NCBI RefSeq assembly: GCF_002866065.1
Contig: NZ_LNJZ01000005.1
Span: 354,144-418,143 of the forward strand
DNA length: 64,000 nt
Source of the DNA: Thiopseudomonas denitrificans
GTDB lineage: Bacteria; Pseudomonadota; Gammaproteobacteria; Pseudomonadales; Pseudomonadaceae
Reading direction: 5' to 3'
The position numbers and the translations under genes are program-made. This document shows positions 1 through 64,000 of the stretch, one piece after another. The notes under the pieces were generated by a model. It saw only the letters and a list, made by a program, of their open reading frames with translations, was not told the origin of the DNA and searched no databases. Every line of letters begins with the position of its first letter. Within the stretch, counting starts at the first letter, position 1.

Positions 1-46
1 GATCAACTGGCAGGCACGGCCTGGAAAATCCACACGGGAAACGATT

Positions 47-1585
47 TTGCTCACTACATCATGGACCCTGCAAGCCTGGATGTTGCTGGCGGGCGGGCTC
101 GGTATTGCGGTACTGGCAGGGCTGCTAAGCGCGGTGCTGCAGGGTGGGCGCATGCGCCAGCTATTGCTGCAACTGCAGGACAGCCGCCTGCAGGCAAACA
201 GCCACGAACATCAGCTGGCCCGGGCCTCGGCCGAGGTCGAGCGGCTGGAGTGGGAGCTGGATGAAGCCCGCGAACAGGTGCAGCACCAGCAGCGCCAGGG
301 CCAGCAATACCTGCAGCAGCACCACGCAAGCGAAAAACAGCTGGAAGCGCTGCGCGAGCGCTATCGGGCAGTATATGGCCAGTTGGAACAGACACGCTCA
401 CAGCTGCAGCAGGAACAGCAGGCCTGTCAGGCCATGCAGGACAGGCAGCAGCAGATGGCCACCGAGCATGCCGAGCTGAAAACCAGCCTGCAGGCGCGGG
501 AAGAGCATTTCCAGCAACAGCTGCAGCAGCTGGATGACAGCCGCCAGTTGCTGGCAAAGGAGTTTGAAAACCTGGCCAACCGCATCTTCGAGGAAAAGGG
601 CAAGGCGTTTACGCAAACCAGCCAGGCCGGTATCGACAGCCTGCTCAAGCCCTTTCGTGAACAGATCGACGGTTTCCAGAGGCGGGTCAACGAAGTGCAT
701 GATGCCGCGCTGCAGGGCAACGCCAGTCTGAGCACGGAAATCCGCAAGGTGCTGGAAGCCGGACTGCAGATGAGCACCGATGCCAACAATCTGGTGTCTG
801 CCCTGAAAGGGGATTCGCAGCAGCGCGGTGCCTGGGGCGAGGCTCAGCTGCAGCGCACCCTGGAGCTGGGCGGGCTGATCGCGGGTGATCATTATGAAGT
901 GCAGCGCAGTTTTCGTGATGCTGAAGGGCGTCTGAAACAGACGGACTTTCTCATCCGCTTGCCGGACGGCAAGCATCTGGTCATTGACAGCAAGGTGACG
1001 CTGAATGCGTACCAGCAACTGGTTGCGGCACAGGATGCCGAGCAGGGGCAACAGGCGCTGTCGGCGCATTTGCAGGCCGTGCGCCGCCACATTGATGATT
1101 TGGCCGGCAAGGACTATAGCAACTTGCCTGGTGTACACAGCCCGGGATTTGTCCTGATGTTCATGCCGGTCGAGCCGGCGTTTATCGAGGCTCTGCGCCA
1201 TGACAGGACGCTGTTCGAGTACGGGGTGCGCAAGAATGTCGTGCTGGTTTCCCATACCACGCTGATTCCGGTATTGCGCACGGTGTCCAGCCTGTGGATG
1301 CTGGAACGCAGCCAGCAGGAGGCACGGGAGATCAGTGACCGCGCCGGCGATATCTACAATCAGGTGTGTCTGGTCGCCGAGCGGCTGATGCGGCTGGGCA
1401 ATACACTGGGTACGGTCAGCAATCACTACAACAGCGTGGTGACTTCACTGTCCGGGCAGCAGGGGCTGCACGGCAAGGTTGAGCGTTTTGCGCAGCTGTC
1501 GGCACGGGTCAACAAGAACATGCCCGGGCTGGAGCCGCGTCACCTGGATTTTGAAACCGGCCGTCTGCAGCTGGATGAGTCCTGA
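47..1585 (+). CDS. rmuC: DNA recombination protein RmuC
   Basis: RmuC-family protein (about 512 aa), thought to limit recombination at inverted repeats through a nuclease-like fold. Residues about 10-32 form one hydrophobic N-terminal anchor, residues about 35-185 are a Gln/Glu/Leu-rich coiled coil, and the rest is the conserved RmuC domain, with the stretch LKGDSQQRGAWGE followed by DFLIRLPDGKHLVIDSKV. The chosen start is TTG at 47, which keeps the whole anchor and has GGGAA upstream; an ATG twelve codons in would cut into it. The gene lies alone before a promoter-bearing gap. The family call is firm; the start is less certain. Confidence 0.93.
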   Translation: MLTTSWTLQAWMLLAGGLGIAVLAGLLSAVLQGGRMRQLLLQLQDSRLQANSHEHQLARASAEVERLEWELDEAREQVQHQQRQGQQYLQQHHASEKQLEALRERYRAVYGQLEQTRSQLQQEQQACQAMQDRQQQMATEHAELKTSLQAREEHFQQQLQQLDDSRQLLAKEFENLANRIFEEKGKAFTQTSQAGIDSLLKPFREQIDGFQRRVNEVHDAALQGNASLSTEIRKVLEAGLQMSTDANNLVSALKGDSQQRGAWGEAQLQRTLELGGLIAGDHYEVQRSFRDAEGRLKQTDFLIRLPDGKHLVIDSKVTLNAYQQLVAAQDAEQGQQALSAHLQAVRRHIDDLAGKDYSNLPGVHSPGFVLMFMPVEPAFIEALRHDRTLFEYGVRKNVVLVSHTTLIPVLRTVSSLWMLERSQQEAREISDRAGDIYNQVCLVAERLMRLGNTLGTVSNHYNSVVTSLSGQQGLHGKVERFAQLSARVNKNMPGLEPRHLDFETGRLQLDES

Positions 1586-1653
1586 GCAGTCCGCTGCCGG
1601 ATGTCATGGCAGCGCTGCAGCTGTCCCGTGAAAACACGGACGGATTTTATCGG

Positions 1654-1684
1654 TTGACGCTGGTCGGGCCTGCTGGCGTATCAT
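1654..1684 (+). promoter_or_regulatory. Sigma-70-like promoter for the DUF2789 gene
   Basis: TTGACG at 1654-1659 and TATCAT at 1679-1684 are separated by 19 nt, a little longer than ideal. The predicted transcript would start near 1691 and carry a leader of about 75 nt to the ATG at 1765. Confidence 0.45.
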
Positions 1685-1764
1685 GGGGCCGAGGTTTGAC
1701 AGGAGCGAGCGCCTGCAGTCGGGCGTTTGCAATCAGAGTAGCCTGCTAGAAAGAGGGTGACGCC

Positions 1765-2019
1765 ATGATTACCGCAACTCCCCGCATGACCAACCTGTTT
1801 TTGCAGCTGGGTCTTGATTCGAGCCAGGAAGGAATCGAGCGCTTCTTGCTGGAAAATGAACTGCCTGAGGACGTGCATATTCTGGAGGCTCCGTTCTGGA
1901 GCGAGTCCCAGGTTGAACTGCTGCGTGAACTGCTGTGTGCTGATGCCAACTGGTCGCTGGTGGTTGACCAGCTCAGCGAAGCGCTGCGTGCTTGCGTGTG
2001 CCAGGAAGGTAAAAAGTAA
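1765..2019 (+). CDS. DUF2789 family protein
   Basis: Small 84-aa acidic protein without signal peptide or membrane segment. The pattern NLFLQLGL, then an acidic helix, then APFW and LLRELLCADANW, VVDQLSEAL matches the DUF2789 family that is common in Pseudomonas and relatives. Function is unknown. AGAGGG sits just upstream of the ATG, a promoter-like pair is visible at 1654-1684, and a strong terminator follows at 2079, so it is probably a single-gene transcript. Confidence 0.85.
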   Translation: MITATPRMTNLFLQLGLDSSQEGIERFLLENELPEDVHILEAPFWSESQVELLRELLCADANWSLVVDQLSEALRACVCQEGKK

Positions 2020-2078
2020 CCTGCACGGGCGGAGCAAGGCCGGTTCCTTGCCGTTCGTCCGTTGCCATTGAGCTGTTC

Positions 2079-2108
2079 CGGCCCTGCTGTGTGCGGGGCC
2101 GTTTTGTT
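2079..2108 (+). terminator. Rho-independent terminator after the DUF2789 gene
   Basis: CGGCCC at 2079-2084 pairs with GGGCCG at 2096-2101 across an 11-nt loop and is followed directly by TTTTGTTT. Confidence 0.8.
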
Positions 2109-2149
2109 TGTGCGGATCATCGCCGGCTGGCCGGCAGGAAGAGGATCGG

Positions 2150-2905
2150 GTGCCTGATTTTTATACCGTGCTGATGCTGGTCGGATTCGGCTTTCTCGGC
2201 GCGTTCATCAATGCCATTGTCGGCGGTGGCGGGCTGATTACCGTGCCGGCCCTGCTGGCGGTTGGCCTGCCCCCGGCTGTGGCCATCGGTACCAACAAGC
2301 TGGCGGCGGCCACCGGCAACCTGACCAGCATGCTGACCTTCATGCGTGCCGGCAAGGTGGACTGGCGCCTGCTGTGGCCGGTGCTGCCCTGGGTATTCGT
2401 GGCGTCGATGTGTGGTGCAGTGGCGGTACACCAGATTTCACCGCAAATCCTGCAGCCGCTGGTGATTGTGCTGCTGGTGGTGGTGCTGTTGTACAGTCTG
2501 TGGAAGAAAGACCTGGGGCGTTTGCAGTCAACCGTTGCGATGACGCCCAGGCGCAAGCTGCTGGCCTGCGGGCTGGTGGTCGGGCTCGGTTTCTATGACG
2601 GTTTTTTCGGCCCGGGTACCGGCTCGTTCATGATCATGGCGCTGTTGTTCATGGGCATGGACTTTGTCCGCGCCGCCGGCAGTTCGAAGCTGCTCAACCT
2701 GACCAGCAACACCGCCGCCATGCTGACCTTCATGTGGCTGGGCAGTGTCCACTATGTCTATGGGCTGATCATGGCTGCCGCCATGATGGCGGGAGCCTAT
2801 GCCGGTTCACGCATGGCGCTGAGCCGGGGCACGGCTTTTGTGCGGATGCTGTTCATTGCCGTGACTTCGGTGCTGATCCTGAAAAACCTGTATGACCTGC
2901 TGTAG
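2150..2905 (+). CDS. TSUP (TauE/SafE) family membrane permease
   Basis: Integral membrane protein of about 251 aa with around eight hydrophobic segments. The N-terminal [19 protein letters not shown] stretch ([17 protein letters not shown]) and its second-half counterpart [14 protein letters not shown] are the paired signatures of the TauE/SafE (TSUP) family, which exports sulfite, sulfoacetate or related organosulfur anions. The substrate cannot be told from sequence. The GTG start at 2150 is chosen because AGGAAGAGG lies five bases before it; the open frame extends upstream to a TTG at 2108, but that start would sit in the preceding terminator. Confidence 0.88.
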
Positions 2906-2951
2906 CCGGACAGGGCGCGACATCGGCGGTGCGTTTAGCGCCGCACAACGG

Positions 2952-2957
2952 TATAAT
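2952..2957 (+). promoter_or_regulatory. Consensus -10 box before proA
   Basis: A perfect TATAAT lies 35 nt before the proA ATG. The -35 region (GTGCGT at 17-nt spacing) is poor, so this would need help from an activator or be weak. Confidence 0.35.
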
Positions 2958-2991
2958 CCCGCATTTGTTCATGTGCAGGGTGAGGATTTCC

Positions 2992-4257
2992 ATGACTGAT
3001 GACGTTTTAGCCTACATGCAGCGCCTGGGACAGGCTGCCCGTGAAGCTTCCCGTGTGCTGGCCAGTGCGCCGACCGCACAGAAGAATCGGGCCCTGCTGG
3101 CTGCCGCCGATGAACTGGACGCCGCCCGTGCCAGCCTGCTGGAGGCCAATGGCAAGGACATGGACGCCGGCCGTGCCAATGGCCTGGATGATGCCATGCT
3201 TGACCGCCTGGAACTGACCCCGGCGCGCATCGACGAGATGATCGAGGGCCTGCGCCAGGTCGCCACCCTGCCGGACCCGATCGGCGAGATCCAGGACATG
3301 CGTTATGTGCCGTCCGGCATCCAGCTGGGCAAGATGCGCGTGCCGCTGGGCGTGATCGGCATCATCTACGAATCCCGTCCGAACGTGACCATCGAAGCGG
3401 CCAGCCTGTGCCTGAAGTCCGGTAACGCGACCATTCTGCGTGGCGGCTCCGAGGCCATCCACTCCAACCGTGCCATTGCCGAATGCCTGGACCGGGGTCT
3501 GGAAACTGCCGGCCTGCCGGCCAGTGCCGTGCAGGTGGTGGAAACCACCGACCGTGCCGCCGTGGGTGCGCTGATCACCATGCCCGAGTACGTGGACGTT
3601 ATTGTGCCGCGCGGCGGCAAGGGCCTGATCGAACGTATCTCGCGTGAGGCCAAGGTGCCGGTGATCAAGCATCTGGACGGTGTTTGCCACGTCTATGTGG
3701 ACGTGGACGCCGATGCTGAAAAAGCCATTCGTGTTGCCGACAACGCCAAGACCCAGCGTTATGCGCCCTGTAACGCCATGGAAACCCTGCTGGTGCATAA
3801 CTCCCAGGTTGAGAGCGTGCTGCGCCCGCTGGTGAAAGTACTGCAGGACAAGGGTGTCGAACTGCGTGGTTGTCCGCGCTGCCTGGAACTGTTTGCCGGC
3901 GACATGGTTGCCGCCACCGAGCAGGACTGGGACGAAGAATACAATGCGCCGGTGCTGGCGATCCGCATTCTGGACTCGGTTGACGAGGCGATTGCCCATA
4001 TCAACCGCCACGGCTCGCAGCATACCGACAGCATCATCACCGAAAACTTCACCACGGCACGGCGCTTCCTCACCGAAGTGGACTCCAGCTCGGTGATGGT
4101 CAACGCCTCGACCCGTTTTGCCGACGGTTTCGAATACGGCCTGGGTGCAGAAATCGGCATTTCCACCGACAAGCTGCACGCCCGGGGCCCTGTCGGCCTG
4201 CTCGGCCTGACCAGTGAAAAATACGTGGTGTTTGGCGACGGACACATTCGTGGCTAA
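2992..4257 (+). CDS. proA: Glutamate-5-semialdehyde dehydrogenase (gamma-glutamyl phosphate reductase)
   Basis: Second step of proline synthesis: NADPH-dependent reduction of gamma-glutamyl phosphate. The 421-aa product has the usual length and an aldehyde-dehydrogenase fold; the probable catalytic cysteine is C260 in [11 protein letters not shown]. The ATG at 2992 is preferred over upstream GTG because GTGAGGA precedes it and it gives the family N-terminus. A good -10 (TATAAT at 2952-2957) lies just upstream, though no convincing -35 is visible. It heads the run proA-nadD-rsfS-rlmH, which has the same order in Pseudomonas. Confidence 0.97.
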
Positions 4258-4900
4258 AAAAATCGGCATTCTGGGAGGAACCTTCGATCCGGTACACATA
4301 GGTCATTTGCGCAGCGCCATCGAGGTGCTGGAAGACTGTGAACTGGATGAGGTCCGCCTGATTCCGGGTGCGGTACCGCCGCACCGTGCCACGCCCATGG
4401 TGGGTGCGCAGCAGCGGCTGGACATGGTCCGGCTGGCCGTCGAAGGCGTTGCCGGCCTGAGCGTGGATGATCGTGAGTTGAGGCGGGAAGGGCCTTCGTG
4501 GAGCATTGACACTCTGGTGTCGCTACGCGAGGAATTGCCGTCACAGGCGCAACTGTATTTCATTCTGGGGCAGGATGCCTTTGCCGGGTTGCCGGGCTGG
4601 CACCGCTGGCAGGAAGTCCTGCTGCATTGCCACCTGCTGGTATTGCAGCGCCCCGACATGCCGGCTGCCTTGCCGGATGCATTGCAACAGCTGTTGCAGC
4701 AGCGGCAGGTGGCGCACCACTCCGGGCTGCAGGGGCCGGGCGGGCAGATTGCGCTGCTTGAGCAGCCGCCGCTGCCGGTTTCGGCCACAGCCATTCGCGG
4801 TGCCCTGGCGGAGCAACGCAACATACGTTTTCTGGTACCGGATGCGGTCCGGGATTACATTCAGCAGCATGGCCTGTACGGGGCCATTCATTCCATTTGA
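4250..4900 (+). CDS. nadD: Nicotinate-nucleotide adenylyltransferase
   Basis: Transfers AMP from ATP to nicotinate mononucleotide, giving deamido-NAD. The N-terminal nucleotidyltransferase motif [11 protein letters not shown] and the C-terminal PVSATAIRG motif are both present, and the length (216 aa) matches Pseudomonas NadD. The start is taken at GTG 4250, which overlaps the end of proA by 8 nt; an earlier in-frame GTG at 4214 would add residues not typical of the family. Translational coupling with proA is likely. Confidence 0.95.
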
Positions 4901-4914
4901 ATCAAGTGAGTTTT

Positions 4915-5265
4915 ATGCAAATCGAACAACTGGTGACAACCCTGATTGCCGAGCTGGAAGAAGGCAAGGCCAAAGACATCGTTCAGATTGATGTCCGCGA
5001 CAAAACCAGCATTACTGACTACATGGTGATTGCCAGTGGTACGTCCGGACGTCACGTCAAGGCGCTGGCACAGGCGGTTATTGAAAAAGCCAAGGAAAAC
5101 GGTATCCAGCCGCTGGGCAATGAAGGCCTGAGCGTCGGCGAGTGGGCGCTGATTGACCTGGACGAGGTGGTGGTGCATGTCATGCAGGAAGAGACCCGCA
5201 GCTTCTATGACCTGGAGCGCCTGTGGCAGGGAGCCGAGCAGAACCGTGGCCAGGATGCGATCTGA
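4915..5265 (+). CDS. rsfS: Ribosome silencing factor RsfS
   Basis: 116-aa member of the RsfS/Iojap family, which binds uL14 on the 50S subunit and blocks subunit joining when nutrients are short. The core [19 protein letters not shown] and the following [14 protein letters not shown] are diagnostic. The ATG at 4915 has AAGTGAG upstream; an in-frame TTG at 4897 overlaps nadD and is less likely. It sits between nadD and rlmH, its standard position. Confidence 0.95.
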
Positions 5266-5733
5266 GTGCGCATCCGCCTGATTGCCGTGGGCAGCAAAAT
5301 GCCGGGCTGGGTAGAGGAAGGCTGGCGCGAGTACGTCAAGCGGCTGCCGGCAGAGATCCAGCTGGAACTGGTTGAGATTCCGCTGGTCACCCGCAAGAAG
5401 AATGCTGACGTGCGGCGCCTGATCCAGCAGGAAGGGGATGCCATGCTGGGCAAAGTGCTGCCCGGGGAACGGATTGTCACGCTTGAGGTCAATGGCAAAC
5501 CCTGGAGCTCCGAGCAGCTGGCGGCCGAGCTGGATCGCTGGCGACTGGATGCCCGCACCGTCAACCTGATGATCGGTGGCCCGGAAGGACTGGCGCCGCA
5601 GGTGCAGGCGCGCAGCGAGCAGCAGTGGTCACTGTCGCCGCTGACCTTGCCGCATCCGCTGGTGCGCATCGTGGTCGGCGAGCAACTGTACCGTGCCTGT
5701 ACCATTCTCAGTGGTCATCCCTATCACAAATAA
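5266..5733 (+). CDS. rlmH: 23S rRNA (pseudouridine-1915 N3)-methyltransferase RlmH
   Basis: SPOUT-class methyltransferase that modifies pseudouridine 1915 in helix 69 of 23S rRNA. Length (155 aa) equals the family norm, and the knotted SAM-binding region is visible as LMIGGPEGL and [19 protein letters not shown]. It starts with GTG immediately after the rsfS stop codon, so the two are probably translationally coupled. Confidence 0.96.
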
Positions 5734-5744
5734 GTACTGAACCA

Positions 5745-7649
5745 ATGCCGCCAGCCATCCGCCTCAAAGACCATCAACGCGACCAGCGGCTGATTCGCCG
5801 CCGCCTGGTGGTGACGGCAGCCTTTGTCTTGCTGTTGACTGCAGTGCTGATTGCGCGGATGTACTTTCTGCAGGTGATGCAGTACGAGCACCATTCGACC
5901 CTGGCCGAGAACAATCGCATCCATGTGCAGTCGCTGCCGCCGACCCGGGGCCTGATCTATGACCGCAATGGCGTGGTGCTGGCCGACAACCGGCCGAGTT
6001 TCAGTCTGACCCTGACCCGCGAACGCGCCGGCAGCTGGAAACAGGTGCTGGCCGACATCATCGATATCCTGGAGCTGGACGAACAGGAGCTGGATGCCTT
6101 CGTCAAGCGGGTCGAACAGGGTCGTCGTCCCTTCGAGCCGGTGCCGGTGCTGTTCGAGCTGACGGAAGAGCAGATAGCCCGTATTGCCGTCAACCAGTAC
6201 CGCCTGCCGGGTGTCGAGGTGGAGGCGCAAATGGTGCGCCACTACCCGTTTGGCGAGCAGTTTGCCCACACCGTCGGCTATGTCGGGCGCATCAATGAAA
6301 ATGACCTGAAACGTCTCGATACTGTCCAGTACAGCGGTACCCACCATACCGGCAAGCTCGGTGTCGAGCGCTTCTATGAAGACCAGCTGCATGGCAAGGT
6401 CGGTTACGAAGAAGTGGAAACCAATGCCCGTGGCCGTGTTTTGCGGGTGTTGAAGCGGGTCGAGCCGCAAAGCGGGCAGGATATCTATCTGTCGCTCGAC
6501 ATCAAGCTGCAGCAGGCTGCCAAGAACGCGCTGGCCGGCCGGCGTGGTGCCATTGTCGCGCTGGACCCCAACAACGGCGAGGTGCTGGCGATGGTCAGCG
6601 AGCCCAGCTACGACCCCAACCCCTTTGTCACCGGTATCGGTTTCAAGGCCTATGCCGAGCTGCGCGACTCGATCGACCAGCCGCTGTATAACCGGGTGTT
6701 GCGCGGGCTTTATCCGCCCGGTTCCACCATCAAGCCGATGGTGGTGCTGGCCGGGCTGGATGCCGGGGTGATCACGCCGGCAACACGGGTCTATGACCCC
6801 GGCTATTACCAGCTGCCCAACAACAGCCACAAATACCGCAACTGGAACCGTAACGGCGACGGCTGGGTCGGACTGGAGCTGGCTGTGGCACGTTCCAACG
6901 ATACCTATTTTTACGACCTGGCCCACAAGCTGGGCGTCGACCGGCTGCACGAATACATGACCCTGTTCGGTTTCGGCCGCCGGGTTGCGCTGGACATGTT
7001 CGAGGAAAGCGCCGGCCTGATGCCGTCGCGCCAGTGGAAGCGCGACCGTTACCGGCAGGTCTGGTACCCGGGCGAGACGCTGATTCTCGGCATTGGCCAG
7101 GGTTACATGCAAAGCACGCCGTTGCAGCTGGCGCAGGCCACCGCGCTGGTTGCATCCCGCGGCAAGTGGGCAAAGCCCCATCTGGCGCGCACGGTGGGTG
7201 GTGAGCCGGTGGTGGATGAAGATCCGTATCCGGACATCCAGCTGGCCAACCCGTTGCACTGGGAGCATGCCCGCCAGGCAATGGAGGCGGTGATGCATGG
7301 AGAACGGGGTACCGCGCGCGCTACCGGCAAGGACTCACCCTACCGGATTGCCGGCAAAAGCGGCACTGCCCAGGTGGTGGCGATCAAGCAGGGTGAAAGG
7401 TACGACCGCAACAAGGTCCAGGAGCGCCATCGTGACCATGCCCTGTTCGTTGCCTATGCGCCGGCCGACAAGCCGGAGATTGCGGTTTCCGTGATGGTGG
7501 AAAATGGTGAGTCCGGCTCGTCTGTTGCCGCGCCGGTGGCCCGGGCGGTACTGGATGCCTGGCTGCTGCCGGAAGAAACGGACGCTGCACAAGAGGCAGA
7601 GACCAACGCGGATGCGCCGGCGCTGGCCGGGCAGGAGGCAGGACAATGA
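5745..7649 (+). CDS. mrdA: Penicillin-binding protein 2 (elongasome transpeptidase)
   Basis: 634-aa D,D-transpeptidase that cross-links peptidoglycan during cell elongation together with RodA. A single N-terminal membrane anchor (about residues 21-40) is followed by the PBP dimer domain and the transpeptidase domain with the nucleophile motif STIK at 327-330, SND at 384-386 and a C-terminal KSGTAQ box. The ATG at 5745 gives the standard short cytoplasmic tail; longer reading would enter rlmH. The stop overlaps the rodA start as ATGA. The Asp/Glu-rich C-terminal tail (about 25 residues) is variable in the family. Confidence 0.97.
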   Translation: MPPAIRLKDHQRDQRLIRRRLVVTAAFVLLLTAVLIARMYFLQVMQYEHHSTLAENNRIHVQSLPPTRGLIYDRNGVVLADNRPSFSLTLTRERAGSWKQVLADIIDILELDEQELDAFVKRVEQGRRPFEPVPVLFELTEEQIARIAVNQYRLPGVEVEAQMVRHYPFGEQFAHTVGYVGRINENDLKRLDTVQYSGTHHTGKLGVERFYEDQLHGKVGYEEVETNARGRVLRVLKRVEPQSGQDIYLSLDIKLQQAAKNALAGRRGAIVALDPNNGEVLAMVSEPSYDPNPFVTGIGFKAYAELRDSIDQPLYNRVLRGLYPPGSTIKPMVVLAGLDAGVITPATRVYDPGYYQLPNNSHKYRNWNRNGDGWVGLELAVARSNDTYFYDLAHKLGVDRLHEYMTLFGFGRRVALDMFEESAGLMPSRQWKRDRYRQVWYPGETLILGIGQGYMQSTPLQLAQATALVASRGKWAKPHLARTVGGEPVVDEDPYPDIQLANPLHWEHARQAMEAVMHGERGTARATGKDSPYRIAGKSGTAQVVAIKQGERYDRNKVQERHRDHALFVAYAPADKPEIAVSVMVENGESGSSVAAPVARAVLDAWLLPEETDAAQEAETNADAPALAGQEAGQ

Positions 7650-8788
7650 GCCGCTTTGACCGGACACTCAGCCAGGGCGACGTGTTCCAGGCACGCACGC
7701 CTTTCTTGCAGCGCATCCATATCGATGGCTGGCTGGTGCTGTTGTTGCTGCTGGTGGGTGCCGGTGGCATCTTCATCCTGTATTCGGCCGGCAGTAAAAG
7801 CGAGGCCCTGCTGACCAAACAGCTCAGCTCGTTTGGCATCGGTTGTTTGGCGATGATGGTGATAGCCCAGATCGATCCACGCCTGATGGCCCGCTGGGCG
7901 GCACCGGCCTACCTGGTCGGGGTCGGGCTGTTGCTGGTGGTGGAAATCATGGGGCACAAGGCCATGGGTGCTACCCGCTGGATCAACATTCCCGGGGTGA
8001 TGCGCTTTCAGCCGGCCGAACTGATGAAGATTTTCATGCCGTTGACGCTGGCCTGGTATGTGGCACGCCACAATTTGCCGCCCAGTTTCAAGCATATCGC
8101 CATTAGCCTGGTGCTGATTGTCGTACCCTTTTTGCTGATTGCCCGCCAGCCGGACCTGGGTACCGCGCTGTTGGTGCTGATGTCCGGCCTGTTTGTGCTG
8201 TTTCTCGGTGGCTTGCGCTGGCGCTGGATTCTGGCGGCGCTGGCGGCGGTGGTGCCGGCCGGTTTTGTCATGTGGAATTTCTTCATGCGCTCGTACCAGA
8301 AGCAGCGCGTGCTGACCTTTCTCAACCCGGAAAGTGACCCGCTGGGCAGCGGCTGGAATATCATCCAGTCCAAGGCGGCGATCGGCTCCGGTGGTGTACT
8401 GGGCAAGGGCTGGTTGCTCGGTACCCAGTCGCATCTGGACTTTCTGCCGGAAAGCCATACCGACTTCATCATCGCCGTGCTGGCTGAAGAGTTCGGCCTG
8501 GTCGGCGTCTGCCTGCTGCTGCTGGGTTATCTGTTGCTGGTGTTTCGCGCACTCTACATCACGCTGCATGCGCAGACGGTATTCGGCAAGTTGCTGGCCG
8601 GCTCGCTGACGCTGACGTTTTTCATCTATGTATTTGTCAATATCGGCATGGTCAGCGGCTTGTTGCCGGTGGTTGGCATCCCCTTGCCGTTCATCAGCTA
8701 TGGTGGCACCTCGATTGTCACCCTGTTATCCAGTTTTGGCATTCTCATGGCTGTCCACACCCATCGCAAGTGGATCGCCCAGACTTAG
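7646..8788 (+). CDS. rodA: Rod-shape-determining SEDS glycosyltransferase RodA
   Basis: SEDS-family peptidoglycan polymerase working with PBP2 in the elongasome. The 380-aa product has about ten hydrophobic segments, and near the C-terminus the family motif PLPFISYGGTSIV. The ATG overlaps the mrdA stop (ATGA). The conserved Asp region is LPESHTDFIIAVLAEEFG. Confidence 0.97.
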   Translation: MSRFDRTLSQGDVFQARTPFLQRIHIDGWLVLLLLLVGAGGIFILYSAGSKSEALLTKQLSSFGIGCLAMMVIAQIDPRLMARWAAPAYLVGVGLLLVVEIMGHKAMGATRWINIPGVMRFQPAELMKIFMPLTLAWYVARHNLPPSFKHIAISLVLIVVPFLLIARQPDLGTALLVLMSGLFVLFLGGLRWRWILAALAAVVPAGFVMWNFFMRSYQKQRVLTFLNPESDPLGSGWNIIQSKAAIGSGGVLGKGWLLGTQSHLDFLPESHTDFIIAVLAEEFGLVGVCLLLLGYLLLVFRALYITLHAQTVFGKLLAGSLTLTFFIYVFVNIGMVSGLLPVVGIPLPFISYGGTSIVTLLSSFGILMAVHTHRKWIAQT

Positions 8789-8802
8789 GAGCTTTTTGAC
8801 CC

Positions 8803-9804
8803 ATGGTTTTTACAACCGGAAAAAAACTGCTGGCCGCTGTGCTGGTTTCGGCCGGCATGCTGGCCGGTGCACAGGCGGCAGACTATGCGCGGCATCCGCT
8901 GGCGCTGGAGCTAATGGCCGAAATGCGCGATGAGTTCGGCTTCACGGAAGAACGTCTGCAACAGGTATTTGCCCTTGCGCACAAACAGCAGGGCATTCTT
9001 GATGCCATTTCCCGCCCCGCCGAACGGGTCAAGCCCTGGAAGGAATACCGGCCGATTTTCTTGACGCGCCAGCGCATCGACAAGGGTTTGCAGTTCTGGG
9101 CGGAAAATGAAGAGGCCCTGGCACGTGCCGAAAAAGAATACGGCGTGCCGGCCGAGTTCATCGTTGCCATCATCGGTGTCGAGACCTTCTATGGCGGCAA
9201 CACCGGGCGTTACTCCGTGCTGGATGCGCTGTCCACACTGGCCTTCGATTACCCGCCTCGGGCACCATTCTTCCGTGGCCAGCTCAAGCAGTTCCTGCTG
9301 CTGACCCGTGAGGAACAGCTTGAACCGGCCAGCCTGAAAGGCTCCTACGCCGGCGCCATGGGCCTGCCGCAGTTCATGCCGGGCAGCTTCCGCGCCTATG
9401 CCGTGGACTTCAACGGCGATGGCCGTATCAATATCTGGACCGATGCCGAAGATGCCATTGGCAGCGTGGCCAACTATTTCATCGAGCACGGCTGGCAGCC
9501 GGGGCAGAAAGTGGCAGTACCGGCCACCCTGAAGAATGAACAGGCCGAACAGGGGCTGACCGGCGGGCTGGACCCGAAGCATAGCATGAAAGAACTCAAG
9601 GCATTGGGCTGGCAGGCACAGCAGAAGGTTGCGGGGAAAACCCGCGTGACGGCATTTCGCTTCGATGGCGAATCCGGGGTTGAATACTGGCTGGGTTTGC
9701 CCAACTTCCAGGCAATAACCCGCTATAATCGTAGCGAAATGTATGCCATGGCCGTGACCCAGCTGGCCGAAACACTGGCCAGTGAATTCAAGGAAACCCG
9801 ATAA
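8803..9804 (+). CDS. mltB: Lytic murein transglycosylase B
   Basis: Family-3 lytic transglycosylase that cleaves the glycan backbone with formation of 1,6-anhydroMurNAc ends. A Sec signal peptide (about residues 1-25, predicted cleavage after AQA) without a lipobox suggests a soluble periplasmic form, like the SltB1 branch of Pseudomonas. The catalytic glutamate is E127 in GVETFYG, and GAMGLPQFMP and DFNGDGRINIW are also typical. TAGGAG precedes the ATG. Its stop overlaps the rlpA start. Confidence 0.94.
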   Translation: MVFTTGKKLLAAVLVSAGMLAGAQAADYARHPLALELMAEMRDEFGFTEERLQQVFALAHKQQGILDAISRPAERVKPWKEYRPIFLTRQRIDKGLQFWAENEEALARAEKEYGVPAEFIVAIIGVETFYGGNTGRYSVLDALSTLAFDYPPRAPFFRGQLKQFLLLTREEQLEPASLKGSYAGAMGLPQFMPGSFRAYAVDFNGDGRINIWTDAEDAIGSVANYFIEHGWQPGQKVAVPATLKNEQAEQGLTGGLDPKHSMKELKALGWQAQQKVAGKTRVTAFRFDGESGVEYWLGLPNFQAITRYNRSEMYAMAVTQLAETLASEFKETR

Positions 9805-10772
9805 TGACTTCCATCCGTTTGCTGACCGGCAGCTTGTTGCTGGCTGCCGGGCTGGCGTTGCACGGCTGCGGCAGCAAGCCGGCCAAGCGTGAGACCGTTG
9901 CCACCAAACCGGCACCATCGGCACCTTACAAACAGTCGAAGAATGACGGCGCCCCCTGGTGGGACAAGGACGTATCCGGTATTCCGGATGCCACGCCGAT
10001 GCCGCATTACGGGCCGGTCAAGGCTTCGCCCTATGTGGTGCTGGGCAAGAAGTACTATCCGATACAAAGCGCGCACAATTACCGGGAGAGCGGTACGGCA
10101 TCCTGGTATGGCACCAAGTTCCATGGCCTGCATACCGCCAACGGCGAAACCTATGATCTCTACGGCATGACCGCCGCGCACAAGACCCTGCCGCTGCCCA
10201 GCTACGTCAAGGTGACCAATCTGGACAATGGCCGCAGTGTCACCCTGCGCGTCAATGACCGCGGGCCGTTCTACTCCGACCGCATCATCGACCTGTCGTT
10301 TGCCGCCGCCAAGAAGCTCGGTTACGCCGAACAGGGCGTGGCCCGGGTCAAGGTCGAGGGCATCAACCCGGAGCAGTGGTGGGCCGAGCGCGGACAGAAA
10401 CCGCCGGTGGTGACGGGAACCGCACAAAAAGCACCTGAACCTGTACGGCAAACTGCTGTCGAGGTTTATGTGCCACCAGTTCAGCAGCATGCCGGCGCGT
10501 TGCTGCCGCTGGACGTGACGCCGCAGGCGGAAAGCCGTGGCATCTATTTGCAGGTGGGCGCCTTTGCCAACCCGGACGCCGCCCAGCTGCTGCGTGACAA
10601 GCTCGGTGCCGTGACGGCATCGCAGGTCAAGGTCAGTTCGGTGGTGCGTGACCAGCAGGTGCTGCACCGGGTGCGTATCGGGCCGCTATCGGATGCAAAA
10701 CAGGCTGACACCATCCGCCAGCAGGTCCAGCTGGCCGGGCTGGGCAGCCCGACACTGGTCAATATCGACTGA
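9804..10772 (+). CDS. rlpA: Septal ring lytic transglycosylase RlpA (lipoprotein)
   Basis: 322-aa outer-membrane lipoprotein. The signal peptide ends in a lipobox, LALHGC, with C22 as the lipidated residue. A double-psi beta-barrel domain follows (GTASWYG, then VRVNDRGPFYSDRIIDLS-like region), and a C-terminal SPOR domain starts near ESRGIYLQVGAF, which binds denuded glycan at the septum. In Pseudomonas RlpA cleaves stemless glycan strands. The start codon overlaps the mltB stop (TAATG). Confidence 0.95.
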   Translation: MTSIRLLTGSLLLAAGLALHGCGSKPAKRETVATKPAPSAPYKQSKNDGAPWWDKDVSGIPDATPMPHYGPVKASPYVVLGKKYYPIQSAHNYRESGTASWYGTKFHGLHTANGETYDLYGMTAAHKTLPLPSYVKVTNLDNGRSVTLRVNDRGPFYSDRIIDLSFAAAKKLGYAEQGVARVKVEGINPEQWWAERGQKPPVVTGTAQKAPEPVRQTAVEVYVPPVQQHAGALLPLDVTPQAESRGIYLQVGAFANPDAAQLLRDKLGAVTASQVKVSSVVRDQQVLHRVRIGPLSDAKQADTIRQQVQLAGLGSPTLVNID

Positions 10773-10823
10773 CTGGCAGTCAGACAAAGAACTTCAAGAA
10801 TTTCAGGATGTGGTGTGTAAAAA

Positions 10824-11987
10824 ATGATCGATTTGAAACAACTGGCACGTGTCGCACTGGTTACCGCTTCCGTGGTGTTTACCGGCTCGGTGGCTGCAGC
10901 GCAGGCTGCCATTCCGGCCATGCCGCCCTTGGCGGCCAAGTCTTATGTACTGATGGATGCGGCCACGGGCCAGGTTCTGGTTGAGCATAATGCCGACGAA
11001 GCGCTGCCCCCGGCCAGTCTGACCAAGCTGATGACGGCCTACATCGCCACCAAGGAAATCCGCAACGGCCAGATCGGCGAACAGGATCTGGTCACCGTCA
11101 GCGAGAAAGCCTGGCGCACCGGCGGTTCGCGCATGTTCATCGAGGTGGGCAAGCAGGTCTCGGTCGATGACCTGCTGCATGGCATCATCATCCAGTCCGG
11201 CAATGACGCCAGCGTGGCCATGGCCGAATATATCGCCGGCAGCGAAGAAGCCTTCGCCGACATGATGAACCAGCAGGCACGCAGCCTGCAGCTGCACAAC
11301 AGCTCGTTTCGCAATGCCACCGGCCTGCCGGACCCGGAGCATTATTCCTCGGCCCATGATATGGCCCGGCTGGCCCGCGCCATCATTGACGAAGATCCCG
11401 AGCATTACGCCATCTACGCGCAAAAGGAATTTCTCTGGAATGGCATCCGCCAGCAGAACCGCAACCTGCTGCTGTGGCGTGACAGCACCGTGGACGGCCT
11501 GAAAACCGGCCATACCGAAGAAGCCGGCTATTGCCTCGTGGCTTCGGCGGTACGCGATAACATGCGCCTGATTTCGGTGGTGTTTGGTGCGCGTGATGAA
11601 GCCAGCCGCGCTGCCGAGACGCAGAAATTGCTGACCTACGGTTTCCGTTTCTTTGAAAGCCGCACCTTTTACAAGAAGGGTGTGGCCCTGACGTCCGGAC
11701 AGGTCTGGAAAGGCAAACAGGCCCAGGTGGATGCCGGCCTGGCCAGCGACCTGTCACTGGTGGTGCCGCGTGGCAAGGCGGACAAGATGACAGCCGAAGC
11801 GGTCATGAACGACCGTCTTGTCGCTCCGGTCCGGGCCGGCCAGCCGCTGGGCAAGGTGGAAATCCGTCTTGATGGCGAGCTGCTGCACAGTGCTGATCTG
11901 GTCGCCCTCAATGACGTGGAGCAGGGCGGCATCTTCAAGCGTATCTGGGACAGCCTGCGCCTGTTCATCTTCAACCTGTTCAACTGA
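10824..11987 (+). CDS. dacA: D-alanyl-D-alanine carboxypeptidase (PBP5/6 type)
   Basis: Removes the terminal D-Ala from pentapeptides in the periplasm. The 387-aa precursor has a signal peptide (to about residue 27), the active-site motifs SLTK (65-68), SGN (125-127) and KTG (in GLKTGHTEEAG), the PBP5 beta-rich C-terminal domain, and a final amphipathic helix (FKRIWDSLRLFIFNLF) for membrane attachment. Sits between rlpA and ybeD as in Pseudomonas, where the orthologue is called dacC; dacA is used here for the PBP5/6 family. Confidence 0.95.
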   Translation: MIDLKQLARVALVTASVVFTGSVAAAQAAIPAMPPLAAKSYVLMDAATGQVLVEHNADEALPPASLTKLMTAYIATKEIRNGQIGEQDLVTVSEKAWRTGGSRMFIEVGKQVSVDDLLHGIIIQSGNDASVAMAEYIAGSEEAFADMMNQQARSLQLHNSSFRNATGLPDPEHYSSAHDMARLARAIIDEDPEHYAIYAQKEFLWNGIRQQNRNLLLWRDSTVDGLKTGHTEEAGYCLVASAVRDNMRLISVVFGARDEASRAAETQKLLTYGFRFFESRTFYKKGVALTSGQVWKGKQAQVDAGLASDLSLVVPRGKADKMTAEAVMNDRLVAPVRAGQPLGKVEIRLDGELLHSADLVALNDVEQGGIFKRIWDSLRLFIFNLFN

Positions 11988-11997
11988 GGAACCCGGC

Positions 11998-12297
11998 ATG
12001 CAAGTCAACATCACCGACCTGGGCGCGACGGCAGAAGAGCAGCCCAAAATCGAATTTCCCTGCGAACAGTATCCGGTCAAGATCATCGGCGATCACGGCG
12101 ACGACTATGTGCAGACCGTGCTGGATGTGGTGTGTGCCCATGCGCCGGAGTTCGACCCGGCCACCGCCGACCAGCAGCTGAGCAGCAACGGCCGCTTCTG
12201 CTCGGTACGGGTGCGCATCACGGCACACAGTGAAGAACATCTGAGCGGCCTCAACGAGGCCCTGCGCCAGACCGGCAAAGTCCGCATGGTGCTGTGA
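11998..12297 (+). CDS. ybeD: DUF493 family protein YbeD
   Basis: Small 99-aa ACT-like protein; [18 protein letters not shown] and the C-terminal [14 protein letters not shown] identify the YbeD/DUF493 family. Its role is unresolved, but it is nearly always located between dacA and lipB, suggesting a link with lipoate synthesis or envelope growth. TGAGGA lies well placed before the ATG. The stop overlaps the lipB start. Confidence 0.93.
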
Positions 12298-12983
12298 TGG
12301 AGCATCCGCTGCGGGTGCGCTGGCTGGGCCGGGTCGACTACGAGCCGGCCTGGCATGCCATGCAGGACTTCACCGACCGGCGTGACGCCGAAACACCCGA
12401 CGAGATCTGGCTGCTGGAGCACCCGCCGGTTTTCACCCAGGGGCAGGCCGGCAAGGCCGAGCACCTGCTGTTTCCTGGCGATATTCCGGTGGTGCAGGTG
12501 GACCGTGGCGGCCAGGTCACCTACCATGGTCCGGGCCAGCTGGTTGCCTATATCCTGATCGACGTGCGCCGGCAGGGCGTCGGCGTGAGGGATCTGGTCA
12601 GCTTGATTGAAAACAGCCTGGTGCAGCTGCTGGCCGGCTATAATGTGACATCCCGTGCCAAAGCCGACGCACCGGGCGTCTATGTGAATGATGCCAAGAT
12701 TGCCTCGCTTGGCCTGCGTATCCGTCGCGGCTGTTCCTTTCATGGCCTGGCGCTCAATGTCGCCATGGATCTTGAGCCGTTTCGCCGCATCAATCCCTGC
12801 GGCTATCAGGGCCTGCGCATGACGCAACTGGCTGACGAAACCGGTATCGCGACAAGTGTTGAACAGGCGGGACGCGAGCTGGCCACTATCCTGGCCGGCG
12901 CCCTGGGGCATTCAACCCATGAATTTTTAACAGGTGAAATAGACAGTCATGAGCGAACAACCTGCAGCGGCAACCCGCCGTAG
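12297..12983 (+). CDS. lipB: Octanoyl-[acyl-carrier-protein]-protein N-octanoyltransferase
   Basis: Moves octanoate from acyl carrier protein to lipoyl domains, the first step of lipoate synthesis. The family motif [13 protein letters not shown] is present; the catalytic pair is K134 (in DAKIASLG) and C168 (in INPCGYQG). The ATG at 12297 overlaps the ybeD stop by one base; a GTG directly before it is an equivalent alternative. The gene runs 35 nt into lipA, so its last residues are encoded on top of the lipA N-terminus. Confidence 0.95.
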
Positions 12984-13929
12984 TGCTGTAGAAACCGGCG
13001 TCAAACTCCGTGGTGCCGACAAGCTGGCGCGCATTCCGGTCAAGGTGATCCCTGCCGATGAAGTGCTGCGCAAGCCGGACTGGATTCGCGTCAAGGTACC
13101 GGTGTCTCCGGAAGTCGAAGGTATCAAGCAAACCTTGCGCAAGCACAAGTTGCACAGCGTATGCGAGGAAGCTTCCTGCCCGAACCTGGGCGAGTGTTTC
13201 TCCAGCGGTACGGCAACCTTCATGATCATGGGCGACATCTGCACCCGCCGCTGTCCGTTCTGCGACGTCGGTCATGGCCGCCCGAATCCGCTGGATGTCA
13301 ACGAGCCGGTCAACCTGGCCCGTGCAATTGCCGACATGCGTCTGCGCTATGTGGTGATCACCTCGGTGGACCGTGACGACCTGCGTGATGGCGGTGCCCA
13401 GCACTTTGCCGATTGCGTACGCGAAATTCGCGCCCTGTCACCGACAATCCAGATCGAGACGCTGGTGCCCGACTACCGTGGCCGCATGGATATCGCGCTG
13501 GAAATCACCGCCGCCACGCCGCCGGACGTGTTCAATCACAACCTGGAAACCGTGCCCCGTCTGTACCGTGCGGCGCGACCCGGTTCCGACTTCGAATGGT
13601 CGCTGGATTTACTGGAGCGCTTCAAGCAGCTGGTGCCGCATGTGCCGACCAAGTCCGGCCTGATGCTGGGGCTGGGCGAGACCGACGAGGAAGTGATCGA
13701 GGTCATGCAGCGCATGCGCGAGCACAACATCGACATGCTGACGCTCGGTCAGTATCTGCAGCCCTCGCGTGACCACATGCCGGTGCAGCGCTATGTACAC
13801 CCGGACACCTTTGCCTGGTTTGCCGACGAAGGCATGAAAATGGGCTTCAAGAATGTCGCCTCCGGCCCGCTGGTACGCTCCTCGTACCATGCCGACCAGC
13901 AATCCGGAGATCTGCTGCAGGAAGGCTGA
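12949..13929 (+). CDS. lipA: Lipoyl synthase
   Basis: Radical-SAM enzyme that inserts two sulfurs into protein-bound octanoate. Both iron-sulfur ligand sets are visible: the auxiliary cluster cysteines C72, C77 and C83 ([12 protein letters not shown]) and the radical-SAM triad C98, C102, C105 (CTRRCPFC). The length, 326 aa, is normal. ACAGGTGA precedes the ATG. The gene closes the conserved run that began at proA and is followed by a palindromic terminator. Confidence 0.97.
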
Positions 13930-13986
13930 CCGGCCTTTCCGATAGGCGGGGCTTGCGCTCTGCGAGTCCCGATTTTGATCAGTGCC

Positions 13987-14024
13987 ACAAGACGAAGCCC
14001 GCAAATTTGCGGGCTTCGTCTTGT
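13987..14024. terminator. Perfect 38-nt palindromic bidirectional terminator
   Basis: Two 19-nt arms are exact reverse complements with no spacer; the central AAATTT would form the loop, leaving a GC-rich 16-bp stem. It lies between the converging lipA and yghU-like genes and can act in both directions. Confidence 0.75.
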
Positions 14025-14048
14025 CCGGGCCTTGGCTGCCGGGGTGGA

Positions 14049-14882
14049 TCAAACCAAACCGTCAAAATCTGCCGCGCTGTGGCGCTCGCGCAGTCCGCCT
14101 TCGCCACGGTTGACCAGCCGGCCACGCTGTACTCCAGGGCGTTTGGCGATCTGCTCCTGCCAGCGCAATACATGGGTGTATTCGTGGGCCTGCAGAAACT
14201 CGGCCGCATCGTACACCGCACCGGTCGCCACACCACCGTACCAGGGCCAGATTGCCATGTCGGCAATGCTGTATTCGTCGCCGGCCATGTAGCGGTTGTC
14301 GGCCAGATGCCGGTTCAGCACGTCCAGCTGGCGCTTGGCTTCCATGGTGAAGCGGTTGATGGCGTATTCGTATTTTTCGCCGGCATAGACATAGAAATGA
14401 CCAAAGCCGCCACCCAGATAGGGTGCCGCGCCCATCTGCCAGAACAGCCAGTTCAGGCAACGGGTGCGTCCGGCATGGTCCGCAGGGATGAAATGGCCGA
14501 ACTTCTCCGCCAGATACAGCAGGATCGAGCCGGACTCGAACACCGGCAGCGCCGGGTTGACACTTCGGTCCAGCAGGGCAGGGATCTTCGAGTTGGGGTT
14601 GATGGCGACAAAGTCACTGCCGAACTGGTCGCCCTTGCCGATATCGATCAGCCAGGCATCATATTCGGCTCCGGTAACGCCCAGTTCCAGCAGCTCTTCC
14701 AGCATGATGGCCGCTTTCTGGCCGTTGGGCGTGGCCAGCGAATACAGCTGCAGCGGGTGCTGGCCAACCGGCAGTTCCTGTTCAAAACGCGCACCGGCCG
14801 TGGGGCGGTTGATGCTGGCATACTTGTTGTCGTCCTTCTCTTCATGCTGCCAGATCCGGGGCGGGGTGTAGGCTGTGTTCAT
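14049..14882 (-). CDS. yghU: Glutathione S-transferase family protein, YghU type
   Basis: 277-aa protein with a thioredoxin-fold N-terminal half and an all-helical C-terminal half. The long N-terminal lead (PPRIWQHEEKDDNKYASINRP), then LYSLATPNGQKAAIMLEEL, NPNSKIPALLD and FESGSILLYLAEK match the YghU/YfcG-related disulfide-bond oxidoreductases, which use glutathione to reduce peroxides and disulfides. AAGGAG lies upstream of the ATG on the minus strand. The gene converges on lipA. Confidence 0.9.
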   Translation of the reverse strand: MNTAYTPPRIWQHEEKDDNKYASINRPTAGARFEQELPVGQHPLQLYSLATPNGQKAAIMLEELLELGVTGAEYDAWLIDIGKGDQFGSDFVAINPNSKIPALLDRSVNPALPVFESGSILLYLAEKFGHFIPADHAGRTRCLNWLFWQMGAAPYLGGGFGHFYVYAGEKYEYAINRFTMEAKRQLDVLNRHLADNRYMAGDEYSIADMAIWPWYGGVATGAVYDAAEFLQAHEYTHVLRWQEQIAKRPGVQRGRLVNRGEGGLRERHSAADFDGLV

Positions 14883-15401
14883 GATTCGGTGCTCCTTGTA
14901 GTGGGCAAGCAGGATGCGGAGATGTTGCCATCGCTACTGCTTGTAGTGATTTCGCAGGCGGGTGCCCCCACGCCTGTCCAACAGTGCATGCATCAAGACT
15001 AGCAGAGCCGCCCGTCCGGACATAATGCAAAGATGCTAACAGCCATGCTTGTTGTGATGACATGGCACAAACGAAACCGGCTGATTGCATGGAGTTTGTG
15101 GCAGTGCCTTGGCTGCAGCTTCTAGTGGCCTGAACGGCTAGTTCGTTAACTCAAGTTCGGATGGCTGAGGTTTCGAGGCAAGGCGCTGTGACGAGTCATA
15201 GCGGGGCTATGGCGAGGAACAGCAACGCAGCATCGGAGCCTCAGACGCCGAAATTGACTAATGAAATTAGTCGTACAGGCCACTAGCTGCCTGATGGCCG
15301 CCAATGTCCTGATAGGTAAAGTAGCGGTAAACGGTACGGCCCGCTGGCCGTAATCCGCTATGCTATGCCGCATTTGCACAGGCAGGTACGGGAGAAACCA
15401 G
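14883..15401. other. Intergenic region between yghU and the efflux gene
   Basis: This 519-nt stretch holds no credible gene. Its main content is the 165-bp palindromic element at 15122-15286. The flanks show no terminator or strong promoter. Confidence 0.6.
15122..15286. repeat. 165-bp imperfect palindrome, MITE-like element
   Basis: The ends are exact inverted repeats (CTAGTGGCCTG and CAGGCCACTAG). Homology between the arms continues inward (for example CTGAGG with CCTCAG) to a centre at 15204, where CATAGC and GCTATG flank GGG. The centre is at the exact midpoint of the element. Such long palindromes without a transposase resemble miniature inverted-repeat elements. No clear target duplication is seen, but GCAGCT/AGCTGC continues the palindrome outside the ends with a 3-nt bulge. 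Confidence 0.65.
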
Positions 15402-16793
15402 GTGTTGAAAACAGGTGTTGCATTGGTGGTCATGCTGGCCGTGTCAGGCTGCATGCTCGGCCCGGATTACGTACGGCCGGAGCAGGCAGTGCCGGAAGCC
15501 TTTGCGGCAGCGGACGGCTGGAAAGTCGCCCAGCCGGGCCGGGCCGATGCCGGCAACTGGTGGGCAAACTTTGATGATCCGGTACTGGCCGCACTGTTGC
15601 AGCAACTGGAACAGGACAACCAGAACCTGATCGCCGCCGAAGCGGCCTGGCGCGAAGCGCGGGCCGCGCTGGGCGGCAGCCGCTCGGCGCTGTATCCGCA
15701 GCTGGACGCGCAAGCCGGTGATACCCGCGCGCAACAGGCCGGTGGCGACATCGGCAACAATCGTAATGTCCAGCTCGGCCTGGGCTGGCAACTGGATGTA
15801 TGGGGGCAAGTACGCCGCCAGGTGGAAGCCGGCCAGGCCCGGCTGGACGCCAGTGCTGCCGACTGGGCGGCACTGCGGTTGAGCCAGCAAAGTCTGCTGG
15901 CGCAAAACTACATCCAGCTGCGCAGCCTGGATGAGCAGCTGCGCATTACCGCTGCCAATATCGATGCCTACCAGCGGGTGCTGCGCATCAGTGAAAATCG
16001 CTACCAGGCGGGCATGGTAACCCGTGCCGATGTCAGCCAGGCGCTGACCCAGCTGAAAAGCACCGAGGCTCAGCAGCTCGACCTGCACAGCCAGCGGGCA
16101 CGCAGCGCCCATGCCATTGCCGTGCTGCTCGGCCGGCCGGCCAGCGGCTTCGGGCTGGCAGCTGTTGACGGGTTGCCGGCCATGCCGGCGCTGCCGCAAA
16201 CCCTGCCGTCCAGCCTGCTTGAGCGCCGCCCGGACATTGCCGCCGCCGAGCAGCGGGTGATGGCCGCCAATGCCGAGATCGGCGTGGCCAAAACCGCCTA
16301 TTTTCCCACCTTCGGCTTCAGTGCCAGCGGCGGCTACCGTGCCGATGCCTGGTCGGGTCTGATCAGCACGCCCAACCGCTTCTGGTCCTTGGGGCCGCAG
16401 CTTGACCTGCGCCTGTTTGATGCCGGTGCCCGGCGGGCCAAACTGCAGCAGGCCGAGGCGGCCTATGACCAGCAGGTTGCCGGCTATCGCCAGGCCACCC
16501 TGGAAGCCATTGCCGAAGTTGAAGATACCCTGGTGCAACTGGCCAGCCTGGAGCAGGAATATGCCGTTCAGGCCGAAGCGCTGGAATCGGCCCGCGATGC
16601 CTTGCGCCTGATCGAAAACCAGTATGCCGCCGGTCTGGTCGACTTTACGGTGGTCAGCAATGCCATGACCACTGCCCACAGTGCCGAGCGTACCTTGCTT
16701 GGCTTGCAGGCCAGCCGCCTGACCGCCAGCGTGCAACTGATCAGCGCGCTGGGCGGTGGCTGGGATGCTGCTGATACTCCCACGGCGCAATAG
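15402..16793 (+). CDS. NodT/OprM-type outer-membrane efflux lipoprotein
   Basis: 463-aa TolC-like channel of the NodT family. The signal peptide ends in a lipobox (LAVSGC, lipidated C17) followed by MLGPDYVRPE, typical of OprM/OpmB-like lipoproteins. Two homologous halves of long helices and short beta strands follow. The GTG at 15402 is chosen because GGGAG lies before it and it gives a complete lipoprotein signal. No inner-membrane pump or adaptor adjoins it. It may serve the channel-less RND pump at 39-46 kb, but that is inference. Confidence 0.9.
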   Translation: MLKTGVALVVMLAVSGCMLGPDYVRPEQAVPEAFAAADGWKVAQPGRADAGNWWANFDDPVLAALLQQLEQDNQNLIAAEAAWREARAALGGSRSALYPQLDAQAGDTRAQQAGGDIGNNRNVQLGLGWQLDVWGQVRRQVEAGQARLDASAADWAALRLSQQSLLAQNYIQLRSLDEQLRITAANIDAYQRVLRISENRYQAGMVTRADVSQALTQLKSTEAQQLDLHSQRARSAHAIAVLLGRPASGFGLAAVDGLPAMPALPQTLPSSLLERRPDIAAAEQRVMAANAEIGVAKTAYFPTFGFSASGGYRADAWSGLISTPNRFWSLGPQLDLRLFDAGARRAKLQQAEAAYDQQVAGYRQATLEAIAEVEDTLVQLASLEQEYAVQAEALESARDALRLIENQYAAGLVDFTVVSNAMTTAHSAERTLLGLQASRLTASVQLISALGGGWDAADTPTAQ

Positions 16794-17062
16794 CAGCTTT
16801 AGCTTGTCTCCGGGGTTATTAAACCGCTTTGAAACCGCCTGAATATGGGCGTTGTGCGATGTTTTTTCAGCAGCATGCTTATTGTTGTGCACACCCATTA
16901 TAAAGTGGCTGAGCGGTCAGGGCTTGACTTCCGGATTTTTTATTTGCAGTTGTCATGCTGATGTAAGTCATTGATTTGCAATAAATAGATGCGGGTGATC
17001 AGAAAATAGCCAGATTGTTTAACGGCCTTGAGTTCAGGTCACCAGCCGGACTTTTCATCAGA

Positions 17063-17097
17063 TCATCCACAGGGTTATCCACAGCTATTGTGGATTG
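17063..17097. promoter_or_regulatory. Cluster of DnaA-box-like sequences
   Basis: TTATCCACA at 17075-17083 is an exact DnaA box. TCATCCACA at 17063-17071 differs by one base, and TGTGGATTG at 17089-17097 is an inverted copy with two mismatches. Nothing else suggests a replication origin. Confidence 0.4.
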
Positions 17098-17143
17098 CTG
17101 ATTTACTAGTAGCAGACTGAGCTACTCTCTCCGGTGCCTCAGT

Positions 17144-17165
17144 GTAGGTCCGAATTTATTCGGAC
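17144..17165 (+). repeat. REP-type palindrome (copy 1)
   Basis: GTAGGT-type head followed by an 18-nt palindrome (8-nt arms GTCCGAAT and ATTCGGAC around TT). The head-plus-hairpin layout matches repetitive extragenic palindromes of Pseudomonas. Confidence 0.65.
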
Positions 17166-17198
17166 AGCTGTTGGGAAACCTAGGTGATGAGCGTCATG

Positions 17199-17214
17199 TG
17201 CGAATGAATTCGCA
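17199..17214 (-). repeat. REP-type palindrome (copy 2, inverted)
   Basis: TGCGAAT and ATTCGCA form arms around GA. On the minus strand the sequence resembles copy 1, so the two copies form an inverted pair about 35 nt apart. Confidence 0.5.
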
Positions 17215-17346
17215 GACGGGAGCGATATGCTTTGATGCAGCCTCAGGGGTAAGCCCCTTCGCACAGTTGTTTGTAGCAGCAGTTTTCCCGTTGCCGCCAC
17301 TTTCTGCGACAATAGCCCCTTTTCAGTTGTCCGGTCTTTCCATTCC

Positions 17347-20300
17347 ATGCCCCAAACCGATAGCCCAAGCCGTTCCAGGGATTTCAACCAATTGCTGCCT
17401 AACGCCATGCTGCGCGACCAGTTTCCGTTGCGCCGCCAATGGCAGCAGTTACGCAAAAAACCGGATGCCCAACGCGAACAACAACTGCAGCAGCGCCTGC
17501 TTGATTCGGTAGCTCTGGCCGAACGCCGCCGCGCCAGCCTGCCGCGTATCGACTATGACGACCAGCTGCCGATTGCCGAACACCGCGACAGTATTAAAAA
17601 AGCACTGGAACAGCATCAGGTACTGGTGATTGCCGGCGAGACCGGCTCGGGCAAGACCACCCAGCTGCCCAAGCTCTGTCTGGAGCTGGGGCGTGGCGTG
17701 CAGGGGCTAATAGGCCACACCCAGCCACGACGATTGGCGGCGCGCAGCGTCGCCACACGGATTGCCGAAGAATTGCACACGCCGCTGGGCGGACTGGTGG
17801 GTTTTCAGGTCCGTCACGAGGATTACAGTAACGAGCAGACGCTGGTCAAGCTGATGACCGACGGCATCCTGCTGGCGGAAACTGCCCATGACCGCTTTCT
17901 GCAACGCTACGACACATTGATCATCGACGAGGCGCACGAACGCAGCCTCAACATCGACTTTCTGCTCGGCTATATCAAACAGATCCTGCCCAAGCGACCG
18001 GATCTGAAAGTCATCATCACCTCGGCCACCATCGACCTTGAGCGCTTCTCGAAGCACTTTGACGATGCGCCGATCATCGAGGTGTCGGGGCGTACCTATC
18101 CGGTGGAGACCTGGTATCGCCCGCTGCTCGGCGAGCGTGATGCCGAAGGGCAGGCACTGGAAGAAGACCTCAGCGTGGAGCAGGGCATTCTGCGTGCGCT
18201 GGAGGAAATCGGACAGCATGAGCGCAGCCAGAAACGCCTGCCCGGCGATGTGCTGGTGTTTCTGCCCGGCGAGCGCGAAATCCGCGATTGCGCCGAGGTG
18301 CTGCGCAAGGCGCAACTTAAGCACAGCATGGTGCTGCCGCTGTATGCGCGGCTGTCGCCTGCCGAGCAGCAAAAAATCTTTCAGCCGCAGTCGGGCCGCA
18401 AAATCGTATTGGCTACCAACGTGGCGGAAACCTCGCTGACCGTGCCCGGTATCCGCTATGTGATCGACAGCGGCACGGCCCGCATCAGCCGCTACAGCTA
18501 CCGCGCCAAAGTGCAGCGCCTGCCGGTTGAAGCCGTTTCGCAAGCCAGCGCCAACCAGCGTCAGGGGCGCTGCGGACGGGTCGAGGCCGGTATCTGCATC
18601 CGTCTGTACAGCGAGAGCGATTACCTGTCGCGTGCGGAATTCACCGATCCGGAAATCCTGCGCACCAATCTGGCGGCAGTGATTTTGCAGATGCTGCATT
18701 TGCGTCTGGGTGCCATTGAAGACTTTCCTTTTATCGAACCGCCGGAAGGCCGTGCCATCACCGACGGCTTCACCACCTTGCAGGAATTGCAGGCCGTCAC
18801 CAGCGCCAACGAGCTGACCCCGCTGGGCCGCCAATTGGCGCGGCTGCCGATCGACCCGAGGGTCGGGCGCATGCTGCTGGCCGCGGCCGAGCAGGGCAGT
18901 TTGCGCGAGGTGCTGATTGTCGCCAGTGCGCTCTCTACGCAAGATGCGCGAGTGCGTCCGGCGGACAAACAGCAGGCCGCCGATCAGGCCCATGCGCAAT
19001 GGAAGGACCCGGATTCCGACTTTGCCGCCCTGATCAACCTGTGGCGCGAGTTTGAACAACAGCGCCAGGAGCAGGGCAGCAGCGGTGCGCGGCGCTGGTG
19101 TCGCCAGAACTATGTCAATTTCCTGCGCATGCTGGAGTGGCGCGATGCCCACCGCCAGCTGTTGCTGATCTGCCGCGAGTTGCAGCTGGCCTTCAATGAC
19201 GAGCCGGCCAGTTACGACGGCCTGCACAAGGCTCTGCTGACCGGCCTGCTCAGTCATATCGGCCAGAAAAGCGAAGACAACGACTATCTCGGCGCACGGC
19301 AAAAACGCTTTCTGATTCACCCGTCCACCGGTCTTGGCCGCAAGAAACCGCAATGGATCATGGCTGCCGAGTTGGTGGAAACCACCCGCCTGTATGCCCG
19401 GCTGGTGGCGCGTATCGATCCGCTGTGGGCGGAGCAGGCCGCGCCGCACCTGCTCAAGCGCACATATCTGGAGCCGCACTGGGAGAAAAAGCGCGGGCAG
19501 GCGGTGGCCTATGAGCAGATCACCCTGTACGGACTGATTCTGGTCGGTCGCCGCGCCGTGCATTACGGTCCCATAGAGCCGGAGCTGGCGCGGGAACTGC
19601 TGATTCGTGAAGGACTGGTCGGTGGCGAAATCCTCAGCCGTGCTGCCTGTCTGGCTGCCAACCGCAAACTGCTGGAGCAACTGGACGAGCTGGAAGCCAA
19701 GGCACGTCGCCGCGACATCCTTGCCGACGAAGAAGTGCTGTTCGCCTTCTATGAGCGTCACCTGCCGGCCGACATCTACCAGACCGCCAGTTTTGAGCGC
19801 TGGTACAAGCGCGAAAGTGCCAAACAGCCCAAGCTGCTGCACATGACCGCCGAGGACGTGCTGCAGCGTGAAGCCAGTGAAGTCACCGAAGAGCAGTATC
19901 CGGATCACCTGAACTGGGACGGCCTGAAACTGCCGCTCAGCTATGAATTCGAACCGGGCCACCCGCGTGACGGTGTCACCCTCAGCGTGCCGGTACCTGT
20001 GTTGTTGCAGATCCCGCCGGCACGCTTGCAATGGCTGGTGCCCGGCCTGCTGGAACAGTTGTGTATCGCGCTGGTGCGCCAGCTGCCCAAGGCGCTGCGC
20101 AAGAACTTTGTGCCAGTGCCGGACTTTGTCCGTGCCGCACTGGAAAAAATGCCCTTTGGCGAGGGCGACCTGACCGCTGCCTTGGGGCATCAGCTCTTGC
20201 GTATGACCGGCGTGCGCATATCGGATGACGCCTGGGATGAAGCCTGGCACGGCATCGAACGGCATTTGAAAATGAACATCGAGGTGCTGGATGCCAAGGG

Positions 20301-21270
20301 CAAACGCATGGGCGAGAGCCGCGACCTGAGTGAACTGCTGGGGCGTTTCGGCACCGCCAGCCAGCAGGCGCTGGGGCAGTTGCGCGAGCAGCAGCAACAG
20401 CGGCAGGCGCAGGAACTGGATACCAAAAGCTTCGAGCTGGACAGTTTCAAACAGCAGAAAGTCGCCGGACTGGAAATGACCGTATTCCCGGCGCTGATCG
20501 ACCGTGACGGCGAGGTGCAGGAAGGCCAGTTTGCCAGTCAGGCGCAGGCCGATCACGAACACCGCCGCGCCCTGCAACGCCTGCTGGTGCAGCAGTGGAG
20601 CGAACCGGGCAACTATGTGCGTGAACTGTTGCAGCGCGACAATCAGCTCACCTTGCTGTATCGCGATCTGGGCCGCATCGATGCCTTGGCCGAAGACGTG
20701 CTGCTGGCCTGTGCCGAACAGCTGGCGCTGGCCGACCTCAAGCAGTTGCCACGTAACGCCGGTGCAGTGCAGCAACTGGCCGAACAGCACAGGGGATCGG
20801 TAGTCGAGCAGGCCGAACAGCTAATCAAGCGCCTGCGTGACATTTTGCAGCGCTGGCACGAGCTGAAAAAGCGCTTCAAGGGTCGTATCGACCTGCAAAT
20901 GGCAGTTGCTCTCAACGACATCAAAAGCCAGTTGGCGGCGCTGATTTACCCCGGCTTTGTGCGCGAAGTGCCCGCCCAGTGGCTGCAGGAATACCCGCGC
21001 TACCTCAAGGGCATCGAACAGCGCCTCGACAAGCTCGGCAGCCAGTTGCAAAAAGACCGCGTATGGACGCTGGAGCTGAACGGCTACCAGCAGCAATACC
21101 GCGACCGGCTGGACAAGCACCAGAAAGAAGGCAAATACGATCCTGCCCTGCAGCTGTATCGCTGGATGCTGGAGGAATATCGGGTGTCGTTGTTTGCGCA
21201 GCAGTTGGGGACGCGTTTGCCGGTGTCGGATAAGAGATTGGCGAAGCAGTGGGCTGAAGTTGGGGCTTGA
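17347..21270 (+). CDS. hrpA: ATP-dependent RNA helicase HrpA (DEAH box)
   Basis: 1307-aa DEAH/RHA helicase of the long bacterial HrpA type, linked in E. coli to mRNA processing and rescue of stalled ribosomes. The Walker A motif GETGSGKTT is at about 98-106, DEAH at 194-197, SAT in VIITSATIDL, and motif VI as QRQGRCGRVEAG. The HA2 and OB regions and a long C-terminal DUF3418-type domain with Gln-rich helices follow. It is transcribed alone, flanked by REP-type palindromes on both sides. Confidence 0.97.
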   Translation: MPQTDSPSRSRDFNQLLPNAMLRDQFPLRRQWQQLRKKPDAQREQQLQQRLLDSVALAERRRASLPRIDYDDQLPIAEHRDSIKKALEQHQVLVIAGETGSGKTTQLPKLCLELGRGVQGLIGHTQPRRLAARSVATRIAEELHTPLGGLVGFQVRHEDYSNEQTLVKLMTDGILLAETAHDRFLQRYDTLIIDEAHERSLNIDFLLGYIKQILPKRPDLKVIITSATIDLERFSKHFDDAPIIEVSGRTYPVETWYRPLLGERDAEGQALEEDLSVEQGILRALEEIGQHERSQKRLPGDVLVFLPGEREIRDCAEVLRKAQLKHSMVLPLYARLSPAEQQKIFQPQSGRKIVLATNVAETSLTVPGIRYVIDSGTARISRYSYRAKVQRLPVEAVSQASANQRQGRCGRVEAGICIRLYSESDYLSRAEFTDPEILRTNLAAVILQMLHLRLGAIEDFPFIEPPEGRAITDGFTTLQELQAVTSANELTPLGRQLARLPIDPRVGRMLLAAAEQGSLREVLIVASALSTQDARVRPADKQQAADQAHAQWKDPDSDFAALINLWREFEQQRQEQGSSGARRWCRQNYVNFLRMLEWRDAHRQLLLICRELQLAFNDEPASYDGLHKALLTGLLSHIGQKSEDNDYLGARQKRFLIHPSTGLGRKKPQWIMAAELVETTRLYARLVARIDPLWAEQAAPHLLKRTYLEPHWEKKRGQAVAYEQITLYGLILVGRRAVHYGPIEPELARELLIREGLVGGEILSRAACLAANRKLLEQLDELEAKARRRDILADEEVLFAFYERHLPADIYQTASFERWYKRESAKQPKLLHMTAEDVLQREASEVTEEQYPDHLNWDGLKLPLSYEFEPGHPRDGVTLSVPVPVLLQIPPARLQWLVPGLLEQLCIALVRQLPKALRKNFVPVPDFVRAALEKMPFGEGDLTAALGHQLLRMTGVRISDDAWDEAWHGIERHLKMNIEVLDAKGKRMGESRDLSELLGRFGTASQQALGQLREQQQQRQAQELDTKSFELDSFKQQKVAGLEMTVFPALIDRDGEVQEGQFASQAQADHEHRRALQRLLVQQWSEPGNYVRELLQRDNQLTLLYRDLGRIDALAEDVLLACAEQLALADLKQLPRNAGAVQQLAEQHRGSVVEQAEQLIKRLRDILQRWHELKKRFKGRIDLQMAVALNDIKSQLAALIYPGFVREVPAQWLQEYPRYLKGIEQRLDKLGSQLQKDRVWTLELNGYQQQYRDRLDKHQKEGKYDPALQLYRWMLEEYRVSLFAQQLGTRLPVSDKRLAKQWAEVGA

Positions 21271-21572
21271 TGTTTTTGGGGGAGCGGTTTGCAGGGCGGT
21301 GGTTGGGGCCGGTCAAGGTCTGTGCTGCGGCTGACTGGGCACAATCGTAGGTGCGAATTTATTCGCACAATGGCCACCCGCACCGAAGCATGCTGCGTCA
21401 CAGGTGCTGATGCCTGGCACAGACCTTGGCCAGCCCTGATAGCTGCTTGCTGCTTTGGAGGGATGGACCGGCTAAACCGGACTGGTCTAGGATAAGTTTC
21501 TCGTTGCGCTCACTATTTGCCACAGAGTGCGGCGCTGCCTCTCTTTACTCAATCCCCCTGGAATCTCCGCAT
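21271..21572. other. Intergenic region after hrpA
   Basis: About 300 nt without a credible gene. It holds one REP-type palindrome at 21347-21368. No clear terminator for hrpA or promoter for the next gene was identified. Confidence 0.5.
21347..21368 (+). repeat. REP-type palindrome (copy 3)
   Basis: GTAG head followed by an 18-nt palindrome (GTGCGAAT and ATTCGCAC around TT) at 21351-21368. It differs from copy 1 by a compensated base pair in the stem, so pairing is kept. Confidence 0.65.
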
Positions 21573-21860
21573 ATGAGTAACGCATATATCGTTGGGCAAA
21601 TCACGGTGAAGAACCCTGAGCTGTGGGCTGAATATTGCAGTAAAGTCCCCGCGACAGTGGCCCCCTGGGGAGGCGAGCTTGTCTTTCGTGGCAAACAGGT
21701 GGCTGCACTTGCCGGCGAAAGCCCGCACCCGGACATTGTCGTCATCAGGTTTCCGGATCTTGCTGCGCTCGACAGCTGGTTTTCTTCGACAGCCTATCAA
21801 TCGCTTATTCCGCTTCGACAGCAGGCGGCGGAAGTGCTTTTGCTATCCTATGAAGCGTAG
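21573..21860 (+). CDS. DUF1330-like small protein
   Basis: 95-aa ferredoxin-like-fold protein. The start MSNAYIVGQITVKNPELWAEYCSKVP and the later FRGKQVAALAGE, HPDIVVIRFPDLAALDSWFSS agree with the DUF1330 dimeric alpha-beta barrel family. No function is assigned to the family. The ATG at 21573 has only a weak GGAA upstream. It stands alone between hrpA and the MgtC-like gene. Confidence 0.8.
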   Translation: MSNAYIVGQITVKNPELWAEYCSKVPATVAPWGGELVFRGKQVAALAGESPHPDIVVIRFPDLAALDSWFSSTAYQSLIPLRQQAAEVLLLSYEA

Positions 21861-21949
21861 CTTTCCAGTTTTTGCATGACTTCTGCCAGCACTTCAATAG
21901 GATGCCTGAAACCACATCGCTATCGGGTTTTTGACAAAGGACATTGCCA

Positions 21950-23227
21950 ATGAATTACGGCACTGAACTGGTTGGCATGCTGATCGCGCTGGCGGTCGGG
22001 TTGGTCATCGGCTTTGAGCGTGGCTGGCGTTCGCAGAACCTGGATGAGGAGCGCCACGAAGAAATCGATGACCAGACCGTAACCGGCATTCGCACCTTTG
22101 GTTTGCTCGGACTGGCCGGAGGGGTGGTGGCGCAGCTGGCAATCCTGTCCTCGCCGCTATTTCTGGCGGCAGCATTGCTGGGTGTGGCGGCGTTGTTGAT
22201 TGTCGGCTACATCCACACCAGCAAGGCCACCGGCGACCTGGGTGCAACCACCGAAGTGGCGGCGTTGCTGGCTTTTCTGCTTGGTGCCCTGGCGGTATAC
22301 GGCTTTTATCTGGAGGCCGCTGTTGCCGCCGTTATTACCGCCGTTCTGCTCGGAACCAAGGAGCATATTCATGCCCTGCTACGCAGCCTGACCCGCCTGG
22401 AGCTGAACGCTTCGCTGCAAATGCTGGTAATTGTGCTGGTGGTTTTGCCGCTGTTACCCAACGAGGCGATGGGGCCGTGGGACAGCCTTAATCCGCAGGT
22501 GATTGGCTGGCTGGTGCTGTTGATTGCCGGCATCAGTTTTGTCGGCTATTTTGCCGTGCGGGTGCTGGGTGACCGGGTTGGTCTGGTGTTGACAGCGCTA
22601 CTTGGCGGCCTGACCTCCAGCACGGCCCTGACCCTGGCTTTTTCACGCATGGCGCGACTGGGTAGCGGGCGTACCACCTTGCTGGCCGCAGGTATTGTGC
22701 TGGCATGTGGCACCATGGCTCCGCGCTTGTTGCTGGAAGTGGCTGTGGTCAACCGGGCGCTGCTGTTACCCCTGTTACCCGGCATCATCGGGCTGGGTTT
22801 GGTGCCTTTGCTGGCGGTGTGCTGGCTGCTGTGGAGGCACAAGGGCGAACAAACGGAATGCGGCCAGCCGGCGCTCAGCAACCCGATGGATTTGCAGCAA
22901 GCCATCGTCATGGCGCTGGTGCTGACACTTGTCTTCATGCTGTCACGCGGAGCCGAGCAGTGGTTTGGCAATGAGGGGGTCTATGTGCTGGCACTGTTTG
23001 CCGGCATTGCCGATGTCGATGCAATCACCATTGCGCTGGCACAGCAGGCCCGGGACGGGCTGGCCAGCGAGGTTGCCGTGCGCGGCATCCTGTTGGCTGC
23101 GATGACCAACACGGCGGTCAAGGCCGGTATTGTGTTGGTGGTTGGCGGCTGGCCACTGGCACGCCGCGCCAGTCTGGTGCTGGTTCTGGCCATGCTGGCG
23201 GCAGGGGTTGGGCTATTTTTCGGTTAG
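21950..23227 (+). CDS. MgtC/SapB family protein with DUF4010 domain
   Basis: 425-aa membrane protein. The N-terminal quarter has the MgtC-like signature (LVIGFERGWRSQ, then TGIRTFGLLGLAGG). The rest is the multi-span DUF4010 region with conserved GGLTSSTALTLAFSR and AGIADVDAITIALA. Function is unknown; ion homeostasis is a guess from MgtC. AAAGGA precedes the ATG. It lies upstream of flhA but is separated from it by a sigma-54-type promoter. Confidence 0.85.
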   Translation: MNYGTELVGMLIALAVGLVIGFERGWRSQNLDEERHEEIDDQTVTGIRTFGLLGLAGGVVAQLAILSSPLFLAAALLGVAALLIVGYIHTSKATGDLGATTEVAALLAFLLGALAVYGFYLEAAVAAVITAVLLGTKEHIHALLRSLTRLELNASLQMLVIVLVVLPLLPNEAMGPWDSLNPQVIGWLVLLIAGISFVGYFAVRVLGDRVGLVLTALLGGLTSSTALTLAFSRMARLGSGRTTLLAAGIVLACGTMAPRLLLEVAVVNRALLLPLLPGIIGLGLVPLLAVCWLLWRHKGEQTECGQPALSNPMDLQQAIVMALVLTLVFMLSRGAEQWFGNEGVYVLALFAGIADVDAITIALAQQARDGLASEVAVRGILLAAMTNTAVKAGIVLVVGGWPLARRASLVLVLAMLAAGVGLFFG

Positions 23228-23247
23228 CCTGAACAACAGGGCTGTCT

Positions 23248-23265
23248 CTGGAACACTTCTTGCTT
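23248..23265 (+). promoter_or_regulatory. Sigma-54 (RpoN) promoter of the flhA operon
   Basis: CTGGAACACTTCTTGCTT keeps GG (23250-23251) and GC (23262-23263) exactly ten bases apart and matches TGGMAC-N5-TTGCW closely. Transcription would begin near 23275. In Pseudomonas flhA is known to be RpoN/FleQ dependent. Confidence 0.75.
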
Positions 23266-23324
23266 TGCATATCCATGATGACAATCCGCCAGTTAGTTGG
23301 CGCTGTTTTTTTGGAGAGTGAAGC

Positions 23325-25451
23325 GTGGATCGTACACAGGTGATGACAGGCATGCGCAGTGGCGTATCGATACTCAGGCAGGGCAACCTGGGGGTTCCGG
23401 TACTGTTGCTGGTAATCCTGGGCATGATGACGCTGCCCATTCCGCCGTTTTTGCTCGACGTTTTCTTCACCTTCAACATCGCGCTGGCCATTGTGGTGCT
23501 GCTGGTGTGTGTGTACGCCATGCGTCCGCTGGATTTTGCCGCTTTCCCGACCATTTTGCTGGTCGCCACCCTGATGCGGCTGGCGCTCAACGTGGCCTCG
23601 ACCCGGGTGGTGCTGCTGCATGGCCACCAGGGCGGTGACGCGGCGGGCAAGGTGATTCAGGCCTTTGGCGACGTGGTGGTCGGCGGCAACTATGTGGTCG
23701 GTGCCGTGGTGTTTGCCATCCTGATGATCATCAACTTTGTGGTGGTGACCAAGGGTGCCGGGCGTATTTCCGAAGTCAGCGCCCGTTTTACCCTGGATGC
23801 CATGCCCGGCAAGCAGATGGCCATCGACGCCGACCTCAACGCCGGCATTATCGACCAGAACGAAGCCAAGACCCGCCGTGCCGAGGTGGCCCAGGAGGCC
23901 GACTTTTACGGCTCGATGGATGGTGCCAGCAAGTTTGTGCGCGGTGACGCCATTGCCGGTTTGTTGATCCTGTTCATCAACCTGCTTGGCGGCATTGCCA
24001 TCGGCATGGCCCAGCACTCCATGGCATTCAAGGACGCCGGCGTGGTGTACTCGCTGCTGACTATCGGTGACGGTCTGGTGGCGCAGATCCCCGGCCTGTT
24101 GTTGTCCACGGCGGCAGCGGTGATGGTGACCCGCGTGACCACCGCCGAAGACATGGGCCAGCAGATCCAGCGCCAGATGTTCAGTTCGCCCAAGGCGCTG
24201 GCCATTTCGGCCGCGATCCTCATGGCGATGGGTGCCGTGCCGGGCATGCCGCATGTGTCCTTCATCGGTCTGGGCCTGCTGGCTGCCGGTGGTGCTTACT
24301 GGATCTGGCGTCGCGGCAAGGCGGAAGAGGGCGGTAGCAAGGAATTGCAGGCAGCCCAGCAGGCTGATCAGTTGCCTGCGGCAGTACAGCCTGAGCAGCG
24401 TGAGCTGGGCTGGGATGATGTGACGCCGGTGGACATGGTGGGTCTTGAGGTCGGTTACCGGCTGATTCCGCTGGTGGACCGCAACCAGGGTGGCCAGCTG
24501 CTGACCCGCATCAAGGGCGTGCGCAAGAAGCTGTCGCAGGACCTGGGCTTCCTGATGCCGTCGGTGCACATCCGTGACAACCTTGACCTCAACCCCAATG
24601 CCTATCGCCTGACGCTGATGGGCGTCACTGTGGCCGAGGCGGAGGTGTACCCGGAGCGAGAGCTGGCGATCAACCCCGGTCAGGTATTTGGCACCGTCAA
24701 TGGTTTGGCGACCGTTGATCCGGCGTTTGGCCTGGAGGCCGTGTGGATCGAGCCGAACCAGCGTGACCAGGCACAGTCGCTCGGCTATACCGTGGTCGAT
24801 GCCAGCACGGTGGTGGCAACCCATCTCAATCAGGTGTTGGGCAAGCATTCCCACGAGCTGATCGGCCATGAAGAGGTGCAACAACTGATGCAGGTGCTGG
24901 CCAAGAGCTCGCCCAAGCTGGCGGAGGAACTGGTGCCGGGCATGGTATCCCTGTCGACTTTGTTGAAGATCCTGCAGAACCTGCTGCAGGAACAAGTGCC
25001 GGTGCGCGACATTCGTACCATTGCCGAGGCGATCGCCAATGCTTCGGCCAAGAGTCAAGATCCCGCCGCCATGGTTGCGGCAGTACGGGTGTCTTTATCC
25101 CGTGCCATCGTGCAAAGCATTGTCGGGCTTGACTCCGAGCTGCCGGTGATCACCCTTGAGCCAAGGTTGGAACAAATATTGCTTAATAGTTTGCAGCAGG
25201 CTGGTCAGGGTGGCGAAGGCGGAATTTTGCTGGAACCTGGCATGGCCGAGAAACTGCAGCAGTCTCTGGTAGAGGCGGCGCAACGTCAGGAAATGCAGGG
25301 CCAGCCGGTTATTTTGCTGGTCGCCGGCCAGATCAGGGCCATGATGTCGCGCTTTGCCCGTATGGCCGTACCCAATATGCATGTACTGGCCTACCAGGAG
25401 ATTCCGGACAACAAACAGGTCACTATCGTTGCGACGGTAGGCCAGAACTAA
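23325..25451 (+). CDS. flhA: Flagellar type III export gate protein FlhA
   Basis: 708-aa export-gate subunit forming the ring below the flagellar secretion channel. About eight membrane spans lie in residues 20-325, with the FHIPEP-family region RFTLDAMPGKQMAIDADLNAG. The cytoplasmic domain that docks chaperone-substrate complexes follows. The GTG start at 23325 has GGAGAG upstream. It heads flhA-flhF-fleN-fliA, and a sigma-54-type promoter lies 60-77 nt before it. Confidence 0.98.
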   Translation: MDRTQVMTGMRSGVSILRQGNLGVPVLLLVILGMMTLPIPPFLLDVFFTFNIALAIVVLLVCVYAMRPLDFAAFPTILLVATLMRLALNVASTRVVLLHGHQGGDAAGKVIQAFGDVVVGGNYVVGAVVFAILMIINFVVVTKGAGRISEVSARFTLDAMPGKQMAIDADLNAGIIDQNEAKTRRAEVAQEADFYGSMDGASKFVRGDAIAGLLILFINLLGGIAIGMAQHSMAFKDAGVVYSLLTIGDGLVAQIPGLLLSTAAAVMVTRVTTAEDMGQQIQRQMFSSPKALAISAAILMAMGAVPGMPHVSFIGLGLLAAGGAYWIWRRGKAEEGGSKELQAAQQADQLPAAVQPEQRELGWDDVTPVDMVGLEVGYRLIPLVDRNQGGQLLTRIKGVRKKLSQDLGFLMPSVHIRDNLDLNPNAYRLTLMGVTVAEAEVYPERELAINPGQVFGTVNGLATVDPAFGLEAVWIEPNQRDQAQSLGYTVVDASTVVATHLNQVLGKHSHELIGHEEVQQLMQVLAKSSPKLAEELVPGMVSLSTLLKILQNLLQEQVPVRDIRTIAEAIANASAKSQDPAAMVAAVRVSLSRAIVQSIVGLDSELPVITLEPRLEQILLNSLQQAGQGGEGGILLEPGMAEKLQQSLVEAAQRQEMQGQPVILLVAGQIRAMMSRFARMAVPNMHVLAYQEIPDNKQVTIVATVGQN

Positions 25452-25466
25452 ACAAGGGGCACAATC

Positions 25467-26771
25467 ATGGCCATGCAAGTCAAACGTTTTTTTGCCGCCG
25501 ACATGCGTCAGGCAATGAACCGCGTGAAGGAAGAACTGGGGGCTGACGCCGCCATCCTGTCCACGCGCCGTCTGGCCGGTGGTGTCGAGTTGACTGCGGC
25601 ACTGGATTACAGTGCCCAGCCGTTGCCGGCCCGTGCCAACCCCGAGCTGGAAGCCGAATTGCGCAAAACCAGCCAGAAAATCCTCAGTGCCAAAACCGAC
25701 TTTGAACAGCGGGCGCAGATCGCTGCCGGTGGTCGTGACCGTCAACTGCTTGACAGCGTGCTGGAGCATACCGCCGAGGTTGCGCGCTTGCGCCCGGACG
25801 AAAACCCGGCGCAGTCACGCAGCGCTGCCGATCAGCAGGAGCTGGCGCAAATGCGCTCCGAGCTGATGGGGCTGCGCGAACTGATCGAGCTACAAATGGG
25901 CAACATGGGCTGGCAGGGTTTGCGTCAGCAGCAGCCGGGGCAGGCCGCGCTATGGCGCAAGCTGCAGCAGATGGGCCTGCCTGCAGATGTCATCAGCAGC
26001 CTCATGAAAAAAATTCCGCAGGATCTGCAGCCGCGTCAGGCCTGGAAGATGGTGTTGGCGTTGCTGGCCCGCTCCGTGCAGACACCAAAGGACGAACCGG
26101 TCATGCAGGGCGGGGTGATTGCCCTGGTCGGCCCGGCCGGTATGGGCAAGACCACCACGCTGGCCAAGCTGGCAGCGCGCTATGTGCTGGAACATGGTGC
26201 GCAGAACATCGCGATCGTCAGCATGGACAGTTACCGTATTGGTGCGCAAGAGCAACTGAAGACTCTTGGCCGCATCCTCAATGTGCCGGTCAGCCATGTC
26301 GAGGCCGGTCAGTCGCTGGAACAGGCACTGTTGCCGCTGGCGAAAAAACGGATCGTGCTGGTCGACACCGCCGGGCTGCCGGCCAGTGATCCGCAACTGA
26401 CGCTGCAGCTGGACAATCTGACCAGCCGCAAGCTGCCGATCCGCAATTATCTGGTACTGGCGGCCACCAGCCAGGCGCAAGTGCTGAAGGCTGCCTGGCA
26501 TGCCTACAAGCGTTGCGGACTGGCCGGCTGCATCATCACCAAGCTGGATGAAGCCGTCAGCATGGGTGAAGTGCTGGGCATGGCAATTGGCCAAGGCCTC
26601 GCAGTAGCTTATACTACCGACGGTCCTAAAATTCCTGATGACATTCAAGTCTCTCGAAGTCATCAGCTGGTCAGCCGGGCGGTACGCATGCAAAACCCGG
26701 ACGAACCCGGTGAGGAGGTCATGGCCGAACTGTATGCGGGTGTTTGCCAAAAGGCACGTCATGTGGTCTGA
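25467..26771 (+). CDS. flhF: Flagellar biosynthesis GTPase FlhF
   Basis: 434-aa SRP-type GTPase that places the flagellum at the cell pole. A basic N-terminal B domain (MQVKRFFAADMRQAMNRVKEELGADAAI is its opening region), a linker and NG domains are visible, with the G1 motif GPAGMGKTTT, VLVDTAGL for G3 and TKLDEA for G4. Sixteen nt separate it from flhA. It works with FleN, encoded next. Confidence 0.97.
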   Translation: MAMQVKRFFAADMRQAMNRVKEELGADAAILSTRRLAGGVELTAALDYSAQPLPARANPELEAELRKTSQKILSAKTDFEQRAQIAAGGRDRQLLDSVLEHTAEVARLRPDENPAQSRSAADQQELAQMRSELMGLRELIELQMGNMGWQGLRQQQPGQAALWRKLQQMGLPADVISSLMKKIPQDLQPRQAWKMVLALLARSVQTPKDEPVMQGGVIALVGPAGMGKTTTLAKLAARYVLEHGAQNIAIVSMDSYRIGAQEQLKTLGRILNVPVSHVEAGQSLEQALLPLAKKRIVLVDTAGLPASDPQLTLQLDNLTSRKLPIRNYLVLAATSQAQVLKAAWHAYKRCGLAGCIITKLDEAVSMGEVLGMAIGQGLAVAYTTDGPKIPDDIQVSRSHQLVSRAVRMQNPDEPGEEVMAELYAGVCQKARHVV

Positions 26772-26816
26772 ACAGCCGGCCGCCAACTGACTGAATGTTT
26801 TTAAGGTACAGAGTAG

Positions 26817-27632
26817 ATGTCAAACAAGAACCCTGTTCAAGTAATTGCAGTAACCGGAGGCAAGGGCGGCGTGGGTAAAACCAACGTTTCCGTCAACCTG
26901 TCCGTGGCCCTGGCCGGGCTGGGTCGCCGGGTCATCCTGCTGGATGCCGACTTTGGCCTGGCCAACGTTGACGTACTGCTCGGCCTCGAGCCCAAGCGGA
27001 CCCTGAGCGAAGTCATGGCCGGTGAGTGCGACCTGCGTGATGTATTGCTGACAGGGCCGGGTGGCATCAAGATTGTACCGGCGTCCTCCGGAACGCAGGA
27101 CCTGGTCTCGATGACACCCTTGCAGCATGCCGGGCTGATTCAGGCCTTCAGTGAGCTGGGTGACAATCTGGATGTGCTGGTGATTGATACCGCCGCCGGC
27201 ATTGGCGATTCCGTCCTCAGCTTTGTCCGCGCAGCCCAGGAAGTCGTTCTGGTGGTGTGTGACGAGCCGACGTCGATCACCGATGCCTATGCGCTGATCA
27301 AATTGCTCAACAAGCAGTTTGGCATCACCCGGTTCCGGGTGCTGGCGAATATGACGCATACTCCCCAGGAAGGGCGCAACCTGTACAACAAGCTGGTGAA
27401 TGTGACCGAACGTTTTCTTGATGATGTGGCCTTGCAGTATCTGGGTGCCGTGCCCTATGACGAGATGGTGCGCAAGGCCGTTCAGCGCCAGCGTCCCGTG
27501 TACGAGGCCTATCCGCGCAGCAAGGCGTCCCAGGCGTTTCGCGCCATTGCACAAAAGGTCGATGCCTGGCCGCTGACAGATACGCCGCGGGGGCATCTGG
27601 AGTTTTTTGTCGACCGGCTGATCGGCTCGTAA
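26817..27632 (+). CDS. fleN: Flagellar number regulator FleN (MinD-like ATPase)
   Basis: 271-aa ATPase with the deviant Walker A motif GGKGGVGKTN. In Pseudomonas FleN (FlhG) binds FleQ and keeps flagellar number at one. LDADFGLANVDVLLG and DTAAGIGDSVLSF are the switch regions. It lacks a separate DNA-binding domain. Located between flhF and fliA, as in other polar flagellates. Confidence 0.97.
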   Translation: MSNKNPVQVIAVTGGKGGVGKTNVSVNLSVALAGLGRRVILLDADFGLANVDVLLGLEPKRTLSEVMAGECDLRDVLLTGPGGIKIVPASSGTQDLVSMTPLQHAGLIQAFSELGDNLDVLVIDTAAGIGDSVLSFVRAAQEVVLVVCDEPTSITDAYALIKLLNKQFGITRFRVLANMTHTPQEGRNLYNKLVNVTERFLDDVALQYLGAVPYDEMVRKAVQRQRPVYEAYPRSKASQAFRAIAQKVDAWPLTDTPRGHLEFFVDRLIGS

Positions 27633-27655
27633 ATATATGGAAGCAAGGTAAGGTA

Positions 27656-28393
27656 ATGGCATTTTCCAGCGGACTGCAGATGTACAACCGGGCAAGCGGA
27701 GGGGATGAGCAATCCCGCCTGCTTGAGCAGCACGCTACTCTGGTCAAGCGCATTGCCTACCACATGCTGGCCCGTCTGCCGGCCAGCGTCCAGGTCGAAG
27801 ATTTGATCCAGGCCGGCATGATCGGCCTGCTGGAAGCGGCCAGGAAATTTGACGCCAGCAAGGGTGCCAGCTTTGAAACCTTTGTCGGCATCCGCATCCG
27901 TGGTGCCATGCTCGACGAGGTGCGCAAGGGCGACTGGGCACCACGTTCGGTGCACCGCAACACCCGTATGGTCGGTGATGCAGTCAGGGAAGTGGAGAAG
28001 CGCACCGGGCGCGATGCGACCGATCGCGAGGTGGCCAAAGAACTGGGTGTCGATCTGGATGAATATTATCGGATGTTGGCCGATACAAGGGGAAGCCGGC
28101 TGTTCAGCTTCGATGATCTGATGGAAGATGGCGCGCCGGAGCCCAAGTATGGGCAGAGTCATGAACCGGGTTACGCCACGGAAGATGAGCGCTTTCGTGA
28201 GGCGCTGGCCGAAGCGATTGACGGGTTGCCGGAGCGGGAGCGTCTGGTGCTTTCGTTGTATTACAACGAAGAACTGAACCTGAAGGAAATCGGCCAGGTA
28301 CTGGGTGTCAGCGAATCCCGGGTGAGCCAGCTGCACAGCCAGTGCGCGGCGCGTTTGCGCAGCCGCCTGTCAGACTGGCGCTCCGGCTCCTAG
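27656..28393 (+). CDS. fliA: RNA polymerase sigma-28 factor FliA
   Basis: 245-aa sigma factor for late flagellar and chemotaxis genes. Region 2 includes LIQAGMIGLLEAARKFD and FVGIRIRGAMLDEVR; region 4 includes LPERERLVLSLYYNEELNLKEIG and the helix-turn-helix VSESRVSQLHS. Its probable targets in this window are the sigma-28 promoters before cheW (36419-36445) and cheV (50789-50815). It is the last gene of the flhA operon before a 145-nt gap. Confidence 0.97.
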   Translation: MAFSSGLQMYNRASGGDEQSRLLEQHATLVKRIAYHMLARLPASVQVEDLIQAGMIGLLEAARKFDASKGASFETFVGIRIRGAMLDEVRKGDWAPRSVHRNTRMVGDAVREVEKRTGRDATDREVAKELGVDLDEYYRMLADTRGSRLFSFDDLMEDGAPEPKYGQSHEPGYATEDERFREALAEAIDGLPERERLVLSLYYNEELNLKEIGQVLGVSESRVSQLHSQCAARLRSRLSDWRSGS

Positions 28394-28538
28394 ATTTCTC
28401 TGGCTGATGGTTGCAAGGGGGCCGGAATGGCAGGCAGTGCCGCCGGGTGGAAAACCAACAGGGATCAAGGCTGTTAATGGATACCAATGATATATATACG
28501 TCGGACACTGCCGGCAGATTAAACATTTGGAGGTTTGC

Positions 28539-28925
28539 TTGAACAAGAACATGAAAATCCTGATTGTTGATGACTTTTCAACAATGAGGCGGATCATCAA
28601 GAACCTCTTGCGTGACCTCGGCTTTACCAATACCGAGGAAGCCGATGACGGTTCCACCGCATTGCCTATGCTGCAAAGCGGCAACTTCGATTTTCTGGTG
28701 ACCGACTGGAACATGCCGCAGATGACCGGCATCGACCTGCTGCGCGCAGTCCGGGCCGATGAGCGTCTCAAGCATTTGCCGGTGCTGATGGTTACGGCCG
28801 AAGCCAAGCGGGACCAGATCATCGAAGCGGCCCAGGCCGGCGTCAACGGATATGTGGTCAAGCCTTTTACTGCACAAGCGTTGCAGGACAAGATCGAGAA
28901 GATTTTTGAGCGCGTCAACGGTTGA
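28539..28925 (+). CDS. cheY: Chemotaxis response regulator CheY
   Basis: Single-domain receiver that binds the flagellar switch when phosphorylated by CheA. The phosphoacceptor Asp is in TDWNMP, with the acidic pair in ILIVDDFS and the conserved Lys in [12 protein letters not shown] at 28539 is chosen because GGAGG ends five bases before it; the ATG at 28551 gives the usual 124-aa product but would be 17 nt from that site. The stop overlaps the cheZ start. Confidence 0.95.
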
Positions 28926-29737
28926 TGCGGTCCGATTCGGGGTTGGCCGTGACACAATACGAGAGCATACAGGCCCGTTTGCAACAGGCCGTAGAACAGC
29001 ATGCCGGGCGCCTGCAAGAGCACCTGGCTGCCGGTGACTGGGCGGCCGCAGCACAGCTGGTTGACCAAATCAATGACATCCGCAACCAGAGCCTGTACGA
29101 GGAAGTGGCCAAGCTGACGCGAGAGTTGCACAGCGCCATTCTGGATCTGCAGATCGAGAGCGGCACTCCCCATGCACAGGAAATGTCGCAGATCAACGAT
29201 GTCAACGAACGGCTGAACTATGTCATGAACATGACGGAAAAAGCAGCCAATGACACGATGGACCTGGTTGAGGCCAGCGCTCCGCTGGTCAACTACATCA
29301 GTTATGAAGCACAAAGCCTGACCGCTGACTGGCAGCGATTTACCCGGCGCGAAATGCCGCTGGACGAATTCAGGGACCTGGCGCGCCGTGTCGAGGCCTT
29401 TTTGCTGCGCAGCCTGCACGACAGTGACCAGATGTCGGCCCATCTCAATGACATACTGACAGCCCAGAGCTTTCAGGACCTGACCGGCCAGGTGATCAAG
29501 CGTGTCACCGAGCTGATTGGCTATGTGGAAGACAGCCTAGCCCGCATGGGCGGCATGGCCAGAACCGTTGATCTGGTTGCTGGCATAGAGCACGACCCGG
29601 AAACCCTGCAAAAAAGCAGTCAGCCCCGACAAAGTGACTCCAGGGGTGAAGGTCCGCAGATTCGTGCCGATAAAGGAGAAGATGTCGTATCTAATCAGGT
29701 TGATGTCGACGATTTATTATCCAGCTTAGGGCTGTAA
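28925..29737 (+). CDS. cheZ: CheY-phosphate phosphatase CheZ
   Basis: 270-aa helical phosphatase of CheY-P. The helical-hairpin region holds DVNERLNYVMNMTEKAAN and the active-site helix ILTAQSFQDLTGQVIKRV, with the catalytic Gln in the QDLTGQ segment. A flexible linker leads to the CheY-binding tail VDVDDLLSSLGL at the extreme C-terminus. The ATG overlaps the cheY stop by one base. Confidence 0.96.
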   Translation: MRSDSGLAVTQYESIQARLQQAVEQHAGRLQEHLAAGDWAAAAQLVDQINDIRNQSLYEEVAKLTRELHSAILDLQIESGTPHAQEMSQINDVNERLNYVMNMTEKAANDTMDLVEASAPLVNYISYEAQSLTADWQRFTRREMPLDEFRDLARRVEAFLLRSLHDSDQMSAHLNDILTAQSFQDLTGQVIKRVTELIGYVEDSLARMGGMARTVDLVAGIEHDPETLQKSSQPRQSDSRGEGPQIRADKGEDVVSNQVDVDDLLSSLGL

Positions 29738-29749
29738 GGAGAGCTTGCG

Positions 29750-31882
29750 ATGAGCTTCGAAGCCGATGAAGAAATTCTCCAGGATTTTTTGGTGGAAGCC
29801 GGAGAAATTCTCGAGCTGTTGTCCGAGCAGCTGGTTGAACTGGAGAGTTCCCCGGACGACATGAACTTGCTGAATGCGATCTTCCGTGGCTTTCATACGG
29901 TCAAGGGCGGTGCCGGCTTTTTGCAGCTCAACGAGCTGGTTGAGTGTTGTCATGTGGCTGAAAACGTATTTGACATCCTGCGCAAGGGTGAGCGCCGGGT
30001 CAGCGCGGAGCTGATGGATGTGGTGCTGGAAGCGCTCGACAACGTCAACAGCATGTTTCATCAGGTGCGCGAGCGTACCGAGGTTACCCCGGCTCCGGCC
30101 GCGCTGCTGGAGCAGCTGGCCATTCTGGCCGAGCCCGAGTCTGCCCAGCCTGCCGTGGCCGAGGAGACGGCAGAAGAAGTCGACGAAGCCGATCGCGAAT
30201 TCGAACAGATGCTGGCCATGAGTTCTCCGGAACCGCCGGAGCCGGCTCCCGGTGATGCCAGTGACATTATCAGTGAAGATGAGTTCGAGGCGCTGCTCGA
30301 CCAGCTGCATGGCGAGGGTCGCGGGCCGGCGGCCACAGCTGTTGCCCCGGCCGCTACAGAGGCTGCCACGGGCGATGAAATTACCGAAGATGAATTTGAG
30401 GCATTGCTCGACCAGCTCCACGGCGAAGGCAAGTTCGGCGGAGTGGAAAACGTAGCGGATACCGCCGCAGCCAGCGCCGGCGAGGAGCAGAAGCCAGACA
30501 GTGATGAAATCACTGATGACGAATTTGAGTCCCTGCTTGACCAGCTGCATGGCAAGGGTCGCTTCCAGGTGCGCCCCATGGCAAATGATGGCGCTGCCAC
30601 CCCGGCTGCCAGCCAGCAAAAGTCTGCCGCACCGGTTGCCAAGGCAGCGCCGGCAGCTCCTGTCGCGACACGCAACTCTTCGGCAGCTCCTGCCGCGACA
30701 CGCAACTCTTCGTCAGCTCCGGTTGAAGAGACCACTGTACGGGTCGATACTGCCCGCCTTGATGACATCATGAACATGGTTGGCGAGCTGGTGCTGGTGC
30801 GTAACCGGCTGGTTCGCCTCGGCCTGGACAGTGAAGACGAGGACATGGCCAAGGCCGTGTCCAACCTGGATGTGGTCACGGCTGATCTGCAATCTGCCGT
30901 GATGAAAACACGCATGCAGCCGATCAAGAAGGTGTTTGGCCGCTTTCCGCGACTGGTGCGTGACATGGCGCGCAGCCTGAAAAAGGAAATCAGCCTGGAG
31001 CTGGTGGGTGAAGATACCGACCTCGATAAAAACCTGGTTGAAGCACTGGCCGACCCGCTGGTGCACCTGGTGCGCAACTCCGTGGACCACGGTATTGAAA
31101 TGCCGGACGAGCGCGAAGCCGCCGGCAAGAGCCGTACCGGCAAGGTGGTGTTGTCCGCTGCCCAGGAGGGCGATCATATCCTGCTGATGATCACCGATGA
31201 CGGCAAGGGCATGAATGCCGATGTGCTACGTGCCAAAGCAGTGGAAAAGGGCATGCTGGACAAGGATGCGGCCGACCGCCTGACCGAGCTGGAGTGCTAT
31301 AACCTGATTTTTGCACCGGGTTTCTCCACCAAGACGGAAATCTCCGACGTGTCCGGACGTGGCGTGGGCATGGATGTGGTCAACACCAAGATTGCCCAGC
31401 TCAACGGCAGCGTCAATGTGTATTCCAAGCCGGGCGAAGGCTCGCAGGTGGTCATCAAGGTTCCCTTGACGCTGGCGATCATGCCGACCCTGATGGTGAT
31501 GCTGAATGAGCATGCCTTTGCCTTCCCGCTGGTCAACGTCAATGAAATCTTCCATCTGGACCTGTCGCGCACCAACATTGTTGACGGCCAGGAAGTGGTG
31601 ATTGTGCGCAACAAGGCGCTGCCGCTGTTTTATCTCAGCCGCTGGCTGCAGCCGGAGCGTCGGCACGAACAGCAAAAAGATGGCCATGTGGTGCTGGTCA
31701 GTGTCGGTGACAAGCGCGTCGGCTTTGTCGTCGATCAGCTGATCGGGCAGGAAGAAGTGGTGATCAAGCCGCTGGGGCGTGGTTTGCAGGGAACCCCCGG
31801 CATGTCCGGTGCAACCATTACCGGTGACGGCCGCATTGCCCTGATCCTGGATGTGCCCGGGGTGCTGAAACACTACGCCTGA
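29750..31882 (+). CDS. cheA: Chemotaxis histidine kinase CheA
   Basis: 710-aa kinase of the flagellar chemotaxis array. The P1 domain carries H49 in FRGFHTVKGGAGF. Residues about 130-325 form a long acidic, Ala/Pro-rich linker that replaces a recognisable P2 domain and contains three copies of an ITEDEFEALLDQLHGEG-like motif (about 173-190, 209-227, 252-270). P3 dimerisation starts near DTARLDDIMNMVGELV, P4 has NSVDHGIE (N box), DDGKGM (G1) and GRGVGMDVV (G2), and P5 is the CheW-like C-terminus. Confidence 0.97.
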   Translation: MSFEADEEILQDFLVEAGEILELLSEQLVELESSPDDMNLLNAIFRGFHTVKGGAGFLQLNELVECCHVAENVFDILRKGERRVSAELMDVVLEALDNVNSMFHQVRERTEVTPAPAALLEQLAILAEPESAQPAVAEETAEEVDEADREFEQMLAMSSPEPPEPAPGDASDIISEDEFEALLDQLHGEGRGPAATAVAPAATEAATGDEITEDEFEALLDQLHGEGKFGGVENVADTAAASAGEEQKPDSDEITDDEFESLLDQLHGKGRFQVRPMANDGAATPAASQQKSAAPVAKAAPAAPVATRNSSAAPAATRNSSSAPVEETTVRVDTARLDDIMNMVGELVLVRNRLVRLGLDSEDEDMAKAVSNLDVVTADLQSAVMKTRMQPIKKVFGRFPRLVRDMARSLKKEISLELVGEDTDLDKNLVEALADPLVHLVRNSVDHGIEMPDEREAAGKSRTGKVVLSAAQEGDHILLMITDDGKGMNADVLRAKAVEKGMLDKDAADRLTELECYNLIFAPGFSTKTEISDVSGRGVGMDVVNTKIAQLNGSVNVYSKPGEGSQVVIKVPLTLAIMPTLMVMLNEHAFAFPLVNVNEIFHLDLSRTNIVDGQEVVIVRNKALPLFYLSRWLQPERRHEQQKDGHVVLVSVGDKRVGFVVDQLIGQEEVVIKPLGRGLQGTPGMSGATITGDGRIALILDVPGVLKHYA
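30652..30711 (+). repeat. 30-bp tandem direct repeat inside cheA
   Basis: Two adjacent 30-bp units (30652-30681 and 30682-30711) differ at a single position and are followed by a partial third. They encode AAPVATRNSS and AAPAATRNSS in the linker just before P3. The near identity suggests recent duplication or slippage; length may vary between strains. Confidence 0.75.
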
Positions 31883-31911
31883 ATGCTGGTCCAGTTTTAA
31901 GGAAAAGGTGA

Positions 31912-33087
31912 ATGGCTGTAAAAGTCTTGATTGTTGATGATTCGGGTTTTTTCCGTCGCCGGTTGAGCGAGATCCTGGCGGCCGACTCCCGTATCGAGGT
32001 GGTGGGCACTGCCAGCAATGGCCAGGAGGCGATCGACAAAACTCTTGAGTTGCGCCCGGACGTGATCACCATGGACTACGAAATGCCGGTCATGGACGGA
32101 ATTTCCGCCGTACGGCAGATCATGCAGCGTTGTCCGACCCCGGTATTGATGTTTTCTTCGCTGACCCATGAGGGGGCGCGAGTAACCCTGGATGCGCTGG
32201 AAGCGGGCGCGGTTGATTATCTGCCGAAAAATTTCGAGGATATTTCCCGCAATCCGCAAAAAGTCCGGCAGATGCTGTGTGACAAGGTCCAGGCACTGGC
32301 ACGAACCAATCGCGGGGGGCTTGGCCAGCGGACGTTGTCGTCGCTACGCAGCACGGCTCCGGTGACAACACCGTCTGTGGCGCGTCCCGCTGCGGCAGCG
32401 GTGACGGCAAGCGCGGGCACTGCCCGGAGCCTGCGCACCACCCGCACACCGCTCGCAGACATGCCGGCTGCGGACGTACCGGCAGCGGGGCCCGCTGCCG
32501 GCGCTGCGGTTAAAGCCCAGCGCCGGGCCTACAAACTGGTGGCCATCGGAACCTCGACAGGTGGCCCGGTTGCCTTGCAACAGGTGTTGACAGCCTTGCC
32601 GGCCAGTTTTCCCGCCCCGATCGTACTGGTCCAGCACATGCCCGGTACCTTTACCCGGGCGTTTGCCGACCGGCTCGACAAGCTGTGCAACATCAGCGTG
32701 AAGGAAGCCGAAGACGGCGATATCCTGCGACCGGGGCTTGCCTTGCTGGCACCTGGCGGCAAGCAGATGATGATTGATACCCGTGGCCAGGTGCGCATCC
32801 TGCCCGGTGACGAGCGCCTCAATTACAAGCCCAGCGTCGATGTCACCTTTGGCTCGGCGGCCAAGGTTTACCAGGACAAGGTACTGGCAGTGGTGCTGAC
32901 CGGCATGGGTTCGGACGGACGCGAAGGTGCCCGCTTGCTGAAAGCGGCCGGCAGCCAGGTCTGGGCACAGGACGAAGCCAGCTGTGTGATCTATGGCATG
33001 CCGATGGCCGTGGTCAAGGCCGGCCTGGCTGACCAGATAGTTTCACTCAACGACGTCGGCCCGTCCCTGGCAGAGGCTTGCATCTGA
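31912..33087 (+). CDS. cheB: Chemotaxis protein-glutamate methylesterase CheB
   Basis: 391-aa two-domain response regulator that removes methyl groups from chemoreceptors. The receiver has VLIVDDSG and the phosphoacceptor D55 in TMDYEMP. An Ala/Thr-rich linker (about residues 140-205) leads to the esterase domain with the catalytic Ser in GTSTGGP, His in VQHMPG and Asp in GMGSDG. The stop overlaps the motC start. Confidence 0.97.
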   Translation: MAVKVLIVDDSGFFRRRLSEILAADSRIEVVGTASNGQEAIDKTLELRPDVITMDYEMPVMDGISAVRQIMQRCPTPVLMFSSLTHEGARVTLDALEAGAVDYLPKNFEDISRNPQKVRQMLCDKVQALARTNRGGLGQRTLSSLRSTAPVTTPSVARPAAAAVTASAGTARSLRTTRTPLADMPAADVPAAGPAAGAAVKAQRRAYKLVAIGTSTGGPVALQQVLTALPASFPAPIVLVQHMPGTFTRAFADRLDKLCNISVKEAEDGDILRPGLALLAPGGKQMMIDTRGQVRILPGDERLNYKPSVDVTFGSAAKVYQDKVLAVVLTGMGSDGREGARLLKAAGSQVWAQDEASCVIYGMPMAVVKAGLADQIVSLNDVGPSLAEACI

Positions 33088-33827
33088 TGGATATTCTCAG
33101 CCTGATCGGACTGGCCATGGCATTCATTGCCATCATTGGCGGCAATTTCCTTGAAGGTGGCCACATAGGCGCACTGATCAACGGTCCGGCAGCGCTGATT
33201 GTATTTGGTGGCACCCTGGGCGCGGCGCTGTTGCAAACTCCCGTCAGCCATTTCAAGCGTGGTTTGCAGTTGCTGCGCTGGGCTTTTTTCCCTCCGGTCA
33301 CCGACATGCAGCGCGGCATCAACAGCATCATTGGCTGGAGTATGGTGGCGCGCAAGGACGGTTTGCTCGGGCTTGAGTCAATCGCCGACGCGGAGCCTGA
33401 TCCCTATGCCCGCAAGGGGCTTCAGCTGTTGGTCGACGGAGCCGAGCCGGAAAACATCCGCAGTGTGCTCGAGGTGGATTTCTACACCCAGGAAAGCCGT
33501 GACCTGCAGGCAGCCAGGATCTATGAAAGCATGGGCGGATATGCACCCACCGTCGGCATCATCGGTGCCGTCATGGGGCTGATCCATGTCATGGGCAACC
33601 TGGCCGACCCTTCGCAGCTGGGCACCGGCATCGCCGTTGCCTTTGTCGCGACTATTTATGGCGTGGCGGTAGCCAACCTGATCCTGCTGCCGCTGGCGGG
33701 GAAGATCAAGACAGTCGTATTGCGCCAGTCACGTTACCGGGAAATGATGCTGGAAGGGTTGCTGTCGATTGCCGACGGGGAGAACCCGCGCTCCATTGAA
33801 ATGAAGCTCCAGGGTTTTCTGGAGTAG
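33087..33827 (+). CDS. motC: Flagellar motor stator protein MotC (MotA family)
   Basis: 246-aa MotA-type stator subunit with four membrane segments. The family region GYAPTVGIIGAVMGLIHVM and the following LGTGIAVAFVATIYGVAVANL are clear. The cytoplasmic loop between spans 2 and 3 carries the torque-generating charged residues. The ATG at 33087 overlaps the cheB stop. Pairs with MotD encoded next; Pseudomonas has this second stator set besides MotAB. Confidence 0.95.
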   Translation: MDILSLIGLAMAFIAIIGGNFLEGGHIGALINGPAALIVFGGTLGAALLQTPVSHFKRGLQLLRWAFFPPVTDMQRGINSIIGWSMVARKDGLLGLESIADAEPDPYARKGLQLLVDGAEPENIRSVLEVDFYTQESRDLQAARIYESMGGYAPTVGIIGAVMGLIHVMGNLADPSQLGTGIAVAFVATIYGVAVANLILLPLAGKIKTVVLRQSRYREMMLEGLLSIADGENPRSIEMKLQGFLE

Positions 33828-33830
33828 GCC

Positions 33831-34580
33831 ATGGCACGCAGAAGACGCCAGGATGATCCGCCCAGCCATGAGCGCTGGCTGGTGTCCTATGCGGACTTCA
33901 TCACCCTGCTGTTTGCATTCTTTGTCGTGATGTACTCGATCTCTTCGGTCAACGAAGGCAAGTACAAAGTACTATCTGAAGCAATGGAAGGGATTTTCAG
34001 CCAGCAGGACAAATCGATCAAACCGATTCCGATCGGCCAGGAAAATGTGCGTGGTGTCGATGCCGAAGGAGGGGAGCAGGAAGGGGAAACCGAAAAGGAG
34101 CCTCTGGCGCGGATTGCCGACGAGATCCGGGAAGAGTTTTCCAGCCTGCTCGGCGACGGACAGTTGCACGTCCGTGCCAACGAGCTCTGGCTGGAGCTTG
34201 AACTCAGCTCGAACCTGCTGTTCCCCTTGGCAGATGCTGTTCCCCGTCAGGAAGGCTTTGATATTGTCGAAAAAATAGCAAAGATCCTGGCACCTTATGA
34301 CAACCCCATCCAGGTTGAGGGCTTCACCGACAACCTGCCCATTCGTACTGCCCTGTATCCGACCAACTGGGAGCTGTCAGCGGCACGTGCAGCCAGTATC
34401 GTGCGCATGCTGGCGCTGGATGGAGTGGCTCCCGAGCGCCTGGCAGCTGTCGGCTATGGCGAGTTTCAGCCGGTTGCCGATAACAGCACCGCCGAAGGGC
34501 GGGCCAAAAACCGCCGGGTGGTCCTGATCATTTCGCGCAACACCGAAGGCCGGCATATGCGAGGCTTTGCGTCTGAGTGA
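33831..34580 (+). CDS. motD: Flagellar motor stator protein MotD (MotB family)
   Basis: 249-aa MotB-type subunit with one membrane span. D22 in SYADFITLLFAFFVVMY is the expected proton-carrying residue. An acidic periplasmic plug/linker precedes an OmpA-like peptidoglycan-binding domain (LSAARAASIVRML, GYGEFQPVADN, AKNRRVVL). Only 3 nt separate it from motC. Confidence 0.95.
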   Translation: MARRRRQDDPPSHERWLVSYADFITLLFAFFVVMYSISSVNEGKYKVLSEAMEGIFSQQDKSIKPIPIGQENVRGVDAEGGEQEGETEKEPLARIADEIREEFSSLLGDGQLHVRANELWLELELSSNLLFPLADAVPRQEGFDIVEKIAKILAPYDNPIQVEGFTDNLPIRTALYPTNWELSAARAASIVRMLALDGVAPERLAAVGYGEFQPVADNSTAEGRAKNRRVVLIISRNTEGRHMRGFASE

Positions 34581-34764
34581 TGTCCGGCACCGGTTACCAG
34601 CCGCTTTACCATGGCGTGGAGGGAGCTATGCCGGCGGCTGCCAGGCCGGACCTGCCGTGCTGGAATGCCCCTTTTTCGCATCAGCCCGACATTGACGGCA
34701 TGGCGGCTGCCCATGCAGTTGGCATGCAGCTTGCTTGAGATGGCTCAATGGGATCATGACAGGA

Positions 34765-34794
34765 AGGTAACGTCATAAACATGACGCCGTACCT
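34765..34794. promoter_or_regulatory. Inverted repeat upstream of parC
   Basis: AGGTAACGTCAT and ATGACGCCGTACCT are imperfect reverse complements around AAAC, 20 nt before the parC ATG. This could be an operator or an mRNA hairpin over the translation start region. Confidence 0.35.
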
Positions 34795-34813
34795 GTTGCG
34801 CTGGAGATGAAGT

Positions 34814-35605
34814 ATGAAAGTTTGGGCCGTGGCAAACCAGAAAGGTGGCGTCGGCAAGACCACCACCACCGTCGCGCTGGCCGGCTTGCTGGCTGATGCC
34901 GGACGCCGGGTGCTGGTGGTTGATCTTGACCCGCACGGGTCACTGACCAGCTATTTCGGCTATGACCCCGATACCCTGGAAAACAGCTGCTATGACCTGT
35001 TTACCGCCGGCGGCAAAGTGGACCCCGAACTGCCGCGCAGCCTGCTGCTGGAAACCAGCCACGAGCGGATCAGCCTGATGCCTTCGAGTACCGCAGTAGC
35101 AGTGCTCGAGCGCCAGTCACTGGGCCAGGGCGGGCTGGGACTGGTGGTCAGCAAGGCGCTGGAGCATCTGTCCGGCGAGTTTGACTTTGCCCTGCTCGAC
35201 AACCCGCCGTTGCTGGGCGTGCTGATGGTCAATGCACTGGCCGCCAGCGAGCTGCTGGTCATCCCGGTGCAGACCGAGTTTCTGGCCATCAAGGGCCTGG
35301 AGAGCATGATCAACACCCTGCACATGGTCAACCGCTCGCGCCGGCAGCCGTTGCCTTACAGCATTGTGCCCACCATGTTCGACCGCCGTACTCAGGCGTC
35401 CCTGTCAACGCTGCGCTATCTGCGCAACCAGTACAACGAACATCTGTGGCAGGCGTACATTCCGATTGATACGCGGCTGCGTGATGCCAGCCGCGCCGGC
35501 CTGGTGCCTTCGGTGCAGGACAAGAACAGCCGGGGCGTACTGGCCTACCGGGTGCTGCTCAAGCATTTGCTGCAGCAGTCGATGCAGATTGAACAGAGCG
35601 CTTGA
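34814..35605 (+). CDS. parC: ParA-like ATPase ParC for polar chemotaxis arrays
   Basis: 263-aa ParA/Soj-type ATPase with deviant Walker A QKGGVGKTTTT, switch LVVDLDPHGSLT and Walker B DNPPLLG. There is no N-terminal DNA-binding domain and no parB nearby, so plasmid-type segregation is unlikely. Its place between the stator genes and a CheW-domain gene matches ParC, which recruits chemoreceptor arrays to the pole in Vibrio and Pseudomonas. The preceding 233-nt gap carries an inverted repeat. Confidence 0.88.
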   Translation: MKVWAVANQKGGVGKTTTTVALAGLLADAGRRVLVVDLDPHGSLTSYFGYDPDTLENSCYDLFTAGGKVDPELPRSLLLETSHERISLMPSSTAVAVLERQSLGQGGLGLVVSKALEHLSGEFDFALLDNPPLLGVLMVNALAASELLVIPVQTEFLAIKGLESMINTLHMVNRSRRQPLPYSIVPTMFDRRTQASLSTLRYLRNQYNEHLWQAYIPIDTRLRDASRAGLVPSVQDKNSRGVLAYRVLLKHLLQQSMQIEQSA

Positions 35606-35634
35606 GCCGGTGCAGGCCGTGATTTCACCGCTAT

Positions 35635-35685
35635 CCCCTGTTAACGCAGGGGTAATGCATGGCGGCCAACGGGAATGCCCATGCA
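35635..35685 (+). other. Two hairpins between parC and parP
   Basis: CCCCTG 35635-35640 pairs with CAGGGG 35647-35652, and TGCATGG 35656-35662 pairs with CCATGCA 35679-35685. No T tract follows, so they are unlikely to be terminators; they may shape mRNA processing between the two genes. Confidence 0.35.
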
Positions 35686-35725
35686 ATAAAATACAGCGAA
35701 CCGATATGCAATCAGGAACAGAGTG

Positions 35726-36415
35726 ATGAAGCCGCACAAGTCGCAAACGGCACTGCAAAACTACCTTGACGGCCTGCTCCAGGAGGTACAGACCGTGCTG
35801 CAGGAAGAACCGGCCGAGCATTCGCCGTCATTGCTGTTGCAAGAACGTGAAGAACAGATCGTCATTTTGCCGACGTTGACCACTCCGGTGGTGCCAGAAC
35901 CGGACGAAATGCCGGCGGCTGTTCCGGCGGCATCCCCGGCCGAGGCTCTGCCCGAATGGACAGACCAGCCCTTCGAATGCCTGCTGTTTGAGGTTGCCGG
36001 CTTGAAACTGGCCGTCCCCCTGGTATGCCTGGGTAGCATTTACCCGCTGGAGGGAGAGGAAATTACGCCCATTTTTGCCCAGCCCGACTGGTTTATCGGT
36101 ATGATGCCGACGCCGGTCGGCAATCTGAAAGTGCTGGATACGGCGCGCTGGGTCATGCCGGAGCGCTATCACGACAAGCTGAGGGACGGTTTTCGTTTTG
36201 TCATTTCCATTGATGGCCATTCCTGGGGGCTGGCCGTCAATGCGGTTTATGAATCAGTCCGCCTGCAGCCGGATGCGGTCAAATGGCGCACTCGCCGGAC
36301 AGGGCGGCAATGGCTGGCCGGTACCATTATCGAACACATGTGCGCACTGCTGGATGTCCAGGCATTGGCGCAGCAGGTCAGTGCAAGGGAAAACGCACAG
36401 GCAACGACAGACTGA
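35726..36415 (+). CDS. parP: ParP-like CheW-domain protein
   Basis: 229-aa protein with an N-terminal amphipathic segment (KSQTALQNYLDGLLQEVQTVL), a Pro/Ala-rich linker and a C-terminal CheW/AIF domain starting near WTDQPFECLLFEVAGLKLAVPL. ParP links ParC to CheA and stabilises polar arrays in Vibrio. The domain lacks the standard CheW pattern seen in the next gene, which supports ParP rather than a second CheW. The ATG at 35726 follows AGGAACAGAG. Confidence 0.82.
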   Translation: MKPHKSQTALQNYLDGLLQEVQTVLQEEPAEHSPSLLLQEREEQIVILPTLTTPVVPEPDEMPAAVPAASPAEALPEWTDQPFECLLFEVAGLKLAVPLVCLGSIYPLEGEEITPIFAQPDWFIGMMPTPVGNLKVLDTARWVMPERYHDKLRDGFRFVISIDGHSWGLAVNAVYESVRLQPDAVKWRTRRTGRQWLAGTIIEHMCALLDVQALAQQVSARENAQATTD

Positions 36416-36418
36416 CTA

Positions 36419-36445
36419 TCAAGCTACTGTACAAACAGCCGATAA
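36419..36445 (+). promoter_or_regulatory. Sigma-28 (FliA) promoter of cheW
   Basis: TCAAGCTA at 36419-36426, an 11-nt spacer, and GCCGATAA at 36438-36445. The downstream box is the exact sigma-28 consensus and the spacing is ideal. It overlaps the gap right after parP and would start transcription near 36452. Confidence 0.78.
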
Positions 36446-36503
36446 CAACCAATACTACGGCCTGTCATTCAAGGCAGCCGGTTTGAGACAAGGGTAGAAA
36501 TGA

Positions 36504-36983
36504 ATGAACATTACATCTGCGAACAGTTCTGAAGATCCTGTCTTGCAGTGGGTTACCTTCCGTCTGGAAGAGGAAACCTATGGCATCAATGTCATGCAAG
36601 TGCAGGAAGTCTTGCGCTATTCCGAAATAGCGCCGGTCCCCGGTGCTCCCGGCTATGTGCTGGGCATCATCAACCTGCGCGGTAATGTGGTGACCGTGAT
36701 TGATACCCGGCAGCGCTTCGGCCTGCCGTCAGCGGGGGTCACCGACAATACGCGCATTGTCATCATTGAAGCGGACAGACAAGTGGTCGGCATCCTGGTT
36801 GATAGCGTGGCTGAGGTGGTTTATCTGCGTCAGTCCGAAATTGAAACCACACCCAATGTCGGCAATGAAGAGGCGGCCAAGTTCATTCAGGGCGTCTGTA
36901 ACAAAAATGACGAACTGCTCATCCTGGTTGATCTGGAAAAGATGATGACCGCACAGGAGTGGGCGGAGCTGGATGATTTCTGA
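36504..36983 (+). CDS. cheW: Chemotaxis coupling protein CheW
   Basis: 159-aa adaptor between chemoreceptors and CheA. WVTFRLEEETYGINVMQVQEVL, APGYVLGIINLRGNVVTVID and VGILVDSVAEVV are the classic CheW signatures. AGGGTAGA precedes the ATG. A sigma-28 promoter 59-85 nt upstream suggests it can be expressed apart from the upstream genes. The stop overlaps the next gene. Confidence 0.97.
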   Translation: MNITSANSSEDPVLQWVTFRLEEETYGINVMQVQEVLRYSEIAPVPGAPGYVLGIINLRGNVVTVIDTRQRFGLPSAGVTDNTRIVIIEADRQVVGILVDSVAEVVYLRQSEIETTPNVGNEEAAKFIQGVCNKNDELLILVDLEKMMTAQEWAELDDF

Positions 36984-37375
36984 TGCTGTACGGCCTGCTG
37001 GTGACGATCCTGCTGCTGGCGCTGGCTGGCGGTTATGCCCTGTATTGGCAAAACCGGAAAATACAGGCATTGCAGGAACAGCTGGCACAGTCGCTGCACA
37101 AGCAGGAGCGACAGCAGGATAACCTGGCCCGTCGTCTGGACAACTACCTGTCCGGCAGCATGCAAATGGGCAAGGAGCTGCATGAGTTGCGCGAACAGTT
37201 TGCACCGATGCCGGACAAGCTGTTGCAACTCGAACAGCGCGATCCGGGCAGCTTATCGTTTATCGAAGCGGCCCGGCTGGTAGGGCTGGGCGCCACCACC
37301 GAAGATTTGCAGCAGGCCTGCGGCCTGTCGCATTCCGAAGCGGAACTGCTGCAGCGGATTCACGGCAAGAAGTAA
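36983..37375 (+). CDS. DUF2802 family membrane-anchored protein
   Basis: 130-aa protein: one N-terminal membrane span (residues 1-20), a Gln-rich coiled coil (about 25-80) and a C-terminal small helical region with EAARLVGLGATTEDLQQACGLSHSEAELLQRIH, which looks like a helix-turn-helix-like fold of the DUF2802 family. Function is unknown. It overlaps cheW by one base and ends at a strong terminator, so it is the last gene of the chemotaxis block, a position it also has in Pseudomonas. Confidence 0.85.
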   Translation: MLYGLLVTILLLALAGGYALYWQNRKIQALQEQLAQSLHKQERQQDNLARRLDNYLSGSMQMGKELHELREQFAPMPDKLLQLEQRDPGSLSFIEAARLVGLGATTEDLQQACGLSHSEAELLQRIHGKK

Positions 37376-37397
37376 CAGGCCGGTTTATCGCAGACAT

Positions 37398-37427
37398 AAA
37401 AAAGCCGACTCGAAAGTCGGCTTTTTT
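37398..37427. terminator. Bidirectional terminator between the chemotaxis block and oprI
   Basis: GCCGACT and AGTCGGC form a 7-bp stem around CGAA, with six A on one side and six T on the other, so it works on both strands. Confidence 0.92.
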
Positions 37428-37440
37428 GCTGGCTGCAATA

Positions 37441-37689
37441 TTACTTGCGGCTGGCTTTTTCCAGCATGCGCAGTGCACGCTCGTTGGCTTCGTCAGCGGT
37501 TTGCTGAGCGCGCTGGGCAGCGGACAGGGCTTCGTTGGCCTTGTTGTACGCTTCGTCAGCACGAGCCTGGGCGCGGGCAGCTGCATCTTCAGAAGCAGTG
37601 ATGCGGGCATCGGCTTCTTTGGTCAGGGAGCAACCGGTAGCCAGAACGCCAGCCAGGGCCAGAGCAGAAAGTTTCAGAGCTGTTTTCAT
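37441..37689 (-). CDS. oprI: Major outer-membrane murein lipoprotein OprI (Lpp family)
   Basis: 82-aa lipoprotein that tethers the outer membrane to peptidoglycan. The signal peptide ends in LATGC with lipidated C20. The mature part is an Ala-rich heptad helix ([20 protein letters not shown]) and ends in [11 protein letters not shown], whose last Lys is the expected peptidoglycan link. The ending is nearly identical to that of Pseudomonas OprI. AAGGGG lies before the ATG, a good promoter is at 37760-37787, and the terminator is shared with the chemotaxis block. Confidence 0.96.
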
Positions 37690-37759
37690 TTTTTTCCCCT
37701 TTGAGAGTTGGGTTTTTCCATGGAAAGCAGTCCGCATCAATGCAGACTGACTACTGCGT

Positions 37760-37787
37760 ATATTACCCTTTTGCATGCGTAAGTAAA
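37760..37787 (-). promoter_or_regulatory. Promoter of oprI
   Basis: On the minus strand TTTACT (37782-37787) and TAATAT (37760-37765) are 16 nt apart. This gives a leader of about 60 nt before the oprI ATG. Confidence 0.6.
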
Positions 37788-37918
37788 CTGGTTCCTGAGC
37801 AAACAGAAGCGGTTTGTGATGCAGCCGATAAAACGGCATGCAGCCGGTTTTTCCACGATGTTGCCATGTGCAGATGGCAGCATTGCCGGGCCCGCTAACT
37901 GCTTGTTTGCCGATCAGC

Positions 37919-37947
37919 TTGAACTTGTCGGGCAAACACTATATATT
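37919..37947 (+). promoter_or_regulatory. Promoter of tRNA-Leu
   Basis: TTGAAC (37919-37924) and TATATT (37942-37947) are 17 nt apart and are followed by a GC-rich stretch (GCGCC), as is common at stringently controlled stable-RNA promoters. Confidence 0.6.
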
Positions 37948-37987
37948 TTTGCGCCTGTTGCCATTCATCAGCATGGCGCGTCATTCA

Positions 37988-38074
37988 GCCCGAATGGCGG
38001 AATAGGTAGACGCAAGGGACTTAAAATCCCTCGAAGGCAACTTCGTACCGGTTCGATTCCGGTTTCGGGCACCA
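37988..38074 (+). tRNA. tRNA-Leu (UAA anticodon)
   Basis: 87 nt including the encoded CCA. The acceptor stem pairs GCCCGAA with TTCGGGC, the anticodon arm is AGGGA-CTTAAAA-TCCCT giving TAA, a long variable arm (CGAAGGCAACTTCG) is present as in all class II tRNAs, and the T arm contains GGTTCGATTCC. The 3' end is next to integrase and HsdR remnants, so it probably was an attachment site. Confidence 0.97.
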
Positions 38075-38128
38075 TTTTATTACTGCATACTCTGTCAGGG
38101 CATCTCAGGATGTACCATGAATACCGCC

Positions 38129-38155
38129 AAAGCCCTGTCTCTACGGGGCTTTTTT
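38129..38155 (+). terminator. Terminator downstream of tRNA-Leu
   Basis: AAGCCC (38130-38135) pairs with GGGCTT (38146-38151) across a 10-nt loop and runs into a T tract. Confidence 0.8.
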
Positions 38156-38247
38156 GTGTCCGGTGGTGTCAGATGGTTTTTTTGGAATGTCTGGACAGCC
38201 CGAGATAATAAGGGTGGTTTTAGGGGTAGGGCCGGTTCGACAAATGA

Positions 38248-38415
38248 GTTTACCCTCAGGAGCGCAATGGCGTGCGTGCGGCTTACATACACAAGGCCGA
38301 ACACTGGGAGGAACGATTGAAAATATGCCAGTGGTGGGCTGATTACCTGGACCAGAGCCGGGCTGAGTACATGACGCCTTATGAGTTTTCGGCACTCTGG
38401 AAGGAGACTGCATAG
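38248..38415 (+). pseudogene. Tyrosine integrase remnant (C-terminal 55 residues)
   Basis: Starting right after an in-frame stop, the plus strand reads NGVRAAYIHKAEHWEERLK, then QWWADYLDQSRAEY, and ends at TAG. This is the typical C-terminus of P4-type tyrosine integrases (RAAY.RAEYLEER..MMQWWADYLD). The catalytic domain and N-terminus are gone. It lies about 170 nt after tRNA-Leu, consistent with a decayed island. Too short to be functional. Confidence 0.75.
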
Positions 38416-38503
38416 CTTTTTGCCATGCAGCCTTTTGAGGGTAGCTCCTTTGCCCTTAAGGCCCTTCCGTTGGCCTTTTATGGGCTTTATGGCCTTTAAT
38501 CGG

Positions 38504-39097
38504 TCAAACCTCCCCACCCACGCCCTTAAACTTCTCCACAAAGGCCGCAATTTTCTCGAACACCGTCTGCTTCTTGGTCAGGTATTGCGGGTTCAGCGGG
38601 CTTATTTTGGGCAGGGCTTCGTTCAGCTCGGTGCCGTGGTCGCTGGCGTATTCACGCTTGAGCGAGTTCAGCAGGTAGCGTTTGGCGGCGGCTTCGTTGA
38701 GGCCTTCGCTGGCAATCAGCTCTTCGGCTTCGCGTTTTTGCTCGGTTTGGGCAAAGCTAAAGAAGGCTTCAATGATGGCCGGCTTGTCGGGGATCTGGTC
38801 CAGGTCGGCCTGGTTGATGAAATCTACCACCAGGCTTTCCTTGGCGCGGTTGCCAAGGCTGGAGCGGATCAGGCGGCGCACTTCATCCAGCAGGGCAGAT
38901 TTGTCCTTGTTCTGTTTGTTTTTCTCGAAAATCAGCTCAAGGATGTAGTCTAGGTTGATTTCCTGCGACTTGAGCAAGTCCACCTCAAACACCACATCGT
39001 TCCAGTCAATGTGATCTTTGCAACTGCCGTGGGTTTGCAGGAAATATCGGGCGGACAGGCGGGTAAATGCAGTGTAAACACACTGAATATTTTTCAA
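38504..39097 (-). pseudogene. hsdR: Type I restriction enzyme R subunit remnant (HsdR C-terminus)
   Basis: The minus strand reads [54 protein letters not shown] and ends [12 protein letters not shown], which is the C-terminal helical region of EcoR124-type HsdR. Homology seems to begin near residue 28 (about position 39016); the first 27 residues look unrelated and probably mark a deletion junction. The helicase and nuclease domains are missing, and no hsdM or hsdS is nearby. It is a remnant of a lost island at tRNA-Leu. Confidence 0.82.
39070..39085. promoter_or_regulatory. Inverted repeat upstream of the RND operon
   Basis: CAGTGT and ACACTG are exact reverse complements around AAAC, about 60 nt before the adaptor start. 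Size and symmetry suit a TetR-like operator, but no regulator gene is adjacent. Confidence 0.35.
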
Positions 39098-39143
39098 TGG
39101 CCTGCTATCTTCTACAGCATTTCATTTGACGGGCTGGACTGTT

Positions 39144-40418
39144 GTGTCTCGAACTTCTGCTTCCTCTTCATCTTTGTTGCGTAAATTCGGTTTCTGGCTG
39201 GTGCTCATTATGCTTGCGGCCGGGGGGTACTGGGGCTGGCAGCAGTTTGGCCCGGGTCAACAGGCCCAGCCGGCAGGGCGTCCGGCCATGGGCATGCGTG
39301 GCGGTTTCATGATGGAGGCGGTGCCTGTCAGCGTACACCAGCTGGAGCAGGGCGAATTTGCCCGTACCATCAAGGCGCTGGGCACGGTGACGGCCTGGAA
39401 CAGCACCGAGCTCACCAGCCAGGTTAGCGGTATTTTGCGTGAGGTGCTGTTTGCCGAGGGGCAACAGGTGCAGCAGGGCGATGTGCTGGCGCGGCTGGAT
39501 GACCGCAGTTATCAGGCGGCATTGTTGCAGGCGGAGGGGGCGTTGCAGGAAACCGCTGCCCAGTTGCAGCAGGCCGAACAGGACCTGCGCCGCTATCAGA
39601 ACCTGATCAGGGATGAGTCGATCGCCAAGCAGACCCTTGAGCAGCAACAGGCCCAGGTCAGCCAGTTGCGCGGTACGCTCAAGGTGCGCGAAGCCCAGCG
39701 TGATGCTGCCAGGCTGGACGTTGAATACAGTCGCATTACCGCACCGATTGCCGGCCGTCTGGGCTTGCGCGCGGTCGATGTGGGCAACAACGTGGCTGCG
39801 GGCAGCACGGTACTGGCGACCATCACCCAGCAGCAGCCGATAGCGGTCAGTTTTACCCTGGCCGAGCAATACCTGCCGGAGCTGTTGCAGGCTCTGGACA
39901 GCAGTGAAGAGCCGTTACCGGTCGAGGCCTGGAGCCGTGACGAACAGCGCCTGCTGGCTGCCGGCGTGTTTGACAGCATGGACAACCAGGTTGATGCCAA
40001 TACTGGTACCGTGCGACTCAAGGCCCGCTTCACCAATGAAGACAACAGCCTGTTTCCACAGCAGTTTGTCAATGTGCGCCTGCAACTGGCGGTGCATGAC
40101 AATGTGCTGAAAGTGCCCAATGACGCGCTGCAGTTTGGCAACCAGGGACGCTTTGTCTGGGTGGTCGATGAGGAGCTCAAGGCGCGGATGCGTCCGGTGC
40201 AGACGGGACTGGGGGGTGCCGAGTTTACCCTGGTCACCAGCGGTTTGCAGGCGGGGGAGCGGGTGGTGCTTGAGGGGGTTGACCGTCTCAAGGATGGCGG
40301 CAAGGTCGAGGTGATCCGTGCCGATGGCAGCAGCGAACCGGCAGCGCAGGCACCAATCGTAGATGGCCCGGACGGGGCAGCCCGGCGGGATAATCCTGCC
40401 GGCCGCAGCCCGCAGTAA
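39144..40418 (+). CDS. mdtA: RND efflux periplasmic adaptor, MdtA/MuxA type
   Basis: 424-aa membrane-fusion protein. One N-terminal hydrophobic segment (about residues 13-32) anchors it; a biotinyl-lipoyl-like half-motif SGILREVLFAEGQQVQQGDVLARLD, a coiled-coil hairpin (Gln-rich, about 95-160) and beta-barrel domains with NTGTVRLKARFTNEDNSLFPQQFVNVRL follow. GTG at 39144 is chosen as start (peptide MSRTSASSS); a TTG at 39126 is possible and both ribosome sites are weak. First gene of a three-gene pump operon, just after the island remnant. Confidence 0.9.
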   Translation: MSRTSASSSSLLRKFGFWLVLIMLAAGGYWGWQQFGPGQQAQPAGRPAMGMRGGFMMEAVPVSVHQLEQGEFARTIKALGTVTAWNSTELTSQVSGILREVLFAEGQQVQQGDVLARLDDRSYQAALLQAEGALQETAAQLQQAEQDLRRYQNLIRDESIAKQTLEQQQAQVSQLRGTLKVREAQRDAARLDVEYSRITAPIAGRLGLRAVDVGNNVAAGSTVLATITQQQPIAVSFTLAEQYLPELLQALDSSEEPLPVEAWSRDEQRLLAAGVFDSMDNQVDANTGTVRLKARFTNEDNSLFPQQFVNVRLQLAVHDNVLKVPNDALQFGNQGRFVWVVDEELKARMRPVQTGLGGAEFTLVTSGLQAGERVVLEGVDRLKDGGKVEVIRADGSSEPAAQAPIVDGPDGAARRDNPAGRSPQ

Positions 40419-40424
40419 CACATC

Positions 40425-43400
40425 ATGAATTTTTCCCGTATTTTCATCCTGCGTCCGGTGGCCACCACATTGACGATGGTGGCGCTGTTCCTGTTGGGCG
40501 TGCTTGCCTATCAATTACTGCCGGTGGCGGCGTTGCCGCAGGTGGACTATCCGACCATCCGGGTGATGACGCTGTATCCGGGTGCCAGCCCGCAGGTCAT
40601 GAACAGCGCGGTGACCGCGCCACTGGAACGCCAGTTCGGCCAGATGCCGGGGCTGGAACAGATGTCGTCAAACAGCTCGGGCGGTGCTTCGGTGATCAGC
40701 TTGCGCTTCAGCCTGGAGGTGTCGCTGGATGTGGCCGAGCAGGAAGTGCAGGCGGCGATCAATGCTGCCACCAACCTGCTGCCCGGCGACCTGCCGGCAC
40801 CGCCGGTGTATAACAAGGTGAACCCGGCAGACAGCCCGATCCTGACGCTGGCCATCACCTCGGACAGCATTCCGCTGCCGGAGGTGAATGACCTGGTGGA
40901 TACGCGCATGGCGCAAAAAATCGCCCAGATCAGCGGGGTGGGGCTGGTCAGTCTGGGCGGCGGCCAGCGCCCGGCCGTGCGTATCCGCGCCAACCCGCAG
41001 GCGCTGGCTGCAGCCGGGCTGACGCTGGCGGAAGTGCGCAGCCTGATCACCCGGGCCAACGTCAACCAGCCCAAGGGCAGCATTGACGGGCCTTCGCGCA
41101 TTACCCAGCTGGATGCCAATGACCAGCTGCGCAGTGCCGAGGATTACGCCAGCCTGATCCTCAAACATGAGGATGGCCGCGTGCTGCGTCTGGCCGATGT
41201 GGCGAACATCATCGAAGGCGCGGAAAACGAGCGCCTGGCAGCCTGGGCCAACCGGCAGCAGGCGGTGTTGCTCAACATCCAGCGCCAGCCCGGTGCCAAT
41301 GTGATCGAGGTGGTCGAACGTATTGAGGCCCTGTTGCCGGCGATTGTCGCCAGCATGCCGACCGGCATCGAAGTGAGCGTACTGACCGACCGCACGCAAA
41401 CCATCCGTGCGGCAGTGAAAGATGTGCAGTTCGAGCTGGTGCTGGCGATCGTGCTGGTGGTGTTGGTGACCTTCCTGTTCCTGAAAAAACTCAGCGCCAC
41501 GCTGATCCCGTCGATTGTCGTGCCGCTGTCGCTGATCGGCACCTTTGGCGTGATGTATCTGGCCGGCTTTTCGCTGAACAACCTGACACTGATGGCGCTG
41601 ACCATCGCCACCGGTTTTGTTGTCGATGACGCCATCGTCATGTTGGAAAACATCGCCCGCCATATCGAAGAAGGCGAGACGCCGCTGAATGCTGCGCTCA
41701 AGGGCGCCAAGCAGATCACCTTTACCCTGATTTCGCTGACGTTTTCGCTGATTGCGGTACTGATTCCCCTGTTGTTCATGCAGGATGTGGTCGGGCGGCT
41801 GTTTCGCGAATTCGCCATCACACTGGCGGTGGCGATCCTGATTTCGCTGGTCATTTCCCTGACGCTGACGCCAATGATGTGTGCCCGTCTGCTCAAGCCT
41901 GGCAAACAGGAGCAAGCGCAGGAAGACTGGTTGACCCGCATCATTGCCGCTTATGGCAAAAGCCTTGGCTGGGTGTTGCGGCATCAGGCGTTGACGCTGC
42001 TGGTGGCGGTAGCGACTTTTATCGTGACCGCGCTGCTGTGGATTGCCGTGCCCAAGGGGTTTTTCCCCGAGCAGGACACCGGTGTGATTCAGGGCATTTC
42101 CGAAGCGCCGCAGAGCATTTCCTTTGCCGCCATGAGCGAGCGCCAGCAGCGCCTGACTGAAGTGCTGTTGCAGGACCCGGCGGTGCAGTCCGTTTCGACC
42201 CAGATCGGCGTGGACGGCAACAATCCGACGCTGAATACCGGTCGTTTGCTGATCAATCTGGTGCCTTTTGCCGAACGTAGCGAGAGCGCCGGCCAGATCA
42301 TCGAACGCCTGCGCCCGCAGCTGGACCGGGTGATGGGCATCCAGCTGTATCTGCAGCCGGTGCAGGACCTGAGCATCGAAGACCGGGTCAGCCGTACCCA
42401 GTTCCAGTTCAGCCTGGAGTCGGCCGATCCGCAGTTGCTGGAAAGCTGGACGCCGCAATTGGTCGAGCATCTGCAGCAGCAACCGCAATTGCGTGACGTA
42501 GCCAGCGACCAGCTGGCCGACGGGTTGCAATATTATCTGGACATTGATCGCGACCAGGCCGGACGTCTGGGCATCAGCGTCAGTACCATTACCGATGCTC
42601 TGTACGATGCGTTCGGGCAGCGGCAGATATCCACCATCTTCACGCAGACCAGCCAGTACCGTGTGGTGCTGGAAGCAATGGGTGACCCGGCCGATGCGCA
42701 GGCGCGCCTGCAGGACGTGCATGTGCGTGGCAGCGCCGGACAGGCAGTGCGACTGGCCAGCCTGGTGCGCATTGAAGAAAAGTCCGCGCCGCTGGTGCTC
42801 AACCACATTGGACAGTTTCCGGCGATTACCGTGTCGTTCAACCTGGCGCCCGGTGTGTCATTGGGTGACGCTGTCACGGTGATCGAGCAGGCCCAGCAGC
42901 AACTGGAAATGCCCGAGGCCATCCAGAGCCATTTTCAGGGGGCGGCGGCTGCCTTTCGCGCCTCGCTGTCCAGTACGCTGTGGTTGATTCTGGCGGCGGT
43001 GGTGACCATGTATCTGGTGCTGGGCGTGCTCTATGAGAGCTACATCCACCCGGTGACCATTCTCTCGACCTTGCCGTCAGCGGCGATCGGTGCCTTGCTG
43101 GCGCTGGTGCTGACCGGCAATGACCTGAGCATGATCGCGGTGATCGGCATCATCTTGCTGATCGGCATCGTCAAGAAAAACGCCATCATGATGATCGACT
43201 TTGCGCTGGAGGCCGAGCGGCATCAGGGCATGAGTGCCGAAGAGGCGATCTATCAGGCGGCCATGTTGCGTTTCCGGCCGATTTTGATGACCACCCTGGC
43301 GGCGCTGTTTGCCGCCGTGCCGCTGATGCTGGCCACCGGCTCTGGTGCCGAGCTGCGCCAGCCGCTGGGGCTGGTGATGGTCGGTGGTTTGCTGCTGAGC

Positions 43401-43493
43401 CAGGTGCTGACGCTCTATACTACGCCGGTCATCTACCTGTTCTTTGACCGCATCAGCCCGGCCAACAAGCAGGCGCAGGAGCAGCTGGCGTGA
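40425..43493 (+). CDS. mdtB: RND efflux transporter, MdtB/MuxB type
   Basis: 1022-aa proton-driven inner-membrane pump. Twelve spans with two large periplasmic loops are apparent. TM4 has the conserved acidic pair in [16 protein letters not shown], and the repeat-specific [17 protein letters not shown] is in TM10-11. With the next gene it forms the two-pump pair typical of MdtBC/MuxBC systems, which work as heteromers and export novobiocin, bile salts or aminocoumarins in known cases. Overlaps the next gene (GTGA). Confidence 0.93.
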
Positions 43494-46400
43494 ACCTGTC
43501 CGCGCCTTTCATCCGCCGCCCGGTAGCGACCATGCTGCTGAGTGTGGCGATTGTGCTGGCGGGCATTCTCGGCTTTCGCCTGTTGCCGGTCGCACCGCTG
43601 CCGGACATGGACTTTCCGGTGATAACCGTGCAGGCCAGCCTGCCGGGGGCCAGCCCGCAGGTGATGGCGGCCACCGTGGCGACGCCGCTGGAGCGGGCGC
43701 TGGGCAGCATTGCCGGCATCACCCAGATGAGCAGCCGCAGCTCCCAGGGCAGCACCCGGGTGATGATCCAGTTCGATCTGGACCGTGACATCAATGCTGC
43801 CGCCCGCGAGGTGCAGGCAGCGATCAATGCCGCCCGCGAGCTGTTGCCCAGCGGCATGCGCAGCATGCCGACCTACCGCAAGGTCAACCCGACCCAGTCG
43901 CCGATCATGGTGCTGGCGCTGACCAGTGACGTACTGGGGCGCGGCGAGCTGTATGACCTGGCCGAGTCGATCGTTGGACAGAAACTGTTGCAGGTGCAGG
44001 GGGTGGGTGATGTGCAGGTCGGTGGTGCATCGCTGCCGGCCGTGCGTGTCGAGCTGGAACCGCGTTTGCTGGAACATTATGGCGTGGCGCTGGACGAAGT
44101 GCGTGATGCCATTGCCAGCGCCAACCAGCAGCGCCCCAAGGGCCAGGTGGAGCAGGGCAGCCGGCACTGGCAGATCCAGGCCAATGACCAGTTGTATCAG
44201 GCCGCCGACTATGCGCCACTGATCATCCGTGAGCGTGATGGTGCCATTCTGCGTCTGAGTGATGTGGCGCGAATTTCCGATGATGTCGAAAACCGCTACA
44301 ACAACGGTTTTTTCAATGATCAGAGTGCGGTGCTGCTGGTGATCAACCGTCAGGCCAATGCCAACATCATTGCCACCATTGATGACATCAAGGCCGAGCT
44401 TCCCGGCTTGCAGGCGGTGCTGCCGGCTGCGGTGCAGCTGCAGGTGGCGATGGACCGCTCGCCGGTGATTACCGCGACCCTGCATGAGGCCGAACGCTCG
44501 TTGCTGATCGCCACGGCGCTGGTGATTGTGGTGGTGCTGCTGTTTTTGGGACACTGGCGTGCGGCGGTGATTCCGGCCTTTGCCGTGCCGGTATCGCTGA
44601 TCGGCAGCTTTTCCGTGATGTACCTGTTGGGCTTTTCCCTCAACAACCTGTCGCTGATGGCGCTGATCATCGCCACCGGGCTGGTGGTGGATGACGCGAT
44701 TGTGGTGCTGGAGAATATCGCCCGGCACATCCGGCTGGGCCTCAAACCCATGCAGGCGGCATTGCTGGGTGCCAAAGAGGTCGGCTTTACCCTGCTGTCG
44801 ATGAACCTGTCGCTGGTGGTGGTATTTGTATCCATCCTGTTCATGGGCGGCATTGTCGAGCGGCTGTTTCGCGAGTTTTCCATCACCCTGACGGCTGCCA
44901 TCCTGATCTCGCTATTGGTGTCGGTGACCCTGACACCCATGATGTGTGCCCGCTGGCTGCGGGTGGAAGAGCAGCAGCCAGCACCCAATGCCCTGCAGCG
45001 CTGGGGCGCGCGGGTGCTCGCTGCTTATCGGCGCAGCCTGATGTGGACGCTGAACTATCAGCGCTGGATGCTGCTGGGCCTGCTGCTGACGCTGGCGGCC
45101 AATGTCTGGCTGTTTATGGCGGTGCCGAAAACCTTCATGCCGCAACAGGATACCGGCCAGCTGCGTGGCCATATCCGTGGCGATGATGGCCTGTCCTACC
45201 ACACCATGCGCCCGAAAATGGAGCAATACCGCCAGGCGTTGCTCAAGGACAAGGATGTGCAGAGTGTGGCCGGCTTCATCAGCGGCGGCAGCAATGCCTT
45301 CCTGATCGTGCGCCTGAACCCGGTGGCCGAGCGGGCGGATGCGCAGGCCGTGGTCAACCGCCTGCGCAATCAGATACCGAAAATTCCCGGCTCGCGACTG
45401 TTCCTGTCACCCGAGCAGGACCTGTGGCTGGGCGGGCGTGAGGGCGGCAATACCCAGCACGAATACGTACTGCTGGCCAGCGAGCTGGAGGACCTGCGCG
45501 AGTGGCAGCCAAAAGTGCGCGATGCCTTGCGTGCCCTGCCGGAACTGACCGACATTGACAGCCGCGAAGGGCGCGGAGCCCAGCAGCTGACCCTGGATAT
45601 TGACCGTGCGCAGGCGGCCCGTCTGGGCGTGGATATGGCCACGGTGACCGCGCTGCTCAACAACGCCTTCAGCCAGCGGCAGGTCTCGACCATTTATGAA
45701 ACGCTGAACCAGTACAGCGTGGTGCTGGAGATCGATCCCGAGTTTGCCGGCTCGCCCAAGGTGCTGGAACAGATCATGGTCATTGGCAGCGACGGGGAGC
45801 GTATCCCACTGTCGGCCTTCACCCGCTGGGAGGCCAGCTTGCAAAACGACAGTGTCCAGCATGACGGCCAGTTTGCGGTGGAAAGCATCGGCTTTGCCCT
45901 GGCTGAAGGTGTCAGTCTGGATCAGGCCAGTGCGGCGATTGAGCAGGCCATGGCGCGGATAGCCCTGCCGACCGAAGTGCAGGGCAAGCTGGGCGGCACC
46001 GCCGGTTTTTTCAGTCAGTCGCAGAACAGCCAGGGCTACATGTTGCTGATCGCCATCGTCATTGTGTACCTGGTGCTGGGGGTGCTCTATGAAAGCTATG
46101 TGCATCCGCTGACGATTCTCTCGACCCTGCCGTCGGCCGGCGTGGGGGCATTGCTGGCCATCCAGCTGACCGGCGGGCAGTTCAGCCTGATTTCGTTGCT
46201 GGGGTTGTTCCTGCTGATCGGTATCGTCAAGAAAAACGCCATCCTGATGATCGACTTTGCCCTGCATCTGCAACGCGATGATGGCAAGGCACCGCGGGAG
46301 GCGATTGTGCTGGCGGCGGTGCAGCGCTTCCGGCCGATCATGATGACCACTCTGGCTGCCATCCTGGGAGCCTTGCCCTTGCTGATCGGCGGTGCCGAGG

Positions 46401-46564
46401 GCAGTGAAACGCGCCAGCCGCTGGGGCTGGCCATTGTCGGCGGTTTGCTGCTCAGCCAGTTGTTGACGCTGTACAGCACGCCTGCGGTTTATCTGTTCTT
46501 TGACCGGCTGGGCCGGCGCTTTGAGCGCAGGAAAGGCCTGGCAGAGTCGGCAACGGCTGACTGA
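43490..46564 (+). CDS. mdtC: RND efflux transporter, MdtC/MuxC type
   Basis: 1024-aa partner of the preceding pump, starting at a GTG that overlaps its stop. The proton-relay region is [16 protein letters not shown] and the TM10-11 motif [16 protein letters not shown]. MdtC-type subunits give little transport alone and complete the hetero-trimer. In MuxABC-OpmB the channel gene opmB follows muxC; here no channel gene follows and the next gene is a cytochrome b561. Confidence 0.93.
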
Positions 46565-46689
46565 GTTGCCATGCCCGGCTTAATGTCTATTGTTGTCCTG
46601 ATGCACCATTGATTCCTTTTTGCCCGGATAATCATTCATTGATGCGCTGTGTAGACTGGCCGCACATTTTGATAGCGGGAGAATACACA

Positions 46690-47229
46690 ATGCATCACAG
46701 CTACAACAAGCCGGCACGGGTTCTGCACTGGCTGACAGCTGCCATCTGGCTGGCGGTGTGGTCGGCGGGCATGCTGGCGGTATATGCCAGGGACTGGATC
46801 AATCCGGAGCATGGTTTGACGATCACACACAAGGCGCTGGCCATCACGCTGGTGGTTCTGGTGCCGCTGCGCATTGTCTGGCGATTGTTGCATGGTTCTC
46901 CCGGATTGCCAGACAGCATTAGCCCGGCAATGCAGCAGGCCGCCAAGCTGGGACATCTGGCCATCTATGTGGTGGCGCTGGTAGCCCTGCCCCTGTCGGG
47001 TTGGTTGTGGAGCTCGGTGGCAGACAAGCCTGTGATGTTCCTGTGGTTGTTCCAGATGCCGCCGCTGGTTGCGCCTGCGCCGGACTTGTATGACGCAGCC
47101 AAATGGCTGCACGTTGGCCTGGCCTGGTTTTGTGGTGCCATGATTGCCGGCCACATCCTGATGGCGCTCAAGCACAAGTGGCTTGACCATGATGGTGTGT
47201 TTGAAAGCATGTGGCCGCGGAGAGGCTGA
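46690..47229 (+). CDS. Cytochrome b561 family protein
   Basis: 179-aa four-span membrane haem protein. HHSYNKPARVLHWLTAAIWLAVW opens with the first candidate haem-ligand histidine, further conserved histidines lie in THKALAI, LGHLAIY and KWLHVGLAW. This family moves electrons from quinol, in some cases to superoxide. GGGAG precedes the ATG at 46690. The gene converges with the BASS transporter gene at a 3-nt gap, with no terminator between them. Confidence 0.88.
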   Translation: MHHSYNKPARVLHWLTAAIWLAVWSAGMLAVYARDWINPEHGLTITHKALAITLVVLVPLRIVWRLLHGSPGLPDSISPAMQQAAKLGHLAIYVVALVALPLSGWLWSSVADKPVMFLWLFQMPPLVAPAPDLYDAAKWLHVGLAWFCGAMIAGHILMALKHKWLDHDGVFESMWPRRG

Positions 47230-47232
47230 CTG

Positions 47233-48087
47233 TTATTGGCTGGTGCTGCGGCTGAACGCCAGCAGCGCCAGCAATGCAGGAATATTCATCAGCAAGCCGT
47301 AGAGCAGGGCGACCATCCCTGCTTCGGGCAGTTGCAGCTGGGAGAAGGCCACCAGCATGGCAATGCCGGCGTTCTGTACGCCGGTTTCAAAACTCAGCGT
47401 GCGGGCCTGCGTCGTATCAAGCCGCAGTAACCGGGCAAACAAAAAGCCCATCAGCAGGGCCATCATTGCCAGCAGGGTCACCAGCATGGCTGCCTGCAGG
47501 GTTGCGCCAGTCGACAGGGCTGGAAGGTTGCCGGCCACCAGTGCGGAAATCATCAGCAATAACACCAGCAGGGCAAACCTCTTGAGGTGTTGCTCGTGAC
47601 GGCTGACCCAGCTTTTGGCCATGTGCCGCCACAGCATGCCCAGCAACAGGGGCAGGGCAGTCACCAGCAACAGCTGCATCACCGATTGCTGCAGAGACAG
47701 TTTGAATGCCGCACTGCTGCCCAACCAGCCCAGTTGCAGCTGTACCGCCCATGGCATCCAGAACGGGGCCAGCAGACCCATGCAGGCAGTCAGGGCGACT
47801 GACAGCGCCACGTCACCACGTGCCAGATGGCTGAACAGGTTGGAGGTGGCTCCGCCGGGTGCTGCCGCCACCAGCAGCAGGCCGATTGCCAGAGCACCGT
47901 GCAGCTTAAACAGGACGATCAGCAACCAGGCCAGCGCCGGCAATAGCAGCAACTGGGCCAGCAGGCCGCTGAGCGCGGCTTTGGGTTTGTGCCAGAGCGG
48001 CCTGAAATGCCCCGGCTCCAGGCCACTGCCGACCACCAGCATCATCAGCGCAAGGCACAGCGGCAGCAGAATGGTATTGATCGGCAT
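47233..48087 (-). CDS. Bile acid:sodium symporter family (BASS) transporter
   Basis: 284-aa membrane protein with nine or so hydrophobic segments. VAAAPGGATSNLFSHLARGDVALSV and SFETGVQNAGIAMLVA are the two crossover motifs that bind Na+ in BASS transporters. The substrate is unknown; bacterial members take up bile acids, pantothenate or other organic acids. It shares the minus strand with the menA-like gene, whose stop is 9 nt upstream, so the two are probably cotranscribed. Confidence 0.88.
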   Translation of the reverse strand: MPINTILLPLCLALMMLVVGSGLEPGHFRPLWHKPKAALSGLLAQLLLLPALAWLLIVLFKLHGALAIGLLLVAAAPGGATSNLFSHLARGDVALSVALTACMGLLAPFWMPWAVQLQLGWLGSSAAFKLSLQQSVMQLLLVTALPLLLGMLWRHMAKSWVSRHEQHLKRFALLVLLLMISALVAGNLPALSTGATLQAAMLVTLLAMMALLMGFLFARLLRLDTTQARTLSFETGVQNAGIAMLVAFSQLQLPEAGMVALLYGLLMNIPALLALLAFSRSTSQ

Positions 48088-48096
48088 TGTTTTTCC

Positions 48097-49026
48097 TTAT
48101 GCGGCCAGCAGGGCCTGTACCAGCAGGATCAGGCTGAAGCCGCTGTTGACCAGCACGCTGCAGCCCACCATCGCTGGCAACAGGGGGGCCATGTGGCCGG
48201 GCGTGGGGGCACGGCGGACGGCCCGGGCATGCCGGTAAGCCGGAACCGATATCAGCAGAAACATAAGCGGATAGAAAGCCGCCATGCGGTTGTTGGCCAG
48301 GTAACCCAAAAACAGCGCAACGGCTGACAGCAGCAGGGCCTGGTGGTACAGGCGGGCTTTTGGCAGCCCCAGACGTACGGCCAGTGTGTACTTGCCATGA
48401 CGCCGGTCGTTGTCGATGTCACGCATGTTGTTCACGTTCAACACCGCTACGGCGAGAAAGCCGCAGGCACTGGCGGGCAAAAGTAGCCCGGCATGCAACG
48501 GGGCTCCATGCAGGTAGTAACTGCCCAGCACACCCAGGCAGCCAAAGAACAGCCATACCGAGACATCACCCAGCCCGGCATAGCCATAAGGCTTGCGGCC
48601 CAGGGTATAGGTGAGCGCGGCGATGATGGACAGTACGCCCAGCAGGGTGAAAACCAGCAGGTCGGCAGTATCCAGACCGGCAACACGGATCAGCCACAAC
48701 CCGCTGGCCACGGCCAGAACCGCTACGACAAACAGCGACAGCCGGAGCTGGGCCGGGGTCAGCATACCGCTTTGCAGGGCGCGTACCGGCCCCAGACGAT
48801 TACTGTCATCCACTCCGCGTAAGCCGTCACCATAGTCATTGGCAAGGTTCGACAGAACCTGCAACAGGCCGGCAGTCCAGAATGAAAGTGCCAGCACCGG
48901 CCAGGAAAACGAACCGGCAGACAAGGCCAGGGCGCCGCCGACCAGTATCGACATGCAGGCCAGAGGCAGGGTTTTCGGGCGGCAGGCATCCAGCCAGGGG
49001 CATACAGTGCTGCTTATGGATCTCAT
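48097..49026 (-). CDS. menA: UbiA-family prenyltransferase, MenA type
   Basis: 309-aa membrane prenyltransferase. The first Asp-rich motif is SNLANDYGDGLRGVDD and the second is NNMRDIDNDRRHGKYTLAVRLG, the pattern of 1,4-dihydroxy-2-naphthoate polyprenyltransferase (menaquinone synthesis). LDACRPKTLPLA at the N-terminus is also MenA-like. No other men genes lie in the window, so the true acceptor is uncertain. Upstream ribosome site is weak. It is probably transcribed with the BASS gene. Confidence 0.82.
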   Translation of the reverse strand: MRSISSTVCPWLDACRPKTLPLACMSILVGGALALSAGSFSWPVLALSFWTAGLLQVLSNLANDYGDGLRGVDDSNRLGPVRALQSGMLTPAQLRLSLFVVAVLAVASGLWLIRVAGLDTADLLVFTLLGVLSIIAALTYTLGRKPYGYAGLGDVSVWLFFGCLGVLGSYYLHGAPLHAGLLLPASACGFLAVAVLNVNNMRDIDNDRRHGKYTLAVRLGLPKARLYHQALLLSAVALFLGYLANNRMAAFYPLMFLLISVPAYRHARAVRRAPTPGHMAPLLPAMVGCSVLVNSGFSLILLVQALLAA

Positions 49027-49056
49027 TGGCTCGGGGCGACTCAGAATTCAAACCAT

Positions 49057-49091
49057 AAAAAAAGGGCCAGCAAATTAATGCTGGCCCTTTT
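49057..49091. terminator. Bidirectional terminator after tRNA-Met
   Basis: AGGGCCAGCA and TGCTGGCCCT form a 10-bp stem with a 6-nt loop, flanked by runs of A and T. It ends the minus-strand tRNA transcript and could also stop plus-strand readthrough. Confidence 0.9.
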
Positions 49092-49098
49092 AAATATA

Positions 49099-49175
49099 TG
49101 GTGGCTACACCGGGACTTGAACCTGGGACATCAGCATTATGAATGCTGCGCTCTAACCAACTGAGCTATGTAGCC
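49099..49175 (-). tRNA. tRNA-Met (CAU anticodon, elongator type)
   Basis: 77 nt including encoded CCA. On the minus strand the acceptor stem pairs GGCTACA with TGTAGCC, the anticodon arm is CAGCA-TTCATAA-TGCTG giving CAT, and the T arm has GGTTCAAGTCC. The paired first base (G-C) and sequence agree with elongator tRNA-Met of Pseudomonas rather than initiator tRNA. Confidence 0.95.
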
Positions 49176-49190
49176 AATCAATGGACGCGC

Positions 49191-49219
49191 ATTCTAATGA
49201 TGCGTTTTCGGGCTGTCAA
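49191..49219 (-). promoter_or_regulatory. Promoter of tRNA-Met
   Basis: On the minus strand TTGACA (49214-49219) is a perfect -35, 17 nt from TAGAAT (49191-49196), with a GC-rich discriminator following. Confidence 0.8.
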
Positions 49220-49239
49220 GCCCCTGACTGAAAATGCTT

Positions 49240-49974
49240 TCAGCGATCGCTTTCAAGGTTGCCGGCATGCAGCCCGCACTCCTTGTGCGTGGCTTCTTCC
49301 CACCACCAGCGACCTTCACGTTCGTGCTGGTTGGGCAGCACCGGGCGGGTGCAGGGTTCGCAGCCGATGCTGATATAGCCCTGCTCGTGCAGCTTGTTGT
49401 AGGGCAGTTCGAGCATGCGGATATAGGCCCAGATTTCCTCACTGGTCATGTTGGCCAGCGGGTTGAATTTGTATAGCGGCCGCTCGCTGGACGCAAAAGT
49501 GGTATCCAGCTCAACTTCGGCTACCTGGCTGCGGGTGCCGGGGCTCTGGTCGCGGCGCTGGCCAGTGACCCATGCGCCGACGGTTGCCAGTTTTTTGCGC
49601 AGCGGGGCTGTTTTGCGCACGCCACAGCACTCCTGGTGGCCGTCACGATAGAAGCTGAACAGTCCCTTGTCGCGTACCATGGCGTTGACGGCATCGGCAT
49701 CGGGCATCAGCACTTCGACCGGGATGTTGTAGTGCTCGCGCACCTGCTCGATGAAACGGTAGGTTTCGGGATGCAGGCGACCGGTATCCAGGCTGAACAC
49801 CTGAACCGCCGGATTGATCTTGCGGGCCATGTCGAGCAGAACGACGTCTTCGGCACCACTGAAGGAAAGCCACAGCTGGTCGCCAAAGGTGTCGATGGCG
49901 GTTTTCAGGATCTGCTGCGGGCTTTTTTCATTGCAGGCAAGCTGCAGGGCTTGAATGTTGGGGGTAAGCGGCAT
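49240..49974 (-). CDS. cysH: Adenylyl-sulfate (APS) reductase
   Basis: 244-aa enzyme that reduces activated sulfate to sulfite. The [4Fe-4S] ligands CC (HQECCGVRK) and CxxC (GCEPCTR) mark it as the APS-using form found in Pseudomonas rather than the PAPS form of E. coli. The redox-active C-terminal Cys is in KECGLH. The N-terminal [14 protein letters not shown] is the PP-loop. Divergent from thrH, with a perfect 20-bp palindrome 22 nt before the start codon. Confidence 0.96.
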
Positions 49975-49995
49975 AACACTGTCTTGTATAGATCG

Positions 49996-50015
49996 GTTAG
50001 AATGGCCATTCTAAC
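49996..50015. promoter_or_regulatory. Perfect 20-bp palindrome between cysH and thrH
   Basis: GTTAGAATGG followed by its exact reverse complement CCATTCTAAC. It lies 22-41 nt before the cysH start and about 120 nt before thrH, a position suited to an operator. The protein that binds it is not known to me. Confidence 0.55.
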
Positions 50016-50136
50016 AAAATCCATATGCAAAATATCTTGAATGTGGCCTGCTTTTTAGAAAGGTTGGCTATATTCATACAATCGCTGCACGGCTGTTTGC
50101 CGGCCTGCTCCCGACTCTTGAATTGAGGATGACTCT

Positions 50137-50754
50137 GTGGAAATTGCTTGCCTGGACCTTGAAGGGGTATTGGTACCTGAAATCTGGATTGCGTTTGCCG
50201 AGAAAACCGGTATTGATGCCTTGAAGGCGACTACCCGCGATATTCCCGATTACGACGTGTTGATGAAGCAGCGCCTGCGCATTCTGGACGAGCATGGCCT
50301 GAAACTGAACGACATCCAGGAAGTCATTGCCACCCTCAAGCCGCTAGATGGCGCGGTGGAGTTCGTCAACTGGCTGCGCGAGCGTTTCCAGGTGGTGATT
50401 CTGTCCGATACCTTTTACGAGTTTTCCCAGCCGTTGATGCGCCAGCTTGGTTTTCCGACGCTGCTGTGTCACAAGCTGGTGGTGGATGAAACCGATCGTG
50501 TGGTTGATTACCAGCTGCGCCAGAAAGACCCCAAGCGTCAGTCGGTGCTGGCCTTCAAGAGCCTGTATTACCGCGTGATTGCTGCCGGCGACTCCTACAA
50601 CGACACCACCATGCTGTCCGAGGCCCATGCCGGCATCCTGTTCCACGCACCGGACAATGTGATTGCCGAGTTCCCGCAGTTTCCGGCGGTACATACCTTC
50701 GAGGAGCTGAAAAAGGAGTTCATCAAGGCTTCCAGCCGCAAGCTGAGCCTGTAA
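50137..50754 (+). CDS. thrH: Phosphoserine phosphatase/homoserine phosphotransferase ThrH
   Basis: 205-aa HAD-superfamily enzyme, able in Pseudomonas to move phosphate from phosphoserine to homoserine. The nucleophile motif is CLDLEGVLVPE, motif II is VVILSDTFYEF, and motif III/IV is AAGDSYNDTTML. The GTG start has GAGGA nine bases upstream. It is divergent from cysH and ends in a strong terminator. Confidence 0.94.
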   Translation: MEIACLDLEGVLVPEIWIAFAEKTGIDALKATTRDIPDYDVLMKQRLRILDEHGLKLNDIQEVIATLKPLDGAVEFVNWLRERFQVVILSDTFYEFSQPLMRQLGFPTLLCHKLVVDETDRVVDYQLRQKDPKRQSVLAFKSLYYRVIAAGDSYNDTTMLSEAHAGILFHAPDNVIAEFPQFPAVHTFEELKKEFIKASSRKLSL

Positions 50755-50760
50755 CGGCAC

Positions 50761-50789
50761 AAAACCTGCCGGTAACGCGGGCAGGTTTT
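50761..50789 (+). terminator. Terminator after thrH
   Basis: AAAACCTGCC and GGCAGGTTTT are exact complements around a 9-nt loop. The end of its T run overlaps the start of the cheV sigma-28 promoter. Confidence 0.85.
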
Positions 50790-50815
50790 CAAGTTCGCTG
50801 GGCTGATGCCGATAC
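50789..50815 (+). promoter_or_regulatory. Sigma-28 (FliA) promoter of cheV
   Basis: TCAAGTTC at 50789-50796, an 11-nt spacer and GCCGATAC at 50808-50815. Both boxes and spacing agree with FliA promoters. Transcription would begin near 50822, 28 nt before cheV. Confidence 0.78.
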
Positions 50816-50849
50816 AGCATCATTATTCCATTGAATACCGGGAGATGTT

Positions 50850-51788
50850 ATGAGCAAGTTTGCAGGCAGTATCCTGGATACGGTTGATCAGCGTACCCAG
50901 CTGGTGGGCGAGAACCGGCTGGAAATCCTGATGTTCCGCCTTAGTGGTCGCCAGCTGTTTGCCATCAACGTGTTCAAGGTTCAGGAGGTGGTGCGCTTGC
51001 CGGGCCTGACGCGAATTCCGCAGCGTCATCCGCATGTTATCGGCGTGGTCAACCTGCGTGGTCAGACTATCCCGGTGGTGGATCTGGCCCAGGCGATCGG
51101 CATGCGCCCACAGGTCACGAACGAGCACAGCACCATCATCGTCACCGAGTACAACCGCTCGGTGCAGGCGTTTCTGGTTAGCGGGGTGGAGCGTATCCTC
51201 AACCTGAACTGGGAAGACATCCAGCCGCCGCCTTCCAGCGCCGGGCGTCAGCATTATCTGACCGCCATTACCCGGATGGATGAGCAGATTGTCGAAATCA
51301 TCGATGTCGAAAAGGTGCTGGCAGAAATCGTTCCCATGGATACCAAAATTCCCGAGGGGAAGCTGGATAATCCATTGCTGGCCAAGGCGGTCGGGCGGGA
51401 AGTGCTGATCATTGATGATTCCCAGGTGGCTTTGCGCCAGTTGACCGAAACCCTGATACAGCTCGGGCTGCAGGTGCATCAGTGCACCGACGGCTTGAAG
51501 GGGCTGCGACAGCTGCAGGCCTGGGCCGATGAGGGAATAGTACTGACCGACAAGTTGCTGATGGTGTTTACCGATGCCGAAATGCCGGAGATGGACGGCT
51601 ACCGGCTGACCACTGAAATTCGCAGGGACCCGCGTCTGCAAGACCTGTATGTGGTGATGCATACTTCGCTGTCTGGTAGCTTCAACCAGGCGATGGTTGA
51701 AAAAGTGGGTTGTGACAATTTCCTGTCCAAGTTCCAGCCGGAGAAGCTGGTCGACGTGATCGTTGACCGGCTGGAGCGTGAAGACTGA
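50850..51788 (+). CDS. cheV: Chemotaxis protein CheV (CheW-receiver fusion)
   Basis: 312-aa coupling protein: an N-terminal CheW domain (NRLEILMFRLSGRQLFAINVFKVQEVV, HVIGVVNLRGQTIPVVD) and a C-terminal receiver domain (VLIIDDSQVALRQL, phosphoacceptor Asp in VFTDAEMPEMDGYRL, Lys in NFLSKFQPEKL). It couples some receptors to CheA and may act as a phosphate sink. GGGAGATG precedes the ATG. A FliA promoter ties it to the flagellar regulon although it is 13 kb from the main cluster. Confidence 0.95.
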   Translation: MSKFAGSILDTVDQRTQLVGENRLEILMFRLSGRQLFAINVFKVQEVVRLPGLTRIPQRHPHVIGVVNLRGQTIPVVDLAQAIGMRPQVTNEHSTIIVTEYNRSVQAFLVSGVERILNLNWEDIQPPPSSAGRQHYLTAITRMDEQIVEIIDVEKVLAEIVPMDTKIPEGKLDNPLLAKAVGREVLIIDDSQVALRQLTETLIQLGLQVHQCTDGLKGLRQLQAWADEGIVLTDKLLMVFTDAEMPEMDGYRLTTEIRRDPRLQDLYVVMHTSLSGSFNQAMVEKVGCDNFLSKFQPEKLVDVIVDRLERED

Positions 51789-51800
51789 TTTGGCCATGAC

Positions 51801-51837
51801 AAAAAAGCCTGCCACCTTCACGGTTGCGGGCTTTTTT
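51801..51837. terminator. Bidirectional terminator between cheV and slt
   Basis: AAAAAAGCCTGC pairs with GCGGGCTTTTTT (one G-T pair) around a 13-nt loop. The genes on either side converge. Confidence 0.85.
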
Positions 51838-51850
51838 GTCGGCAAGAGAA

Positions 51851-53785
51851 TCAGTTGTTTGGTGTCAGTTCGCGCTCGTGCCATTCCACCAGTGGGGCCG
51901 GGGTTTCCAGCTTTTGCCCGTAGATGACCGAGTAGGTCAGTACGTTCTGTACGTATTGGCGGGTTTCGTCAAAGGGAATGGTTTCGATCCAGACATCGTA
52001 GGGCAGGTGATCGGCGTCACGCAGCCACTGGCGCACACGGCCGGGGCCGGCATTGTAGGCGGCCGAGGCGAGAATGCGGTTGCCGCGGAATTGCTGCATG
52101 ACCTGGTTCAGATAGGCCGTTCCCAGTTTGATGTTGGTGTCCGGGTTGAGTGCGGCCTGGGGAGATGCCAGCGGAATGTTGTAGCGCTGGGCGGTTTCCT
52201 TTGCTGTGGCCGGCATCAGCTGCATCAGGCCCATCGCGCCCGCATGGGAGCGGATGGTAGGCATGAAGGCGCTTTCCTGGCGGGTGATGGCGTAGACCCA
52301 GCTGGAATGCAGCCCTTGTGCCCGCGCCTCGCGTACCAGACCGTCACGGTATGCCATCGGAAAACGGATATCCAGATCGTCCCAGTAGCGTGCCTGGCCC
52401 AGGTTGCGAATGGCCGGGTTGAACCAGTTCATTTCATAGGCGAGGCGGGCCTGTGCCAGCAGTTGCTCATGAGTGAACAGCTGGCTGGCATGGTTCCATT
52501 CGCGCTGGGCGGCCAGCTCGTCACCAATGGCATGCAGTTCCAGGGCGCGCTGGATGACCGGGGCTTGGCGCACCTGCTCCAGGGTCTTGCTGTCTACCGG
52601 TGCGGCCCGGTGGTTGAGCTGATAGGGCAGCTGGCTGTGATCTGCGGCCATATAGGCGTAAAAGTCCCGTTCGCCGGCGATTTTCTGGTATTGCTCCAGT
52701 GGTTGACGGCTGTTGGGGTCGGCAAACTGGGTGCTGCGGGCGTTCCAGTATTGCCAGCGCAGGCTGCTGGCCGTTTCCGCCGGCAGGGCGCTGATCAGTT
52801 TTTGCGCCTCGCTCCAGCGGCCCAGTCGCAATAGAAGGCGGGCATGCCATTCGCCGACCAGCGGATCGCTGTGTTGCGGATCGAACTCCTGCATTACGCC
52901 AAGTCCGCGGGCGTCAAAACGCTTGGCCAGCAGTGTCCCGATATCACGGGCCAGCATGCGCTTCTGCTCGTCACTGAAGCTCAGACGGGTTTTGTAATGG
53001 TTGAGCAGCTGCAGGGTCAGGTCGGTGTTGTTGCGGATCAGGCGGCGCAATCCAAGGCTGACGATGTCTCGGTTTTCCATGCTGTCATGGACAAACAGGG
53101 CGGTCTGTTGCAGCTTTTCCGGTTTGGCGGCCACTTCGCTCAACAGGCGGGCGCTATCGGGCTTGCTGTATTCGCCACCCAGGTATTTGGCCAGGCCTGC
53201 GTTGCGTGCCTGGACGGCGAGAAACAGGCGGGCCCATACCTGTTCAGGGGTGCGCAGGCCGGCTTCTTTCCATTGTGCGAACAGCGGGTCACAGGCATTG
53301 GGTTGCGACTGGCTGCTCAGCCAGAGTTTTTCGGCGCGGGCATGGGCTTCAGCCGGTTTGCCCAGGGCCAGCAAACCCTGGCCTTCCAGGCAGTCCAGTT
53401 CGCTGAAGTTCAGCTCGGGGCGGTAGTGCTTGAAAAACAGAGCCCAGTCACCGCGTTCGGCAAGCAGCCGCAGCCAGCGCAGTTTCATCCAGCGCAGCTG
53501 GGGCAAGTCGGAGTGTTCCTGCAGGAAGTGCTCGACTTCCGCATTGCTGGCATCTTTCAGGCGCTGGGTCAGTTCTTCATAGGCCAGATAGGAGGCAAGC
53601 GGATAACTCTGCAAAAAGCTGCGGTTGGCCAGCCAGGTTTCGCTGCGGCCGGTATCCAGTTCGGCTTTGGCCTTCTGGTATAGGCTGCGTTGTTGTTGCA
53701 GGCGGTTGTCGGCCTGAGCCGGCTGCATGGCTGTCAGCAGCAAGCTGGTGGCAACAAGGGACAAAAGACGCATGTGCATGCTCAT
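51851..53785 (-). CDS. slt: Soluble lytic murein transglycosylase (Slt70 type)
   Basis: 644-aa periplasmic enzyme. A Sec signal peptide (to about residue 25, MQPAQA) precedes a long superhelical U/L domain and a C-terminal lysozyme-like SLT domain. The catalytic Glu is in AITRQESAFMP, followed by GAMGLMQLMPATA and AYNAGPGRVRQW. The ATG at 53785 is chosen because AGGA lies 8 nt before it; the open frame runs further upstream over the uup start. Confidence 0.95.
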   Translation of the reverse strand: MSMHMRLLSLVATSLLLTAMQPAQADNRLQQQRSLYQKAKAELDTGRSETWLANRSFLQSYPLASYLAYEELTQRLKDASNAEVEHFLQEHSDLPQLRWMKLRWLRLLAERGDWALFFKHYRPELNFSELDCLEGQGLLALGKPAEAHARAEKLWLSSQSQPNACDPLFAQWKEAGLRTPEQVWARLFLAVQARNAGLAKYLGGEYSKPDSARLLSEVAAKPEKLQQTALFVHDSMENRDIVSLGLRRLIRNNTDLTLQLLNHYKTRLSFSDEQKRMLARDIGTLLAKRFDARGLGVMQEFDPQHSDPLVGEWHARLLLRLGRWSEAQKLISALPAETASSLRWQYWNARSTQFADPNSRQPLEQYQKIAGERDFYAYMAADHSQLPYQLNHRAAPVDSKTLEQVRQAPVIQRALELHAIGDELAAQREWNHASQLFTHEQLLAQARLAYEMNWFNPAIRNLGQARYWDDLDIRFPMAYRDGLVREARAQGLHSSWVYAITRQESAFMPTIRSHAGAMGLMQLMPATAKETAQRYNIPLASPQAALNPDTNIKLGTAYLNQVMQQFRGNRILASAAYNAGPGRVRQWLRDADHLPYDVWIETIPFDETRQYVQNVLTYSVIYGQKLETPAPLVEWHERELTPNN

Positions 53786-54004
53786 CCGGAGAATCCTGTC
53801 GGTATTTGTGGCGGTGCCGTCCCGGGCATGAGGCGCAAACGCCTGCCAAAACCAACCTGTGCAAGGCTGTCGTGGCTCTTTCATGCCTGAAATTCGTGCA
53901 TAGCCTACCTGTTTGCCGGCTGGTAGAACAGGGTGTTGATGTGCCATGCAGCATCCCGGCCCGGCAACAGGTAAACTATGCGCCATCTAAAACAGGAGAA
54001 CAGC

Positions 54005-55951
54005 ATGACCTTGCTGAAAATGAACCAGATTTCCCTCGCGTACGGTATGAATCCGTTGCTTGATTCCGTGTCGTGGCAGATTGCCAAAGGCGAGCGCGTT
54101 TGTCTGATTGGCCGCAATGGCAGCGGCAAGTCGAGCATGCTGAAACTGGTGCAGGGCGGGCAGCTGCCCGATTCGGGTGAAATCTGGCGGGCCCCCGGCC
54201 TGAAAATCGGTGAGTTGCCGCAAGAGCTGCCGTTGGGTGAGCAGCGTACGGTATTTGAAGTGGTGGCCGACGGGCTGGCCGGTGTGGGCGAGCTGCTGGC
54301 GCGCTTCAAGCAGTTGAGCCTGTCGATTGAGACGGACGAGGACCTGCAGCAGTTGACACGGGTGCAGAGTGAGCTGGAGGCCCGCGACGGCTGGCGCTTG
54401 CAGCAGCTGGTGGACAGCACCCTGAGTCGTTTGCAGTTGCCGGCCGACAAGCGCCTGGACGAACTGTCCGGCGGCTGGCGTCGCCGTGTCCTGCTGGCGC
54501 AGGCGCTGGTGGCCGAGCCGGACCTGCTGTTGCTGGACGAGCCGACCAACCACCTGGACATTGGTGCCATCGCCTGGCTGGAAGAGGCGCTGCTGGAATT
54601 CAATGGCGCAGTGCTGTTCATTACCCACGACCGGACGTTTCTGCAACACCTGGCCACGCGCATCCTGGAGCTGGACCGTGGTCACCTGCTGGACTGGAAC
54701 GGTGATTACCAGAGCTTTCTGGAACACAAGGAACAGCAGCTGGCAGCCGAGGAAACGGCCAATGCCCTGTTTGACAAGAAACTGGCACAAGAAGAAGTCT
54801 GGATCCGGCAGGGCATCAAGGCCCGCCGGACCCGCAACGAGGGCCGGGTACGGGCACTGAAGGCATTGCGTGTCGAACGCAGCCAGCGCCGTGAACGACA
54901 GGGTACGGCCAGCATGCAGCTGGTGGGGGCCGAGCGTTCCGGCAAGCAGGTGATCGTTGCCGAGAAGGTTTCTTTTGCCCATCCGGGCGGCCGCATGCTG
55001 GTCAGGGATTTCTCCATGGTGCTGCAGCGCGGTGACCGTATCGGTTTGCTCGGTGCCAACGGCAGCGGCAAGACCACGCTGCTCAAGCTGCTGCTGGGCG
55101 ACTTGGAACCGACATCAGGGCACATCGAGCGCGGCTCGAAACTGGAAGTGGCCTATTTCGACCAGCTGCGTGGCCAGCTGGATCTGGAAAAGACGGTTGC
55201 CGACAACGTTGCCGAATCCAGCGACCAGATCACGATCAATGGCAAATCCCGTCACGTACTGAGTTATCTGGGTGATTTCCTGTTCAGCCCGCAACGGGCA
55301 CGCACTCCGGTCAAGGCCTTGTCCGGCGGCGAACGGGCGCGGCTGCTGTTGGCCAAACTGTTCACCCGGCCGGCCAACGTACTGGTGCTGGATGAGCCGA
55401 CCAACGATCTGGATACTGAAACGCTGGAGCTGCTGGAAGAAGTCTTGCTGGAGTTTGCCGGCACGGTGCTGATTGTCAGCCACGACCGGTCCTTTCTGGA
55501 TAACGTGGTTACCAGTTTGCTGGTGTTTGATGGCAGCGGGCGTGTCAACGAGTTTGTTGGCGGTTATGAGGACTGGCTGCGCCAGGGCGGATCGGTGCAG
55601 CTGCTGGGCATGACTGAAAAATCGGTAACTGGTGCAGGGACTGTTGAAAAGGATGACTTGCAGCAATCTACAGGGAAAAAAAGCGCTCAACAGCTGCAGG
55701 GCGTGCGTGATGATGGCATAGTGCCTGCCAGGAAAAAACTGAGCTATAACCAGCAGCGCGAACTGGAGGCGATTCCCGGGCAGATTGATGCACTGGAAGC
55801 CGAGCTGGAGCGGCTGCAGGAGCAGGTTTCCGATCCGGGCTTTTATCAGCAGCCCCACGAACACACTGAACAGGTCCTGTTGCGCCTGCAAACGGCAGAG
55901 CAGGAGCTGGATACTTTACTGGAACGCTGGGCCGAGCTTGAGAGTGACTAG
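54005..55951 (+). CDS. uup: ABC-F ATPase, Uup type
   Basis: 648-aa soluble ATPase with two ABC domains and no membrane segments. Walker A motifs are GRNGSGKSS and GANGSGKTT; signature motifs are LSGGWRRR and LSGGERAR; Walker B regions are LLLLDEPTNHLD and VLVLDEPTNDLD. A linker between the domains (KARRTRNEGRVRALKAL) and a C-terminal coiled coil place it with Uup, which acts on ribosomes and has been linked to precise transposon excision. AGGAG precedes the ATG at 54005. Confidence 0.93.
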   Translation: MTLLKMNQISLAYGMNPLLDSVSWQIAKGERVCLIGRNGSGKSSMLKLVQGGQLPDSGEIWRAPGLKIGELPQELPLGEQRTVFEVVADGLAGVGELLARFKQLSLSIETDEDLQQLTRVQSELEARDGWRLQQLVDSTLSRLQLPADKRLDELSGGWRRRVLLAQALVAEPDLLLLDEPTNHLDIGAIAWLEEALLEFNGAVLFITHDRTFLQHLATRILELDRGHLLDWNGDYQSFLEHKEQQLAAEETANALFDKKLAQEEVWIRQGIKARRTRNEGRVRALKALRVERSQRRERQGTASMQLVGAERSGKQVIVAEKVSFAHPGGRMLVRDFSMVLQRGDRIGLLGANGSGKTTLLKLLLGDLEPTSGHIERGSKLEVAYFDQLRGQLDLEKTVADNVAESSDQITINGKSRHVLSYLGDFLFSPQRARTPVKALSGGERARLLLAKLFTRPANVLVLDEPTNDLDTETLELLEEVLLEFAGTVLIVSHDRSFLDNVVTSLLVFDGSGRVNEFVGGYEDWLRQGGSVQLLGMTEKSVTGAGTVEKDDLQQSTGKKSAQQLQGVRDDGIVPARKKLSYNQQRELEAIPGQIDALEAELERLQEQVSDPGFYQQPHEHTEQVLLRLQTAEQELDTLLERWAELESD

Positions 55952-55975
55952 ACGCAGGCACGCAGGGGGAATCAG

Positions 55976-56668
55976 ATGGCCGTAGAATACCGGATCACGC
56001 TCGATGACGAGCATGCGTTCAACTACAAGGTGCAGATCGAGCGCGGTGTGCTGGCCAGCGACCGGGTCGGCGCCAGTGATGACTGGACGCGGCTGGACTA
56101 CCACAAGTGCACTAACTGTCCGCTTAACTCCGGCGAGCATCCCGCCTGCCCGGCAGCGGTCGACCTGAAGGTCGTGGTGGAGGATTTCAAGGGTTTGCCG
56201 GCCTTCCGCAAGGCGTGGACGCATGTGCGTACCGAGGAACGCGAATACAGCAAGCTGGTCAACCTGGAGGTGGCTCTGCGCTCGTTGCTGGGTGTGATCA
56301 TGGCAACGTCCGGTTGCCCGATCCTGAACCGGCTCAAGCCGATGGCGCGTAGCCATCTGCCTTTTGCCAGCGACAGCGAGTTCGTGCTGCGTACGGTATC
56401 CATGTATGTGCTGCGCGAGCTGTTCAAGTACCGTGAAGGCCGCAGTGCGGACTGGGAGCTGACCGCGCTGACCCGGGATTTTGCCCAGTTGCAGCTGGTG
56501 AACCAGGCGCTGTGGCATCGCATTCATGACGTCTGCGCCGGCGATACCAACCTTAAGGCATTCCTGGGCTTCTTCTCGATGGCGTCAAGCATGACCTATT
56601 CGCTGGATGCGCAGCTGGAAAAGGTGCGTCCGCTGATCATGGACGAGGGTAGCTTTCTGCTTTTATGA
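55976..56668 (+). CDS. Conserved uncharacterised protein (DUF6901-like)
   Basis: 230-aa soluble protein. The N-terminal part starts with EYRITLDDEHAFNYKV and then has a cysteine cluster, HKCTNCPLNSGEHPACPAAVD, able to bind a metal. The rest is predicted mostly helical with a further Cys in MATSGCPILNRLKPMARSHLPF. I link it only tentatively to DUF6901. The same kind of gene lies between uup and a usp gene in Pseudomonas. GGGGGAATCAG precedes the ATG. Function unknown. Confidence 0.75.
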   Translation: MAVEYRITLDDEHAFNYKVQIERGVLASDRVGASDDWTRLDYHKCTNCPLNSGEHPACPAAVDLKVVVEDFKGLPAFRKAWTHVRTEEREYSKLVNLEVALRSLLGVIMATSGCPILNRLKPMARSHLPFASDSEFVLRTVSMYVLRELFKYREGRSADWELTALTRDFAQLQLVNQALWHRIHDVCAGDTNLKAFLGFFSMASSMTYSLDAQLEKVRPLIMDEGSFLLL

Positions 56669-56701
56669 CACCGGCTGCGGGCTGTGTGTTGCTCCGGGGC
56701 T

Positions 56702-57145
56702 TCAGTGCTTGTGTTTTTGCAGGTTGACCGCCAGCACATCGCAGGGGGCTGCCGAGAGCAGGTCGCTGGCGGTTGAACCCAGTAGCAGGGCCAGGCCGTG
56801 ACGCCCATGGCTGCCCACCAGAATCAGGTCGCAGCTGATCTCTTCTGCCAGCTGGTGGATCTCGGCCTTGGGCTGACCATATCTCAGGTGGCAATTCTCA
56901 CGTTGCAGGCCGGGCCAGCCCGGTAGCACTTCATTCAGGCGCTCGCCTGCCTGGCGGGTTTGCTGTTCTTGCAAAATGCCCAGGTCCATGGGGACGTCTG
57001 CACCAAAACTCATGCTTAACGGCTCGATGACATGCACCAGGGACAGCGTGCAACCAAGCAGTTTCTGCAGCTGCGTAGCGGGATCCAGCACCAGGTGGCA
57101 CTCGGGGCTGAGGTCGGTGGCGATCAGAATGTGCTGGTAGGTCAT
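56702..57145 (-). CDS. Universal stress protein UspA family
   Basis: 147-aa UspA-fold protein. It starts with YQHILIATDLSPECHLVLDPA, and has the ATP-loop-like motif GSHGRHGLALLLGSTASDLL near the C-terminus (GxxGxxxxxxxGS form), which suggests nucleotide binding. The ATG at 57145 has GAGGAG upstream on the minus strand. Single gene, convergent with the DUF6901-like gene. Confidence 0.93.
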   Translation of the reverse strand: MTYQHILIATDLSPECHLVLDPATQLQKLLGCTLSLVHVIEPLSMSFGADVPMDLGILQEQQTRQAGERLNEVLPGWPGLQRENCHLRYGQPKAEIHQLAEEISCDLILVGSHGRHGLALLLGSTASDLLSAAPCDVLAVNLQKHKH

Positions 57146-57385
57146 GGGTGTGCTCCTCGGAATCAGGTTGACAGGAAGTGTAGCCTGAAAATGTTGGTGC
57201 GTGCAGCATTGCGGTGCAAGGTTCATGCGTGTTTTTCCTGAAACGGAGGTGCTCTTCCGGTTTGGCCGCAGCCGCTCTCTTGCTAGCTTGGCGGGAGACG
57301 GCACAGCGGCCGGTCCGGTGTCTGGCGATTAAAAACATCAAAGGATTTGACAAACCGCCCTTTTTGGCTGAATGTGTGCAGACCC

Positions 57386-57407
57386 GAATCAAACGAGCGT
57401 ATGAATT
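57386..57407. promoter_or_regulatory. PsrA/FadR-like inverted repeat at the fadBA promoter
   Basis: GAATCAAAC and GTATGAATT are imperfect reverse complements (6 of 9 positions) around GAGC. The AAAC-N4-GT core resembles PsrA sites, and the repeat overlaps the -35 box. In Pseudomonas PsrA controls fadBA in response to long-chain fatty acids. Confidence 0.45.
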
Positions 57408-57434
57408 GTTTGTCAGGGACCCAATAACTATAAA
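57406..57434 (+). promoter_or_regulatory. Sigma-70 promoter of fadBA
   Basis: TTGTTT (57406-57411) and TATAAA (57429-57434) are 17 nt apart. Transcription would start near 57441 with a leader of about 100 nt. Confidence 0.6.
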
Positions 57435-57543
57435 GCAGCGTTCCGGCTGCACGGGTTGCCATGCCGATTCTTACCTGCCTTGCAGGCTGTGACGTGGGCA
57501 GTCCTTGCCGCCCCAAGCTTTTCTACCCAGTGGAGAACAGTGA

Positions 57544-59691
57544 ATGATTTACGCAGGTAAAGCCTTCACGGTATCGGCCCTTGAAGATGGCATTGTCGAA
57601 TTGAAATTCGATCTTCAGGGCGAATCCGTAAACAAATTCAACCGCCTTGCCCTTACCGAACTGCGTGAAGCAGTGGATGCCATTGCTGCTGACAGCAGTG
57701 TACGTGGCGTGCTGCTGACCAGTGGCAAGGATGTGTTCGTTGTCGGTGCCGACATCACCGAATTCACCAAAATGTTCGAGCTGCCCGACGATGAGCTGGT
57801 TGCAGGAGTGATGGAAGTCAACCGGACGTTCTGTGCATTTGAAGACCTGAACGTACCGACCGTGGTGGCCATCAACGGCATCGCTCTGGGTGGCGGTCTG
57901 GAAATTTCCCTAGCCGCGGATTACCGCGTCATGGCGGAAAAGGCCAAGATCGGCCTGCCGGAAGTCAAGCTTGGCATCTACCCGGGCTGGGGTGGAACCG
58001 TGCGTTTGCCGCGCCTGATTGGTGCCGACAATGCCATTGAGTGGATTGCCGCCGGCAAGGAAGCACGCGCCGAAGAGGCCCTGAAGGTGGGTGCTGTGGA
58101 TGCGGTGGTGCCTGCTGATAAACTGCGCGATGCCGCGCTGGATCTGCTCAAGCGTGCCGTCAGTGGCGAGCTGGATTACAAGGCCAAGCGTCAGCCCAAG
58201 CTGGACAAGCTTCAGCTCAACCCGCTTGAACAGATGATGTGCTTCGAGAGCGCCAAGGGCTTTGTCGCCGGCAAGGCGGGCCCGAACTATCCCGCACCGG
58301 TTGAAGCCATCAAGTCCATGCAGAAAGCGGCCAACATGGGCCGTGACAAGGCACTGGAAGTGGAAGCCAAAGGCTTTGCCAAAATGGCCAAGACCCCGGT
58401 AGCCGCCAGCCTGGTTGGCCTGTTCCTGAACGACCAGGCGCTCAAGCGCAAGGCCAAGGGCTATGAAAAAATCGCCAAGCCGGTGAAGCAGGCAGCCGTA
58501 CTGGGTGCCGGCATCATGGGCGGCGGCATTGCCTACCAGTCCGCTTTCAAGGGCACGCCGATCCTGATGAAGGACGTGCGCGAAGAAGGCATCGAGCTGG
58601 GCCTGAACGAGGCAGCCAAGCTGCTGACCAAGCGTGTCGAGCGCAAGCGCATGGACGTGGCCGGCATGGCCAAGACCCTGAACGCGATCCGCCCGACCCT
58701 GTCCTACGGTGATTTCGGCAATGTCGACATCGTGGTCGAGGCCGTGGTCGAGAACCCCAAGGTCAAGCACGCGGTGCTGGCCGAGGTCGAGGGTCAGGTG
58801 GGCGAGAACACCATCATCGCCTCTAACACCTCCACCATTTCCATCAACTACCTGGCCAAGGCGCTGAAGCGTCCGGAAAACTTCGTCGGCATGCACTTTT
58901 TCAACCCGGTGCACATGATGCCGCTGGTCGAGGTGATCCGTGGCGAGCACAGCTCCGACGAGGCCGTTGCTACCACTGTTGCCTACGCACAGAAAATGGG
59001 CAAGAACCCGATCGTGGTCAACGACTGCCCGGGCTTCCTGGTCAACCGTGTGCTGTTCCCTTACTTTGGCGGTTTCGCCAAGCTGGTCAGCGCCGGTGTC
59101 GACTTCACCCGCATCGACAAGCTGATGGAGCGTTTCGGCTGGCCGATGGGCCCTGCCTACCTGATGGACGTCGTTGGCATGGATACCGCCTATCACGCCC
59201 GTGACGTGATGGCCGAGGGTTTCCCCGACCGCATGAAGGAAGAGCGCGAGACCTGTGTCGACGTGCTGTACAAGGCCGACCGCCTTGGCCAGAAGAACGG
59301 CAAGGGCTTCTACGCTTACGAACTGGATAAAAAGGGCAAGCAGAAGAAGGTGTTTGACGAAAGCATCACCGAACTGCTGGCGCCCATCGTCTATGACAAG
59401 CGCGAGCTGACCGACGAGGACATCATCAACTACATGATGATCCCGCTGTGCCTGGAGACCGTACGCTGCCTGGAAGACGGTATCGTCGAAACTGCGGCCG
59501 AGGCCGACATGGGCCTGATCTACGGTATAGGTTTCCCTCCGTTCCGTGGTGGTGCACTGCGTTACATCGACAGCATCGGCGTGGCCGAGTTTGTCGCGCT
59601 GGCCGACAGGTATGCGGACCAGGGCGCCATGTATCAGCCCACAGAGAAACTGCGTGAGATGGCGAAAAACGGCCAATCTTTCTTCGGCTAA
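57544..59691 (+). CDS. fadB: Fatty-acid oxidation complex subunit alpha FadB
   Basis: 715-aa multifunctional beta-oxidation enzyme. Residues 1-190 are the enoyl-CoA hydratase/isomerase domain ([40 protein letters not shown]). From about 315 the 3-hydroxyacyl-CoA dehydrogenase domain starts with [11 protein letters not shown], with the catalytic His in [17 protein letters not shown]. It forms the alpha2-beta2 complex with FadA encoded 15 nt downstream. A promoter overlapped by a PsrA-like repeat lies upstream. Confidence 0.98.
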
Positions 59692-60882
<1,191 letters not shown>

Positions 60883-60910
60883 GACAGCCTCGATTCGTGT
60901 GGTACGAAAG

Positions 60911-60936
60911 CCGGAGCCTGGTGCTCCGGTTTTTTT
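60911..60936 (+). terminator. Terminator after fadBA
   Basis: CCGGAGC and GCTCCGG form a 7-bp stem around CTGGT, followed by seven T. Confidence 0.93.
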
Positions 60937-61081
60937 GTGGCAAAAGTATGGCGGCTAGCCTTGTTTATTCCATACAGTTATCGAAAAATAAATTTATATT
61001 CCTTTTGTGCTTCTTGATTGTCAGGCATAGTCTCGTCATGAATTTTATATGCCAGCCCGACTGGCGACATGGGAGAGCGTC

Positions 61082-61666
61082 ATGAGCCATACACCGATCA
61101 CCTATCTGATTGTTCCGGGCTGGAACGGATCGCCTGCCGGGCACTGGCAGTCGTACTGGCAACAGGTGCTGCCCAATGCGACACGGGTTGAGCAGCAGGA
61201 TTGGCAACGGCCCGGGCTGGAGCAGTGGGTGGCGACGCTGGCGCGAAAAATTCGCGGCCTGAACGGCCCGGTGGTGCTAATCGCACACAGTTTGGGTTGC
61301 ATCACGGTGGCGCACTGGAGCCGGCAGGCAGCAGCAGAGGATCTGGCAAAGATCAGTGGTGCGCTGTTGGTAGCCCCGGCCGATGTCGAGCGCCCGGGCT
61401 GCCCGCAGGCACTGACCGGTTTTGCACCGGTTCCGGCAACCGTGTTGCCATTTCCCAGTGTGCTGGTTGGCTCCACCAATGATCATGCCGCCAGTTGCGA
61501 GCGGGCACTGGAGTTTGCGGTAAACTGGGGAAGCAGTGCCCATATCCTCGAACAGGCCGGACACATCAATATCGACTCAGGTCATACCTGCTGGGAGCAG
61601 GGCCTTGCTTTTCTGTATCAGCTCCAGGAGCAGGCAGATATGCACCCACGGCTGTTGTGTGCCTGA
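61082..61666 (+). CDS. Serine hydrolase of the RBBP9/YdeN family
   Basis: 194-aa alpha/beta hydrolase. It begins YLIVPGWNGSPAGHWQSYW, typical of RBBP9/YdeN. The probable triad is Ser in IAHSLGC, Asp in GSTNDH and His in AGHINIDSGH. The substrate is unknown. GGGAGAG precedes the ATG at 61082. The 145-nt upstream gap has a notably AT-rich stretch (about 60975-61010). Single gene. Confidence 0.88.
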   Translation: MSHTPITYLIVPGWNGSPAGHWQSYWQQVLPNATRVEQQDWQRPGLEQWVATLARKIRGLNGPVVLIAHSLGCITVAHWSRQAAAEDLAKISGALLVAPADVERPGCPQALTGFAPVPATVLPFPSVLVGSTNDHAASCERALEFAVNWGSSAHILEQAGHINIDSGHTCWEQGLAFLYQLQEQADMHPRLLCA

Positions 61667-61790
61667 AGGCCGCTGCTGCGGGAGCTCTTTACGGGCATGA
61701 GTGAAACCGGTTATCCGGGAACGGTTTGTCCGTCATGCGTGCAGAGGGTGCAGCATCATTCGGAAGCAATCCCGTCCCGGAGCCATGGTT

Positions 61791-63134
61791 TTAGTTGCCT
61801 TCGCGGCGCAGTGCGCTGGGCGTGAAGTCGCGCGGATGCAGCTCTACATCAAAGTCATACATCGGCTCGTTGTTATCCAGACCGTCTACGAAATAGCGTT
61901 TGCGCTTGAAATCGTAGATGGTTTCAAGCGTGCTGAAAAATGCCGGCAATTCGTAGTAGTTGATCGAGTGGCTTTCCTGTAACCCGATCAGCTCGCCCTT
62001 CTTGTCATACAGGTCGACAGCAAGGATTTGCCAGCTGTCCTCGTCAATATAAAAGCGGCGTTTGTGGTAGGGGTGACTGAAGCCGGTGCGCAGGTTGGCC
62101 TCAACAATCCAGACCCGGTGCAACTCATAACGCAGCAGCTGCGGATTGACAAAGGCTGGCTGCAGGATCTCGTCGTATGGAACCCCCTTCTGGTGCAGGG
62201 CATAGCTGTTGTACGGGACAACCATCGGCTGCTTGGTCAACAGGTTCCACTCGTAGCGGTCGGGCGCACCATTGTAGGCATCCACCACGTCGGCAGTGGC
62301 CATGCCGCTGGTATCGGGCTGTAGCGCATCGTAGGCCAGGCTGGGCAGGCGACGGACACGCCGCTCGCCACGGTCGTAGCGCCAGGCTTTGCGCATTGCC
62401 AGGATCTGGTCCAGGGTTTCCTGCACTAGCAGGGAGGTACCGGCCAGAGCCGCCGGTGAAAGCACCCGGTATTTATAATAGAGCAGGGTGTTGTTCAGGT
62501 CTTTTTCGCTCAGCCCTGGCTGGCCATAGGTAAACAGGATGTCGCGTTCGCGTTTGAGCAGACTGTACTTGCCGCCCTGCAACACTGCCGCGTGGTTGGT
62601 GTAGGTGCGGACCTGGTCGCCACGGTAACGCATGATGTGGTTCCAGATCACTTCCAGCCCGGATTGGGGCAGGGGAAACGGGATGCCTGCGGTTGCGCCC
62701 TCCACACCATTACCCCGAGAAATCAGTTCCGTTTGTGTGGCATTGGTGCGGGTTGCGTCGTAAACCCGCTGGGGTGCCGAAGCGGAGCGGCGGGTCGGGA
62801 ATACCCGGATCGAATACTCGGGGTTGTTTCTGACCAGCTCTTGCAGGCCTGCCGGCAGGCTGTCTGCATGCTCGGCCAGGTTGTTCTTGTCGATCACCAG
62901 TCGGGGCTGGTCGTTGGAGAACGGGTCAGGGTGATGCATTCCTTTCTGGTAGCCGGCCGGGGGTCGGGTAATGCCGCCATTCCAGGGCGGAATCAGTCCG
63001 TCGGGACTGCCAGCGCGCTCGCCTCCCTGTGGGGTCAGGTCGTTACCCAGGCGGGCTGCCTGTGATGGATCAACTTTGGCTTGGACATTCAGGGTCATGC
63101 CGGCCAGAAAGCATGCGAAAGCAAGTTTGTACAT
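61791..63134 (-). CDS. DUF1329 family exported protein
   Basis: 447-aa protein with a Sec signal peptide (about residues 1-19, cleavage after VQA). RLGNDLTPQGGERAGSPDGLIPPW near the mature N-terminus is a hallmark of DUF1329, a family with a LolB/LolA-like fold often found beside DUF1302 outer-membrane proteins and linked to hydrophobic-substrate handling. No DUF1302 gene is adjacent here. AGGAG precedes the ATG at 63134. The gene is alone between the hydrolase gene and topA. Confidence 0.9.
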   Translation of the reverse strand: MYKLAFACFLAGMTLNVQAKVDPSQAARLGNDLTPQGGERAGSPDGLIPPWNGGITRPPAGYQKGMHHPDPFSNDQPRLVIDKNNLAEHADSLPAGLQELVRNNPEYSIRVFPTRRSASAPQRVYDATRTNATQTELISRGNGVEGATAGIPFPLPQSGLEVIWNHIMRYRGDQVRTYTNHAAVLQGGKYSLLKRERDILFTYGQPGLSEKDLNNTLLYYKYRVLSPAALAGTSLLVQETLDQILAMRKAWRYDRGERRVRRLPSLAYDALQPDTSGMATADVVDAYNGAPDRYEWNLLTKQPMVVPYNSYALHQKGVPYDEILQPAFVNPQLLRYELHRVWIVEANLRTGFSHPYHKRRFYIDEDSWQILAVDLYDKKGELIGLQESHSINYYELPAFFSTLETIYDFKRKRYFVDGLDNNEPMYDFDVELHPRDFTPSALRREGN

Positions 63135-63577
63135 GGGTGATCTCCTGCTGCGAGAATCAGTCATAAGGGATGGCTGCAAACCCGCCTTGCATGCCGATGC
63201 GTGGTGCATGCTGTTGGCGGATGCTCCCGGATTGTTTTTATTGTGAGGTAACTGCGGATTACCTGTTCAGGAGTCTATAGGCTTGGGCAGGGAAACGAAA
63301 CCATTTTGTGACTGCTGTGGCTACGCCAGTCACGTTCCGGGTGGTGAATTCCCGCCTGCGTTTTTCGGATGGCAAAGCCCTGTATTGGACAAATGCACGG
63401 GCTGTCCTTTAAGGTGTCAGCATCTTTATGGCTGGACCGTGTGCAAAGGGCGGGGTTGACCAAGACCTTGCAGCACTATATATAGCCACTCTAATTACTG
63501 ATTTAATGCCTTGCCGGTCGCGTTTTGCCGTCTGGCCGGGTTTAATTTCTGCTTTTAAAGCCAGGACTGTTTGAATT
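63135..63577. other. Intergenic region between the DUF1329 gene and topA
   Basis: 443 nt between divergent genes without a credible gene. It carries the topA promoter at 63456-63484. I saw no other strong element. Confidence 0.55.
63456..63484 (+). promoter_or_regulatory. Promoter of topA
   Basis: TTGACC (63456-63461) and TATATA (63479-63484) are 17 nt apart, giving a leader of about 87 nt. Confidence 0.6.
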
Positions 63578-64000
63578 ATGGGTAAATCGCTGGTTATCGT
63601 GGAATCCCCGGCCAAGGCCAAGACCATCAATAAATATCTGGGCAGCCAGTTTGTGGTCAAATCCAGCGTGGGGCATATTCGTGACCTGCCGACCGGTGGT
63701 GGTACGGCAACCCGGCGGGGCAAAGCGGATGACAGCCTCAGCCCGCAAGAAAAGGCACGTCGCCAGCTGGTCGGCCGTATGGGGGTTGATCCGGAAAATG
63801 GCTGGCAGGCCCGCTACGAGATTTTGCCCGGCAAGGAAAAGGTCGTCGATGAGCTCAAGCGCTTGGCCAGGGATGCTGATGAAATCTATCTGGCAACGGA
63901 CTTGGACCGTGAAGGGGAGGCCATCGCCTGGCATCTGCGCGAAGCCATCGGGGGCGACGATAGCCGCTTCAAGCGTGTGGTGTTCAACGAAATCACCAAA
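63578..64000 (+). CDS. topA: DNA topoisomerase I (5' part, cut by window end)
   Basis: The first 141 residues of type IA topoisomerase I, which relaxes negative supercoils. The Toprim domain is clear: the catalytic Glu in [18 protein letters not shown] and the DxDxE-type metal motif in [15 protein letters not shown]. The ATG at 63578 gives the usual N-terminus; the ribosome site is weak. The gene continues beyond 64000. Its place downstream of fadBA is as in Pseudomonas. Confidence 0.97.

Follow-up and report, generated by a model that had tools for sequence, protein, structure and literature searches.

What occupies the linker between P1 and P3 in a CheA kinase that gives no P2 match, and which protein might it hold? 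The cheA gene in the 64,000-nucleotide stretch of Thiopseudomonas denitrificans DNA analysed here (the window) raises this question, because a first-pass annotation had described a short peptide repeated three times in its linker. The features of the gene are as follows.

29750..31882, + strand: cheA, 710 aa, P1-(linker)-P3-P4-P5, with no P2 family match (ORF and Pfam)
30128..30730, + strand: P1-P3 linker, residues 127-327 (AlphaFold2: four short predicted helices, separated by stretches of low confidence)
30185..30229, + strand: probable decayed fourth copy, EADREFEQMLAMSSP, residues 146-160, predicted helix 146-157 (score of 15, relatives and AlphaFold2)
30269..30313, + strand: repeat 1, ISEDEFEALLDQLHG, residues 174-188, predicted helix 176-186 (motif and AlphaFold2)
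30380..30424, + strand: repeat 2, ITEDEFEALLDQLHG, residues 211-225, predicted helix 213-223 (motif and AlphaFold2)
30509..30553, + strand: repeat 3, ITDDEFESLLDQLHG, residues 254-268, predicted helix 256-267 (motif and AlphaFold2)

Repeat units at the place of a P2 domain

Three 15-residue units lie within positions 30266-30559, and the pattern under which they had been annotated, I[ST][ED]DEFE[AS]LLDQLHG, fits them. Any two units share 12 to 14 of their 15 residues, and 4 to 7 of the residues common to a pair are encoded by different codons. Because identical residues of the copies use different codons, the conserved level is the peptide rather than the DNA, as had been suggested. A relaxed regular expression gave three matches in the linker; when its 218 residues were shuffled 20,000 times, not one match arose. 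The units score 70-75 against their consensus (BLOSUM62), and 5,000 shuffled linkers reached 40 at most. The annotation had also suspected a weaker fourth copy near residue 150. This segment scores just 15 against the unit consensus, yet relatives carry a fuller form at the same place, for example DITDSEFEQLLDALG, and a helix is predicted there, so that residues 146-160 are probably a real but decayed copy.

Among 197 collected copies the I, T/S, E, F, E/D, LL and D columns are conserved, a pattern that is partly fixed by the regular expression used to collect them; the H and G columns, which were left free, are conserved as well (146/197 and 159/197). Over 125 intervals, the distance from one copy to the next varies between 29 and 73 residues, as suits independent sites better than a rigid spacer. 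Comparison of the CheAs of the clade showed that linker conservation is concentrated in the repeat units, and the rest of the linker drifts. A separate 30-bp tandem repeat at 30651-30720 (2.3 copies, 95% match) encodes ATRNSSAAPA-type repeats in the same linker; there the DNA itself is alike, unlike that of the units.

The Pfam domains of the window CheA are Hpt (residues 8-100), H-kinase_dim (328-387), HATPase_c and CheW. No P2 or other CheY-binding family was matched at E 0.01 in any of the 63 clade CheAs scanned, and a CheY-binding match was obtained in one of 18 CheAs outside the clade. The AlphaFold2 model of the window CheA, calculated with 93 sequences, places one isolated helix at each copy and no strand within residues 127-327. 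For L238, a CheA from a different clade, AlphaFold2 with only 15 sequences predicts four strands and three helices at the equivalent place, in an order that we take to be that of a P2 domain. P2 is a folded domain, whereas the window linker contains isolated predicted helices only; the likeness between the two lies in their place between P1 and P3 and in the proposed role in CheY docking. According to PMC10782961, Pfam is insensitive for P2, and CheAs lacking P2 made up more than half in one survey. No P2 fold was seen elsewhere in the linker, and a hidden P2 was rejected for the lack of both a Pfam match and a predicted strand. The idea of several short docking sites in place of P2 is well supported by the missing P2 family in 63 of 63 CheAs, the isolated helices and the conservation within the units.

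Resemblance to the FliM peptide and to the CheZ tail

Two genes directly upstream of cheA bear on the possible ligand.

28527..28925, + strand: cheY, the proposed ligand (Response_reg; 3to5, 'CheY homolog', is the closest PDB sequence)
28922..29737, + strand: cheZ, with C-terminal tail VDVDDLLSSLGL (CheZ family, tails compared)

The stretch GYVVKPFTA and two of the last-helix lysines are common to the encoded CheY and the CheY of PDB chain 2fka. We take 3to5 to be V. cholerae CheY3 and 2fka to be Salmonella CheY.

The best resemblance of the units in sequence is to the N-terminal CheY-binding peptide of FliM rather than to the CheZ tail. The FliM encoded in this genome opens with MAVQDLLSQDEIDALLHG, in which LSQDEIDALL aligns without gaps to the unit consensus ITDDEFEALL. 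The FliM peptide scores 28 against this consensus; with the units taken singly, the scores are 33, 30 and 25. Among 1,074,040 ten-mers taken from 5,343 further six-frame ORFs, only 4 reach 28, and two of these are themselves the N-terminus of a FliM, identified by position in L234 and by sequence in L241. When the consensus was permuted, 25 of 20,000 versions equalled or bettered its score against FliM. The FliM-type peptide is present in 29 of 29 FliM ORFs read, which were found in 28 of the 30 genomes asked and in the window's own genome and were accepted if they had either a FliM signature or the peptide. The units come close to the FliM-type pattern [LI][ST]xxE[IV][DE]xLL but depart from it in having F in place of I/V; a helix is predicted in each. 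The position of FliM D12 is E or D in 192 of 197 repeat copies, where the collecting expression allowed E, D, Q, N, K and A. In the E. coli complex 1F4V, the CheY-P-binding peptide of FliM is the same kind of short, capped amphipathic helix, with the common form [LI][ST]x[DE]E[IF][DE]ALL. The CheA units differ from it in having three or four copies, F for I/V, and an additional conserved DxLHGxG. A helix start of S/T-x-x-E with a hydrophobic face can arise by convergence. Furthermore, a 20-column profile of the repeat did not list the genome's own FliM at E 10 or less, and for this reason we regard the FliM peptide and the units as alike sites and not as one family. A FliM-like SSQDDIDAML also occurs at locus L033, in a FliN-like frame beside FliM that we assume by position to be FliN; 210 of the 1,074,040 ten-mers score as high.

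The first-pass annotation had drawn its clue from the CheZ tail encoded by the preceding gene, and the scores do not support this likeness. The tail has the same D/E-V/F-D/E-x-LL-x-x-L order as the unit, but its similarity is at most marginal: against the window CheZ tail, 13,609 of 20,000 permuted consensuses equal or better the real one, as do 959 of 20,000 against the commoner form of the tail, QDEVDDLLSSLGF. The CheZ tail was therefore set aside as the main clue. The CheZ tail and FliM are reported to use the same face of CheY (PMC3774744).

Spread of the motif and of its candidate partners

The motif marks one CheA clade. Copies were found in all of the 80 named loci, with four copies in 69 CheAs and three in 11; these loci, mostly from Pseudomonas and Stutzerimonas, are the best 80 of 564 confirmed relatives and therefore close ones. 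Among 276 genomes drawn from the same class (Gammaproteobacteria, judging by the named relatives), 220 had a CheA-like match, and 86 of 109 other clade-type places were taken into a class-level set. By a single regular expression, 41 of these 86 CheAs have two copies, 31 have three and 10 have one; one CheA has four, another has five, and two have none. With a looser half-motif expression, at least one match was present in 86 of 87 class-level loci, the window included. The one miss (L226) and the other locus without a match to the first expression (L202) carry divergent copies by eye. No copy was found anywhere in the protein in 18 of 18 other CheAs, defined as those scoring below 600 bits with the clade model in the loci examined; their linkers were delimited for all but two.

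The 20-column profile matched at least 73 of 397 genomes at E 0.01 in a draw from the phylum for which the number of genomes outside the class is not given, and the 73 listed belong to the same class. The matches listed there are CheA-sized frames, apart from a few short frames on contig fragments. Among 18 relatives, 16 had a match at E 10 or less, and every match better than E 0.01 lay within a CheA frame; in the window's own genome, all three matches better than E 0.01 are in the CheA linker. Occurrence of the motif in proteins other than CheA was rejected on the confinement of these E <0.01 matches in relatives to CheA frames. One clade-type CheA with three copies (L152) comes from a genome with no FliM match (G067; one contig, 100% complete).

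The genes of the other candidate partners lie downstream of cheA.

31912..33087, + strand: cheB (Pfam)
34814..35605, + strand: parC-like ATPase (AAA_31; orthologues in the loci of relatives score about 195-322 bits)
35723..36415, + strand: parP-like protein with a CheW-like C-terminal domain (CheW family)
36504..36983, + strand: cheW (Pfam)

The names ParC and ParP are our assumption, from position. An alignment of 30 ParP-like proteins has a single invariant residue, W188. Both genes lie near cheA in 78 of the 80 named loci, and the other two are short contigs. The count covers loci L034-L113; for P. aeruginosa, a 2025 paper states that related ParC/ParP genes are lacking (PMC12410967). At L204 and L170, ParC is followed directly by a CheW-like frame with no recognised ParP.

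ParC was asked for in 24 genomes with a cut-off of 140 bits, and 11 of them gave no match above it; a common second row near 125 bits was taken for chromosomal ParA. Ten of these 11 showed only weak ParP rows, at 30-43 bits, where the CheW rows of ParP-positive genomes lie near 32-35 bits; in the remaining one, G196, ParP scores 102 bits. The absence of ParP from the ten is less certain than that of ParC, and the ParP model can miss ParP: G275, with ParC at 210 bits, has no ParP row above 34 bits, and G046 reaches only 53 bits. All ten genomes retain recognisable copies in CheA. The copies are canonical, with LHG, in six (G173, G056, G187, G060, G189 and G037) and divergent in four: G044, G207 and G296, the latter two with the N-terminal half only, and G059, where they are degenerate. 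In G207 (L182) and G296 (L220), ITD[DE]EFExLL is kept, DQLHG is lost, and an LPEGxDPD-like stretch lies upstream of the copies.

Within the same ten genomes, CheB gave no match in G173, a draft in 240 contigs, and in G296, which is 99% complete in 7 contigs and whose copies are without the LHG end. CheZ gave no match in G056, G187 and G059 and a weak one in G044, G296 and G207. CheY was found in nine of the ten; it was not found in G173, where the cheA contig stops just past cheZ. Because these genomes severally keep the motif without them, ParC/ParP, CheB and CheZ seem not to be needed for its retention.

Candidate ligands and a proposed docking mechanism

We propose that the units dock CheY as a row of FliM-like peptides where P2 would otherwise be, a reading whose chances we judge to be evenly balanced. 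Each unit would form an amphipathic helix of ~11 residues with an S/T-x-x-E start, acting as a short linear docking peptide, and the units would be strung on a disordered Ala/Pro/acidic tether at the place of P2. Each would bind the α4-β5-α5 face of CheY, as the FliM N-terminal peptide and the CheZ tail do; the F and LL of the unit would stand in for the I and LL of FliM, and its E/D for the FliM aspartate for which modelling gave a salt bridge with a lysine of CheY. Three or four tandem copies could hold several CheY molecules near phospho-P1, raising the local concentration as P2 does, and if the sites prefer CheY-P as FliM does, the array could also retain the product. We infer CheY binding, the face used and the effect on phosphotransfer. 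CheY-EYFP was located at the CheA cluster in P. aeruginosa, as described in PMC12410967, and this gives independent support to CheY as the partner.

The annotation had named CheY, CheB and ParC/ParP as possible ligands. CheY fits best, by way of the FliM peptide and not of the CheZ tail, and both CheB and ParC/ParP are disfavoured as the only partner. The case for ParP starts from the AIF domain of this protein, which is described as binding the LID region of CheA (PMC5706961, PMC7534058), a region placed between P2 and P3 (PMC7534058). The units may be the ParP-binding element of this LID, gripped by the CheW-like AIF and tying the arrays to polar ParC. Like the LID of Vibrio CheA, the repeats occupy the stretch before P3 with ParC/ParP genes nearby in most loci, and the window linker appears to correspond to the published LID, which would include the units. 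The invariant Trp of the ParP alignment may also correspond to W305, which is reported to be needed for CheA binding in Vibrio (PMC5706961). However, LID is described as occurring only with ParC/ParP, whereas the window-type motif persists in the ten genomes in which neither was detected. The force of these genomes is limited by the ParP model, as G275 (nothing above the CheW level) and G046 indicate; they nevertheless disfavour ParC/ParP as the sole explanation, and we consider the ParP reading unlikely. G207 and G296, which belong to one family and gave no ParP match, have CheAs that lose LHG, so the LHG end may have a role of its own, perhaps in ParP binding. Docking of CheW-like folds, either CheW or P5, would explain ParP binding by the LID as well as retention of the motif without ParP, and the restriction of the motif to one CheA clade fits an array-type trait. 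The ten genomes do not speak against CheW or P5 as partner, because both accompany every such CheA. On the other hand, the comparisons made here brought up no likeness to any ligand known for CheW or P5, and the helices of the CheA model are isolated between low-confidence stretches; we rate this docking as distinctly improbable.

P2 is described as docking CheY and CheB alike (PMC11978298), and the units could likewise dock the receiver domain of CheB rather than CheY. The two motif-bearing genomes with no CheB match, G173 and G296, speak against CheB as the only partner even with the draft state of the one and the truncated copies of the other, and leave this reading extremely unlikely. The units could also be a convergent helix-capped spacer, SHOCT-like and with no specific partner. 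They have the S/T-x-x-E capping box, and SHOCT (PF09851) matches a repeat of the window CheA at 21.6 bits, below the curated cut-off of 27; at E 0.01 it matches 35 of 63 clade CheAs, with bits against the cut-off given for the window protein only. A spacer is nevertheless very improbable, given that F, LL and D are near-invariant and H and G conserved in an otherwise drifting linker, and that the variable spacing suits independent sites.

Linear docking of CheY in place of P2 would be a new form of a known docking, and we hold CheY to be the partner with moderate confidence. The repeat motif strings had no match in the literature searched. More tentatively, and at somewhat less than an even chance, this P2-less CheA clade may have swapped a folded CheY-docking domain for FliM-mimic peptides, so that the array would be a multivalent store of CheY, perhaps of CheY-P, in competition with the motor, and ParP, in genomes that have it, may share or compete for the sites.

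If the units do mimic FliM, the array and the motor would read the same face of CheY, and CheY docking by the units would predict competition between array and motor for that face. CheY capture by P2-less CheAs would then be testable in Pseudomonas with one peptide and point mutations, and the region concerned with polar localisation would have a second, more general job. The presence of FliM-like peptides, together with no sign of P2, suggests how such kinases may load CheY.
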